From Burkholderiales bacterium (GTDB lineage: Bacteria; Pseudomonadota; Gammaproteobacteria; Burkholderiales; WYBJ01), in NCBI GenBank assembly GCA_022841915.1, contig JALHQN010000029.1, positions 1 to 50,175 of the forward strand: a DNA stretch of 50,175 nucleotides, given 5' to 3'. Below, in pieces: positions 1 through 50,175 of the stretch. The first letter of the stretch is position 1; each line of letters opens with the position of its first letter. Made by a program: the position numbers and the translations under genes. The notes beneath the pieces are model-generated. The model had not been told where the DNA came from. It ran no database searches and worked only from the letters and a program-made list of their open reading frames with translations.

Positions 1-602
1 CGGAGGCGGCGGACGGCGCAGCACGTGCTGGCGGCGTCAGCCGCGTTCCCGGAAAGCTTGCGCAGCCGCGATGGCATGTGCCTCGTCTCGGATCGAGAGC
101 GGCCCCGCCCCCCGATGAACCGTCAGCAGCGCCCAGCGCTTGGCCGTGAGGGCACCGCTTTTGTGTGCTGACGCACGGACTCGACCCGGCCTCGATATGC
201 ATCCTTGACCCAGATCGACGCTGCCGATGAGGTAATCCATCACGGTTCGTACCCGAGCGCTTCAAGGGAACGACGTTCGACCCGACCGATGCCGTCCCCC
301 GTTTCGAGTGAATACACCGATTCACGGACCAGAAATGCACAGATCCCATACCTCAGTCGACCGCGCAGCCCGATGCTCTGACAAGCTTGAAGGAGCTTCG
401 CGAGACAGCTCCTCCTCGCCTAACCAAAAATGAAGCGATTCGCGCTGCAGCCACAAGCCGGCGATACCCAATCACTCACCAGAGGGCACTCGCGTCACTA
501 GATTGGCAACACCAACTTCCGACAGCATTGAGTTATCGCCTGACCACGACAACGCCAAGGCTAGCGACTGCTTCAGCAGTCGCAGCCCCCAGGGAGCAAA
601 GA
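1..602. other. Gene-poor left edge, nothing recognised
   Basis: About 600 bases precede the first convincing start codon. A 68-codon minus-strand frame (37-243) is open but has no recognisable domain, no clear ribosome-binding site and an Arg/Ala-rich composition typical of random high-GC frames. The frame of the downstream kinase stays open back to a TTG at 387, but that extension has no domain and no ribosome-binding site. I see no RNA gene or repeat here. Confidence 0.5.
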
Positions 603-1523
603 ATGGAACGAAGGATGCATGTACTGCCAGTTCATCCGGAAGGCATCTGCCGGATGCCTTCTCTTTCCAGATTGAAACTTGTCCCGGCCCGTAGTGCGAC
701 CAAGTGCAACATTGGTCCAAGCACGGCTGATCGCGATCTACGCGACGTCAACCAGGAACTCCTGCTTGCCCGTCTGGCGGCACAGGATCAGCGCTCGGCA
801 GCCGAATCAGCGCTGGAGCGCCAGCTCAAGGCGTCGACGATTCTTGCGCACGAATTGCGCAATGGACTTGCTCCGATTCAGGCGGCTTCGGATCTGCTGG
901 GTCGCACGGATGGCATCGATGCACCGACGCTCGCCCGGCTACAGGCCGTGATCGATAGAAACACCAAAGATTTGTCCCGATTGATCGAGGACCTTCTCGA
1001 TTATTCGCGAGCCAACACCGGGCAGTTCCATCTCGAGCGCCGCCTTGTGGACCTGTCCGAGGTTGTCCGCGACGCGGTCTCGTCCTGCCTCCCGGCCATG
1101 GAGCTTCGCAGCCAGAAGCTCACCGTGAACGCACCCCGGGGCGTGATATTGCTCGACGCCGACCCGGTTCGATTGAGACAGATATTCGTCAACCTGCTCG
1201 ACAACGCGTGCAAATACACTCCCGTCGGGGGCTCGATCTCCATCACCGCTTTATCGCGGCCAGGCAGCGCCGAAGTCAGCGTATGCGACACCGGCATAGG
1301 CATCAGCAGCGATATCCTCCCGCACATATTCGACTTGTTTGTGCAAGACACACGAGGGTGTGCGACCAATTCGCGCGGGCTCGGCGTGGGCTTGGCCGTG
1401 GTGCGGGAGTTGGTCCAGGCGCACGGCGGCACGATCACGGCGCAAAGCGCAGGACGAACCTGCGGCAGCAAATTTTCAGCAACATTTCCCTGGCATGGCT
1501 CGGCCGCAGACACCACGCCATGA
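603..1523 (+). CDS. Sensor histidine kinase, no sensory domain (HisKA + HATPase_c)
   Basis: A 306-residue protein with the two-component transmitter core. Residues about 45-75 are charged and heptad-like, a probable short coiled coil. The phospho-acceptor H-box (LAHELRNGLAPIQ) places the histidine at about residue 83. The N-box (IFVNLLDNACKYTP) has its key Asn at about 201, followed by the G1 box DTGIGI at about 229 and the G2 box GLGVGLAVVRELVQ. I chose the ATG at 603 because GGGAGC lies just upstream; the frame is open to a TTG at 387 without a comparable site. There is no transmembrane segment, PAS or GAF domain, so it is presumably cytosolic and senses through a partner or an unrecognised N-terminus. 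No response regulator gene is adjacent. The kinase core is certain; the signal is unknown. Confidence 0.85.
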   Translation: MERRMHVLPVHPEGICRMPSLSRLKLVPARSATKCNIGPSTADRDLRDVNQELLLARLAAQDQRSAAESALERQLKASTILAHELRNGLAPIQAASDLLGRTDGIDAPTLARLQAVIDRNTKDLSRLIEDLLDYSRANTGQFHLERRLVDLSEVVRDAVSSCLPAMELRSQKLTVNAPRGVILLDADPVRLRQIFVNLLDNACKYTPVGGSISITALSRPGSAEVSVCDTGIGISSDILPHIFDLFVQDTRGCATNSRGLGVGLAVVRELVQAHGGTITAQSAGRTCGSKFSATFPWHGSAADTTP

Positions 1524-2046
1524 CGGCCTGTCGTTCGCCCGCCGCCGGGCTCGGCGCTTCGATGAAGCGCCACAACCAGAAGCGCAGCGACCATCCGGCA
1601 GGGGCCGTCTCGGGCAGTATGGCCGACGGTTTCAGCAGCCTCCCCACCCGCGATCGCCTCAATGGACTTCCAAGCGACGGTGCCGCACTAGGTCCGTGAA
1701 ACATAGCGTGTCGTGAACATGGCTCGAATCATCCCTGCCCGCCTGGAGCTTCTTCCGGCCCCTGGTCGCGGCCTCCTTGTCGGCCGTGAAGTCGACGGAC
1801 AGTTCGAGGATCCGCGGCTGGGTCTACACGGTCCTCCTGCTGGGCGACAGGAGCCGCCGCGCTCGAGGCGCTGATACGTCCGCTACCGCACTAGCGCAAG
1901 CAGAGCTGGCTGGTGTTCGATGGACCGCGCGCTTGGCCACGGCGTCTGGCCGCCGACCCCGGCTCGATGCCAATCAAGAGTCAGCCGGCGCTGGCACAAT
2001 CAGCGCAAGGTCCGCATCCCGAATCGATAGCCGGAAAGCCACCAAG
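1524..2046. other. Gap between kinase and ABC transporter, nothing recognised
   Basis: About 520 bases. The ABC transporter frame is open leftward to a TTG at 1777, but the extra 90 codons do not resemble the family N-terminus and are Arg/Ala-rich, so I treat them as non-coding. I looked for transposase fragments in all frames and could not name one with confidence. Confidence 0.4.
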
Positions 2047-3750
2047 TTGCCAGCAAAAGCGATCGATCGTCATCTTTGGCAGCGGTTTTGGGCTATCGCC
2101 TCTCCCTATTGGCGCAGCGAGGAGAAATGGAAGGCCTGGGGTCTGCTGGCGCTGCTGGTGGTACTGCTGCTGGGGCAAACGCGCTTCGCCGTGCTGTTCA
2201 ACGAGCAGACGGGGGAATTCACCTCGGCGCTCGCAGCGCGAGACGCGGCGCGGTTCTGGGACTCCATCAAGTATTGCCTCGTCCTGCTGCTGGTGGCGGT
2301 GCCCATCTATGCCTTTTACTATTACCTGCGGGACAGGCTTGGCCTCCTCTGGCGAGGCTGGCTGACAGATCGTTTTCTCGAACGATACTTCGCCCAGCGC
2401 CATTACTACGAGCTGAACGCTGACATCGGCATCGACAACCCGGATCAGCGCATTGCCGAAGACATCAACACGTTCACTTCGCGCTCGCTGTATTTCCTGT
2501 GCATCCTGATCGGCTCGATCCTGCAACTGCTGGCCTTCAGTGCCGTGCTCTGGTTGGTCTCGCGCGAACTGGTGTACTTCCTGATCTTTTACGCGATCTT
2601 CGGCACCGTCTTCACCCTCGCCGTGTTCGGCAAACCCCTGCTCACCCTCAACTTCATGCAACTGCGGCGCGAGGCGGATTTCCGCTTCGGCCTGGTGCGC
2701 ATCCGCGAGAATGCCGAATCGATCGCCTTCTATCGCGGCGAAGCGCAGGAGACGCGCCAGGTCCGCAAGCGCTTCGCGGCCGCGTTCGACAACTTCAACA
2801 GACTCATCCGCCGTCAGCTGTTCCTGAACCTGTTCCAGTACACCTTCAGCCTGCTGACGATCATCCTGCCCAGCGCCATCATCGCATCGCGCGTGCTGTC
2901 CGGCGAACTCGAGGTCGGCAGGGCGGTGCAGGCCGCCGGCGCATTCGCAGCGGTGCTGAGCGCAATCTCCGTGATCGTGGAGAATTTCGAGAGCCTCAGC
3001 CGCTTCGCGGCGGGCATCGAGCGCCTGAGCACCTTCTCGCGATCGCTGGATGCACCGCTTAAATCGCCTGTACTTGACAGCGGCATGATCGAGTCGGTGG
3101 AAGGGCCTCGGCTGGTGCTGGAGCAGGTGACTCTGCTGACGCCGGGCAGCGGACGCATCCTGGTCCGCGATCTCTCGGCGGCGATCGAACCCGGCGAAGG
3201 CCTGATGATCGTCGGCGAAAGTGGCAGCGGCAAGAGCTCCCTGCTGCGCGCGGTCGCCGGTCTTTGGTACTGCGGCAGCGGGCGCATCATCCGCCCCGCT
3301 TCGGAAAGCATCCTGTTCTTGCCGCAGCGGCCTTACATGATCCTGGGGTCGTTGCGCAGCCAACTGCTCTATCCGAACCAGGACCGCCCGATCCGGGATG
3401 CCGAGCTGTTGCATTTGCTGGAACGCGTCAATCTCGCGGATTTGGTCGAGCGCTTCGGCGGCCTCGATGCGGAACGGGACTGGGAGAAGGTGCTCTCCAT
3501 CGGCGAGCAGCAGCGCCTCGTCCTCGCCCGAGTGCTCATGACCCGGCCAAGCTACGCCGTGCTGGACGAGGCGACCAGCGCGCTCGACCTTGCCAACGAG
3601 GAACGTCTCTACGGTGAACTGGCGAATGCGGCGACCACCCTGATCAGCGTCAGTCACCACACCACCCTGCTGAAATTCCACAAACAGGTGCTGGTGCTCG
3701 CAGGAAACGGTGAGTGGCAGCTGCGCTCGGCGACGGGGTACACGTCCTAG
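2047..3750 (+). CDS. SbmA/BacA/YddA-type ABC transporter, fused permease and ATPase
   Basis: Half-transporter of about 567 residues with an ABC_membrane_2 permease (about residues 10-285) followed by one ATPase domain. Several hydrophobic helices are visible, and the family signature around WKAWGLLALLVVLLLGQ at the N-terminus fits YddA-like inner-membrane exporters. Walker A is GESGSGKSS (about 390-398), the ABC signature is LSIGEQQ (about 483) and Walker B is YAVLDEATSALD (about 503). It probably works as a homodimer; relatives import or export peptides, bleomycin or cobalamin, and the substrate cannot be read here. The start is uncertain: TTG at 2047, after GGAAAG, gives the usual family N-terminus, while the open frame reaches 1777. 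It stands alone, with no obvious operon partner. Confidence 0.85.
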   Translation: MPAKAIDRHLWQRFWAIASPYWRSEEKWKAWGLLALLVVLLLGQTRFAVLFNEQTGEFTSALAARDAARFWDSIKYCLVLLLVAVPIYAFYYYLRDRLGLLWRGWLTDRFLERYFAQRHYYELNADIGIDNPDQRIAEDINTFTSRSLYFLCILIGSILQLLAFSAVLWLVSRELVYFLIFYAIFGTVFTLAVFGKPLLTLNFMQLRREADFRFGLVRIRENAESIAFYRGEAQETRQVRKRFAAAFDNFNRLIRRQLFLNLFQYTFSLLTIILPSAIIASRVLSGELEVGRAVQAAGAFAAVLSAISVIVENFESLSRFAAGIERLSTFSRSLDAPLKSPVLDSGMIESVEGPRLVLEQVTLLTPGSGRILVRDLSAAIEPGEGLMIVGESGSGKSSLLRAVAGLWYCGSGRIIRPASESILFLPQRPYMILGSLRSQLLYPNQDRPIRDAELLHLLERVNLADLVERFGGLDAERDWEKVLSIGEQQRLVLARVLMTRPSYAVLDEATSALDLANEERLYGELANAATTLISVSHHTTLLKFHKQVLVLAGNGEWQLRSATGYTS

Positions 3751-3894
3751 CCAGCCGCGGTGACCCTGAACCCGCGGACTTCGTTGAGGTCTTCGCGACT
3801 CGTACTTACCGCCATCGTCCACGGAGCCACTAGGTCCTCGACAAACCGCAACGGCCTGGTCCGAAACGAGTCGGTGGTGTCCGCTGTACGCCGG

Positions 3895-4104
3895 GTGCAC
3901 CCGGAGCATCGTTTCGAGCGGGTACGGATGCCGCCCGCGGCCCGCCACCGGGTAAAAGGGCTCGATCAGAGCGAGCAACACCTTCCACGGCACAACCTTG
4001 TCCATCTCGCCCAGGAAGACCTCGCGCCGCGTCTTCTTTCGCTTGCCTGCGTACTTCGTCGACTGGGGGACATGTTCAGCGACTGACGGCGTGAACCCAA
4101 TCAC
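3895..4104 (-). pseudogene. IS5-family transposase, 5' remnant only
   Basis: The minus-strand frame carries about 70 residues typical of the N-terminus of IS5-type transposases: KRKKTRREVFLGEMDKVVPW, then ALIEPFYP and GRHPYPLETMLRVH. After MLRVH the expected continuation (a QQWYNLSD-like segment and the DDE catalytic core) is missing and the frame turns into unrelated sequence. All catalytic residues are therefore lost and the element is dead. I could not identify terminal inverted repeats or a target duplication. Nothing else was recognised in the remainder of the 3751-4335 gap. Confidence 0.75.
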
Positions 4105-4335
4105 TTGGCGCGCATGCCGGCGGTTGGCGCGAGCTTGGACTCGCTCTCGCGCTGTCGCACGAAGTCACCACACGCCGGCACGGACACCTCACTCGTCATG
4201 CAATGAAAACCAACGGCGGTCCACAGGCCGCGTCCACGGCTGCGGCTGCCTTGTATCGACGTCGGACAGTACCCTTCCACCAGAGACAGACGGCGATCCT
4301 AGCTTCGCTGCTCGGCCGTCGCGGACCGCATGCCA

Positions 4336-4617
4336 CTACTGCGGCCGCTGGTGTTCCGGCAGCGTCACGTTCAATTCCAACACGTCGTATTCGCCGTGCT
4401 TCTCCAGTTGCACTTTGATTTTGTCGCGGTCGATGTGAATGTACTTGGCAATGACTTGAAGCAGTTCCTCCTGCAACGCGGGGAGGTACTCCGGGGCAAC
4501 CGAGCCCCGGCCGGCGCGCTCGTGGGCCAGTATGATCTGCAGGCGCTCCTTTGCCACAGCCGCTGTCTTCTTCTCGGGGCCGCGCAGATAGTCGACCAAC
4601 TTATCGATCAGGGACAT
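4336..4617 (-). CDS. minE: Cell division topological specificity factor MinE
   Basis: A 93-residue protein of normal MinE length. The N-terminus ([19 protein letters not shown]) is the membrane-targeting segment, and the following [13 protein letters not shown] is the conserved MinD-binding helix/strand. The C-terminal part ([17 protein letters not shown] through LELNVTLP) is the dimeric topological-specificity domain. MinE stimulates MinD ATPase at the membrane and drives pole-to-pole oscillation that keeps the division inhibitor away from mid-cell. It is the last gene of the minCDE operon, starting one base after the minD stop (TGA A ATG), so its ribosome-binding site lies inside minD and translation is probably coupled. 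Confidence 0.97.
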
Positions 4618-4618
4618 T

Positions 4619-5431
4619 TCAGCGGCCTCCGAACAGTCGCTTGAAGAAGCCCACTTTCTCGGCGGTGACGAAACGCATCGGAACCGGCTCGCCCATGAAG
4701 CGAGCGACTACGTCCTTGTAGGCATCGGCGACGTCGCTCTTGTCCACATGAATAGCCGGCGTACCGGCATTGGAAGCCTGCAGCACGGACTCGGACTCCG
4801 GAATCACACCGAGCAGCGGAATGCGCAGGATCTCCTGGATATCCTCCACCGACAGCATCTCCCCGGCCGCCACCCGCCCCGGGTTGTAGCGGGTCACCAG
4901 CAGATGTTCCTTCACCGGATCAAGGCCGTCGACCGCTCGTTTCGACTTGGCGGCAAGGATGCCGAGGATTCTGTCGGAGTCGCGCACAGAGGACACTTCC
5001 GGATTGGTCACTACCAAGGCCTCGTCGGCAAAATACATGGCGGAGAAAGCGCCGTGCTCGATTCCGGCCGGCGAGTCGCAAACGATGTACTCGAAGGTTT
5101 CCTTCAACTCATCGATGATCTTCTCTACCCCTTCCAGGCGCAGCGCATCCTTGTCGCGGGTCTGCGAGGCGGGCAGGACGAACAAGTTGTCGCAATGCTT
5201 GTCCTTGATCAGCGCCCGCGAGAGGGCGGCCTCGCCATTGATCACATTGACGATGTCGAATACGACCCGCCGCTCGCATCCCATTATGAGATCGAGGTTG
5301 CGCAGGCCGACATCGAAGTCGATCACCACGGTCTTGTGGCCGCGCAAAGCCAAACCGCTGGAGAAGCTGGCGCTCGTGGTGGTTTTACCGACCCCTCCCT
5401 TACCGGAAGTCACAACGATTACTCTTGCCAC
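4619..5431 (-). CDS. minD: Septum site-determining ATPase MinD
   Basis: A 270-residue ParA/MinD-family ATPase. The deviant Walker A motif GKGGVGKTT lies near residues 10-18, the [10 protein letters not shown] segment follows, and [11 protein letters not shown] is the switch II region. The C-terminus ([11 protein letters not shown]) is the amphipathic membrane-targeting helix. In its ATP form MinD dimerises on the inner membrane and recruits MinC to inhibit FtsZ polymerisation; MinE releases it. The start codon is GTG at 5431, supported by AGAGGA about nine bases upstream. It sits between minC (59-base gap) and minE (one-base gap), the usual order. Confidence 0.98.
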
Positions 5432-5490
5432 TTGGTTCTGATCCTCTCAAATACAAAGAAGGTTGTTGAAAAACGTCGGAGTCGAGGTTT

Positions 5491-6336
5491 CTAAACAGGC
5501 CGCGTCGGTGCCAAGGCGTGCATAGCGATCTGTTCTCCATCGAGCACGACCTGCACGGGTTTACCGCGCAGCGGCTCCGGGATGGGCTCCTCGAAAATCT
5601 GAAAATACCCGGCGATGCCAACGAGCTCGGCCTCCATGCACTGGGCGAATATGCGCGCGGAGGCATCCCCGCGCGCACCGGCCAAAGCACGACCCCGCAA
5701 GGGCGCGTACACATGGATGTTACCGTCGGCGATCAACTCCGCACCGGCATTGACGGAAGCAAGGACCACCAAATCGCCCCCCTCGGCATAAATGCGTTGT
5801 CCGGCTCGGACCGGCTTGTCTATCAACAAGGTGGGACAGCGCACCGAGCTGGCTGCCTGTCGATCCTCCGCAGCCGGCTGTGGTGGCGTAACGACTGCGA
5901 CGGGCGCTTCTGCTGTCGGCGCGGTTCCCTCATTCGGTAACGCCGCCTCGCCTGGCGGCAAGGCGTCGCGAGAAGCGCGCCGGGTCTCGGGGAACACCCC
6001 GAGACCGTTGTCCAGGGCGGCTCGGCGCTGCCCTTCCGATCCCCCGAGAACGCCGGCCAGAGCCATGCCGAGTCTGCGCATGAAATCTATCAGATCAGAG
6101 AAATTCACCGTGGCCTCAGAATCGGCAATGGCCTCCAGGCCGAGCACTACCGGGGTGGCGAAGAAGAAGTCGGGTGCCTGCGCGACATGCGACTCAAACT
6201 GCTGCTTGAACTGCGCCATGTCAGGGGTCATCGCATGCACCACGATCAAAGAGAAGTCGACGTGCTTGATCTTGAAAACCGGAGCGTCTTGGGTCATGTG
6301 GCTAAACGTAGGGTCGGTCAGACGAGAGCTGCGCAT
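5491..6336 (-). CDS. minC: Septum site-determining protein MinC
   Basis: FtsZ-inhibitory partner of MinD. The N-terminal domain (about residues 15-125) has the FKIKHVDFSLIVVHA core strand. A Pro/Ala-rich linker (about 125-180) is longer than in enterobacterial MinC (about 231 residues) and accounts for most of the 281-residue length. The C-terminal beta-helix carries the MinD-binding RAGQRIYAEGGDLVVL motif and ends near FQIFEEPIPEPLRG. First gene of the minCDE operon. Two starts are possible: ATG at 6336, used here, with a purine-rich run immediately upstream, or ATG at 6297, which would begin closer to the conserved domain. Confidence 0.95.
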   Translation of the reverse strand: MRSSRLTDPTFSHMTQDAPVFKIKHVDFSLIVVHAMTPDMAQFKQQFESHVAQAPDFFFATPVVLGLEAIADSEATVNFSDLIDFMRRLGMALAGVLGGSEGQRRAALDNGLGVFPETRRASRDALPPGEAALPNEGTAPTAEAPVAVVTPPQPAAEDRQAASSVRCPTLLIDKPVRAGQRIYAEGGDLVVLASVNAGAELIADGNIHVYAPLRGRALAGARGDASARIFAQCMEAELVGIAGYFQIFEEPIPEPLRGKPVQVVLDGEQIAMHALAPTRPV

Positions 6337-6984
6337 TATCCCCTAAGCGACGCGAGCCGCCGACTCAAAACGCCTGCTGATCGCCGTCAATCGAGTGTTT
6401 CGGGAGCTCCGAAGTAGTACTGACCCACCCGCGGGCGCGAACGAATACAGGAACTACCGTACGCCTCCCCATTTCGATTGACATTCTGAAGCAGACTTCT
6501 TCCGGCAGCACGACTTAATCCGAGACATTTCACGCTAGAACCCCTCCGCAGGTTCTCGAGCAAACGCGCATCAAGGAACCTATCGGAGGGATGCAATCCC
6601 ATTTCAGCCCATATCACGCCATTGCCCTGACTCTTGCGGCCGCCATGAGGCATACGGTCGCACCGATCAACCGCGACGGCTGGCCACACTATCCATGGCG
6701 ATGGATCTATGCTTAATGCATCTCTCCGAGCGGGACACGCAGTGGTCGCGCGAACCGAAGCAGGCGGATGCATTCGCTAGCTGTCGCCGCACAGTCCTGC
6801 TCGCGCACTGCGTCTCATAGGGCGAGTCTGCGGATAACCCGCGACGCGCAACCTGTTCGCTCACCGCCCCGGCGCTGCGCAGCAAAGAGCCTGACTGGGT
6901 TCCGCCCTGGCCAATCCCTCGAAATACGTCGCAGCTGACATGCGAAACCCGCCACCTAGCGAGTCATTCTCTTCGCCTGGCCAA
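6337..6984. other. Gap between minC and kinase, nothing recognised
   Basis: About 650 bases between the minC start and the 3' end of the next minus-strand kinase. It must contain the minCDE promoter, but I see no convincing -35/-10 pair. Several short frames are open on both strands, without domains or ribosome-binding sites. No RNA gene, repeat or mobile-element fragment was recognised. Confidence 0.4.
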
Positions 6985-8130
6985 TCAACTATTGCGCTTG
7001 TCCGGCAGAGTCGCAACGAAGGTTGTGCCCGTGTCTGGCGTACTCTCGATCGACACGGTCCCGCCGTGCGCCTCGACAGCACTTTTCACGAAAGCAAGTC
7101 CCAGCCCGAGGCTGGCCGGGTCGTTGCTGTCGCCTTCGAATTTGTCGAAGACCTTTGTGAGCCTGTCACTCGGGATGCCGCGTCCGTCATCCGTCACGAT
7201 CAGGACCGTCGATTCCTCTGCTCGCCGCGCGCCTATTCGAACCGTTCCATCCGGGGCGTAACGCACGGCATTCGATAGCAGGTTCTGAAATATGCGACGC
7301 AGCAATCCCGCATCGGCATGAACGAAAAAGCCGTCGGGCACTTCGTTGAGTATCCGTACCCCGGACTTCGATGCGAGTTCCGCCATCTCGCATGCCAGGC
7401 CCTCCACGAGCGCCCACAGATCGATGGAACGAGGAACGACCGCAGGCATGGCGCCGAACTCTACGTCTACGCTGTTTTCCTCGCGCAGCACGTTCGCAAC
7501 AAGCTCCTGCAGGACCTCCACATTGCGACGAAGCGTGTCGATGAACCGGACCATCTCGGGTGCGCGATCAGACCGACTGCGTGCTCGGTCGATCCCGCTC
7601 GTCGCAAGGCTAATGGCGTTCAGGGGCGTACGAAGATCATGGGCCACGAAGGTCAGGTGTTCGCGTCGCCGCTCGTCGATGTCGCGCTGCCGCTCCTCGG
7701 CAAACGTGCACACGGCAAGCCCGATGGCCTCATCCAGTGCTGCGTCGATGATGAGGCGACATTCTCCGACGACGACGAACCCCGCAGCCTCCAGCGCATT
7801 GAACAGACAGGCCCTGAGCGCCCCGTACTCGGCGACCACCTCTTCGATGGCATAGCCGAACTGTAGCCGTTGTTCCCCGTGCATGCCGGGGCTGCCGTCG
7901 GCAAGCACGGTTTGTGTCTGCTCGCTCGAGCGCCCGTGAAGCAACAAGGCCAACTCACCCAGGAAGTCAGGCATATGGTCGTTGAGAGCCGGGATGTCCA
8001 GCCCGTGCGCACCTGAAAACTGCCGCACGTCGTTGCGCCATGCATCGAGCAGCGCACCTCGCTCACGCGTGATGAACAGGGCGATCTTTCCGGGATCCGC
8101 TGCGGTTACCAGATTGGACATGAGATCCAT
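6985..8130 (-). CDS. RsbRD-type soluble sensor histidine kinase
   Basis: A 381-residue kinase. The N-terminal 145 residues are helical and match the RsbRD N-terminal sensor fold (WRNDVRQF, LALLLHGRSSEQT, RLQFGYAIEEVVAEYGALR). The HisKA domain follows, with the phospho-acceptor His at about 164 in FVAHDLRTPLNA. The HATPase domain has the N-box IFQNLLSNAVRYAPDG, a G1-like box DDGRGIP and the G2 box LGLGLAFVKSAVEAHGG. There is no signal peptide or transmembrane segment, so it is cytoplasmic; such kinases usually answer intracellular or stress signals. No response regulator is adjacent. A second ATG three codons in (8121) is an equally possible start. Confidence 0.88.
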   Translation of the reverse strand: MDLMSNLVTAADPGKIALFITRERGALLDAWRNDVRQFSGAHGLDIPALNDHMPDFLGELALLLHGRSSEQTQTVLADGSPGMHGEQRLQFGYAIEEVVAEYGALRACLFNALEAAGFVVVGECRLIIDAALDEAIGLAVCTFAEERQRDIDERRREHLTFVAHDLRTPLNAISLATSGIDRARSRSDRAPEMVRFIDTLRRNVEVLQELVANVLREENSVDVEFGAMPAVVPRSIDLWALVEGLACEMAELASKSGVRILNEVPDGFFVHADAGLLRRIFQNLLSNAVRYAPDGTVRIGARRAEESTVLIVTDDGRGIPSDRLTKVFDKFEGDSNDPASLGLGLAFVKSAVEAHGGTVSIESTPDTGTTFVATLPDKRNS

Positions 8131-8706
8131 AGCAAGGGGATGACGACGATCCGCGCTTTGAGAGTGGAGACTTCATGAAGGTCCTGGAGACTTCATCGCG
8201 ACACGAGACAGACTGGGGACATTCGTCCAACGTTCTTATCGCATTTGTCCCGAGAAGCTCGCCAGCAGGACTCAGTCAGCACCTGAAGCCCAAGGCCTAG
8301 GCCTAAGGCCACGCAGAGAATAACAGAGCGCCCGCGTCAGCGACGTCCGCCGGACCGAACGTCAGCCATGCTCTTCGCAACCTGCTGCCCCTGCGTAGGC
8401 CATGCCCGCGAGTCAGAAGTCTCGACCAGCCGCCAACGCTCCCTCGCCCGGGAATCCGTGTGGCCAAGCAGCGCTGCCTGCCGGCGCGAAGGAATCAGGG
8501 AGAGGAACCAGGCCGAAACCTTATCGGTCATTCGGTTTACCGACCGTACGGCGAGAACTTTTCGCATTGACCTGTGCCGAAAGGCTTGGCTGCTGTATCT
8601 TTTGGATTGTCGGTACGGGAATGGCGCTGTTGCGACGTCCTTCAAAATCCGCTTCACGGCCCTCGCTGTCGCTCGCCTTCCTCCAATAACAACCTGCCTA
8701 CCGTTC
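8131..8706. other. Divergent control region between kinase and RND efflux operon
   Basis: About 575 bases separate two divergent genes and must hold both promoters. The efflux adaptor frame is open back to 8368, but that extension shows no signal sequence or domain. The region contains a 12-base direct repeat (8165-8196) and a perfect 12-base palindrome AGGCCTAGGCCT (8293-8304). No regulator gene of TetR, LysR or MarR type lies beside the efflux operon, which is unusual for this class of pump. Confidence 0.4.
8165..8196. repeat. Tandem 12-base direct repeat, possible regulator site
   Basis: TGGAGACTTCAT occurs at 8165-8176 and again at 8185-8196, a period of 20 bases or nearly two helical turns. 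It lies directly upstream of the minus-strand kinase start (8130). Spacing of this kind is typical of tandem binding by a dimeric activator such as an OmpR-type regulator, but this is inference; a chance duplication is not excluded. Confidence 0.35.
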
Positions 8707-9933
8707 ATGACCAACGACCAGAAGTACGGTGAGCGGTCGCTGCCCCGCTCGCGCGCGTCACCTCGCAAGGGAATCCGTAGCCAGACGATCGCAACCATTC
8801 TATCGGGGGTACTGATCGCCGCTTGCGGCTCGGATAACGCAGAGCAATCCGCGAAACCCCGTACACCGCAAGTAAGCTTCATCGTCGTTAAGGCGGAGCC
8901 TGTCGATCTCGCCCTCCAGCTTGCGGGCCGCACGAGTGCCTTCGAGGTGTCCGAGGTACGCCCGCAGGTGACCGGCATCATTCGACAGCGCCTCTTCACG
9001 GAGGGCTCGGTGGTCCGCGCCGGCCAGACACTTTATCGCATCGATCCAGACGTCTACCGAGCTGCGCAAAGCGAGGCGAAGGCGGATCTCGCGAAGGCCG
9101 AAGCCACCCTGGATGCCGCAAATGTCAGAGCGAATCGACTGCGTCCGCTGGTCGAGATCGAAGCCGTGAGTCAGCAGGAGTATACGGACGCAGTTGCCCG
9201 CGCCCGCGAAGCAGAGGCCACAATCGCACAGATCAAAGCGCGTCTCGATGCAGCGTCGATCAACATCAGGAATACCAGCGTCCCTGCGCCGATCAGCGGG
9301 CGCATCGGGCGCTCGCTGGCGACGACGGGGGCACTCGTCACTGCCAATCAAGCTCAGCCCCTCACCACGATCCATCGTCTCGATCCGATGTACGTGGACA
9401 TCCAGCAGTCGAGCACCGACTTCCTGTCTCTGAGACGTGCATTGACCAAAGGCGATGTCGTGCCCTCATCGACAAAAGTGAACCTCACGCTCGAGGACGG
9501 GAGCACCTATTCCGAATCGGGCGTATTGCAGTTCACCGAAACCGTGGTCGACCCGAGCACGGGCTCGGTCGTGTTGCGTGCGCGATTTGCGAACCCGAAC
9601 GGATTGTTGCTGCCCGGGATGTATGTCCGGGCGAACCTGTCCCAGGCGACGGTGCGCGAAGCCATTCTCGTCCCCCAACAGGCCGTGGCGCGCGATCCGC
9701 GCGGTCAAGCTACGGTGATGCTGCTCGATTCCGACAACAAGGTCGCGACACGCGTCATCGAGGCGGAACGGACCATCGGCGACAAATGGCTCGTACGCAG
9801 CGGCCTGCGGCCCGGCGACCGCGTTGTATTCGAGGGGCTCGGCCGTATCCGCGCAGGCCAGACAGTTCAAGCGGTGCCGGCGGGCGTCGAATCGCCCCGC
9901 GGTGAACCGCAGACCGCGCAGACACCCAAGTGA
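8707..9933 (+). CDS. RND efflux periplasmic adaptor lipoprotein (AcrA/MexA type)
   Basis: Membrane-fusion protein of 408 residues linking the inner-membrane pump to the outer-membrane channel. A lipobox (GVLIAAC) puts the lipidated Cys at about residue 40. The order is then beta-barrel/lipoyl half (VRPQVTGIIRQRLFTEGSVV), an alpha-helical hairpin (about 105-170, Ala/Glu-rich), the second lipoyl half (APISGRIGRSLATTGALV), and the beta-barrel and membrane-proximal domains. The ATG at 8707 is chosen because it gives a short basic segment before the hydrophobic stretch; its ribosome-binding site is weak. First gene of a three-gene operon; its stop overlaps the GTG of the pump gene by four bases. 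Confidence 0.93.
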   Translation: MTNDQKYGERSLPRSRASPRKGIRSQTIATILSGVLIAACGSDNAEQSAKPRTPQVSFIVVKAEPVDLALQLAGRTSAFEVSEVRPQVTGIIRQRLFTEGSVVRAGQTLYRIDPDVYRAAQSEAKADLAKAEATLDAANVRANRLRPLVEIEAVSQQEYTDAVARAREAEATIAQIKARLDAASINIRNTSVPAPISGRIGRSLATTGALVTANQAQPLTTIHRLDPMYVDIQQSSTDFLSLRRALTKGDVVPSSTKVNLTLEDGSTYSESGVLQFTETVVDPSTGSVVLRARFANPNGLLLPGMYVRANLSQATVREAILVPQQAVARDPRGQATVMLLDSDNKVATRVIEAERTIGDKWLVRSGLRPGDRVVFEGLGRIRAGQTVQAVPAGVESPRGEPQTAQTPK

Positions 9934-12900
9934 TCTCGCGCGTTTTCATCGATCGTCCGGTCTTTGCCTGGGTGATCTCGATCATCATCATGCTTGCCGG
10001 GCTGGGCTCGATTTTCAGCCTGCCCATCGAGCAGTATCCCGACATTGCGCCGCCTACCATCAACGTCCGAACGAGCTACCCGGGCGCGTCGGCAGAAACG
10101 CTTGAAGCGAGCGTCACACAGATCATCGAACAGCAGCTGACGGGCATCGACGGCATGATCTATTTCTCGTCGACGTCCGACTCTGCCGGACGCGTCCGCA
10201 TGACGATCACGTTCGAGCGGGGAACGGATCCAGATATCGCCCAGGTACAGGTCCAGAATCGCGTTTCTCAGGGCTTGTCTCGGCTGCCCGATCAGGTGCG
10301 TCAGCAAGGCGTCTCCGTGACCAAGTCCAGCACGGACTTTCTCATGGTCATCGCCGTCTACGACGAGTCGGGCACGCGCACGCGCAGCGATGTCGCCGAC
10401 TACCTGACCTCGACGCTGCAGGATCCACTTGCGCGCGTCCCGGGCGTGGGCGACGTGAACGTATTCGGCTCGCCCTACGCGATGCGCATCTGGCTCGACC
10501 CGTTCAAGCTGTCGAGCTTCCAACTCATGCCGAGCGACGTCATCGCGGCGATCGAGGCCCAGAACACGCAAGTGGCAGCCGGACAGCTTGGTGAGCAGCC
10601 GGCCCTGCCGGGCCAGATGCTCAACGCCACGGTCACGGCACGTTCCCGCCTCACGACGACCGACCAATTCCGCGCCATCGTGGTGAAGACCAAGCCCGAC
10701 GGCGCCAAGGTGCTGCTTGAAGATGTCGCGCGGGTCGAACTGGGCTCGGAGAGCTACACGGTTGCGAGCCGGCTCAATCTCTATCCAGCGGCAGGCGTCG
10801 CGATCCAGCTGGCGCCAGGCGCGGACGCATTGGAAACCGCGGAGCTGGTCAAAGCGCAAGTCGAACGGGCAGCCCTCGCCTTCCCTGAGGGATTGCGCTT
10901 CGCGTATCCGATCGACTCGACGGAGTTCATCAAGCTCTCGATCAAGGAAGTCACCAAGACGCTGCTCGAAGCAATCGTGCTCGTCGTCATCGTGATGTTC
11001 CTTTTCCTGCAGAGCTGGCGAGCGACGCTCATCCCGGCAATCGCTGTGCCCGTCGTGCTGCTGGGCACCTTCGGCGTCCTGGCGGCATTCGGCTACACCA
11101 TCAACACGCTCACCCTGTTCGGGCTGGTGCTCTCGATCGGATTGCTGGTCGACGATGCCATCGTCGTCGTAGAGAACGTCGAGCGCGTGATGCACGAGAA
11201 CCCAGGGATGTCTGCACGCGAAGCGACGATACGCTCCATGGGTCAGATCCAAACCGCGCTGATTGCCATCGGCCTCGTGCTCTCGGCAGTATTCCTGCCG
11301 ATGGCGTTCTTCGGCGGATCGGTCGGCCAGATCTACCGTCAGTTCTCGATCACGGTGGTCTCCTCGATGCTCCTGTCGGTCGTGGTGGCCCTGGTGCTAT
11401 CGCCCGCGTTGACGGCAACACTGCTGAAATCCAAACGGCCGACGGATGGATCACAACAAGCAAGCAGGGTCCGATGGGCAACCCACCTTGGAGAGCGCTT
11501 TTCTGCCTGGTTCGAGCGGACGGCGGATCGATACGCTCGCAGCGTAGAGCGTATCAACCGCCATCCCGTGCCCGCTTTGCTGGTCTACAGCGCCGCTACG
11601 CTCACCCTGATACTCGTTTTCACCGGATTGCCCACCAGTTTTCTCCCGGTGGAGGATCAAGGTCGTGCGCAGATCCAGTTCACGCTGCCGCCCGGGGCCA
11701 CCCAAGAGCGCACCGAGGCCGTTGCCACCGAAATTCAGAATTACTTTCTGAAACAGGAAAAGTCGAACGTCGTCGCGGTGTATACGCTCACAGGATTGAG
11801 TCAAGCGGGCGCCGGACAAAACGCCGGGCGAGGCTTCATCTCGCTTAGCCCTTGGGCGCAGCGCGAAGGTGCGCAGAATGCCGCCTCGGCGATTGCCCAA
11901 CGGGCAACGCAGAATCTGTCCAGCCTGCGCGATGCGCGCTTCTTTGCATTGAGCCCGCCGCCGGTACGAGGTCTGGGGGACTCGTCGGGGTTCTCTATGC
12001 AATTGCTGAACACGGGCGGCCTCAGTCGCGACGAGTTCCGGATGCGCGCCGAAGCGCTCATCGACTCGGCACAGAGCGACCCGATCCTGAGCTCGGTACG
12101 CCTCAACACGCTCGCGGACGTGGCAACCCTGCAGATCATGATCGACGAAGAGAAAGTCGGCGCACTGGGGCTCAACCAGCGCGACGTCGACGCGACACTG
12201 ACCTCCGCTTGGGGCGGCCGCTACGTCAACGACTTCATCGATCGCGGCCGCGTCAAGCGCGTCTACGTGCAAGGCGATGCGCAGTTCCGCAGCAGGCCGG
12301 AAGATCTTTCCTCCTGGTTCGTGCGCTCGGCCGACGGCAAAATGACCCCGTTCTCTGCATTCGCCACGAGTTCCTGGACCAAGGCACCGACCACCCTCGC
12401 ACGCTTCAACGGCCAGTCCGCGTACGAGATCCAAGGCGAGGCCGCACCCGGATCCAGCTCAGGCGCAGCGATGGATCGCGTCGAAGCGCTCGCCTCCGAG
12501 CAGGCCGGGACGTCGACGGCCTGGAGCGGCTTGTCTTATCAGGAGCGCGTCTCGGGCGGACAGGCGCCGTTCCTCTACGCCGTCTCGCTGCTGGTCATCT
12601 TTCTTTGTCTTGCCGCCCTCTTCGAGAGCTGGTCGATCCCGGCGTCGGTCATGCTAGTCATTCCACTGGGGCTGGTCGGCGCGGCGCTCGCAGTCGCACT
12701 GCGCGGCCTGGAGAACGACGTCTACTTTCAGGTGGGCCTGCTCACCACGATGGGACTCACGGCAAAGAACGCAATTCTGATCGTGGAGTTTGCCGATCAG
12801 GCGCAACGACGGGGCAGCTCCGCCGTCGAGGCTGCCGTCCAAGCCGCTCGCCTGCGTCTGCGACCGATCCTGATGACGAGCTTCGCTTTCATTTTCGGCG

Positions 12901-13079
12901 TACTGCCCCTTGCCATCTCGACGGGCGCGGGAGCTCAGAGCCGAATTGCCATCGGAACAGCCGTCATGGGCGGCATGCTGACGGCGACGGCGTTGGTGAT
13001 CTTCTTCGTGCCGCTGTTCTACGTCATGGTGCGGCGCCGGTTTCGGCCTCGCACAGCACCCGAAGAGATAGCGACATGA
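9930..13079 (+). CDS. RND multidrug efflux pump, inner-membrane subunit (AcrB/MexB, HAE1)
   Basis: 1049 residues, the normal length for a hydrophobe/amphiphile RND pump. It begins FIDRPVFAWVISIIIMLAGL, the conserved first transmembrane helix, and has the usual duplicated layout of twelve transmembrane segments with two large periplasmic loops. TM4 carries GLVLSIGLLVDDAIVVVENV with the adjacent Asp pair of the proton relay. The second half ends LPLAISTGAGAQSRIAIGTA, as in AcrB. It trimerises and expels lipophilic drugs, dyes or detergents by proton antiport. GTG start overlaps the adaptor stop (GTGA) and its own stop overlaps the next gene (ATGA), so the operon is translationally coupled. Substrate range cannot be deduced. 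Confidence 0.96.
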   Translation: MISRVFIDRPVFAWVISIIIMLAGLGSIFSLPIEQYPDIAPPTINVRTSYPGASAETLEASVTQIIEQQLTGIDGMIYFSSTSDSAGRVRMTITFERGTDPDIAQVQVQNRVSQGLSRLPDQVRQQGVSVTKSSTDFLMVIAVYDESGTRTRSDVADYLTSTLQDPLARVPGVGDVNVFGSPYAMRIWLDPFKLSSFQLMPSDVIAAIEAQNTQVAAGQLGEQPALPGQMLNATVTARSRLTTTDQFRAIVVKTKPDGAKVLLEDVARVELGSESYTVASRLNLYPAAGVAIQLAPGADALETAELVKAQVERAALAFPEGLRFAYPIDSTEFIKLSIKEVTKTLLEAIVLVVIVMFLFLQSWRATLIPAIAVPVVLLGTFGVLAAFGYTINTLTLFGLVLSIGLLVDDAIVVVENVERVMHENPGMSAREATIRSMGQIQTALIAIGLVLSAVFLPMAFFGGSVGQIYRQFSITVVSSMLLSVVVALVLSPALTATLLKSKRPTDGSQQASRVRWATHLGERFSAWFERTADRYARSVERINRHPVPALLVYSAATLTLILVFTGLPTSFLPVEDQGRAQIQFTLPPGATQERTEAVATEIQNYFLKQEKSNVVAVYTLTGLSQAGAGQNAGRGFISLSPWAQREGAQNAASAIAQRATQNLSSLRDARFFALSPPPVRGLGDSSGFSMQLLNTGGLSRDEFRMRAEALIDSAQSDPILSSVRLNTLADVATLQIMIDEEKVGALGLNQRDVDATLTSAWGGRYVNDFIDRGRVKRVYVQGDAQFRSRPEDLSSWFVRSADGKMTPFSAFATSSWTKAPTTLARFNGQSAYEIQGEAAPGSSSGAAMDRVEALASEQAGTSTAWSGLSYQERVSGGQAPFLYAVSLLVIFLCLAALFESWSIPASVMLVIPLGLVGAALAVALRGLENDVYFQVGLLTTMGLTAKNAILIVEFADQAQRRGSSAVEAAVQAARLRLRPILMTSFAFIFGVLPLAISTGAGAQSRIAIGTAVMGGMLTATALVIFFVPLFYVMVRRRFRPRTAPEEIAT

Positions 13080-14509
13080 CGAGGCCCGTCGGATTATCTG
13101 CCGCGATAGCGGCCCTCACATTGCTGAGCGGCTGTACTCTGACCCCAACATACGAGCAGCCGCAGCCCGCTATTCCGAAGACTTGGCCGAGCGGTGAGCC
13201 GTATCCTGAAGCCGCTGGCGAGGCCGATGTGCCGCGACTCGGCATACGCGACCTCCTTGATGACCCTGCCCTACTCGCACTCCTAGAGCGCGCCCTGGCG
13301 AACAACCAGGATTTGAAGCTCATCGCGGCGAACGTCTCCGCGGTGCGAGCCCAGTTCCGCATCCGACGCGCGCAGCAGCTCCCGCGGATCGACGGCTCCG
13401 CCAGCGTCAGCGTCGGCGAGCGTTCAGAGCGCGCTTCGTCTGGCACCGGCGGTGGCAGCTCGGACGCCTCGGTCTATCAGGTGGGCATCGGAACGGCCGC
13501 ATTCGAGCTCGATCTATTCGGCCGATTGAGCAGTTTGAGCGATGCGGCGCTGCAGGAGTATCTCGCGACTGAAGCCGCCGCCCGCACGGCGCGGATCGCA
13601 CTGATCGCTGAAGTAGCGAACGTCTACCTGAGCATCGCGGCCGATCGCAGCCTGCTATCGATTGCCCGCGATACGGTCCGGACGGCGGAACGCAGCGTCG
13701 AACTGACGCGTGCACGACTCGAAGGCGGGGTCGCGCCGCGCATCGATCTGCGTCAAGCCGAAACAGTCCTCGCGCAAGCGCCATCGGATCTAGCCAACCT
13801 TGCCACCAATGTGGAGCAAGGGCGCAACGCCCTGCAGCTGTTGGTTGGCGCACCGATAGCTGAAGCGTATTTGCCCGATGCTATCGAACCTCTGCCGGAC
13901 AGGCTAAAGGAGGTGCCGGTAGGCCTCGATTCGTCGATCCTCCTCCGTCGCCCCGACGTGTTGCAGGCCGAGCATCAGCTTCGCGCGGCCAATGCGCGGA
14001 TCGGCGCGGCGCGAGCAGCGTTCTTTCCGCGCATCAGCCTCACAGCAGCGGCCGGATTGGCCAGCACGTCGTTGTCGTCCTTGTTCAACTCGGGTGCGTT
14101 TACCTGGACGGTCCAGCCCGGCTTGCTCGTGCCGATCTTTGATGCAGGCGCCAATCAAGGCAATCTCGAGGCGACGCTGGCGCTGCGCGATGCAGCCATC
14201 GCCCGTTATCAGAAAGCCATCCAGACCGCATTTCGGGAGGTGGCCGATGCCCTCGCTCGCCGCGGGACCATAGAACGCCAGTTGGAAGCCCAACGGCGCT
14301 TGGTTGCAGCAGCTGAAGACAACTTCGCGCTCGTCGAGGCGCGCTATCGCCAGGGAATCGAATCGTACCTCGGCACGCTCGATGCACAGCGCACGCTCTA
14401 CAACGCACGCCGTTCGCTGGTGGCGACCTCGCTGGTGCGTGGGCAGAACGTCGTCGCGCTTTACCGCGCGCTGGGACAACCGGCTCTGGATCGTGCATCC
14501 GGCTCGTGA
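13076..14509 (+). CDS. Outer-membrane efflux factor (OprM/NodT family lipoprotein)
   Basis: A 477-residue TolC-like channel that completes the tripartite pump. The N-terminal signal ends in the lipobox LLSGC (Cys20). The family hallmark LTPTYEQPQPAIPKTW follows. Two OEP repeats contain the long helical hairpins: the first around LLALLERALANNQDLKLIAANV, the second with LLRRPDVLQAEHQLRAANARIG and ending ALYRALG. The ATG at 13076 overlaps the pump stop. No hairpin terminator was clear after the stop at 14509. Confidence 0.95.
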   Translation: MTRPVGLSAAIAALTLLSGCTLTPTYEQPQPAIPKTWPSGEPYPEAAGEADVPRLGIRDLLDDPALLALLERALANNQDLKLIAANVSAVRAQFRIRRAQQLPRIDGSASVSVGERSERASSGTGGGSSDASVYQVGIGTAAFELDLFGRLSSLSDAALQEYLATEAAARTARIALIAEVANVYLSIAADRSLLSIARDTVRTAERSVELTRARLEGGVAPRIDLRQAETVLAQAPSDLANLATNVEQGRNALQLLVGAPIAEAYLPDAIEPLPDRLKEVPVGLDSSILLRRPDVLQAEHQLRAANARIGAARAAFFPRISLTAAAGLASTSLSSLFNSGAFTWTVQPGLLVPIFDAGANQGNLEATLALRDAAIARYQKAIQTAFREVADALARRGTIERQLEAQRRLVAAAEDNFALVEARYRQGIESYLGTLDAQRTLYNARRSLVATSLVRGQNVVALYRALGQPALDRASGS

Positions 14510-14734
14510 CGGAGGGCGGAAATCCGCGAACGGCGAACCGTAGCCTCCAGATTTCGGAACGAACCCGCGATGCAGCGACACAGAGCCAATCTATGGCGTT
14601 GAATGGCCGGCAGGCCGCCTGCCCGTCGTCACCAGGAGGTGAGCACACCTTGCGCTTGACGAGAAGCCGCCGCCCACGCGCCTATCGGCAAGCCGGGAAC
14701 GCCGTTGTTTTGTCCAGCGGGAGACCTTCGACCC

Positions 14735-15186
14735 CTACAGGCGGCGAGCGTGCGCATCACAGGCCCCATGTACTTGAGCCTCGGCGATGATACTCGCATA
14801 ACGTGTCAGATCAGCACGAGTTGCGCCGGTTCGCCCGAACCAGGATTTAAAGGCGGCTGGGTCAATTTGTGTCTTGATGGGCCAGACGCCTTTTGACTCC
14901 AGCTCCTTGCAGTAATCCTCCACATTCGCCAGGAAGCCAGCGTAATTGTCGCTGACGACCCTGCGAATACAGAGCGGTGCAAGCGCGGAGTAATCCGATT
15001 CCTGGACAACCGCAACGTGCAAGACGAGTGCCACAGTTCACGCCCCCAAGTTGGATGAATCAAATGCCATGCGATGTCAGGGCTCTCTAGCGCCTGCGTC
15101 CACCTTACATGCGGCCCCGAAAGTAACACTGCCTGCGGAACTGTCAAGTCGGCTCCGAGCCGAGCGAAATTCGCCAATTCAGTCAT
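14735..15186 (-). pseudogene. Hypothetical protein, probably frameshifted or truncated
   Basis: Two overlapping minus-strand frames look protein-like in consecutive parts. The 5' part (from 15186) reads MTELANFARLGADLTVPQ and on to about HLIHPTWG. After a frame change near 15040 the 3' part reads VVSDNYAGFLANVEDYCKEL, ESKGVWPIKTQIDPAAFKSW and FGRTGATRADLTRYA before stopping at 14735. I do not recognise a family. The break suggests one gene with a frameshift; its 5' end abuts the REP-like repeats at 15198, so its original upstream region may be displaced. The alternative is an intact 99-residue ORF starting at 15034. Confidence 0.35.
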
Positions 15187-15197
15187 ACGTCTGCGCG

Positions 15198-15306
15198 AAG
15201 TCCGGGGTCAGGTCTTGAGTCCCAAAGTCCGGGGTCAGGTCTTGCACCACACCACCTACTACAAGTCCGCAAGTCCGGGGTCAGGTCTTGCACCACACCA
15301 CCTACT
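15198..15306. repeat. REP-like repeats on the left flank of the RAYT gene
   Basis: The 20-mer AAGTCCGGGGTCAGGTCTTG occurs three times: 15198-15217, 15225-15244 and 15271-15290. The second and third copies extend to a 36-base direct repeat (15225-15260 and 15271-15306) that continues with CACCACACCACCTACT. The core GGGGTCAGGTCTTGCAC is the reverse complement of the core repeated on the other side of the transposase, so the two arrays face each other. This is the arrangement expected of REP sequences mobilised by the neighbouring RAYT. Confidence 0.8.
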
Positions 15307-15447
15307 GATACTCACCCGATCAAGCCTTACCCCCGCCGCGGCCAGGGAACCTCCCCCCTGCCTTTCGTCGTATGGTCGGCACCCGTTCATCGGTATACGG
15401 TTACGTCCGCTCGTCCGACATCGTTTCGTCATCGCAATGCTTCGACC

Positions 15448-16284
15448 ATGGCACGTCCACTACGTATCGAATTCGCTGGCGGCCTCTACCACGTCACATC
15501 GCGAGGTAATCGCCGAGAAGATATCTACTGCTGCGACGAAGATCGGATCGCGTGGCTGAACGTGTTCGCGGAGGCCTGCGCCCGATTCAACTGGATCTGT
15601 CACGCGTGGTGTCAGATGACGAATCACTACCATGTCGTCGTGGAAACCGTCGAGGGCAACCTGTCCGGCGGCATGCGACACCTCAATGGCGTCTATACCC
15701 AAGCCTTCAATCGTCGCCACAACCGGATTGGCCATGTATTCCAAGGCCGCTACAAGGCGATACTGGTCGAGCGAGAATCGTACCTGTTGGAACTTGCACG
15801 CTACGTCGTCCTCAACCCCGTCCGGGCCCGCCTGGTGGACAAAGCCGAGCTATGGCCTTGGAGTTCCTACCGGGCAATGATCGGCGCAGTCCCGATACCG
15901 CCGTGGTTGTGTACCGAATGCATCCTCGGGCACTTTGCCAGCACGCGAAGGCATGCCGTCGCCGCATACGGGGAGTTCGTCGGCGCGGGTGTGTCAGCAC
16001 CATCGGTTTGGAACAACATCCGAGGCCAGATCTACCTGGGTAGCGACGCCTTCCTCGAACGCCTTCAGCGCAAACCCGACGACGATGCACTGCGGGAGAT
16101 CCCCCGGTCACAGCGATCCCCACTCGTCGTCCCGATCGAACACTATCGACGCACACAGGTAGACCGGAATAAAGCGATGGCGGCGGCGTTCTCTTCGGGC
16201 CACTACTCGATGCGCGAAATCGCCAATGCGTTCGGTGTTCACTACTCGACCGTCAGTCGAGCGGTGAAGGCGAATCGCGGGTAA
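15448..16284 (+). CDS. REP-associated tyrosine transposase (RAYT, Y1_Tnp family)
   Basis: A 278-residue HUH-type single-strand DNA transposase. It opens with MARPLRIEFAGGLYHVTSRG, the family N-terminus. The metal-binding HUH motif appears as NHYHVVVE (about residues 60-67), and the conserved ARYVVLNPVRARLV segment (about 113-126) carries the catalytic Tyr. After about residue 220 a helix-turn-helix (SMREIANAFGVHYSTVSRAV) is appended, a longer C-terminus seen in some proteobacterial members. RAYTs cut and move REP hairpins, and inverted repeat arrays flank this copy on both sides (15198-15306 and 16314-16418). All core motifs look intact, so it may be active. Confidence 0.92.
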   Translation: MARPLRIEFAGGLYHVTSRGNRREDIYCCDEDRIAWLNVFAEACARFNWICHAWCQMTNHYHVVVETVEGNLSGGMRHLNGVYTQAFNRRHNRIGHVFQGRYKAILVERESYLLELARYVVLNPVRARLVDKAELWPWSSYRAMIGAVPIPPWLCTECILGHFASTRRHAVAAYGEFVGAGVSAPSVWNNIRGQIYLGSDAFLERLQRKPDDDALREIPRSQRSPLVVPIEHYRRTQVDRNKAMAAAFSSGHYSMREIANAFGVHYSTVSRAVKANRG

Positions 16285-16313
16285 CCCCCGTGCATCGGCA
16301 AGCCGGTCTGCCG

Positions 16314-16418
16314 TTTCGGAATGCTGGGGTGCAAGACCTGACCCCACCCTCGCTACTTTTCGGAATGCTGGAGTGCAAGACCTGACCCCGCCCTAGGCTG
16401 GAGTGCAAGACCTGACCC
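16314..16418. repeat. REP-like repeats on the right flank of the RAYT gene
   Basis: The core GTGCAAGACCTGACCCC occurs at 16329-16345 and 16373-16389, with a shorter third copy at 16403-16418. The first two lie in a longer direct repeat of about 35 bases beginning TTTCGGAATGCTGG (16314-16348 and 16358-16392, differing at two positions). The orientation is opposite to the left array. The last copy ends about 15 bases before the 3' end of the Bug receptor gene, so the array also occupies that gene's terminator region. Confidence 0.8.
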
Positions 16419-16432
16419 TCGCGCCCTAGGCA

Positions 16433-17407
16433 TTAGTCGATCTTGACATTGGCGGCCTTGATCAACGCCTGGTTCTGCGCCAACTCCTTCCCGATGAAGG
16501 CGGCGAACTCCCCCGACGTTGCCGTTCTCACATCGAGGCCCTGATTGTGCAGGGACTGTTTCACCTCCGCGGAGTTGACGACTTTGCCGATCAGTCCGTT
16601 CAATCGTTGCACGATCTCGGGCGGCACGCCTGCAGGGGCGACCACACCGTACCAGGCGGTCCGATCAAAATCCGTCAAGCCCGATTCATGCAGGGTAGGC
16701 AAGTCAGGCAGCAAAGAGGCCCGCTCCCTACCTGTGAGGGCGATCGGTCTCAGCCTGCCGGACTTCAGAAAAGGGAGGGCCCCCACGATCGTCGGAAAAC
16801 TCAGATCGACCTGACCGGACGCGACTGCGAGAGAAGCGTCCGATGCCCCCTTATATGGAATGTGCGTAATGCTTATCTTCGTTCTGAGGCTGAGCAGTTC
16901 TCCGACCAGATGCGCAACGCTTCCCACGCCGGGTGATGAATAGTTCAGCCGTCCGGGTTGCGAGCGCACGAGCGCGAGGAACTCCTTGAAGTCGCGTGCG
17001 GGTACCGACGGATGGACTGCGAGCAGAAATGATCCATTGGCGACCACTGCCACTGGCGCAAAGTCCCGCTGCAAGGAATACCGCAGATCAGTGCGCAGCG
17101 CCGGCCGTATTGCATCGGCGGCCACCATCAACAACAGCGTGTACCCGTCGGCCGGTGCTTTTGCCACCGCTTCGGTCGCGATGGCGCCGGCGGCACCGGT
17201 GCGATTCTCGACGATTACGGATTGCCCCAGTTGCCCGGATAACTGCTGCGCAACCAAGCGTGCGATGACATCGGCTCCACCGCCCGGCGAGAACCCCACC
17301 AGGATTCGAATCGGCTTGACCGGATACTGTTGAGCCGATGCGTCGGTGGGCGAAAGACCGAAACAACCGAGCACCGCACACGTTGCACCGAGGATGAACT
17401 TGAACAT
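16433..17407 (-). CDS. Bug/TctC-family periplasmic solute-binding receptor
   Basis: A 324-residue secreted receptor of the tripartite tricarboxylate transporter family. A Sec signal peptide ends at about ASA-QQ (residue 26). The mature N-terminus shows the signature YPVKPIRILVGFSPGGGADV, then VIVENRTGAAGAIATEAVAK and the later ITHIPYKGASD loop. These proteins bind small carboxylates or related acids; the ligand cannot be read here. No TctA or TctB membrane subunit is nearby, as is usual for the expanded Bug sets of Burkholderiales. AAGGGAAA precedes the ATG. It is divergent from a small cupin gene, with a 145-base shared control region. Confidence 0.92.
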   Translation of the reverse strand: MFKFILGATCAVLGCFGLSPTDASAQQYPVKPIRILVGFSPGGGADVIARLVAQQLSGQLGQSVIVENRTGAAGAIATEAVAKAPADGYTLLLMVAADAIRPALRTDLRYSLQRDFAPVAVVANGSFLLAVHPSVPARDFKEFLALVRSQPGRLNYSSPGVGSVAHLVGELLSLRTKISITHIPYKGASDASLAVASGQVDLSFPTIVGALPFLKSGRLRPIALTGRERASLLPDLPTLHESGLTDFDRTAWYGVVAPAGVPPEIVQRLNGLIGKVVNSAEVKQSLHNQGLDVRTATSGEFAAFIGKELAQNQALIKAANVKID

Positions 17408-17469
17408 GATCGAATTTCCCTTTCATGGACACAAGAACCACAATCGCGAAACGTTGCGACAGCAGCGTG

Positions 17470-17492
17470 GATGCATTGCCGGCAACTGCATC
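17470..17492. promoter_or_regulatory. Dyad in the divergent Bug/cupin control region
   Basis: GATGCA-TTGCC-GGCAA-C-TGCATC is an inverted repeat, perfect except for one extra base in the right arm; its centre TTGCCGGCAA is a perfect palindrome. It lies between the divergent starts at 17407 and 17553, where an operator serving both genes would sit. No regulator gene is adjacent, so the protein involved is unknown. Operator function is inferred from position and symmetry only. Confidence 0.4.
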
Positions 17493-17552
17493 GGTCGGCA
17501 CAATTGGCCATCAAACTTCGTAGTCGCCCGCGCACCTTCAGAAAGGAAAGCC

Positions 17553-17942
17553 ATGAACCCGTCCGATGACAAGATTCTCGCTCCCTATACAAGCCTGTTC
17601 GTGCGCCCCGAGGATGTGGCTTCGGAGCACATCAAGTCGGTGGTCGGTCTCTCCATGGAAGCAGCCGATGTCCAGATACAAGTCATGATGGTGACCGACG
17701 CCTTCAACATGCTCAAGGTCCGCTACAAGAAGGGATCGTCGATACCCGAGCACAGCCACGACGACCACTCCACCGCCGGCTACCTGGTGAGCGGCAGATT
17801 GCGCCACTTCATCGGGGGAACGGAATTCGTCGCCGAACCGGGCATGTCGTGGCAGCATCCACGCGGCGTTCCCCATCGACACGACACGCTCGAGGACAGC
17901 GTGACTATCGAGATCAAGTCTCCCGCCTACCGTACCTGGTAA
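17553..17942 (+). CDS. Small single-domain cupin protein
   Basis: A 129-residue protein with one cupin barrel. Motif 1 is PEHSHDDHSTAGYLVSGRLRH (split around residues 67-87), giving His ligands in an HSHDDH cluster with Tyr/Gly downstream. Motif 2 is PGMSWQHPRGVPHRHDT, providing further His. Metal binding is likely, but the usual Glu of motif 1 is not obvious. The ATG at 17553 has GAAAGGAAAG immediately upstream; the frame is open further left but lacks such a site. Proteins of this size act as small isomerases, dioxygenases or sensors, and I cannot choose. Divergence from a Bug receptor suggests a role in the same catabolic or sensing function. Confidence 0.85.
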   Translation: MNPSDDKILAPYTSLFVRPEDVASEHIKSVVGLSMEAADVQIQVMMVTDAFNMLKVRYKKGSSIPEHSHDDHSTAGYLVSGRLRHFIGGTEFVAEPGMSWQHPRGVPHRHDTLEDSVTIEIKSPAYRTW

Positions 17943-18075
17943 CTCAACGGCATGTCAACGCCGCCGGACACCCTGCAACACCCACGCAATTCGAAGGCAG
18001 CAAGCCGAGTAAGCTGCTCGAGCCCTCGTATCGAAACGAGTCCGGCCCGACACACCAACTGCATGAAGGCCACCC

Positions 18076-19395
18076 CTACCACCCGATCGCCTTCGGCAGC
18101 CATGTGGCGATCTGCGGGTACGCGTAGATCAGCCCGATCGCCAGCACCTGCAGCGCGATGAACGGCAGCACGCCCAGATACAGGTGGCGCGTCGTCACCT
18201 CGGGCGGCGCCACCCCGCGCAGGAAGAACAGCGCCCAGCCGAACGGCGGCGTCAGAAAGGAGGTCTGCAGGTTCACGCAGATGAGCATCGCCAGCCAAAC
18301 CGGGTCGACGCCCTGCTGCAGGAATACCGGCAGAAACAGCGGCACCGCAATGTAGCTGATCTCGATCCATTCCAGGAAGAAGCCGAGCACGAAGATCAGC
18401 ACCATCAGGAACAAGATGTCCATGCCGACCCCGCCGGGCAGGAATTCGAACATCCTGTGGATGAGGTCCTCGCCGTGCAGCCCGCGAAATGCCAGCGCGA
18501 AGACCTGTGCGCAGATCAGAATGAACATCACCATCGCGGTGATGCGCATGGTCGACTGCGCCACTTCGCGCAGCACCGTCATCGTGAGCCGGCCCGCGGT
18601 CGCGGTGACCAGGATCGCGCCCAGTGCGCCCATCGAAGCCGCTTCGGTCGGCGCGGCGATGCCGCCGATGATGGATCCGAGCACCGACAGCACCAGCAGC
18701 AGCGGCGGCACGACCACCTTGAAGAAGCGGATCCACAGATCGCGGCGCGCCAGCGCCTCGCGCTCGGCCAAAGGCACCGGCGGCATCGACCCCGGCTTGA
18801 CCATGCCCAGGATCACGAGATACGTGCAGTAGAGCGCGGCGAGCAGCATGCCGGGCATCACCGCCGCGGCGAACAGCGTGCCCACCGACAACTGCATGAT
18901 GTCCGAAAGCAGGATCAGGATCAGGCTCGGCGGGATGATCTGGCCAAGCGTACCCGATGCACAGATCGCACCGCACGACACCGCCGGATCGTAACCCCGC
19001 CGAAGCAGGGTCGGCAGCGTGAGCAGACCGAGCGTGATCACCGTCGCGCCGACGATGCCGGTGCTCGCACCCATCAGCACCCCGACCCCGATGATGCCCA
19101 GCGCCATGCCGCCACGCAGGCCGCCGGCGAGATGGCCGACGACGTCGAGCAGATCCTCCGCGAGCCGCGACTTCTCCAGCATCACGCCCATGAACACGAA
19201 CAGCGGTATCGCGAGCCACTGGTAGTTGGCCACCACGCCGAACACGCGCGCAGGCACCAGATTGAACAGCGAAGTTCCGAAGCCGAGGACGCCGAACACG
19301 AAGCCGGTCGTCGCCAGCGTCACTGCGACCGGGATACCGATCATCAGCATCACGAAGAACGCGAGCAGCATCAGTATGGCGAGCGTCATGTCCAT
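18076..19395 (-). CDS. dctM: TRAP transporter large permease DctM
   Basis: A 439-residue, very hydrophobic protein of the usual DctM length with about twelve transmembrane segments. Family motifs are visible: AIPLFVFMGVMLEKSRLAEDLLDV, split across residues about 60-85, the MGASTGIVGATVITLG loop, and SGTLGQIIPPSLILIL. It forms the sodium-driven membrane pathway that accepts substrate from the periplasmic DctP. Last gene of a dctP-dctQ-dctM operon; its ATG overlaps the dctQ stop by one base (TGATG). A proline-rich short extension in another frame was rejected as a shadow. Confidence 0.96.
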   Translation of the reverse strand: MDMTLAILMLLAFFVMLMIGIPVAVTLATTGFVFGVLGFGTSLFNLVPARVFGVVANYQWLAIPLFVFMGVMLEKSRLAEDLLDVVGHLAGGLRGGMALGIIGVGVLMGASTGIVGATVITLGLLTLPTLLRRGYDPAVSCGAICASGTLGQIIPPSLILILLSDIMQLSVGTLFAAAVMPGMLLAALYCTYLVILGMVKPGSMPPVPLAEREALARRDLWIRFFKVVVPPLLLVLSVLGSIIGGIAAPTEAASMGALGAILVTATAGRLTMTVLREVAQSTMRITAMVMFILICAQVFALAFRGLHGEDLIHRMFEFLPGGVGMDILFLMVLIFVLGFFLEWIEISYIAVPLFLPVFLQQGVDPVWLAMLICVNLQTSFLTPPFGWALFFLRGVAPPEVTTRHLYLGVLPFIALQVLAIGLIYAYPQIATWLPKAIGW

Positions 19396-19922
19396 CAGTG
19401 TTGCCTCGCCGCCCTGCGTATTTGTTCAATTGCGGCCATCGCGCAGGCCACACCCTGCACGGCCAGCAGCGCGAAGCCGACCGGCATCAGGCCCTTGATG
19501 ATCCAGCGGTGCGTCAAGCCGCCCGGATCAGGCGACTTCTCGTCGATCGCGAATGACTGCTGCACGTAATGCAGCGAGAACCAGATGATCAGCAGCGCGA
19601 TCGCGATGATCAGCAGCGCGGACACGAGATCGATCAGCGCCCGCGTGCGTGGCGTGAAACGAAAGTAGAGGATGTCCGAACGCACATGCTCGCCATGGCG
19701 CAGCGTGTACGACATCCCGAACAGCACGACGGGAACGAGCAGGTGCCATTCGAGTTCCTGCGCCCACACCGACCCGGTGTTGAACAGGTAACGCAGCAAT
19801 ACATTGCACGCCATCAGCAGCACGATCGCAACCACGAGCCACGACGACCACCGACCGACTAGGTCGGTGAATGCGTCGATACGTGCGCGGATCGTAGCCG
19901 GGCGCGAGGCCTCGGCCACCAT
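19395..19922 (-). CDS. dctQ: TRAP transporter small permease DctQ
   Basis: A 175-residue protein with four predicted transmembrane helices (around residues 25-47, 60-80, 100-122 and 145-167). The family motif RYLFNTGSVWAQELEWHLLV lies between helices 1 and 2, and GEHVRSDILYFRF follows helix 2. It partners DctM to form the membrane complex. It starts two bases after the dctP stop and overlaps dctM, consistent with one transcript. Confidence 0.93.
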   Translation of the reverse strand: MVAEASRPATIRARIDAFTDLVGRWSSWLVVAIVLLMACNVLLRYLFNTGSVWAQELEWHLLVPVVLFGMSYTLRHGEHVRSDILYFRFTPRTRALIDLVSALLIIAIALLIIWFSLHYVQQSFAIDEKSPDPGGLTHRWIIKGLMPVGFALLAVQGVACAMAAIEQIRRAARQH

Positions 19923-19924
19923 GC

Positions 19925-21022
19925 TCAGCTGCCGCGAATGCGGCTGTGATAGACACCTTCGCTGTAGCCGGCCCAGGCGTCGTATTTCTGCTTGAACGCC
20001 ATGTACGACTTGTGCACCTTCGCGGTGACCGGATCCTTGGCGACGGCATCGGCCAGCACCTTGTTGGTCGCTGCACGCAGCGCTTTCACCACGTCATCGG
20101 GCAGCGTGCGGACCTGCACGCCCTGGTTCTTCACCAGGTCTTCCATAGCTTCGGCGTTGTTGCGCTGGCACCAGGCTTCGCTGATCACGTTGCAGGCGGC
20201 AGCGGCGTTCTCCACCACGGCCTGCAGGTCGCGCGGCAGCTTGTCCCATGCAGCCTTGTTGATCAGCAGTTCGGACACCGTGGCAGTCTCGTGCCAACCG
20301 GTCGTGTAGTAGAACTTGGCCGCCTTCTGCAGGCCGAGCCGGCGATCGAGGAACGGGCCGACGAATTCCGCGGCATCGATGACTCCGCGCTCCAGCGCCG
20401 GGAAGATCTCACCGCCGGGCAGCAGACGCACGTCGACGCCGAGGGTCGCATAGACCTGCCCCGCCAGACCCGGGATGCGCATCTTCAATCCCTTGAGGTC
20501 GGCCACCGACTTGATCTCGCGCTTGAACCAGCCGGTCATCTGCACGCCCGTGTTGCCGCAAGGGAATGCGACCATGCCGAACGGCGCATACACCTCGTTC
20601 CACAATTGCTGGCCGCCGCCGTCGTAGAGCCAGCCGTTCATGCCCTGGAAGTTCAGGCCGAACGGAACCGCGGTGAAGTACTGGGCCGCGAATGTGCGCC
20701 CAGTCCAAAAGTAGCTGTTCGCATGGTTCATCTCGACGGTGCCCGCGCGGACGGCATCGAACCCTTCGAATGCCGGGATCAGCTCACCAGCGCCGAATAC
20801 CTGAATGCGGATGCGGCCGTTGGACATCGCCTCGATGCGCCGCGCGAGGTCGACGGCGCTGCCCGGACCGTCCATGTAGAACGGCGAGCCCTTCGGGTAA
20901 GCACTTGTCATCTTCCAGCTGAACGTCGACTGCGCGCTCGCTTCACGCGGCATGACGGCGGCACCCGCCACTGCGCCCGCAACCAGGCCTTGCGCGAGAA
21001 ACTTTCTGCGTTGAGTACTCAT
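19925..21022 (-). CDS. dctP: TRAP transporter solute receptor, TakP-like DctP
   Basis: A 365-residue periplasmic receptor. The N-terminus STQRRKFLAQGLVAGAVAGA has a twin-arginine-like motif before a hydrophobic stretch ending near ASA, so Tat or Sec export is likely. The ligand-binding fold shows NHANSYFWTGRTFAAQYFTA, DLKGLKMRIPGLAGQVYATL and the hallmark ALERGVIDAAEFVGPFLDRR of the TakP subgroup, known for 2-oxo acid or lactate-type ligands bound in dimeric receptors. I infer an organic acid substrate. ATG at 21022 has GAGGGGGG just upstream; upstream in-frame ATGs lack one. First gene of the operon. Confidence 0.94.
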   Translation of the reverse strand: MSTQRRKFLAQGLVAGAVAGAAVMPREASAQSTFSWKMTSAYPKGSPFYMDGPGSAVDLARRIEAMSNGRIRIQVFGAGELIPAFEGFDAVRAGTVEMNHANSYFWTGRTFAAQYFTAVPFGLNFQGMNGWLYDGGGQQLWNEVYAPFGMVAFPCGNTGVQMTGWFKREIKSVADLKGLKMRIPGLAGQVYATLGVDVRLLPGGEIFPALERGVIDAAEFVGPFLDRRLGLQKAAKFYYTTGWHETATVSELLINKAAWDKLPRDLQAVVENAAAACNVISEAWCQRNNAEAMEDLVKNQGVQVRTLPDDVVKALRAATNKVLADAVAKDPVTAKVHKSYMAFKQKYDAWAGYSEGVYHSRIRGS

Positions 21023-21420
21023 GTCGCCCCCCTCGATATTGGATGTCTTTGGCGCAGCCATCGCGGCCTTTCGTACCGCTGCGAACCGGAGATGCAACGA
21101 AGCAGGTTGCATGCCAAGCACTTTCGACGATCACCCACCCAAGCGCCACGTCGCGCAGAGACAGTGCATACGCCCCCACCGCGCACGGATGCCGTGCGCA
21201 CGAAGCGCGTCGGCGCACCAGCACGGGGCGAAACCAGTGCATGCAGTCACGAACACGACGGATCTCGACCGTCCCCACGCCAAGCCTGCCGCGCCAGGCA
21301 TTGCTCCCATCCGACCAAGTCATGCTGGCGGCAACCCCCACGAAGGGAAACGACACTGGCCCCCGCACGAGAATGAGCGTACGGTAGCGCCATGAACCGC
21401 CCCTTGATGGTCACCGACTG
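21023..21420. other. Divergent region between dctP and DUF2721 gene
   Basis: About 400 bases holding the promoters of the TRAP operon (leftward) and the DUF2721 gene (rightward). No regulator gene or clear -10/-35 pair was identified. At its right end a nine-codon frame (21392-21421, MNRPLMVTD) stops exactly on the next gene's start (TGATG). This frame is created by a near-perfect tandem duplication of TGATGGTCACCGA (21405-21417 and 21419-21431). Confidence 0.45.
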
Positions 21421-21870
21421 ATGGTCACCGATGGCATCTCGCACGCCATCCAGCTAGCAGTCGCACCAGTATTCATGCTGACTGCGATCGCGGGACTGAT
21501 CGGTGCGCTCGCGACGCGGCTCGGCCGCATCATCGACCGGGCCCGCAGCCTGGAAGAACGCATCCATGAAGGCAGGCTGGTCGATCAGCCTGCCGTCGCC
21601 GCCACCTACCTCGAACTGCGGCGCCTGAAGGTGCGCGGCCGGGTCGTGAACGCATCGGTCGGGCTGCTCGCACTGGCGGCGATGATGATCGGCGCGACCG
21701 TACTGTCCCTGTTCTTGGGCGAGACGACGACCTCCCGGGTCAGTCCGCTGGTTTCCGTCACCTTCCTGGCCGGTGTCGGCTGTTTCGTACTTGCGCTTGT
21801 CGGCTTCCTGCTGGAAACCCTGCTGGCCGGGTACACGCTTCGGTTCCGCGATGAGCCGCCGCCGGGCTGA
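21421..21870 (+). CDS. DUF2721 membrane protein
   Basis: A 149-residue protein with three hydrophobic segments (about 10-32, 75-98 and 112-137). The core APVFMLTAIAGLIGALATRL followed by GRIIDRARSLEERI matches the DUF2721 family of small bacterial inner-membrane proteins of unknown function. The segment between helices is Arg-rich and probably cytoplasmic. The start region is duplicated (see the preceding gap), so the true first codon is slightly uncertain, and an overlapping short leader frame ends on the ATG. Monocistronic as far as can be seen. Confidence 0.85.
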   Translation: MVTDGISHAIQLAVAPVFMLTAIAGLIGALATRLGRIIDRARSLEERIHEGRLVDQPAVAATYLELRRLKVRGRVVNASVGLLALAAMMIGATVLSLFLGETTTSRVSPLVSVTFLAGVGCFVLALVGFLLETLLAGYTLRFRDEPPPG

Positions 21871-22311
21871 GCGCGGTTCACGGATTCGCGCGCACTGGGT
21901 GGCTATCGACGGCTCGACGCAGGCATGATCCGGCTACTTGGGACATTCGGCCACTTACGGCGTTGCCATGGAAGGCGTCGACGACACGCCCTCGGGCCCC
22001 GGTGGGAAGAACTACGCACTTTGGTCGTGCTACGGACAAGTGGGTCGGTTCTGACCGATGCGGCTTACCGTCGTCAATCGCGCGAACCGCACGCCCGATC
22101 CGTCGCACCAGGCGTGGCGGCGCGCGGCCCTGCGTCCTGAAGCTGCGAGGTGCGGTGCAGCGTCCCGAGCAGGACGGGCTGGTTGTTGTACAACGTCGGC
22201 GCGATCGTGGCCAAGGCCTCGATCGGCGCCCCGCCGTTCGCCTGCAGGAGCAGGCGCCCCTCGCTACGCCGTCGTCTGGCTCCGTTCGTCGTTCAAGGGT
22301 TGCGGTGCCGC
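21871..22311. other. Gap with a faint protein-like remnant on the minus strand
   Basis: About 440 bases. A minus-strand frame around 22145-22275 reads APIEALATIAPTLYNNQPVL followed by LGTLHRTSQL, which resembles the end of a PAS domain but has no start and quickly meets other frames. No other gene, RNA or repeat was recognised. Confidence 0.25.
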
Positions 22312-23142
22312 CTATCCCGCCGACGGATGAGCGACTCTTAGGAACAACGTCGCTCCAGTGTCGCTACACAACTCCGGCGCGCGATCGTTATAGGAGAACG
22401 TCTCGTAGTCGCCCACACTGGCACGTTCATCGCCGAAGTACGCTTCACCTCGGACGATGATCGATTCCGACGAGATTCCGAGTCGCACCGGCTGGTAGTG
22501 TGCGCCAGGGCGCAATCGGATCATGAGTGAGCGGTATCCCGCGCGCTCGCAAAGCACACGGCCCGTGACGCCGGGGCCCAACTCGACCCAATCGCCTTCG
22601 TCCGCACGTAACGTCAAGTGCGTCGTGGCACGATCGGGCAACCAGGCGGTCACCAGATCACGCAGCACGCCTGTGAAGGATCCAATGGGCGTGCCGCGCA
22701 CGAAAAGCAAGGCGCCGTGATCCGAACGGACTACCGCATGGCGACTCTGAGCTTGCGCAAGATGATAGTCGCCTGCGCTAACCTGGGTGTCGTGCACCTG
22801 GGCGCTGCCACGGATCACCACGCACTCTTCATCTTCCTGATGGCGGTGCATGGGCAGACTGGCGCCTGCAGAGAACTCCAGCAGAACGGCGTGGTTCGTC
22901 GTCGAGAGGCTCAGCACACGCACGCCGCTCATCAGGGACCGGAAGCCGGACGCATGCGGACGCACGAAAGTGACGCTGCGAGCGATCTCCCGCGCCGCGC
23001 GAACACGAGCGCTCAGTCGTTCACGCATGTCGAGCCGATGACCGGCCGCGGGCTCGACGGGAACAAGTTCTCCGGCCATCTCGCCTGCAGTCGCCTGCGA
23101 GCGCTCTGGATCGTCGGGATCGATAGGATGACGCGGATTCAT
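22312..23142 (-). CDS. ChrR-like double-cupin protein, probable anti-sigma partner
   Basis: A 276-residue protein with two cupin barrels. The first (about residues 80-150) has a canonical metal motif, MHRHQEDEECVVIRG, and a later His in QSRHAVV. The second (about 175-275) has only one His (GAHYQPVRL), so it is probably metal-free. The N-terminal 60 residues contain no Cys and lack the His/Cys zinc site of the ChrR anti-sigma domain; the segment PVEPAAGHRLDMRERLSARV resembles the linker found before the cupin of such anti-sigma factors. Its ATG overlaps the sigma gene stop by four bases, strong support for a functional pair. Anti-sigma activity is inferred from context. Confidence 0.82.
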   Translation of the reverse strand: MNPRHPIDPDDPERSQATAGEMAGELVPVEPAAGHRLDMRERLSARVRAAREIARSVTFVRPHASGFRSLMSGVRVLSLSTTNHAVLLEFSAGASLPMHRHQEDEECVVIRGSAQVHDTQVSAGDYHLAQAQSRHAVVRSDHGALLFVRGTPIGSFTGVLRDLVTAWLPDRATTHLTLRADEGDWVELGPGVTGRVLCERAGYRSLMIRLRPGAHYQPVRLGISSESIIVRGEAYFGDERASVGDYETFSYNDRAPELCSDTGATLFLRVAHPSAG

Positions 23143-23804
23143 GGCGACGTTCGCGAGCGATCTATTCGATGTACGAGCCTGCGATGCAGGCTCGCCAAGG
23201 CGCGACGCACGTGAGATTTGACGGTGCCCAAAGGCAAAGCGAGATGCTCGGCGATCTCCTCGTGGGTGAGTCCACGCAGAAATGCCAACGTCACGATCTG
23301 GCGCGGGAGTGGATCCAACGCAGCCAATGCAGCATGCAGGCGTCCCGACTCTTCACACGCCTCGAGCAGATCGCACGGCGTTTCGTCCGTCCGCGATTCA
23401 CCGTTCTGCGCAAGCGCGGCCGGCGCCGAGGGTGCGGTGGCTTCCGGGCCGCGCAGGCGGTCCAGCGCTCGGGACCGGGCAATCGTCAGTATCCATCCCA
23501 GCGGTCTTCCGCGCTGGCTGTCGAAACGATCCGCCTGCCGCCAAATCTGAAAGAACACGTCTTCGGTCACCTCTTCCGCGAGTTCCGGGCGCCGCACGAT
23601 CCGAGATATCAAGCCGTACACCATTCCCAGAAGTTCATCGTACAGCAATCCGAGCGCCGCTTCGTCTCGCCGGGCGATGCGAGCGAGCCAGACGGCCAGT
23701 TGTCGGTTCCGCGCGTCTTCTTCGTATGACAGGCGATCGAACGCCTCCGGTGACGCCGGGAGAGCATGGATGGGTTCGAAATCGGGTGGCACTCGTTCAG
23801 ACAC
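23139..23804 (-). CDS. ECF RNA polymerase sigma factor
   Basis: A 221-residue group 4 sigma factor. Region 2 (about residues 45-115) includes LYDELLGMVYGLISRIVRRP and EEVTEDVFFQIWRQADRFDS, then GWILTIARSRALDRLRG. Region 4 (about 155-210) has LDPLPRQIVTLAFLRGLTHE followed by the helix-turn-helix EIAEHLALPLGTVKSHVRRAL. It reads from a GTG at 23804; the ribosome-binding site is weak. It overlaps the downstream cupin gene (ATGA) and is divergent from a PEP-CTERM gene, which is a natural candidate target. Confidence 0.94.
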   Translation of the reverse strand: MSERVPPDFEPIHALPASPEAFDRLSYEEDARNRQLAVWLARIARRDEAALGLLYDELLGMVYGLISRIVRRPELAEEVTEDVFFQIWRQADRFDSQRGRPLGWILTIARSRALDRLRGPEATAPSAPAALAQNGESRTDETPCDLLEACEESGRLHAALAALDPLPRQIVTLAFLRGLTHEEIAEHLALPLGTVKSHVRRALASLHRRLVHRIDRSRTSP

Positions 23805-23887
23805 GCTCGCAACGTTCTCAATGTAGCTCTACGAGGCCCTCAGGATTCTGGATGCAAACTTGCTCCGGCCATTGCCCAAGAAGATCT

Positions 23888-23899
23888 GCATCCGGATGC
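23888..23899. promoter_or_regulatory. Perfect palindrome between sigma factor and PEP-CTERM gene
   Basis: GCATCCGGATGC is a perfect 12-base palindrome in the 173-base divergent gap; GGATGC recurs singly at about 23850. CGATCC follows shortly downstream, reminiscent of the TGATCC -35 element of ChrR-controlled ECF factors, but I see no matching -10. Regulatory function is inferred only. Confidence 0.3.
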
Positions 23900-23977
23900 T
23901 CGATCCGTTCGTAGATGCCTTTGAGATGCGCGTCTGCTCGAGAACATCTCGACCATCATCGACACTGGAGCTCCGAC

Positions 23978-24817
23978 ATGCAACCGATTCCTTCACGTAG
24001 CACCAAAGCGCTCGCGCTGGCTCTTTCATGTGCCTTCTCGGGTGCCGCGTATTCCGCCACGACGATCAGTTTGCAGCCCGACGAACGTTCGAGCAAGGAT
24101 GTGTTTATCTACGAGTTCGACGTACCCGGCGTCTTCCGCATACCGACTTCCACACGCACGACGAACCTGGACAGCGAAACGCTCGATCGCCTCTCCCCCC
24201 CGCCCACCCGCCCGTTCGGCGACTTCCTCGCCTCGGCGAACACCGATCCGCTCATCGGACCGCGGGGCGAGCAACGAGCGCACGATGCCCGCAGCTTGAT
24301 CCAGTTCGATCTGTCGTTTCTCAACCTGACTGCCGCACAAGTAGCCGGGGCTTCGCTCAACGTCTACGCGCTGCCAGGCTTACCGGCGTTCGCCAACCCG
24401 ACCGCGACCGTGCCTGTCGTGACGGAACTGCGCCAAGTGATCCAGCCTTGGAGCGAGACCTTGGTGACCTGGGCGAATCGACCGCTCGTTTCTGCCGCTC
24501 TCACTCAAGCAAGCCAGACCGGGGTCGACCAATGGGTCGCCTTCGATGTGACCGGTCTGGTTCGCGACTGGTTGAGCGATCGTACCGTCAACTACGGCGT
24601 CGAATTGTCCCAGCCCCACGTGACACTGCTTGGCGGCCGACCCATCGGTTCACTCTATGCATCCTCCGCCTTCGACGATCCGACCTTGAGGCCGTTTCTT
24701 TCGATTTCTGCGGTGCCCGAACCGCAGACCTATGCTCTGATGTTCGCGGGCCTCGGCCTGGTCGGATGGGCCGCCCGACGACACGCGCGAGCCCCGAAGC
24801 AGGATGGAGCGCGCTGA
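23978..24817 (+). CDS. PEP-CTERM sorting-domain protein with DNRLRE-type domain
   Basis: A 279-residue exported protein. A Sec signal peptide ends near AYSA-TT (about residue 25). The middle (about 90-240) fits the DNRLRE/CBM96-like beta-sandwich: ARSLIQFDLSFLNL, then IQPWSETLVTWANRP and WVAFDVTGLVRDWLSDRTVN. The C-terminus is a PEP-CTERM signal, VPEPQTYALMFAGLGLVGWA then RRHAR, which an exosortase (EpsH/XrtA type) would cleave so the protein reaches the surface or exopolysaccharide matrix. No exosortase is in the window. The ATG at 23978 has GGAG eight bases upstream. It is divergent from the ECF sigma pair, which may control it. Confidence 0.9.
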   Translation: MQPIPSRSTKALALALSCAFSGAAYSATTISLQPDERSSKDVFIYEFDVPGVFRIPTSTRTTNLDSETLDRLSPPPTRPFGDFLASANTDPLIGPRGEQRAHDARSLIQFDLSFLNLTAAQVAGASLNVYALPGLPAFANPTATVPVVTELRQVIQPWSETLVTWANRPLVSAALTQASQTGVDQWVAFDVTGLVRDWLSDRTVNYGVELSQPHVTLLGGRPIGSLYASSAFDDPTLRPFLSISAVPEPQTYALMFAGLGLVGWAARRHARAPKQDGAR

Positions 24818-24829
24818 CGGTTCGACAGC

Positions 24830-24843
24830 CAGCGCCGGCGCTG
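24830..24843. other. Perfect 14-base palindrome after the PEP-CTERM gene
   Basis: CAGCGCCGGCGCTG begins 12 bases after the PEP-CTERM stop. It has no loop and no T-run, so it is a weak terminator candidate at best; a protein-binding dyad or chance in high-GC DNA are alternatives. Confidence 0.25.
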
Positions 24844-24949
24844 CAATTCGGCAGCAATCGGGGTAAGGGACCGATCATGGTTGACGGCCCCCGCCCCCTC
24901 CTACACCGCCCGGCATGCGGGTCCGCGCGGGCGATTCGAGCAGTTGAAG

Positions 24950-25144
24950 TCATGAGCGATGAACCATTTCAGGCCGGTCGCAATACGCAAGCAACCGTTC
25001 GAATTCGAGGCGGCTGTCGCGCCACCAGCGGCGGGCCCTTTCCGCCACGCTCGGGGCCGTCGCCGCACTCGTGCCCAAGGCAGTGACCTCACGATAGCTG
25101 GTCAGGCCGCGTCGCCACTGCTCGATCTCGGCGCATCGCGCGAT
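24950..25144 (-). pseudogene. Possible group II intron maturase C-terminal remnant
   Basis: A 64-residue open stretch on the minus strand follows the stop of the stress-protein gene in the same frame. It reads EQWRRGLTSYREVTALG, then VAERARRWWRDSRLEFERLL and AYCDRPEMVHRS before its stop. The pattern WxRG-YRE-LG, RRWWR(N/D)S and AYxDR near a final Ser resembles the C-terminal tail of bacterial group II intron reverse transcriptases. There is no start codon, reverse-transcriptase core or ribozyme domain, so it would be a dead fragment. This family call is from memory of the motif and is tentative. No other gene was recognised in this 327-base gap. Confidence 0.4.
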
Positions 25145-26023
25145 CTACCCTGCCGCCGGAACCACCAGTACGTCGCACGGCACCCACAGAAGCAGTTTAT
25201 CGAGCGAACTGCCGAGCAATGCGTCGAGGAGGCCGGCGCTCTCATGTCCGCCCATCACCGCGAGGTCGATCGCATTGCTGCGAACGTATCGCGTCAATTC
25301 GGATTCGAGCCTTCCTTGGACTGCGACCACGCGGCTTACTCGCGTGCGGTCTATGCCGCTCTCCGACACCAGCCGCTCGCAGAGAGCGTGCGTCTCCGGG
25401 GGCGCGAAGCGCACGCCATCCCCGGTTGGCGCCGTGAGCGCCCCCGGCCCATCGCAAGCATGAAAAAGATGCACTTCGGCGTCCGGAAACCACGCCGAAG
25501 CTGCCGCCAATGCCAACTGCGAACCCGCGGACAGATCCGTCGCTGCGACGACGCGCCGATAGGGCGCACGCGGACGATTGCGCACAATGAGCAGCGGCTG
25601 CTGCAGGGTGCGCGCCAATCGCTCGACCGTCGATCCCAGTAGGAATCGTCCCAGGGGCTCATCGCGCGCGACGCCCGTGACCACGAGATGGGCCTCGACT
25701 TCCCTCGCCGTCTCGTCGATGACCTCGGAGGGAGATCTGGATCGAATCAGCCGCACCTCCGCGCGATCCCCGAGGACGGCAAGATCCTGATGCAATTGTG
25801 CGCGTGCTTCGCGCTGGGGGTCCGCGCCATCGCGCCCTGCGGCCCACTCGAGTATCTGATCGGGCTCTTTCGGCGCGTCGAAGACGTGCAGCGCCATAAG
25901 GCTCGCGTGCCAGGTTTGCGCGAGTTGGATGGATCGATCCAGCGCTCGATCGCATCTTGGACTGAGATCGGTCGCAATGAGGATGCGTGATGGAGCAGAA
26001 GTCACGGACGGCGTCGGGATCAT
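25145..26023 (-). CDS. Tandem-domain universal stress protein (UspA family)
   Basis: A 292-residue protein with two Usp domains in tandem. Domain 1 (about residues 12-148) begins RILIATDLSPRCDRALDRSI and ends GRFLLGSTVERLARTLQQPL then LIVR. Domain 2 (about 153-292) begins RRVVAATDLSAGSQLALAAA and ends LLGSSLDKLLLWVPCDVLVV. The G-x2-G-x9-G(S/T) nucleotide loop is only partly kept in both: the second Gly is replaced (Arg in domain 1, Glu in domain 2), so ATP binding is uncertain. Cytoplasmic; such proteins accumulate under starvation, oxidative or respiratory stress. The next gene on the same strand is a cation/proton antiporter 285 bases upstream, probably a separate transcript. Confidence 0.9.
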   Translation of the reverse strand: MIPTPSVTSAPSRILIATDLSPRCDRALDRSIQLAQTWHASLMALHVFDAPKEPDQILEWAAGRDGADPQREARAQLHQDLAVLGDRAEVRLIRSRSPSEVIDETAREVEAHLVVTGVARDEPLGRFLLGSTVERLARTLQQPLLIVRNRPRAPYRRVVAATDLSAGSQLALAAASAWFPDAEVHLFHACDGPGALTAPTGDGVRFAPPETHALCERLVSESGIDRTRVSRVVAVQGRLESELTRYVRSNAIDLAVMGGHESAGLLDALLGSSLDKLLLWVPCDVLVVPAAG

Positions 26024-26308
26024 GATCGGCTTCCTCTCGGTCGAATGAACTGCGCTAACACTGGCATCTCGTCAAGCAAGCGATGGCGCACGCAGCCCAG
26101 GTGGAACCACGAGCAACTTCCAGCGACATCGCCGATACGCTCTCGTACTTTGCATCGATGCGCCTGACGGGTCGATCTCGGCGCAGCTATGGCCGAGTAT
26201 CTCGTCGCTGCCTTATCGCTAGCCCGGCCGACGACGACAAGCGCTGCCCAACGTCTTCCAGGTCGACCAGAGCGGCCCGTGCTTGCACGCATGACCATCG
26301 ACCTTACA

Positions 26309-28015
26309 TCAAGCGACTGTGCCCAGCTGCGCCCGAATATGTGCCGTCATGCCACGTGCCAACTCGTGCTCGCCCAGAAAAACCGCACCCTGAGTGTCGC
26401 GCGCAAGAAGCATCGCCTCCTCCTCGTTGTGCGTTCGAAGCACCAGACGAATCTCCGGGTTGAGCGTTCGCGCGATATCGATCTTCTTGCGTATGTGAAC
26501 AGTGTCGGGAATGGCGATCACCAACATCGCAGCCCGGGCGATGTGTGCCTGCACGAGTACCTCGGGGATGGCGCCATCGCCCCAGACGGCAGTCACGCCC
26601 TCTTTGCGCAGGGCATCGGTGACTTCGCGGTTTTGCTCGACGACCACGAATGAGATGCCGTCGGCTCTGAGACTCTCCCCGATTCGTCTGCCGACCCGTC
26701 CGTACCCGATCAGCACCACGTGCCCTTTGATCAGCGACTCATCCGTCGACATGGGCAAATGCGCGAGCGCGTCGTCTCGGACTTCCAGGCGCCGCGCAAA
26801 GGCCGAGTGCTTGAGAATCCAGTTTCGGACCGGCTCCAGGATAGCAAAGGCTCCGGCATTGATCGCTATGGACACCAATGCGCCTGCCAAAACGAGGCTT
26901 TGCCCCTCTGCCGGCATGAGATTCAGTGCCACGCCGAGACTCGCCAGGATGAAGGAGAACTCGCCGATCTGGGCCAAGCTGGCACCTACGATCAGCGCGG
27001 TCTTCAACGGATAGCGGAACATGAGCACCAAGAGCACGGCGGCAATCGTCTTGCCGATCACGATGATCGCCACGACCGCGAGCAGCTTGACCGGTTGATC
27101 CCAAACCACCGCGGGCTCGAACAGCATTCCGACCGAAACGAAGAACAGCACTGCGAAGGCATCGCGCAAAGGCAGCGATTCAGCCGCTGCGCGATGGCTG
27201 AATTCGGACTCGCGCAACATCATGCCAGCGAAGAACGCGCCCAGCGCGAACGAGACATCGAACAACTTGGCCGCTCCGAAAGCGACACTGATGGCAACGG
27301 CAACGACACTTAGGGTAAACAACTCCTGCGACCCCGTGCGCGCCACCCACCACAGCACCTTGGGCAGTAGACGGCGCCCGACGATCAGCATGAGCATGAT
27401 GAACGCAGCGACCTTAGCGAGCGTGATGCCGACCGCCTTCCAGATCTCGACCATGGGCGTCGATCCGGACTGCGTCGTCCCGAGTACCGACAACACTTCC
27501 GCGAGTGCGGGCAGCAGCACCAGCACGAGAACCATCACGAGATCTTCGACAATCAACCAGCCGACAGCGATCTGGCCGTTGATCGACTTCAACATCCCTT
27601 TCGCCTCGAGTGCTCGGAGGAGCACCACGGTACTCGCAACGGATAGGCATAGCCCGAAGACCAGCGAAGCACCGATGCTCCAGCCCCAGAACGATGCGAC
27701 GCCCATGCCCAGCAGCGTGGCGACGGCGATCTGGACGATGGCACCGGGAACGGCGATACGTTTCACCGCCATCAGATCAGCCAGGGAAAAATGCAGGCCG
27801 ACACCGAACATCAACAGCATGACCCCGATCTCGGCGAGCTGGCCCGCAAGGCCCACATCAGCGACGAACCCTGGTGTCGCCGGGCCGATGACGATGCCGG
27901 CCAAGAGGTAGCCGACGAGCGGGGACATCCCAAAACGCGCCGCCGCGTAGCCGAACACCATGGCCAGGCCGAAACCCGCCGCGATGGTCGCGATCAAGCT
28001 GACATCATGAGGCAT
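26309..28015 (-). CDS. ybaL: YbaL/KefB-type monovalent cation:proton antiporter (CPA2)
   Basis: A 568-residue antiporter from the ATG at 28015, chosen because MPHDVSLIATIAAGFGLA is the usual family start; the frame opens ten codons earlier (28045). The N-terminal Na+/H+ exchanger domain (about residues 5-375) has roughly twelve transmembrane segments, including GLCLSVASTVVLLRALE and the ion-binding-region motif GWLIVEDLVMVLVLVLLP. The C-terminal cytosolic RCK/TrkA-N domain (about 405-560) has the Rossmann motif VLIGYGRVGRRIGESL, which binds nucleotide and gates the antiporter. Likely potassium or sodium efflux in exchange for protons. Within 6 kb are an MscS channel and a ClC transporter. Confidence 0.93.
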   Translation of the reverse strand: MPHDVSLIATIAAGFGLAMVFGYAAARFGMSPLVGYLLAGIVIGPATPGFVADVGLAGQLAEIGVMLLMFGVGLHFSLADLMAVKRIAVPGAIVQIAVATLLGMGVASFWGWSIGASLVFGLCLSVASTVVLLRALEAKGMLKSINGQIAVGWLIVEDLVMVLVLVLLPALAEVLSVLGTTQSGSTPMVEIWKAVGITLAKVAAFIMLMLIVGRRLLPKVLWWVARTGSQELFTLSVVAVAISVAFGAAKLFDVSFALGAFFAGMMLRESEFSHRAAAESLPLRDAFAVLFFVSVGMLFEPAVVWDQPVKLLAVVAIIVIGKTIAAVLLVLMFRYPLKTALIVGASLAQIGEFSFILASLGVALNLMPAEGQSLVLAGALVSIAINAGAFAILEPVRNWILKHSAFARRLEVRDDALAHLPMSTDESLIKGHVVLIGYGRVGRRIGESLRADGISFVVVEQNREVTDALRKEGVTAVWGDGAIPEVLVQAHIARAAMLVIAIPDTVHIRKKIDIARTLNPEIRLVLRTHNEEEAMLLARDTQGAVFLGEHELARGMTAHIRAQLGTVA

Positions 28016-28386
28016 AGACTGATTCGCTCTCCGTACCGGATCCAACGGACAAGCAGCCGCATTGCAGCCCCGCGCAAGCCGGGCTGGGCTTGGGAAACTT
28101 GGGTCGCGCCGATTCTACCGACGCTCGGCGACGAAAGTCATCTCGTGTTCGCTAGCACCCCAAACGTCCCTATTCGGCGAATCGTCGGGAGCAAGGCCAT
28201 CGTCCAGCTCGTCGACCGCCCTGCATCGGCACCCGGGCGAGGAAGTTGCGACGAGGGACAACTCGCGGGCGGCACGATGCAGAACCGATCGCAGGCGCTG
28301 CACCACCGAAGCTTGCCGACCTAACCTGATTGCCTGCAGACGATCAAGTCTATTCGCACGGCACCTTGCGGGCTACCATCGCAACT
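28016..28386. other. Divergent region between ybaL and mscS-like gene
   Basis: About 370 bases between two divergent ion-transport genes. No RNA, repeat or regulator gene was recognised, and no promoter pair is clear. The MscS frame is open back to 28330, but that stretch shows no membrane helix. Confidence 0.4.
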
Positions 28387-29484
28387 ATGGCGTTCACTGA
28401 CCTCTTGAATGATCCCTGGATCGCTACGGGGATCTCGCTCGCCGTAGCTCTAGTCGTCGTCACCATCGCCTATCGCATCGGCCACGCCGTCTTGCGGCGC
28501 CTTACGCGTCACCGGCCGATCATGACCTTACTGGTGGACGCCGTCGTCGGACCTGGCCGCTTGGTCGCCACCTTCCTCGTCGTCCAGGCCGTTCTGCAAT
28601 CCGCACCTGACGATCTGCCGGGCATGGGGCCCGCCCGTCATCTCGCGGGCCTCGTCCTGATCGGGGCGATGACCTGGCTCGCAGTGCGTTGCGTCGGAAC
28701 CATGGGGCCGGCCGCGGCGATTCTTTATCCGACCGACGTCGCGGACAATCTCGACGCGCGTCGCATCCAGACCCAGACTCGCGTGCTTTCGCGCGTATTC
28801 GACGTCATCCTGGTCATTATCGGCCTCTCGGTGGCACTGACCACCTTCCCGGCACTTCAGCGGCTGGGCACGAGCCTGCTCGCCTCCGCCGGCATCGCGG
28901 GCATCATTCTGGGCTTCTCGGCGCAGAAGGTGCTCGGCAACCTGCTCGCCGGACTGCAGATCGCTTTTACGCAGCCGTTCCGCATCGATGACGTAGTCAT
29001 CATCGAAGGCGAATGGGGACGCATCGAGGAGATCCACAACACGTACGTCGTCGTGGCGATCTGGGACCAACGACGCCTAGTGGTGCCGCTGCAGCAGCTC
29101 ATCGAGAGTTCCTTCCAGAACTGGACGCGCAATACCAGCGAAATCCTCGGCACCGTGTTCCTGTGGGTCGACTTCAGTGTGCCGCTCGATCCGTTGCGGC
29201 AGGAATTGCGCCGCTTGTGCGAATCGACGCCGAATTGGGACGGACGTGTCTGCGGCCTCGTGGTCACCGATGCCAGCGACAAGGCGATGCAGATCCGTGC
29301 ACTGGTAAGCTCGGCGGATTCCGGCAGTAACTGGGATTTGCGCTGTTTCGTGCGGGAGCGGCTGATCGCCTACATCCATGAACACTATCCAGGCTCCTTG
29401 CCGCGCCTGCGCTTGGACGAAGGTGCACCGGCTGACGCTCGCTCCAGCACTCCATCCGACGCAACTCGTCCGGCATCAGGGTAA
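28387..29484 (+). CDS. Small-conductance mechanosensitive channel (MscS family)
   Basis: A 365-residue channel protein. Four N-terminal hydrophobic segments precede the pore helix, which has the MscS pattern SLLASAGIAGIILGFSAQKV followed by LGNLLAGLQIAFTQPFRIDD. The beta domain (VVIIEGEWGRIEEIHNTYVV) and a C-terminal alpha/beta domain complete the fold; the last 30 residues are polar and unstructured. It would open under hypo-osmotic tension in the inner membrane. ATG at 28387 is preferred because the membrane segments begin right after it. Confidence 0.92.
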   Translation: MAFTDLLNDPWIATGISLAVALVVVTIAYRIGHAVLRRLTRHRPIMTLLVDAVVGPGRLVATFLVVQAVLQSAPDDLPGMGPARHLAGLVLIGAMTWLAVRCVGTMGPAAAILYPTDVADNLDARRIQTQTRVLSRVFDVILVIIGLSVALTTFPALQRLGTSLLASAGIAGIILGFSAQKVLGNLLAGLQIAFTQPFRIDDVVIIEGEWGRIEEIHNTYVVVAIWDQRRLVVPLQQLIESSFQNWTRNTSEILGTVFLWVDFSVPLDPLRQELRRLCESTPNWDGRVCGLVVTDASDKAMQIRALVSSADSGSNWDLRCFVRERLIAYIHEHYPGSLPRLRLDEGAPADARSSTPSDATRPASG

Positions 29485-29709
29485 TCTATCCCGCGCTACG
29501 CACCAAGCTTCGTACGCAGCTGAAGTGGCCTCTACGGCTCCGCCAACCCAAGGCCCTCAGTGGCCGGGCCACGACCGGCTCACGCTCCCGCTGTTCGCAG
29601 CATCATTTCAAGACAAACACAGCACCGTCGTGGTGCGCAGCGATATCGGGCGAGCCAGCAAGCTATTATTCGGTCACCACCACGTCCGTTTCCCCACGAG
29701 AGGTATGTC

Positions 29710-30684
29710 ATGATCAGTCGCCCCCTAGCCGCGAGCCTCGCCGCATTCGCGGCACTCGCCGGAACACTTCCGAGCACCGCTACCGCCCAAGCCTATCCGC
29801 AGAAGAGCGTTCGCTTCGTCGTACCGTTTCCGCCGGGTGGCGCAACGGACGGGCTCGCCCGCCTCATCGGCGAGCGCTTGACCGCACAATGGACGCATCC
29901 TGTGGTCATCGACAACCGGCCTGGCGCGGGGGGCAACATCGCGGCCGAACTGGTTGCCAAGGCGCCGGCGGACGGCCATACGATCTTCATCGTCGGTCTA
30001 TCGCACGCGGCGAACATCAGTCTCTACGCCAAACTCGGCTATCACCCGATTCGCGACTTCGCCCCGATCACTCAGGCAGTGGCGATCGACACGTTCCTCG
30101 TGGTGCATCCGTCGGTGCCGGTGCGTTCGGTGAAGGAACTCATCACCCTGGCGAAGGCCAAACCCGGCTCGCTCAATTTCGCCTCCGGGGGCAACGGCAG
30201 TTCGCCCCACATGGCAATGGAACTCTTCAAGGATCTGGCGAAGATCGATCTGGTCCACGTCCCCTACAAGGGCACGCAATCGGTGATCGGCATGCTCGCC
30301 GGCGAGACGGCGCTCTTGTTCGAGAACCTCATCTCCGTGGGCGGGCACGTCAAGACCGGCCGCCTGCGCGCCCTCGCCGTGGGCAGCGCCAAGCGATCGC
30401 CCGCCATGCCCGACCTTCCCACCGTGGCCGAGGCGGGCGTGCCCGGTTACGAGATGGTGCTCTGGTTCGGCATCGTCGCGCCCGCCAAGACGCCCGCGCC
30501 CATCGTCTCGACGCTGCACACGCAGATTGCCGGCATCCTGAAATCCCCGGACATGCAGTCCCGGTTGGCGGTCCAGGGCGCCACCCCGATCGGCAATACA
30601 CCCGCCCAATTCGAGTCCTTCATCAAGGCCGAGATGGTCAAATGGGAGCGCGTGATCAAGTCCGCAGGCTTGAAGGTCGACTGA
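29710..30684 (+). CDS. Bug/TctC-family periplasmic solute-binding receptor
   Basis: A 324-residue secreted receptor. The signal peptide is cleaved near TATA-QA (about residue 26). It then shows YPQKSVRFVVPFPPGGATDG, VVIDNRPGAGGNIAAELVAK and HVPYKGTQSVIGMLAGE, all typical of the family, and ends IKSAGLKVD. ATG at 29710 has GAGAGG just upstream. It stands alone, convergent with an SDR dehydrogenase gene, with a strong hairpin between the two stops. The ligand is unknown; family members bind carboxylates, amides or nicotinate-like acids. Confidence 0.93.
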   Translation: MISRPLAASLAAFAALAGTLPSTATAQAYPQKSVRFVVPFPPGGATDGLARLIGERLTAQWTHPVVIDNRPGAGGNIAAELVAKAPADGHTIFIVGLSHAANISLYAKLGYHPIRDFAPITQAVAIDTFLVVHPSVPVRSVKELITLAKAKPGSLNFASGGNGSSPHMAMELFKDLAKIDLVHVPYKGTQSVIGMLAGETALLFENLISVGGHVKTGRLRALAVGSAKRSPAMPDLPTVAEAGVPGYEMVLWFGIVAPAKTPAPIVSTLHTQIAGILKSPDMQSRLAVQGATPIGNTPAQFESFIKAEMVKWERVIKSAGLKVD

Positions 30685-30696
30685 CATCGATTGCAC

Positions 30697-30727
30697 CCGG
30701 GGCCTCGGCTGCAGCCCAAGGCCCCGG
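30697..30727. terminator. Hairpin between convergent Bug and SDR genes
   Basis: CCGGGGCCT (30697-30705) pairs perfectly with AGGCCCCGG (30719-30727), and an inner GGCT/AGCC pair closes the loop further. It starts 12 bases after the receptor stop and ends 35 bases before the SDR stop on the other strand, so it could end transcription in both directions. There is no T-run, so factor-independent termination would be atypical. Confidence 0.55.
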
Positions 30728-30762
30728 CTCGCACGGGCGGCGCCAGGCGTGCCTCCGTGTCG

Positions 30763-31566
30763 TCAGTGCGACGTGTAGCCGCCGTCGACGCAGATGTCCT
30801 CCCCCTGCAGGAAGGCCGATTGCGTCGTCGCCAGGAACAGCGCCACCTCCGCGATCTCCTCGGGCTCGCCCATGCGCCCTGCCGGAACGTAGCTGCGTAT
30901 CCGCCGTTCGGTCTCTGCGGGATCTCGCGCGGTGCGCTCCATGGCGAACCCGGTGTTGATCGGCCCCGGGCTGATCGCATTCACCAGGATGCCCTCGCGC
31001 CCGAGTTCGTACGCCATCGATTTCGTCAAATGGACCAGTGCCGCTTTGGTCAGCCCATACAGCGCTCGTTTCGCATAAGTCACCCGCCCAAGCTGACTGG
31101 CGATATGGATGATGCGCCCCCCGCCTTGACGGCGCATGATCGGCAGCACCGCCTGACTGGCGAAGAACGGCGCGGCGAGATTCACCGACACCACGCGATC
31201 GAAGTCGTCGCGGGAGTATTCCCCAAAGGCGACCGGCACGCGGATGCCGGCATTGTTCACCAAGACATCGATGCGCCCGAAACGAGCCGCCGCCTGTTCG
31301 ACCATGCGCTCGGCCTCGCCGCGAAGGGCGAGATCGTGGACCCCATACTCGATGCGCCCTGCATTCGGATAGGCGCGACACGCCCGCTGCACCGCCTCGA
31401 GCTGTTCGACCGTGCCTTCGGCGACGAGATACACCGACGCGCCTTCGCGCGCATAACAGTGGGCGATGGCGTTGCCGATGCCCTTGTCGGAAGATGCGCC
31501 GGTGACGATGGTGACTTTTCCTGCGAGTGCTGGCATGGGTGTGATCCCCGGTGAGATGTCGTTCAT
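30763..31566 (-). CDS. Short-chain dehydrogenase/reductase (SDR family)
   Basis: A 267-residue classical SDR. The NAD(P)-binding loop is TGASSDKGIGNAI (about residues 22-34). NNAG appears near residue 105 (DVLVNNAGIRVP). The catalytic Ser lies in IHIASQLG and the YxxxK motif in ALYGLTKAAL. The C-terminus (FLQGEDICVDGGYTSH) is the usual family ending. The cofactor loop and substrate cannot be assigned. The start is uncertain: ATG at 31566 (used here) or at 31536, which has GGGGA about eight bases upstream and would trim ten residues. The neighbouring Bug receptor may feed the same catabolic route, but they are on opposite strands. Confidence 0.92.
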   Translation of the reverse strand: MNDISPGITPMPALAGKVTIVTGASSDKGIGNAIAHCYAREGASVYLVAEGTVEQLEAVQRACRAYPNAGRIEYGVHDLALRGEAERMVEQAAARFGRIDVLVNNAGIRVPVAFGEYSRDDFDRVVSVNLAAPFFASQAVLPIMRRQGGGRIIHIASQLGRVTYAKRALYGLTKAALVHLTKSMAYELGREGILVNAISPGPINTGFAMERTARDPAETERRIRSYVPAGRMGEPEEIAEVALFLATTQSAFLQGEDICVDGGYTSH

Positions 31567-31802
31567 GGGAGGCCGCGCAATAGGCGGTGGGTTCTGGAGA
31601 AGCTTTTCAGAAACCGGCATGCTTAGTCAAACGCGATCCGATCGCAATCTGAATGCTTCACCCTGATGCGATGTCGAGCCGAACACGAAGACCGACGTCT
31701 CGATCTTCCGCCACGCGTTCCTTCCTAGTATCGAAACGGGGCGCGGAGCTCCTAGCGGTGGACCCTGCTCACGCAGCCGGCTGAATGCGACAATTGCCGC
31801 TC

Positions 31803-33602
31803 ATGGAGAACGATAACAGCCCTCGACCCTCACGTCTTCCCGGTCTCGCTCGGGCACGCAGCAGCGCGGAGAGGCTTCGTCTGCGCCTTGCCAGCCAGCA
31901 AGGCGCATTGCTGCTGGCGATGCTCGGCCTCGTGTGCGGTGCTTTGGCAGGCTTGGTGACCGTTGCCTTCCGCTTCACGATCGAATCGTTGCAGATGGTT
32001 CTCGTCCCGGATGGCTTCGACGCGCTCGATCCTGTCCGCCGGCTGGCGTTGCCCGTCATTGGCGCAGTTTTGACGATTGGCACGCTCGTCTGGCTCAATC
32101 GCGGCTATCTGCGAGTGGGCGTGCTGCATGTGCTGGAGCGCCTCTCGTACCACGAAGGACAACTGCCTGCGCGCCATGCGCTGGTGCAGTTCGCGGCTGG
32201 CACGATCGTCTTGAGCTGCGGTCTTGCGCTCGGGCGCGAAGGTCCGAGCATCCACCTCGGTGCCGCCAGCAGCAGCCTGCTCGGTCAATGGGTTCGGGTG
32301 CCTCACAACAGTTTGCGTACGCTCGTCGGCTGCGGGGTCGCGGCCGCCATCGCCGCGTCTTTCAATACGCCGCTTGCCGGCGTCGCCCTCGCGATGGAAG
32401 TCGTGCTGCTCGAGTTCACGGTGGTGAGCATGACCCCCGTGATACTCGCAGCGGTCAGTGGAGCAGCCGTGGGGCATCTGTTCTATGGTTCCTCGGCGCT
32501 GCTCGTCGTACCGCAGCTGTCCATGGTCTCGCTATGGGAACTGCCGTACATCGTCGCTATGGGAATCGCCATAGGGGCGCTCGCCGCCGGGTTCATCCGC
32601 TTGGTGCGCACGCTCACCCGCGAGAGCCGTCGCCGGCCATGGTGGCTGAGAATGCTCGCTGCCGCGGTTCTGATCGGAGGTTGCGGCTTGCTGGTCCCTG
32701 CGGTCATGGGCATTGGCTACGATACGATCAACCTCGCCCTGATCGGCGGCTACGGCATGGCGGCGCTTGCGGGCCTCGTGGCCGTCAAGCTGATCGCCAC
32801 GGCAATCGGCATCGCAGCAGGTTTCCCCGGCGGATTGATCGGCCCCACGCTGGTGATCGGTGCCGCGGCCGGATCGATGCTCGGCATGATCGGTACGGCC
32901 CTCGCCCCCGGCAGCAGTTCCGACGTGGGGCTTTATGCCATGATCGGCATGGGCGCCATGATGGGGGCGACCTTGCAGGCGCCGCTCGCGGCACTGCTCG
33001 CCATCGTCGAGTTGACGGGCAACCTCAATATCGTCCTGCCGGGGATGCTGGCCATCGTAACCGCTTCGCTGGCGACCAAAGAACTGTTCTCCAGCAATTC
33101 GATCTTCACCACCCAGATGCGCGAACTGGGCCTGGATCACGCCCACGATCCTGTCATGCAGGCGCTGAGAAGCATCGCCGTCACGGCGGTGATGCTGCGC
33201 TCGTTTCGCACGGCATCGACGCTGCTGCCGGTCGAACAGGCCAGCGCGCTTCTGGAAAGCACGCCGCAGTGGATCGTGATCGACACCGAGCCGTGTAAAA
33301 CCTTGCTTCCGGCAGCAGACCTGGCCCGTCACCTCGCATCCAACCCGCAGGGCGATGTCGATCTGCTCGCCATCCCAGCACGCCGCCTGTCGGCGAGCAG
33401 CATTCAGGCCGAAGCCACATTGCAGGCCGGACTGGAACAACTCACGCGTGATCAAGCCGATGCGCTGTGGGTTCAGTCACGATGGTCCGGGCATGGCGAC
33501 GACGGCATCGTTGGCGTCGTGACGCGCGAACAGATCGACGCAGCCTATCGCTACGTCCCCGGCGACGACGGTAGGTCGAACAAAGGGCTGCAGACTTCGT
33601 AG
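31803..33602 (+). CDS. ClC-family chloride channel or chloride/proton antiporter
   Basis: A 599-residue protein. The ClC membrane domain (about residues 35-440) has about ten hydrophobic helices. The GREGPSIHLG motif (about 144-153) supplies the gating Glu at about residue 146. Other conserved helices are AAAIAASFNTPLAGVALAME and GFPGGLIGPTLVIGAAAGSM. The usual GSGIP anion-binding loop before it is not recognisable; the sequence there is LERLSYHEGQLPARHALVQF, so the selectivity site may be altered. The C-terminal 150 residues could be a degenerate CBS-like region but lack clear motifs. ATG at 31803 was chosen over a frame extension to 31785. Confidence 0.92.
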   Translation: MENDNSPRPSRLPGLARARSSAERLRLRLASQQGALLLAMLGLVCGALAGLVTVAFRFTIESLQMVLVPDGFDALDPVRRLALPVIGAVLTIGTLVWLNRGYLRVGVLHVLERLSYHEGQLPARHALVQFAAGTIVLSCGLALGREGPSIHLGAASSSLLGQWVRVPHNSLRTLVGCGVAAAIAASFNTPLAGVALAMEVVLLEFTVVSMTPVILAAVSGAAVGHLFYGSSALLVVPQLSMVSLWELPYIVAMGIAIGALAAGFIRLVRTLTRESRRRPWWLRMLAAAVLIGGCGLLVPAVMGIGYDTINLALIGGYGMAALAGLVAVKLIATAIGIAAGFPGGLIGPTLVIGAAAGSMLGMIGTALAPGSSSDVGLYAMIGMGAMMGATLQAPLAALLAIVELTGNLNIVLPGMLAIVTASLATKELFSSNSIFTTQMRELGLDHAHDPVMQALRSIAVTAVMLRSFRTASTLLPVEQASALLESTPQWIVIDTEPCKTLLPAADLARHLASNPQGDVDLLAIPARRLSASSIQAEATLQAGLEQLTRDQADALWVQSRWSGHGDDGIVGVVTREQIDAAYRYVPGDDGRSNKGLQTS

Positions 33603-33939
33603 ATGCAATCAGCGGGTGGCGCGCTGATCGCCTCGACCGCCGCCTTGCACTTGCCGCGAGGTCGCCCTGCAACCCAAGCGTACCCTTGAATGCTTGCGCT
33701 GACCGGGCTCGCAAGCAATCGTAATTAATTCGCGGTAGATACCGCGCAAGCGCTCCCAACAATTTCACACTCGTTCACAGAAGCTCGCGCTTGCATGCGC
33801 GCGACATGCCTAGTGCATGATAAATTCCGCAGCCTGATTCAGCTGCGCAAGTCGCCCCGGCGAGCGCTGTTTCGGACGGCCTCGGCCCACACCCCGCAGA
33901 AGCCGCACAAAAAAATCGCACGCATAGGAGTCGTAGAAC
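33603..33939. promoter_or_regulatory. Control region of the giant surface-protein operon
   Basis: About 340 bases upstream of an 11.7-kb operon. An AT-rich tract (GTAATTAATT, 33721-33730) directly precedes a perfect dyad CGCGGTAGATACCGCG (33731-33746), which could be an operator or a six-pair hairpin ending the clc transcript. A second, weaker dyad TCGCGC-N8-GCGCGA lies at 33785-33804, followed by three CATG(C) repeats up to 33820. No canonical sigma-70 pair was convincing. AGGAG at about 33925 serves the GTG start at 33940. Confidence 0.4.
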
Positions 33940-36900
33940 GTGTGCCAGGAGCTGTTTTCCGGGCTGCGCGCCGTCATGCGCGCGGCCCACGAGCGTTGCA
34001 TCGAGCGCATCGGCCGCGGCATCGCCGAGCATCCCTCACCCCGCCCGATCGCGCTTCGCTTCGCCGCGCTGCTCGCGGGTTTGTTGTTACCGTTGAGCGC
34101 ATGGTCCTTCGACCTGCAGGTTTCGTCCTTCATCGATACGCCTGACCCCGCCATCGCCGGAGGCCGCTTCACCTATGCCGTGGTGGTGACCAACGGTGCG
34201 GCCGATGCCGCACCCGCGTCCGAACTCACCGTCACGATGGATCCCAATCTCGTCGTCGACGGCCCCCTGCCGCCGGGCTGCACATTCGAAACGACGCCGC
34301 GGCAAGTGCGTTGTACCTTGCCTGGGCTCGCCGGCACCACCGCCACGACCCGCAGCTTCGATGTGAACCACAATGCACCGGGCTCGGTCGTCATCAACAG
34401 CACGGCCACGGTGAGCTTTCTGGCGGGCGATACCAACGCCGGCAACAATGCGCTGACGCAGAACACGACCATCAATCGCGGTGCGAACCTCGCCCTTTCG
34501 AAGGCCGCCGTGGCGCCCACGGTTCCCCAAGGCGGGCAAGCCACCTTCGCCATCGACGTGTCGAACGCCGGACCGGACGCCGCCCCCACAGGTGTGCAAG
34601 TCACCGACACGTTGCCGAGCAACCTCAGCTTCGTCTCTGCCGCGGGCGGGGGTTGGTCGTGCTCCGCCGTCGGCCAGACAGTCACTTGCCTGAACCCGAA
34701 CAATCTTGCTGTCGGCGCCTCGACCCCGCAGTTGTCGATCACCACTCAGCTTGCCGGTGGCATAGCCACGGGCACGGTGACCAATCCGGCAACAGTCGCG
34801 GCGATCGACAACCTTCTCGGCGACGGCAATCCGAGCAACAACACCAACACTGCCACCTTTCAGGTATTGCCGGGCGCCGATCTCGCCGTCGGCAAGTCGG
34901 TCACGACACCCGTGATCAGCGCCGGTCTCGTCACGTTCACGCTCACGCCGAGAAACAACGCAGGCAGCACGGCAGCCAATGTCGAAGTCGTCGACACACT
35001 GCCCGCCGGATTCACCAACATCGCAGCCAACGGCGCAGGCTGGACCTGCGGCGTCGCCGGGCAGACGGTCACGTGCACGCGCGCCGCCTATGCGGTCGGC
35101 GCCACCGACGACATCGTCATCACGGCCACGGCGCCCACCACCACGACGCTCACAAGCTTCTCCAATAACGCCACCATTGCATCGGCGACGCTGGATCCCG
35201 CGCCTTCGAACAACACGTCGAACACGGTCAACTTCAACGTGCAGCCCGACGGCGCCGATCTCACCATCGCGAAGACCAAGACGCCCAATCCGGTGGCCCA
35301 GGGTTCGTCGATGACCAGCACGATCACGGTGCGCAATCTCGGCCCCCAGGCGGTTCCCGCCGGCGGCACGATCACGGTCACAGAAACCGGGGCCGCAGGC
35401 GAGACGCTCAATTCGGCGAGCGGCACGGGCTGGACTTGCGGCGCCCCGGTCGGGAATGCGATCACGTGCTCCAGGCCGGGCCCGCTGGCGTTGAATGCCA
35501 CGGCCCCTGTCATCACGGTCGCATCGACCGCGACCGCATCGGGCACGTTGAACAATACCGCAACGGTGACATTGAGCGGCCCGGTCAGCGATCCGGTGGC
35601 CGCCAACAACAGCATCGGCGCCAGTTCGAATTCCACCTCGACCATCGCCGATCTGCGGCTGACCAAGAACGTCGATCTCGCGACGCTCACCACCGCGCAG
35701 AACACCCTCGTCTATACCTTGATCGTGACGAACGATGGGCCGGGCACGTCCACCAACGTCACCGTCACCGATCCGGTGCCGATGTTCACCAGCAGTTCCC
35801 TGCACGGCACCACCGGCGTCACCGCGATTGCAACCCAGGGCACCTGCACGGTGAACGGCACGAACGGCACCGTCACCTGCAATGTCGGCACGCTCAACAA
35901 TGCCGCGTCGGCCACCATCACGGTCACGGTCAATCGCCCGATGCGCGACGGCCCGTTCACCAATACCGCCACCGTCACCTCCCCGGACATCGGCGACCCC
36001 AACCCGGCCAACAACAGCGCATCGGCGAATACGACGGTCAACCCGATCGCGGATGTCGAGGTCACGAGCAAGTCGGTCACCCCGGGCACAGTACGGGCCG
36101 GCACCAACGCCACCTACGTGCTGAACTTCCGCAACAACGGGCCGTCCGCCGCGGCCGATGTGACGATCAGCGATCCGATCACCTCGTCCTCAGGCGTCGA
36201 CACGGGACTCACGGTGATCAGCGCGAGCTGCACCAAAACGGGCTGCACCTGCACCTATACGCCGGGTGCCATCGGCGCCTTCAACTGCACGGTCGGCACC
36301 ATGGCCAGCGGCGAGACCGCCAGCGCCACCTTCGTCGTCCGGCCGAACTTCGTCGCCGGCAATCCGACGAGAACCTTCAGCAACACCGCGACGATCGCCA
36401 CGACCACCACCGAAAGCAATGCCGGCAACAACGCTCTCACCGCCACGCTTGAGGTCCAGCCCGCCCTGCTCGATCTGGTCGTGAACAAGACCGATCTGGT
36501 CGATCCCGTCGGCTTCGATGCGACCTCACCGAACAACTTCATCGACTACCGCATCGCGATCACCAATAGCGGCCCCTCCTACGGCACCGGCATCCAGATC
36601 ACGGATACCATGACACCGGTCGCCGGCAAGAACCTCGAGTTCATCGGCCTTCAGACCACGACCTGCACGACACCGGCAGCGGCCACCTGCGCGGGCGGCG
36701 GGACGATCTTCGGTACGGCGACAGCCTTCGTCTGCGGCAACTTCGAGCTGACGGCGGGCGGAAGCTGCTCGATGGACCTGCGCTTCCGGGTGGTCGACGC
36801 GCCGGCCCTCGGAGGCGATACCTACAACAACATCGCGGCAGCCACCTCGAACGAACCGGACTCCAACGCGCTCAACAGCAGCGAAGGCGAGAGCACCACG

Positions 36901-39900
36901 GTGCGCGTGCGGGCCGACATGGAGGTCGTCAGCAAGACACCCTCCGTCGCCACCGTCGACATCAACCAGCCCTTCAACTGGATCGTCACCGTGCGCAACA
37001 ACGGTCCGGGCGACAGCGAACTCACCACCGTGACCGATACGCTGCCGGCCGGCATGGCGGTCTTCGGCGGAACGCCGAGCTACACGAAGACGGGTCCGGT
37101 CGGAGGCGCCAACTGCACGGTGGTCGGCCAGCTCGTCACCTGCGCCATGGGGCAACTGAACGCCGCGCAAACGGCGACGATCACGATTCCGGTGCGCATC
37201 ACGGCCTTCCCCGCTGGAGGCGTCGCCAACAACACGGCCGCCGTGAGCACGAGCGAAGTCGACTTCGTGTCGGGCAACAACAACCGCCTCGGGACGGTGA
37301 ACGTGCGCAAGTCCAGCGTGGCCGGCCGTGTCTACAACGATGCGAATCTGAGCGGCGCGTTCAATCCGGGCGAAGGGATCGCGGGCGTGCAACTCACGCT
37401 GAGCGGTACGGACGCCTTCGGCAATACGCTCTCGCGCATCGTCACCACGCAGCCCGACGGCAGCTATCTCGTCGACGATCTGCCGCCCGGCACCTACCAG
37501 GTCGTGCAGACGCAGCCTGCCGGATTCTCCGACAGCAAGGAGGTCGCGGGCACCGCGGGTGGAACCGTGCCGCCTGCGTGTCCGCCGGCCGGCAACTGCG
37601 GCGCCGGCGCTGCGCAGAACACGATCGCCAACATCGTGTTGCCTGCCGCGACCACCGCCACCGGATACGACTTCGAGGAATTCCAAGGCGCGACGGTGTC
37701 GGGCTTCGTCTACAACGATCGGAACAACAACGGACAGCGCGAAGCCGGCGAAACGGGCATCGCCGGCGTCGTCATCTCCCTCACGGGCATCGACTACGCC
37801 GGCAACCCGGTCAACCTCAACGCAACCACGAGCCCCACCGGCCAGTACACGTTCGCGAACGTGCCGCCCTCGGGCGCCGGTGGCTACATCCTCACCGAGA
37901 CCGCGGAGCCTGCCGGCTTCCTCGACGGCCAAGACCAGAACGGCGCAGGCGCGGGCAATGTCATCGCGGCGAGCGCCGGACGCCCGACGCCCGAAACGAT
38001 CACGCTTGCGGCCGGATCGGTGACCCCCGGGGGCACCGTCACGGAACGCAACTTCGGCGAAATCGAGAGCTCGACGATCGCCGGCACGGTCTATGTCGAT
38101 ACCGACGGCAACGGCGTCCGGGGCGGCGGAGAAACCGTCGGCATACCGGCGGTCGCTCTCGTGCTCACCGGTACCAACGACCTCGGTCAGGCCGTCAACT
38201 GCACCGTGACCACCAACGGCACCGGTGCCTACAGCTTCCCGAATGCGGCCGACGCCAACCCGGCCTGCCGCAGCCTGCGCCCCGGCACTTACGTCATCAC
38301 GGAGACTATCCCCGTCGGCCTGACCTCCACGGGGGCCCAGGTCGGCACCTCGGGGGGCACTGCAGGCGCGAGCCCCACCACCCAGTTCACGAGCAACGTC
38401 GTCATCGCGAACCCCGGCACGAGCGCCGGCAACTACAACTTCGGCCATCAAGGCACCCTGCTCGCCGGCTCGGTCTACGTCGACAGCAACAACAACGGCA
38501 TTCGCGATCCCGGTGAGCCGGGCATTCCCGGCGTCGCGGTGACCCTGTCGGGCAACACGGCCGGCAACGTGAACGTTTGTACCGTGCTGCCCGCCTGCAC
38601 GGCCACCACCGACACCAACGGCAACTACCTCTTCGCCAATCTGCCGGCAAGCAATGCGACGGGCTACACCCTGCGCGAAGCCGATGCCGGCAATGTGCCC
38701 AGCCCCATTCTCGCCAACTACGCCGACGGCACCGATCGCGCCGGCACCGTCAACGGCGTGCCGGTCGGCGCCGCCGGCAACGACATCATCAACGGGATCG
38801 TCATCGCCATCGGCCAGGTCGGCGCGAACTACGACTTCGGCGAGCGCGGGCAGTCGCTCTCCGGGCGCGTCTACACCGACAACAACAATGACGGCGTCGT
38901 GCAAGCCGCCGAGACCGGCATCGCGAACGTCACGATCACGCTCTCGGGGACCACCAACACCGGCGTCGACGTCTGCACGATCGTTCCGAGTTGCACCGTG
39001 ACGACGAACATCGACGGCAACTATTCGTTCGACAATCTTCCCTCGGGCACGTACACGCTGACCCAGACGCAGCCCACGGGCTACGCCGACGGCCGCGAGA
39101 CGGCCGGCAATCTCGGCGGCACCGTCGACAACGGCACGTTCACCGGCAATCCCGCGCAGAACCGGGTCAGCGGCATCGTCCTGGGCACCAACCAATCGGG
39201 CACGAATTACAACTTCGGCGAACAGACCTCGAAGATCCGCGGCTCGACCTACGTCGACACCAACGGCAACGGGCAGCGCGACAACGGCGAGGCCGGCATC
39301 GCCGGTGTGACGATCACTTTGACGGGCACCGACAATCTCGGCAACCCGGTGACCCGCACCACCACGACGGACAGCAGCGGCAATTACCTGTTCGACGGCC
39401 TGCGCCAGGGCACCTACGCCGTCACTCAGACGCACCCGACGATCTATACCGACGGCATCGACCGCGCGGGCACGGCCGGCGGCGTGGCGGGTAACGACGT
39501 CGTCACCGGGATCGTGTTGGGCGCGGGTGTGGATGCGACCAACTATGAATTCGGCGAACAGCCGCTCGCGCTCGCCTCGGTTGCCGGCCGCGTCTGGTTC
39601 GACACAAATCACGACCGCCTCGACAACGACGGCATCGGCGCCGGTCGCGGCAATTGGATCGTCGAACTCGTGCGCGCGGGCACCGTAGTGCAGACGACCC
39701 GCACAGACACCAACGGTGACTATCGCTTCACCAGCGTGACACCGAACACAGGCTACGAAATCCGCTTCCGCAACCCGAGCAACAACGCCGTGTTCGGCAA
39801 CCCGCGCGTCGAGGCCGGCAGCCTCGTCCCCGGCTCAGCAGTCGCCAACGGCATCATCGGCAACCTCAACGTCGTCTCGGGGGCGAACGTCGTCGGCCAG

Positions 39901-41361
39901 AACCTGCCGCTGGATCCGAACGGGGTCGTCTACAACTCGGTGACGCGCGAGCCGGTGACAGGCGCGACGGTCACGCTCAACGGGCCGGCGGGGTTCGATC
40001 CGGCGACCCACCTGCTGGGCGGCGCCGGAAACGTCGCGCAGGTCACGGGTGCCGACGGGTTCTATCAATACATCCTGCTCGCGGGCGCGCCCGCCGGCAA
40101 CTACTCCCTGTCGATCACCGCGCCCGCCGGCTTGCTGCCCGCGCCTTCGGCGTTGATTCCTGCGTGCACGGCAACCCTGAACGTGGGCGCGGCGCCCGAG
40201 CCTTCGCTGGTGCAAGCCGGCAATACGGCGCCGGCCATCGCCGCCCCGGCACACGATCCGGCCAATTGCCCGCCCACCTCGATCGGCCTCGCCGCCGGTG
40301 CCGCGACGACGCAGTACTACCTCGCCTTCGTGCTGACGCCGGGGGTCTCGGCGAATCTCGTCAACAACCACATTCCGCTAGATCCGGTGCTGGGGGGCGC
40401 GCTCGTCGTACAGAAGACGACGCCGATGATCAACGTCTCCCGCGGCGATCTGGTGCCGTACACGATCACTGCGACCAACACGCTGGCCGTCACGCTCAAC
40501 AACATCGACCTGCGCGACCTCGTTCCGCCCGGCTTCCGTTATCGGCTGGGCAGTGCGACGCTCAACGGCGTGCGCCTGGAGCCCGCGGTCGCCGGCCGTG
40601 AGCTGAACTGGCGCAATCTGACGTTCGCGCCGAACGAGCGCAAGACCTTCCGTCTGCTCCTGGTCGTGGGCTCCGGCGTCATGGAAGGCCAGTACGTCAA
40701 TCAGGCCTACGCCTCGAACAACATCGCCAACCTCCCGACCTCGAACGTCGCGACCGCGACGGTACGCGTGGTGCCGGATCCGACCTTCGACTGCACCGAC
40801 GTGATCGGCAAGGTGTTCGACGACAAGAACGCCAACGGCTACCAGGATCAAGGCGAACCCGGCATCCCGAACGTGCGTCTCGCCACGGCGCGCGGCTTGC
40901 TGATCACCACCGATGCGCAAGGCCGCTACCACATCCCCTGCGCCATCGTCCCGAACGAGATGCGCGGCTCGAACTTCGTCGTGAAGCTCGACGCGCGCAC
41001 GCTGCCCTCCGGATTCCGCGTCACCACCGAGAACCCGCGCGATGCCCGCGCGACGCGCGGCAAACTGGTGCGCATCGACTTCGGTGCGACCGTGCATCGA
41101 GTCGTCCGGGTCGAGGTATCGCGGGATGCTTTCGATGCCGATTCGGACACGCTGCGCCAAGAGTGGCGCGCTCGCTTCGATGCGCTTCCCGCCATGCTCA
41201 AGGCCACGCCGTCCGTGGTGCGTCTGGCCTATCACCTGCGAGACGAGGATCGCGCGCTCGTCGAGCGTCGAGTCCAGGCGCTGACCGAGGGGCTGCGAGA
41301 ACGATGGCGAGAGGAACGCGGGGGCTATGCGCTGGTGATCGAGCAGGAGGTGATGCCATGA
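33940..41361 (+). CDS. Giant DUF11/SdrD-B repeat surface protein
   Basis: 2473 residues, GTG start with AGGAG about ten bases upstream. A hydrophobic export signal (ALRFAALLAGLLLPLSAWSF) lies at about residues 29-49. Eight DUF11-like Ig domains follow (about 50-1120), each with the pattern ADLxxxK..., N-x-GP, VTDTLP and often a Cys pair (GWSCSAVGQTVTC). Six SdrD-B-like domains start at about residues 1127, 1253, 1380, 1508, 1640 and 1766, with calcium-type loops such as DTNGNGQRDNGE, plus related domains at about 1881 and 2288 and one further DUF11 domain near 2140-2270. The last 79 residues resemble a degenerate OmpA fold. Thr/Asn/Gly-rich composition fits an extended extracellular stalk. 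It overlaps the downstream outer-membrane gene. No LPXTG, T1SS or T9SS signal was seen. Confidence 0.9.
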   Translation: MCQELFSGLRAVMRAAHERCIERIGRGIAEHPSPRPIALRFAALLAGLLLPLSAWSFDLQVSSFIDTPDPAIAGGRFTYAVVVTNGAADAAPASELTVTMDPNLVVDGPLPPGCTFETTPRQVRCTLPGLAGTTATTRSFDVNHNAPGSVVINSTATVSFLAGDTNAGNNALTQNTTINRGANLALSKAAVAPTVPQGGQATFAIDVSNAGPDAAPTGVQVTDTLPSNLSFVSAAGGGWSCSAVGQTVTCLNPNNLAVGASTPQLSITTQLAGGIATGTVTNPATVAAIDNLLGDGNPSNNTNTATFQVLPGADLAVGKSVTTPVISAGLVTFTLTPRNNAGSTAANVEVVDTLPAGFTNIAANGAGWTCGVAGQTVTCTRAAYAVGATDDIVITATAPTTTTLTSFSNNATIASATLDPAPSNNTSNTVNFNVQPDGADLTIAKTKTPNPVAQGSSMTSTITVRNLGPQAVPAGGTITVTETGAAGETLNSASGTGWTCGAPVGNAITCSRPGPLALNATAPVITVASTATASGTLNNTATVTLSGPVSDPVAANNSIGASSNSTSTIADLRLTKNVDLATLTTAQNTLVYTLIVTNDGPGTSTNVTVTDPVPMFTSSSLHGTTGVTAIATQGTCTVNGTNGTVTCNVGTLNNAASATITVTVNRPMRDGPFTNTATVTSPDIGDPNPANNSASANTTVNPIADVEVTSKSVTPGTVRAGTNATYVLNFRNNGPSAAADVTISDPITSSSGVDTGLTVISASCTKTGCTCTYTPGAIGAFNCTVGTMASGETASATFVVRPNFVAGNPTRTFSNTATIATTTTESNAGNNALTATLEVQPALLDLVVNKTDLVDPVGFDATSPNNFIDYRIAITNSGPSYGTGIQITDTMTPVAGKNLEFIGLQTTTCTTPAAATCAGGGTIFGTATAFVCGNFELTAGGSCSMDLRFRVVDAPALGGDTYNNIAAATSNEPDSNALNSSEGESTTVRVRADMEVVSKTPSVATVDINQPFNWIVTVRNNGPGDSELTTVTDTLPAGMAVFGGTPSYTKTGPVGGANCTVVGQLVTCAMGQLNAAQTATITIPVRITAFPAGGVANNTAAVSTSEVDFVSGNNNRLGTVNVRKSSVAGRVYNDANLSGAFNPGEGIAGVQLTLSGTDAFGNTLSRIVTTQPDGSYLVDDLPPGTYQVVQTQPAGFSDSKEVAGTAGGTVPPACPPAGNCGAGAAQNTIANIVLPAATTATGYDFEEFQGATVSGFVYNDRNNNGQREAGETGIAGVVISLTGIDYAGNPVNLNATTSPTGQYTFANVPPSGAGGYILTETAEPAGFLDGQDQNGAGAGNVIAASAGRPTPETITLAAGSVTPGGTVTERNFGEIESSTIAGTVYVDTDGNGVRGGGETVGIPAVALVLTGTNDLGQAVNCTVTTNGTGAYSFPNAADANPACRSLRPGTYVITETIPVGLTSTGAQVGTSGGTAGASPTTQFTSNVVIANPGTSAGNYNFGHQGTLLAGSVYVDSNNNGIRDPGEPGIPGVAVTLSGNTAGNVNVCTVLPACTATTDTNGNYLFANLPASNATGYTLREADAGNVPSPILANYADGTDRAGTVNGVPVGAAGNDIINGIVIAIGQVGANYDFGERGQSLSGRVYTDNNNDGVVQAAETGIANVTITLSGTTNTGVDVCTIVPSCTVTTNIDGNYSFDNLPSGTYTLTQTQPTGYADGRETAGNLGGTVDNGTFTGNPAQNRVSGIVLGTNQSGTNYNFGEQTSKIRGSTYVDTNGNGQRDNGEAGIAGVTITLTGTDNLGNPVTRTTTTDSSGNYLFDGLRQGTYAVTQTHPTIYTDGIDRAGTAGGVAGNDVVTGIVLGAGVDATNYEFGEQPLALASVAGRVWFDTNHDRLDNDGIGAGRGNWIVELVRAGTVVQTTRTDTNGDYRFTSVTPNTGYEIRFRNPSNNAVFGNPRVEAGSLVPGSAVANGIIGNLNVVSGANVVGQNLPLDPNGVVYNSVTREPVTGATVTLNGPAGFDPATHLLGGAGNVAQVTGADGFYQYILLAGAPAGNYSLSITAPAGLLPAPSALIPACTATLNVGAAPEPSLVQAGNTAPAIAAPAHDPANCPPTSIGLAAGAATTQYYLAFVLTPGVSANLVNNHIPLDPVLGGALVVQKTTPMINVSRGDLVPYTITATNTLAVTLNNIDLRDLVPPGFRYRLGSATLNGVRLEPAVAGRELNWRNLTFAPNERKTFRLLLVVGSGVMEGQYVNQAYASNNIANLPTSNVATATVRVVPDPTFDCTDVIGKVFDDKNANGYQDQGEPGIPNVRLATARGLLITTDAQGRYHIPCAIVPNEMRGSNFVVKLDARTLPSGFRVTTENPRDARATRGKLVRIDFGATVHRVVRVEVSRDAFDADSDTLRQEWRARFDALPAMLKATPSVVRLAYHLRDEDRALVERRVQALTEGLRERWREERGGYALVIEQEVMP

Positions 41362-44300
41362 TGCGCCTACGCCCGATCGCACTCGCCGTGTGCGCCGTCT
41401 TCGGCGCCGCCCATGCGCAACAGCCGCACGCACCGGAGCCCTCGAACCGCGGCAAGATGCTGAACGAGGATGTGTCTTTCGTCCACGGCACGCCGCCCTC
41501 GACGGAACTGCCGCTGCAGTTCGCGCCGCCCGCGGGCTTGTCGGCGTCGGATGTCTTGCGCATGCGCGATGCCGTGCGCACCTTGCCGCAGAAGCCCCCG
41601 GTCGAAACTCGAAGCCTGCAAGACACGCTTACCGGCGCCCTCTTCGCTTCCGGACAAGACATCCTCACGGCACAAGCGCGAGCCCAACTCGACACCCTGG
41701 CCGCGAAAGTGCATGGCAAGGCCAAGCTCAAGCTCTCGATCGTCGGCCACACCGACAACGAACGCATCGGCCAAGCCGACACGCTGCGCCGCTTCAAGGA
41801 CAACCAGGGGCTCTCGGAGGCCAGAGCCGCCGCCGTCGCGGGTTACCTGAAGGAGAAGCTCGGCCTGTCGGCGGATGCCATCGCCATCCAGGGTCGCGGC
41901 GAGCGCGAGGCGGTCGCGGACAATTCGTCGCCCGAGGGCCGGGCACGCAACCGCCGGGTCGAGATCGCGCTCTGGTACGAGGAGACCACGGTCGGCAAGA
42001 CGCCACCGCCCAAGACCGAGCGTTATCGGGAAACGACGTCCTCGTGCGGCGCGGGCGCTTCGGCACGACCGGGCGTACCGTTCCGCGTCACCGTCGACGG
42101 GGTACCGATCGAAGAGGACAAGCTGCGACCGGAAGCGGACCGCGAGCGCTGCGTCGACGTGGCGCTGGAGCGAGCCGACATCCAGTTGAAGTACGACCCC
42201 CTCAACGTCTCCCCCGCCCTGAACGTCTGGACCACCCGCAGCGGCGTGCTGCGCGGCGCACCGGTGGAGTTCCACACCTACAGCAACTACATGCGCTGGA
42301 TACGCAAGGCCGAGATCCGCGTGTTTCAGAAGGGACAGGACTTGCTGACGGCCCCGCTCGCCGTCATCCCCGTGCGACTCGGCGCGACCACTGCCTGGCA
42401 ACCACCGACCGGTGCGCCGGTCGATCTCGTGTACCTGCTGCGGGTGTACGACGAGCGCAACCGCTTCGACGAAACGCAGGGCAAGTCCCTGGCGCTGCTC
42501 GAACGCGAGATCGGATTCGACGATCAGGACAAGCTCGAGCGCGAGCGTCTCGCGGGCTACGGCGAGAACAGCCGCCGGATCACGAACATCCCGGTGCGCG
42601 GCGGCACGGTCACCGTGAGCGGCACGGCGATTCGCCCCGATCAGACGGTCAGTGTGTTCGGCGGCGTCGTACCGGTCGATCCGACGGGCCGATTCGCCTC
42701 GCGACAGATCCTCCCGGCGGGCCCGCACAGCATCGAAGTGACGCTCGCCGAGAAAGACGGCAGCGCCACCACCTTCCGGCGCAATCTGAGCATCGCCGAC
42801 CGCGACTGGTTCTACGTTGCCTTGGCCGATATCACCGTCGGACGCAACCGCACGACCGGGCCTGCACGACTGGTCACCCAAGACACCTACCACTACGAGA
42901 ACAAGGTGTATGTGGACGGGCGCGGCGCCTTCTATCTGCGCGGATTGATCAAGGGCGAGTACCTCCTGACGGCAGCGGCGGACACGCGCGAGCAGCCGCT
43001 GCGCGATCTCTTCAGCAACTTCGCGTCGAAGGATCCGCGTTACTTGCTCCGGCGCATCGACCCGGACCGGTACTACCCCGTCTACGGCGACGACTCCACG
43101 CTGGTCGACGATGCACCCACGCAAGGCAAGTTCTACGTGCGCCTGCAGAAGGACGACTCGCATGTCATGTGGGGCAACTTCCAGACCGCCTGGACGGGGA
43201 CCGAGCTGACGCAATACAGCCGCGGCCTCTACGGCGCGAACATCGTCTGGCGTCCCGACGGTTCGACCAGCTACGGCGAGAAGCGCACCTCGGTCAACGC
43301 CTTCGCCGCCGAACCGGGCACCTTGCAATCCCGCGAGGAGTTTCGCGGCACCGGCGGATCGCTCTACTACCTGCGCCACCAGGACATCACGCTGGGCTCA
43401 GAGCGCGTCTGGGTCGAGATTCGGGACAAGGACTCCGGCCTCGTGTTGAGCCGAACACCGTTGCGTCCGGTCGAGGACTTCGAGGTCAACTACCTGCAGG
43501 GCCGCATCATCCTGCGCGCACCGCTGCCATCGACGGCGGATGGATCGACTTTAGTCCAGACCTCCACCCTCAACGGCCATCCGGTCCACCTCGTCACCAC
43601 CTACGAATACGTCCCGGGCGTCACTGCGCTCGACTCCAATGCGTATGGTTTGCGTGCGCACCAGTGGGTCAATGATCACGTCGGCATCGGCGTCGCCGCT
43701 TACAAGCAAGGCGAAGCCGGCAGCGACCAGCGCCTGCGCGGGGTGGACCTCACGTTGCGCTACAAGCCGGGCACCTACCTCAAGGCCGAGGCGGCGCGGT
43801 CGAGCGGCCCAGGCACGGATACGGCCAGCTCCATCGACGGCGGCTTCGGCTTCAATGCCTATGCGAGCAGCGGCCTGGCTGCGACTGCCCGCCGCCTCGA
43901 AGGCGGCGTGGAGTTGTCGGACATCAGCGATACCTTGAAAGGCCGTATTCGCGCCTATTGGCAGGACAAGGATACGGGCTTCTCCGGTCCGGGCCAGATC
44001 ACGCTCAATGGCGAAGGCATCGAACAGCGCGGCGCGAGCGGCGTCGTCGAGCTCAATCCCTCGACGGCCCTGCACTTCAAGGCGGACGATCGCCAGGCCA
44101 TCAGCCAGGACATGCGCGTACTCGAAGGTTCCGTGCGTCATCGCTTGACGCCCCAGTGGAGCGTCGGCGCGGGCGTGCGTCACGACGATCGCGACACGCG
44201 CATCGCCAACGCGAGCCCCATCCTGTCGCAGAGCGGGGAGCGCACCGATGTCGTGGTGCGCTTCGACTACCGTCCGCTGCTCGCACCCCAGGAAGCTGCG

Positions 44301-45689
44301 CGACTCGATCGGATCGCCAAGGAGCGTGCGGCGCAGACATCCACCCAGCCCGGAGCGCCTGCGACGACGACCGCCGCCCCGGCGGCCGCGAACGGCGCGG
44401 TCTCCAACAGCATGCTGGCTTCGAGCCATCCCTCGCTGCACGAAGCACCCGCGCTCGTCAGCGGCACGGCGATGGCGCCCGAACCGGGTCTGCGCTACGA
44501 GCCTTGGTCGCTTTACGGATTCGTCCAGGGAACCGCTTCACGGTCGGGCAATCGCACCGCCAACGATCGTGCGGGTATCGGCGGCAGCTGGCAGGCCACC
44601 GATCGCTTGCGTGTGATCGGCGAGCTCTCCGGAGGCGATGGGGGCGCGGGAGGCAAGGTCGGCGGCGACTGGCGCATCGATGATCGCAGCAACGCCTATC
44701 TCACCTACAGCATGGAGAACGAACGGCCCGATGCGGCGTATCGAGGCCGGTTCTCGAACCTCGTCTCGGGGACACGGTACCGACTGAACGACCGCACCTC
44801 GACCTTCGGCGAAACCCGCTGGGGCAACGGCGCCGGCCCGGAGAGCATGACTCATGCTTTCGGCATCGATTACGCGCCGGCGGATCGCTGGACCACCGGC
44901 TTCAAGTTCGAGACCGGCAAGTTGTCCGATCCGCTCGCAGGCGATCTGAAGCGCGACGCGGTGGGCGTCTCGGCGGCCTATCGGCGGGACCAGACGCGGT
45001 TGGCATCCGCGCTCGAGTATCGCCAGGAAGAGAGCAACACCAGCGGGGAGCGACGCACCTGGCTGATGCGCAACTCGCTCGGACATCAGGCCACCCCGGC
45101 GTGGCGCTTGCTGGGCAAGCTCAACTTCTCGTTCAGCCAGGCGAGCGCGGGGCGCTTCTTCGACGGCGATTTCGTCGAACTGGTGACGGGCGCGGCCTAC
45201 CGCCCGGTCGACAACAACCGCTGGAACACGCTCTTCAAGTACACGCATTTCTATACCCTGCCCTCGCCCGGCCAGGTCGCGGCCAACAACACGGTGCTCG
45301 ACTTCGCGCAGCGCAGTCACGTGTTCAACATCGACACGATGTACGACGTGAAGCCCTGGCTCTCGGTCGGGTTCAAGTACGGCCTTCGCGTCGGCGAACT
45401 CAAGGATGCCAAGGTCGACGGCAACTGGTACTCGAGCCGCGCGGACCTCATCATCGGGCGCGTCGATCTGCACTGGGTGAAGTCGTGGGACGCGGTGCTG
45501 GAGCTGCGCCGCTTGTCGGTCAAGGAAGCCGACGATTCGCGCAAGGGGGCACTGGTGGGCGTGTACCGACACCTCGGCGAAGGCGTGAAGGTCGGCGTAG
45601 GCTACAACTTCACCGATTTCTCGGACAACCTCACCGACCTGTCGTACCGCAGCCGCGGCTGGTTCCTGAACGTGCTGGCGACGTTCTGA
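41358..45689 (+). CDS. Large outer-membrane protein: OmpA-like domain plus beta-barrel
   Basis: 1443 residues. The signal peptide ends at GAAHA-QQ (about residue 20). An OmpA-like peptidoglycan-binding domain (about 92-207) comes first: FASGQDILTAQARAQLDTLA, GHTDN with Asp133, LSEARAAAV with Arg156, and ARNRRVEIAL. Eight extra residues separate Asp133 from Arg156 compared with OmpA. A central region of Ig-like/unknown domains (about 210-690) includes YYPVYGDDSTLVDDAP, and the C-terminal 700 residues are alternating-hydrophobic strands ending NVLATF, a BAM-type final Phe. AGGAGG precedes the ATG, which overlaps the giant gene stop (ATGA). Probably anchors or exports the repeat protein; that role is inference. 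Confidence 0.88.
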   Translation: MMRLRPIALAVCAVFGAAHAQQPHAPEPSNRGKMLNEDVSFVHGTPPSTELPLQFAPPAGLSASDVLRMRDAVRTLPQKPPVETRSLQDTLTGALFASGQDILTAQARAQLDTLAAKVHGKAKLKLSIVGHTDNERIGQADTLRRFKDNQGLSEARAAAVAGYLKEKLGLSADAIAIQGRGEREAVADNSSPEGRARNRRVEIALWYEETTVGKTPPPKTERYRETTSSCGAGASARPGVPFRVTVDGVPIEEDKLRPEADRERCVDVALERADIQLKYDPLNVSPALNVWTTRSGVLRGAPVEFHTYSNYMRWIRKAEIRVFQKGQDLLTAPLAVIPVRLGATTAWQPPTGAPVDLVYLLRVYDERNRFDETQGKSLALLEREIGFDDQDKLERERLAGYGENSRRITNIPVRGGTVTVSGTAIRPDQTVSVFGGVVPVDPTGRFASRQILPAGPHSIEVTLAEKDGSATTFRRNLSIADRDWFYVALADITVGRNRTTGPARLVTQDTYHYENKVYVDGRGAFYLRGLIKGEYLLTAAADTREQPLRDLFSNFASKDPRYLLRRIDPDRYYPVYGDDSTLVDDAPTQGKFYVRLQKDDSHVMWGNFQTAWTGTELTQYSRGLYGANIVWRPDGSTSYGEKRTSVNAFAAEPGTLQSREEFRGTGGSLYYLRHQDITLGSERVWVEIRDKDSGLVLSRTPLRPVEDFEVNYLQGRIILRAPLPSTADGSTLVQTSTLNGHPVHLVTTYEYVPGVTALDSNAYGLRAHQWVNDHVGIGVAAYKQGEAGSDQRLRGVDLTLRYKPGTYLKAEAARSSGPGTDTASSIDGGFGFNAYASSGLAATARRLEGGVELSDISDTLKGRIRAYWQDKDTGFSGPGQITLNGEGIEQRGASGVVELNPSTALHFKADDRQAISQDMRVLEGSVRHRLTPQWSVGAGVRHDDRDTRIANASPILSQSGERTDVVVRFDYRPLLAPQEAARLDRIAKERAAQTSTQPGAPATTTAAPAAANGAVSNSMLASSHPSLHEAPALVSGTAMAPEPGLRYEPWSLYGFVQGTASRSGNRTANDRAGIGGSWQATDRLRVIGELSGGDGGAGGKVGGDWRIDDRSNAYLTYSMENERPDAAYRGRFSNLVSGTRYRLNDRTSTFGETRWGNGAGPESMTHAFGIDYAPADRWTTGFKFETGKLSDPLAGDLKRDAVGVSAAYRRDQTRLASALEYRQEESNTSGERRTWLMRNSLGHQATPAWRLLGKLNFSFSQASAGRFFDGDFVELVTGAAYRPVDNNRWNTLFKYTHFYTLPSPGQVAANNTVLDFAQRSHVFNIDTMYDVKPWLSVGFKYGLRVGELKDAKVDGNWYSSRADLIIGRVDLHWVKSWDAVLELRRLSVKEADDSRKGALVGVYRHLGEGVKVGVGYNFTDFSDNLTDLSYRSRGWFLNVLATF

Positions 45690-45932
45690 CGCGTCGCTCG
45701 ATGTATCCGACGCGAGTGCCTGCGGGCGCTACGCGTGGCTGCGGACGTGCGGCGGGTCCATCGATGACGCCCCGCACGCGACAACGAGACTCCACCCGCT
45801 CAAGCGAAGCCTGCCCGGTGCAGATCGCCTAGCGCCGATCCCGCCTCGGGCACAGACGGGTCGCCCGATTTCCTGCGCTCCGGCCTCAGCCCGCGTCGAC
45901 CGAGGCGTCCGTCGCTGAGCGAAGCTGCGCGA

Positions 45933-46940
45933 TCATTGCGCAGGCACGCCGGCATCCTTGACTGCCTTGGCCCACTTCTCGGTCTCGACCCGGATGAAGG
46001 CATCGAATTCTTGCACGCTCATCGGCGCCGGCTCGATGCCCATCTCGGCGAAGCGCTCGCGGGTTTCGGGCAGGCGCAATACGTCGACCATGGCTTGATT
46101 GAGTCGCGCCAGCACGGCTTTCGGTACGGCGACCGGGGCACACGCACCGTACCAAGCCGCGATGTCCAGGGGGTATCCGGCCTCGGCGAACGTCGGCAAC
46201 TCGGGCAAGTGCGGACTGCGCTTGAGCGCGGTGACACCCAGGGCCCGAACCTTGCCGCTCTTCACCACCGGCAGTGCCACGGGAATGTTCTGGAAGACGG
46301 CGGTCAGGTGGCCGCCCAGCAGGTCGGCCAGCGCCAGGGCGCCGCCCTTGTAGGGAATGTGCGTCATCTTGATGCCGGTCGCCACGCTCAGCATCTCCAT
46401 TGAGAGATGCAGCGTGCTGCCCACGCCGGATGAACCATAGTTGAACTTTCCCGGGTTTGCAGACACGTAGCCGACGAACTCACGGATGGATTTCACCGGT
46501 AGCGCAGGCGGCAACAGCAGGACGTTGGGTGCTCTCGCGAACAAGGTGATCGGCGCGAAATCGCGCAACGGCTGATACTTGAGTTCGCGGTACATCGCCG
46601 GATTGATCGCTGTGGTCACCGTCCCGCACTGAAGCAGCGTATAGCCGTCCGGGCTCGCGCGAGCAACGATCTCGGGCGCGATTCTTTGGTTGGCTCCTGG
46701 ACGATTCTCGACTACCACCGGCTGACCCAAGGCCTCGCTGACCTTGACCATGACGATGCGAGAAGCGATGTCGTTGCCGCTGCCCGGGGCCGAGCCGATG
46801 ACCAGGCGAATCGGCTTCGTGGGAAACGGCTGCGCACCCGCCGTTTGCATACCCACCACGAGCGCTGCAGCAAGCGTCACGAAGCCCGCACTCAGCCTGC
46901 TCGAGCCTCGCACATCGATGGAACTCCATTCGTATGGCAT
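45933..46940 (-). CDS. Bug/TctC-family periplasmic solute-binding receptor
   Basis: A 335-residue receptor. The N-terminus is unusually polar before the hydrophobic stretch (SAGFVTLAAALVVGMQTAGA), cut near residue 36. The mature part shows FPTKPIRLVIGSAPGSGNDI, VVVENRPGANQRIAPEIVAR and THIPYKGGALALADLLGGHL. GNQ replaces the usual GGN/GAI glycines in the second loop, so the ligand may differ from its paralogues. ATG at 46940 has AGGAGGAGG directly upstream; the longer open frame to 47189 has none. Divergent from another Bug receptor at 47333. Confidence 0.92.
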   Translation of the reverse strand: MPYEWSSIDVRGSSRLSAGFVTLAAALVVGMQTAGAQPFPTKPIRLVIGSAPGSGNDIASRIVMVKVSEALGQPVVVENRPGANQRIAPEIVARASPDGYTLLQCGTVTTAINPAMYRELKYQPLRDFAPITLFARAPNVLLLPPALPVKSIREFVGYVSANPGKFNYGSSGVGSTLHLSMEMLSVATGIKMTHIPYKGGALALADLLGGHLTAVFQNIPVALPVVKSGKVRALGVTALKRSPHLPELPTFAEAGYPLDIAAWYGACAPVAVPKAVLARLNQAMVDVLRLPETRERFAEMGIEPAPMSVQEFDAFIRVETEKWAKAVKDAGVPAQ

Positions 46941-47124
46941 GCCTCCTCCTTCGACCGTTCTGTTGAATACGATCGCAACGGCCATGTTCTTCCGGCCGTA
47001 CTCACGGGCACCAAAGACTGCGGCGCCCCCGTAACCCGGGGGATCCAGAGGCCATCCAGGCCGCCCTGCCGTCCAGTCGCCGCGTTCTCCTCGCTCCTGG
47101 TCCAGGATAGGAGATCCGGCGCCA

Positions 47125-47150
47125 AGCGCGCAAGCGGCGCCTTGCGCGCT
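47125..47150. promoter_or_regulatory. Perfect 10-base inverted repeat between divergent Bug receptor genes
   Basis: AGCGCGCAAG (47125-47134) and CTTGCGCGCT (47141-47150) are exact inverted repeats separated by six bases. They lie in the 392-base gap between receptor genes starting at 46940 and 47333. Position favours an operator shared by the two; a hairpin in either leader is an alternative. Nothing else was recognised in this gap. Confidence 0.45.
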
Positions 47151-47332
47151 CCTTACGCACAGGGCCCATGCAGGGCGGCACGGACGCACCCTACCGGCAG
47201 TGGCCGGGCGCGCCTGCCGGGGTGGCGCAGAACTGCTGGGCTGTGGTAGCGTCCGCCCCGGTCGCCGTGATGCTGGCTGCGAGCCGCGGCGATGCGGTTA
47301 CCTTCTGAACGATCTCATCTTGGAGAAGTTGG

Positions 47333-48298
47333 ATGCACAGAACCCGTTTGTACATTGCGTTGTCGGCCCTCGCGGCGAGCCTGGCTTTGCCCGCCGCCGC
47401 GCAGAACTATCCGACGCGCCCGGTGCGCATCGTCGTGCCGCTCGCACCCGGAGGCGGGATGGATTTCATCACCCGCGCAGCCGCACAAAGACTGACCGAT
47501 GCCTTGGGGCAGACCTTCGTCGTGGACAACCGGCCGGGTGCCGGCAGCCAACTCGCGATGGGCATCCTCGCCAACTCCGCGCCCGACGGCTACACCGTGC
47601 TCATGGTCTCCGCCACGACCACCATTCATCCCTTGCTGTACGAAGCGAAGCTCGACGTCGCACGCGACTTCATGCCGGTCACCCAGGCGACGGCGCAGGG
47701 CTATAACTTGATCGTGCATCCGTCGATCCCTGCCAAGGACGTGCAAAGCCTGATCAAGTATCTGCGCGCGAATCCCGGGGTGCACAACTTCGCATCCTCG
47801 GGCATCGGCAGCCCGCTGCACATGACCGGGGAACTGTTCAAGATCGCCACCGGCGTGCAGATGACCCATGTGCCCTACAAGGGCATGGGCGCTGCCTATA
47901 CCGACCTCATCGCAGGCAACGTCAAGGTGTCGTTCGCGGCGATCAACTCCTCGCAGCCCCATGTCAAGCTGGGACGCCTGCGGGTGCTGGCCGTGACGAC
48001 GCCCGAACGCGTGCCGGCACTCCCGGACGTGCCGACCATGGCCGAGGCAGGCGTCAAGGACGTGGTGGTCGTGAACTGGTATGGTCTGGTCGCGCCGCTC
48101 AAGACGCCCAAGGCGCTCGTGGAGCGTCTTTCGCAGGAAGTCGCGAAAGTGGTGAAGTCGCAGGACATGCAGAAGCAGCTGACCTCGGACGGCTCGTCCG
48201 GCGTGGGCAGCACGCCCGAGCAGTTCGCTGCGCACATCAAGTCCGAGCGGGCGATGTGGGCGCGCGTCGTCAAGGAAGCCGGCATCAAGGTGAACTGA
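47333..48298 (+). CDS. Bug/TctC-family periplasmic solute-binding receptor
   Basis: A 321-residue receptor. The signal peptide (RLYIALSALAASLALPAAA) is cut before QNYPTRP. Family signatures are VRIVVPLAPGGGMDFITRAA, FVVDNRPGAGSQLAMGILAN and THVPYKGMGAAYTDLIAGNV. It ends VKEAGIKVN. TTGGAG sits about ten bases before the ATG. A strong hairpin follows the stop at 48309-48341. No TctA/TctB genes are nearby; the ligand is unknown. Confidence 0.93.
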   Translation: MHRTRLYIALSALAASLALPAAAQNYPTRPVRIVVPLAPGGGMDFITRAAAQRLTDALGQTFVVDNRPGAGSQLAMGILANSAPDGYTVLMVSATTTIHPLLYEAKLDVARDFMPVTQATAQGYNLIVHPSIPAKDVQSLIKYLRANPGVHNFASSGIGSPLHMTGELFKIATGVQMTHVPYKGMGAAYTDLIAGNVKVSFAAINSSQPHVKLGRLRVLAVTTPERVPALPDVPTMAEAGVKDVVVVNWYGLVAPLKTPKALVERLSQEVAKVVKSQDMQKQLTSDGSSGVGSTPEQFAAHIKSERAMWARVVKEAGIKVN

Positions 48299-48308
48299 CA
48301 CTCGTCCG

Positions 48309-48341
48309 GGTGCTGTGCGAGAGGCGCTTTCGCACAGCACC
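48309..48341 (+). terminator. Strong hairpin after Bug receptor gene
   Basis: GGTGCTGTGCGA (48309-48320) pairs perfectly over 12 bases with TCGCACAGCACC (48330-48341), loop of nine. It begins ten bases after the receptor stop. The usual T-run is missing, so it may stabilise the 3' end or act with Rho rather than as a classic intrinsic terminator. Confidence 0.6.
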
Positions 48342-49027
48342 TGCAGGATGCGGCCCTGCTCACGGGCTGCGCTCTTGGTGGGTAAACGATTGATCGAGCG
48401 CCGATGAGCCGTAGTCATGCGCGCCCGGTGGCGTATCCTTATCCTTTCGTCGGTTTCTCGCGCTCAGGCACGACGCATTCGCTGCAGCCGATCGACAGCG
48501 AACCTCCCTCCTTCGGTGCCTGCTCCCTTCGATCATGCTTTGGAGAGAAGCGGCGAACGACGCACGGAAGCCAGGCGAGCCTTGCGCCACGCACCACAAT
48601 GATGCCTTTATCGATGTCCCTGGCATAACGAACACCAAATTGGACCGCCCTGAACGAGGGCGCTTCCTTCGAGCCGACCGAGTTCCATCCTAAATTCAAC
48701 CTCCCCTTGCGCCCCTGACCGAGAAGTCGACCACCGCTTGCCCGCGTACGAAGAAGGCTCGGCGCATGGCACATTTTCTGCTCATCTCGTCCCGCAGGCC
48801 GGGTCGTGAACCCTATGGGGTGTCGTCCCAGTGCTGCTTGCCGCGCCCCCAGCCACGCAGCCGGGTGATGTACCAAGTAAAGTCGACGAGCGCCCCTGCA
48901 ACTCTTGAAACGTTCTTTCGTCATCCGCTGCACCCATTTCACTGCTCGATGCCGGCCGTTGTCTTCAACGTACGAGGCTCTTTTTTCGCATCGATCTGCC
49001 CTTACCCATGTCAAGGAGTGTCTCTCT
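48342..49027. other. Gap before last receptor, no recognised gene
   Basis: About 690 bases. Minus-strand frames across 48360-49053 stay open for up to 204 codons and contain GWNSVGSKEAPSFRAVQFG and RYARDIDKGIIVVRGARLAW, which look faintly protein-like, but I recognise no family and no good ribosome-binding site. It may be a decayed gene. No repeat or RNA was identified. Confidence 0.3.
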
Positions 49028-50119
49028 ATGTTCGAGTTTCGATTGAGTCTCAAGCCGGTGCGTGCAGCGCTCGGCGGTCTGATCCTCGCCTGCGCAATGA
49101 CGGCTCAAGCGCAAACGGTCGACTACGCCGGAGCGCGCGTCGATGTCATCGTTCCGTTCGGGGCCGGTGGTGGCGTCGACGTCTACATCCGCGCGTTGGC
49201 CCCCTTCCTCGAAAAACATCTGCCGGGCAAGCCGACGCTGGTTCTTCGTCACGTTCCGGGCGGTGGTTCGATTCCGGGCGCCAACCAGTTTCAGGCACGG
49301 GCCAAGCCCGACGGCATGACCGCGATCGTGGTCTCTTCGTCGACCGTCGCCAACTTCGTATTCCAGCGCGCCAAGGTCAAGTTCGACCTCGACAAATGGC
49401 AGCCCATACTGCTCTCCCCCCAAGGCGCGGTCGTGTATGCGTCGCCCTCGCTCGGCGTGACCGGTCCGAAAGACTTGCCCAAGCTCAAGGGACAGAGCCT
49501 CGTCTTCGGCGGCCAAGGGCCCACTGCGGGCGAGTCTCGCATCATCGTCAGCTTCGAATTGCTCGGTCTGGCGCCGAAGTACGTCTGGGGTTTGACGCGC
49601 GGCCCGGTGAGGCTGGCCTACGAACGCGGTGAACTGAACTTCAATTACGATGCCGCGCCCGGTTTCCTCAGGGGCGGCACTGACCTCGTCAATGCAGGCA
49701 AGGCTGTGCCGCTGTACGCTCTGGGCATCATCGACAGCAAAGGCAATGTCGTGCGCGATCCTCTGTTCCCGAACTTGCCGAGTTTTCCGGAAGCCTACGA
49801 GATCATGCACGGCAAGAAGCCTTCCGGCCCGGCTTACGAGGCCTGGAAGGCACTGCTGCAGATGGGCGTGATGGCCAACAAGGCGATTTTCCTGCCCACC
49901 GACACGCCCAAGCACATCGTCGAAGCATGGCGCACGGCCGCTCGCAATCTGTTGAAGGATCCGGAGTTCGACAAGGTCGCCTCGTCCGTGGTCGAGGGCT
50001 ATCCCCAATTCATCGGCGAGGATGTGCGCCCGATAATCAAGGAGGCGACGACGCTGTCTCCGGCCACCTGGGAATGGCTGCGCGAATACTACAAGGCCCG
50101 ACACAACCTCGCGCTCTGA
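49028..50119 (+). CDS. TctC-like solute-binding receptor, divergent subgroup
   Basis: A 363-residue secreted receptor. The signal peptide (RAALGGLILACAMTAQAQ) is cut near residue 29. The N-terminal core VDVIVPFGAGGGVDVYIRAL followed by VPGGGSIPGANQF matches the tricarboxylate receptor superfamily. However, the protein is about 40 residues longer than its four paralogues in the window, lacks the VPYKG loop, and has a C-terminal part (MGVMANKAIFLPTDTPKHIV) of a separate subgroup. ATG at 49028 has AAGGAG about nine bases upstream. No membrane subunits are seen before the window ends at 50175. Confidence 0.88.
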   Translation: MFEFRLSLKPVRAALGGLILACAMTAQAQTVDYAGARVDVIVPFGAGGGVDVYIRALAPFLEKHLPGKPTLVLRHVPGGGSIPGANQFQARAKPDGMTAIVVSSSTVANFVFQRAKVKFDLDKWQPILLSPQGAVVYASPSLGVTGPKDLPKLKGQSLVFGGQGPTAGESRIIVSFELLGLAPKYVWGLTRGPVRLAYERGELNFNYDAAPGFLRGGTDLVNAGKAVPLYALGIIDSKGNVVRDPLFPNLPSFPEAYEIMHGKKPSGPAYEAWKALLQMGVMANKAIFLPTDTPKHIVEAWRTAARNLLKDPEFDKVASSVVEGYPQFIGEDVRPIIKEATTLSPATWEWLREYYKARHNLAL

Positions 50120-50175
50120 GCCAACATATTTGCGAAGGCCAAGGCGCCTTGCTCGGGATGCTCGGCTGCAGGGGA

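Follow-up and report, generated by a model that had tools for sequence, protein, structure and literature searches.

A giant repeat protein (P1) and a predicted outer-membrane barrel protein (P2), encoded by overlapping genes in a 50,175-nucleotide stretch of a Burkholderiales genome (the window), are rarely found apart and are sometimes fused into one chain. This suggests that bacteria have a little-known means of anchoring a giant fibre at their surface, and perhaps also of exporting it. Our computations yielded the pairing, the fusions, an OmpA-like tail on P1, the barrel prediction for P2 and a SprA-like segment within that barrel. From these we lean slightly towards a surface fibre that resembles a split autotransporter and is anchored by P2. 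The surface route of giant DUF11/SdrD_B proteins in Gram-negative genomes is often unclear, and P2 provides a concrete partner.

Gene layout and domains of P1

P1 (33940..41361, + strand) comprises 2473 residues from a GTG start; the true start may instead be the ATG at 33976. P2 (41358..45689, +) comprises 1443 residues from the ATG at 41358, which by eye gives an ordinary-looking signal peptide ending near AHA-QQ, and the ORF list also holds a longer frame of 1508 residues from an upstream GTG. The original prediction had described a two-gene layout with a four-base overlap, about nine DUF11 and seven or eight SdrD-B-like domains in P1, and no sortase signal. The ORF calls confirmed the layout and placed the overlap, ATGA, at 41358..41361 (+), while Pfam returned nine DUF11 domains and eight SdrD_B stretches, and the sortase family PF04203 was absent from the genome (G000, 96% complete).

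Eight DUF11 (CLIPPER) domains were detected in tandem by Pfam (34111..37287, +), followed by an SdrD_B-like repeat block (37288..39549, +; ends set by eye) and a C-terminal module (approximately residues 1880-2473; 39577..41358, +) that includes the ninth DUF11 domain (40402-40764, +) and the last SdrD_B-like domain. These nine were the only DUF11 matches in the whole genome. With a signal peptide recognised by eye, P1 is a long exported protein with DUF11 domains in tandem, the pattern that defines a DUF11-stalk adhesin. Pfam detected no adhesive-tip domain in P1 at E 0.01; a tip outside the described families is possible.

The repeats of P1 differed between relatives, and almost every invariant column fell within the C-terminal module, of which residues 1990-2473 gave a structure prediction with a pLDDT of 91.7. 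Approximately the last 90 residues (about 2384-2473; 41089..41358, +) form a beta-alpha-beta-alpha-beta unit, a degenerate OmpA-like tail from which the usual OmpA motifs are missing and which we propose as a docking domain. In one comparison, this tail matched the OmpA domain of P2 with an hhalign probability of 90.9 (E 1.1e-6). Its profile matched 61 of 62 called P1 ORFs, with 48 of the profile rows drawn from the same loci.

Pairing of P1 and P2 across genomes

Among 399 genomes of the order, 51 have the C-terminal module of P1 and 51 the P2 barrel, with 49 genomes common to both. Out of at least 548 loci, the 80 named ones with the highest scores, which are not a random sample, comprised 66 with P1 upstream of P2, 5 fusions and 9 with neither arrangement; seven of these nine have at most 441 bp of upstream sequence. 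Environmental Methylobacillus strains (L090, L108) are among those with the two-gene form. At two loci, L129 and L156, the barrel occurred without P1 despite upstream room (8.7 kb and 1.7 kb). P1 and P2 had been regarded from the outset as a dedicated pair, a view that would suffer if their homologues lived mostly apart. Such separation was looked for across the 399 genomes and was not the case, and 71 of the 80 best named loci were paired or fused. The pair is spread over Pseudomonadota, together with a few metagenome-assembled genomes labelled as other phyla. In a literature search that left subscription journals mostly outside its range, no title or abstract start among the matches listed covered this pair or the barrel family.

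Distances of the P1 module and of P2 were correlated across 46 loci (r 0.73; 0 of 2000 permutations equally high), a correlation of which shared descent can be the source. No third neighbour gene recurred beyond 5 of 69 loci. The barrel was also present on 20 plasmid records that contain 80% or more of the query, so that the two genes could travel jointly and be neighbours through common transfer, their products having no physical link. We consider this very improbable, as it is opposed by the fusions, by the conservation of the C-terminal module next to variable repeats, and by the four-base overlap in 29 of the 59 named pairs for which ORFs of both genes were called.

Fusions and OmpA domains at the gene junction

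The closest fusion, L145, is a single chain of 3125 residues that combines nine DUF11 and five SdrD_B domains with the greater part of the P1 module and with the barrel; it contains neither the P1 tail nor an OmpA domain. The fused chain of L127 runs from the P1 module through two OmpA domains and the middle domains to the barrel, and L125 has the same order in a chain cut by the contig start; the module match in L125 and L127 is weak (102 bits, and 81 plus 72 bits). Of 20 fused ORFs, only 3 have a clear OmpA domain separating the module from the barrel. At the two-gene locus L135, both OmpA domains lie on P1 and P2 is without any.

P2 of the window carries an OmpA domain by Pfam (residues 95-199; 41640..41954, +) with the motifs GHTD and NRR, read from the sequence, which presumably have a role in this domain. 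The original prediction had assigned P2 its own OmpA anchor, which holds for this protein but not as a general trait: of the 73 barrel ORFs that have space for the domain, 29 carry it and 44 lack it, and P2 of the same-genus relative G003 is without it. Peptidoglycan anchoring is therefore not general in the family.

Since an OmpA domain can be encoded before or after the gene junction, the C-terminus of P1 and the N-terminus of P2 would share a compartment. From this, the OmpA order in the fused chains and the OmpA-like tail, P1 probably keeps its C-terminus in the periplasm, docked to P2, and its repeats outside the cell. The OmpA domain and the OmpA-like tail are also the periplasmic features expected if P1 and P2 formed a periplasmic or envelope-spanning scaffold with no surface fibre. 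We regard such a scaffold as improbable, because at least 17 repeat domains in a row, if extended, would exceed the periplasm, and because DUF11 repeats are described as forming the stalks of surface adhesins (PMC12617251).

The barrel region of P2

Between the OmpA domain and the barrel, P2 has two soluble middle domains (residues ~230-395 and ~416-476; 42045..42785, +). In a Pfam scan of P2 at E 0.01, OmpA and Glucodextran_B were the only domains returned, the latter as a sub-threshold match to the second, Ig-like middle domain (residues 416-476). The C-terminal ~960 residues (approximately 483-1443; 42804..45686, +) had no match above cut-off in Pfam or NCBIfam and are predicted to form a large outer-membrane beta-barrel. 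An AlphaFold2 model of residues 244-1443 (pLDDT 78, pTM 0.73) contained 41 strands of at least 8 residues from residue 483 onward, and the C-terminal residue is phenylalanine. Outer-membrane barrels made up nearly all of the best 50 Foldseek matches; TM-scores against the query length were low (0.08-0.20), and the strand number and pore width are therefore uncertain. A profile match to OmpT porin chains was also obtained (E 2.5e-5). Hydrophobicity alternates between the strand faces, which is weak evidence for a barrel because the same holds for soluble strands of this model. The AlphaFold2 model and Foldseek matches thus agree with the initial assignment of P2 as a barrel rather than a non-barrel periplasmic protein.

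Several other identities were considered for P2. An usher-like barrel was rejected, since FimD was among the Foldseek matches yet a profile of 9 usher proteins, some partial, gave probabilities of 0.6 and 1.0. Assignment to a PdsO/sortase system was likewise rejected, as the P2 OmpA domain scored 36.7 bits against the PdsO model, far under its cut-off of 152.2 bits, and the genome sortase search was empty. A role in anti-phage defence was discarded because PADLOC ZorB matches were confined to the OmpA/MotB domain; PHROGs matches to P2 fell in that domain or just ahead of it.

By profile-profile comparison, the barrel region holds a segment detectably related to SprA (residues 659-804; 43332..43769, +). 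The hhalign probability was 90.2 (A4; E 1.5e-6) and 91.6 (A3), over an alignment of 121 columns only. Controls comprising reversed SprA, usher, LptD and their reversals gave probabilities of 0.1-9.1 (reversed SprA 0.4, usher 0.6, LptD 9.1; the LptD profile, built from 19 sequences, gave 9.1 and 3.0). The clear match was obtained with a profile of 30 SprA sequences; a single SprA sequence matched weakly (best score 35.8, probability 5.4; 20 shuffles reached at most 26.1). Direct searches were negative: an NCBIfam scan of the barrel region up to E = 1 matched no family at all, the curated SprA model TIGR04189 included, and P2 profiles run against PDB sequences returned no SprA entry (best 60 of 70 matches; all 4; all 9), so that profile-profile comparison alone was positive.

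A proposed model for anchoring and export

In the reading that we slightly favour, Sec would carry P1 into the periplasm, where the C-terminal module and degenerate OmpA-like tail would remain, docked to the N-terminal, periplasmic part of P2. The latter would be a very large, partly SprA-related outer-membrane barrel that, in this genome, may also hold peptidoglycan via its OmpA domain. The DUF11 and SdrD_B repeats, at the N-terminal end of P1, would then exit, with the P2 barrel as the most likely passage, and fold outside the cell into a long stalk that could act as a fibre or adhesin. We infer that P2 would export P1 as well as anchor it.

Alternatively, P2 could be the anchor only, with P1 taking a different path across the outer membrane and its C-terminal module then binding P2 from outside or through the pore. 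P2 has no exporter hallmark such as POTRA in the Pfam scan, TonB-dependent receptors are the best Foldseek matches of the barrel and the database name of several relatives, and a PorP-like barrel is reported to anchor type B cargo in the type 9 secretion system (T9SS) (PMC9143113). We nonetheless find this unlikely, given that repeats and barrel share one chain in fused relatives, that no conserved third gene nearby offers a candidate exporter, and that OmpA domains adjoining the P1 module favour a periplasmic C-terminus.

The conserved P1 module, the degenerate tail, the natural fusions and the segment shared with SprA go beyond the original prediction. Returning to export through P2, we suggest more tentatively, and short of favouring it, that the family represents a distinct one- or two-gene display pathway, in which a SprA-related barrel would export one dedicated Ig-repeat fibre by recognising its C-terminal module, OmpA domains on either partner would hold the fibre in part of the family, and fused and split forms would interchange at the OmpA junction. 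The pair offers natural fusions for testing, along with a small putative recognition module of roughly 90 to 600 residues, and if a SprA-related barrel in Pseudomonadota works without other type 9 machinery, this would bear on the origin of the translocon.

Comparison with known systems

Type Va autotransporters have an N-terminal passenger and a C-terminal barrel of about 12 strands, and the same order is found within the single chain of fused relatives. The predicted P2 barrel is far larger, the passenger is of Ig type, two genes are present in the window, and some P1/P2 relatives have OmpA domains at the junction; the autotransporter Pfam domain was absent from P2, from the barrel region alone and from four relatives, with ~40 predicted strands instead. 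Like P1 and P2, the two proteins of two-partner secretion (type Vb) are encoded side by side, one of them giant and the other a barrel. TpsA proteins have an N-terminal conserved domain, whereas the conserved part of P1 is C-terminal. Pfam at E 0.01 found no POTRA in P2 and no TPS secretion domain in P1, which at the level of Pfam domains upholds the contrast with the classic system drawn in the original prediction. Unlike in inverse autotransporters (intimin/invasin), the barrel of fused relatives is C-terminal rather than N-terminal before an Ig passenger.

Gram-positive pilins and Sdr adhesins are anchored by sortases. The best Foldseek matches of the P1 module were pilins (BcpA, EbpB) and SdrD, together with an SdrD profile match, whereas no sortase was found in the genome that encodes P1 and P2. 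The proteobacterial dedicated sortase system (PdsO) also includes an OmpA-type protein, but here again the search of the P1/P2 genome found no sortase.

The SprA translocon of the T9SS shares the 121-column related segment and a very large barrel with P2, and recognises cargo through a C-terminal domain (PMC10994853), a role that we propose for the C-terminal module of P1. In contrast to SprA, the cargo of P2 would be a dedicated neighbour, and P2 has no NCBIfam SprA match up to E = 1. B9T28_05395 of Acinetobacter silvestris, a DUF11 (CLIPPER) fibrillar adhesin, resembles P1 in combining a DUF11 stalk with a C-terminal OmpA-like domain on a giant protein, and the P1 module has a match in 9ifr, the solved DUF11 domain of that adhesin. 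It is described as one protein that an OmpA-like domain anchors (PMC12617251), whereas P1 and P2 form a pair.

P1 and P2 form a gene pair that co-occurs across genomes

The window carries two overlapping reading frames on the plus strand, P1 (33940-41361), encoding a giant repeat protein, and P2 (41358-45689), encoding its OmpA/barrel partner, which share the overlap ATGA. These are the frames of the original prediction. Pfam searches placed nine DUF11 and eight SdrD_B stretches in P1; P2 gave one OmpA domain together with a weak Ig-like match. The only DUF11 matches in a search of the host genome were the nine of P1. The flanking genes are ordinary: the upstream one encodes a CLC-type channel and the downstream one, on the opposite strand, a TctC-type receptor.

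The original prediction treated the two genes as partners, and they do co-occur. When the conserved C-terminal part of P1 (the module) and the P2 barrel were searched separately in 399 genomes of the order, each was found in 51 genomes and both in 49, as scored per genome with some matches several kb apart (e.g., G141), and with a module profile including DUF11 and SdrD_B parts, whose weak matches may be other DUF11 proteins. Two genomes had the module without the barrel (G165 and G184), and two the barrel without the module (G054 and G163, the latter matching over a fragment of only 57 positions). Within the window's genus, the host genome G000 and G003 carry both, while G001 and G002 carry neither.

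A scan of genome contigs confirmed at least 548 relatives, from which the best 80 loci, not a random sample, were surveyed by six-frame profile search. P1 lay upstream on the same strand in 66/80, shared one frame with the barrel in 5/80, and did neither in 9/80. In seven of these nine loci, no more than 441 bp of sequence precede the barrel frame; L129 and L156 lack P1 despite upstream room. The barrel gene at L129:8714-12766 (Nitratireductor soli) appears to stand alone, with P1 absent from the 8.7 kb that precede it. The 80 loci are mostly from Pseudomonadota (Herbaspirillum, Janthinobacterium, Methylobacillus, Rhizobiales, and gammaproteobacterial MAGs) and include MAGs labelled Elusimicrobia, Rhodothermales, Syntrophaceae, and Desulfuromonadales. 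Forty further regions, many of which supplied the search profiles, gave 23 pairs, 16 fusions, and one neither (at a contig end); at least L082 and L090 among the 80 are likewise contigs used for profiles (from G068 and G027). The 4-base overlap occurred in 29 of the 59 best-80 pairs with both ORFs called, and pairwise distances of module and barrel correlated at 0.73 across 46 loci. No neighbour family recurred in more than five loci among 310 neighbouring ORFs from 69 loci.

Relatives on plasmids are annotated as OmpA family protein, TonB-dependent receptor, and hypothetical protein, among others. Twenty plasmid records cover 80% or more of the barrel query, and one more holds a short piece. 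Because 16 of these 21 are predicted to be non-mobilizable and some are chromosome-sized, we put recent transfer no higher than possible.

OmpA domains at the junction of P1 and P2

In the window, the parts run P1 module, tail (the last ~90 residues of P1), gene junction, then P2 OmpA, middle domains, and barrel. The tail aligned with P2 OmpA at an hhalign probability of 90.9 (E 1.1e-6 as a single comparison, 68 columns) and has a predicted beta-alpha-beta-alpha-beta fold; the GHTD and NRR motifs of P2 OmpA are absent from it.

The clearest fusion, L145, encodes 3125 aa with nine DUF11 and five SdrD_B stretches, part of the module (positions 1-245 of 333), and the barrel, with tail and OmpA absent. 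In L127, a single chain runs from a weaker module match through two OmpA domains and the middle domains to the barrel, an order repeated in L125, which is cut by the contig start. The fused ORF of L065 has one OmpA domain at the same place, and 17 of 20 fused ORFs have no clear OmpA domain between module and barrel. The two-gene locus L135 carries two OmpA domains at the C-terminus of P1 and none in P2. The P2 OmpA domain is optional: of 73 barrel ORFs long enough to include it, 29 do. In a simple history, one chain carrying a pair of OmpA domains would have been divided between the two, or two chains would have been joined there. Because such OmpA domains bind peptidoglycan, the P1 C-terminus is most likely periplasmic.

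At L067:4872-19900, a fused barrel protein adjoins another giant gene with 15 DUF7933 and two DUF11 stretches, perhaps a further partner; L062, L066, and L074 are similar.

P2 is predicted to form a large barrel

Searched alone, the barrel region had Pfam matches below threshold only, and NCBIfam, scanned up to E 1, gave none. The barrel prediction comes from an AlphaFold2 model of residues 244-1443 (60 rows; pLDDT 78, pTM 0.73), from Foldseek, whose listed matches were mainly outer-membrane barrels (best E 2e-8), and from a profile match to OmpT porin chains (E 2.5e-5). In the model, soluble domains precede roughly 40 long strands, some of which may lie in a plug. Hydrophobicity alternates along the barrel strands, but in soluble strands too. 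Because Foldseek TM-scores were low, we describe the model as a large barrel without fold assignment.

SprA is described as a 36-strand barrel through which proteins bearing a C-terminal signal pass (PMC10994853). Thirty SprA sequences, taken from 30 loci among 47 genomes that had a match, were aligned, and this alignment matched P2 residues 659-804 over 121 columns with a probability of 90.2 (E 1.5e-6, a single comparison), or 91.6 with fused relatives included, while reversed SprA, usher (only nine proteins), LptD, and their reversals gave 0.1-9.1. This is evidence for a distant relationship between part of the P2 barrel and SprA, with no claim of family membership. A second protein kind (open frames of ~1060-1270 aa) in the SprA-searched genomes gave weak, sub-cut-off matches near SprA model positions 600-690, and may be a sign of a wider barrel class sharing an SprA-like segment.

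A conserved P1 module suggests a dedicated partner

Across the 15 P1 proteins compared, the repeats are variable, whereas strong conservation marks the last ~600 residues, which contain nearly all invariant columns. In two-gene loci, mostly no more than 19 residues separate the end of the module from the stop codon; 29 residues follow the module in L088, 43 in L099 (frame broken), 433 in L135 (the extra OmpA domains), and 82-128 in six distant loci (L056, L057, L070, L076, L077, and L078), and L154 is a broken piece. A fixed module with a variable passenger would be expected if a dedicated partner reads the module. The evidence best supports a split fibre of autotransporter-like kind, in which the P1 C-terminus would dock on P2 in the periplasm, the repeats would lie outside, and the barrel would serve as anchor and probable conduit. 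We infer that P1 is exported through P2; that P2 only holds a P1 exported by another route is a less likely alternative. If P2 proves to be the exporter, a bolder reading of the system would become possible. Among the titles and abstract openings listed in searches of an open-access library, none described the pair or the barrel family.

At L151:5005-12781, tandem P1-like proteins (704 and 657 aa), both with a nearly full module, precede a single barrel gene, as though both fibres relied on the same barrel.

P1 (33940-41361) contains 34 cysteines, many as closely spaced pairs inside DUF11 domains, suggesting from sequence that disulfides may occur as well as isopeptide bonds. A DUF11 crystal structure has an internal isopeptide bond that gives stability (PMC12617251), and Lys, Asp, and Asn positions are kept, by eye, in several P1 DUF11 domains. 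The module model (pLDDT 91.7) matched DUF11 structure 9ifr in Foldseek, along with Gram-positive pilins and SdrD.
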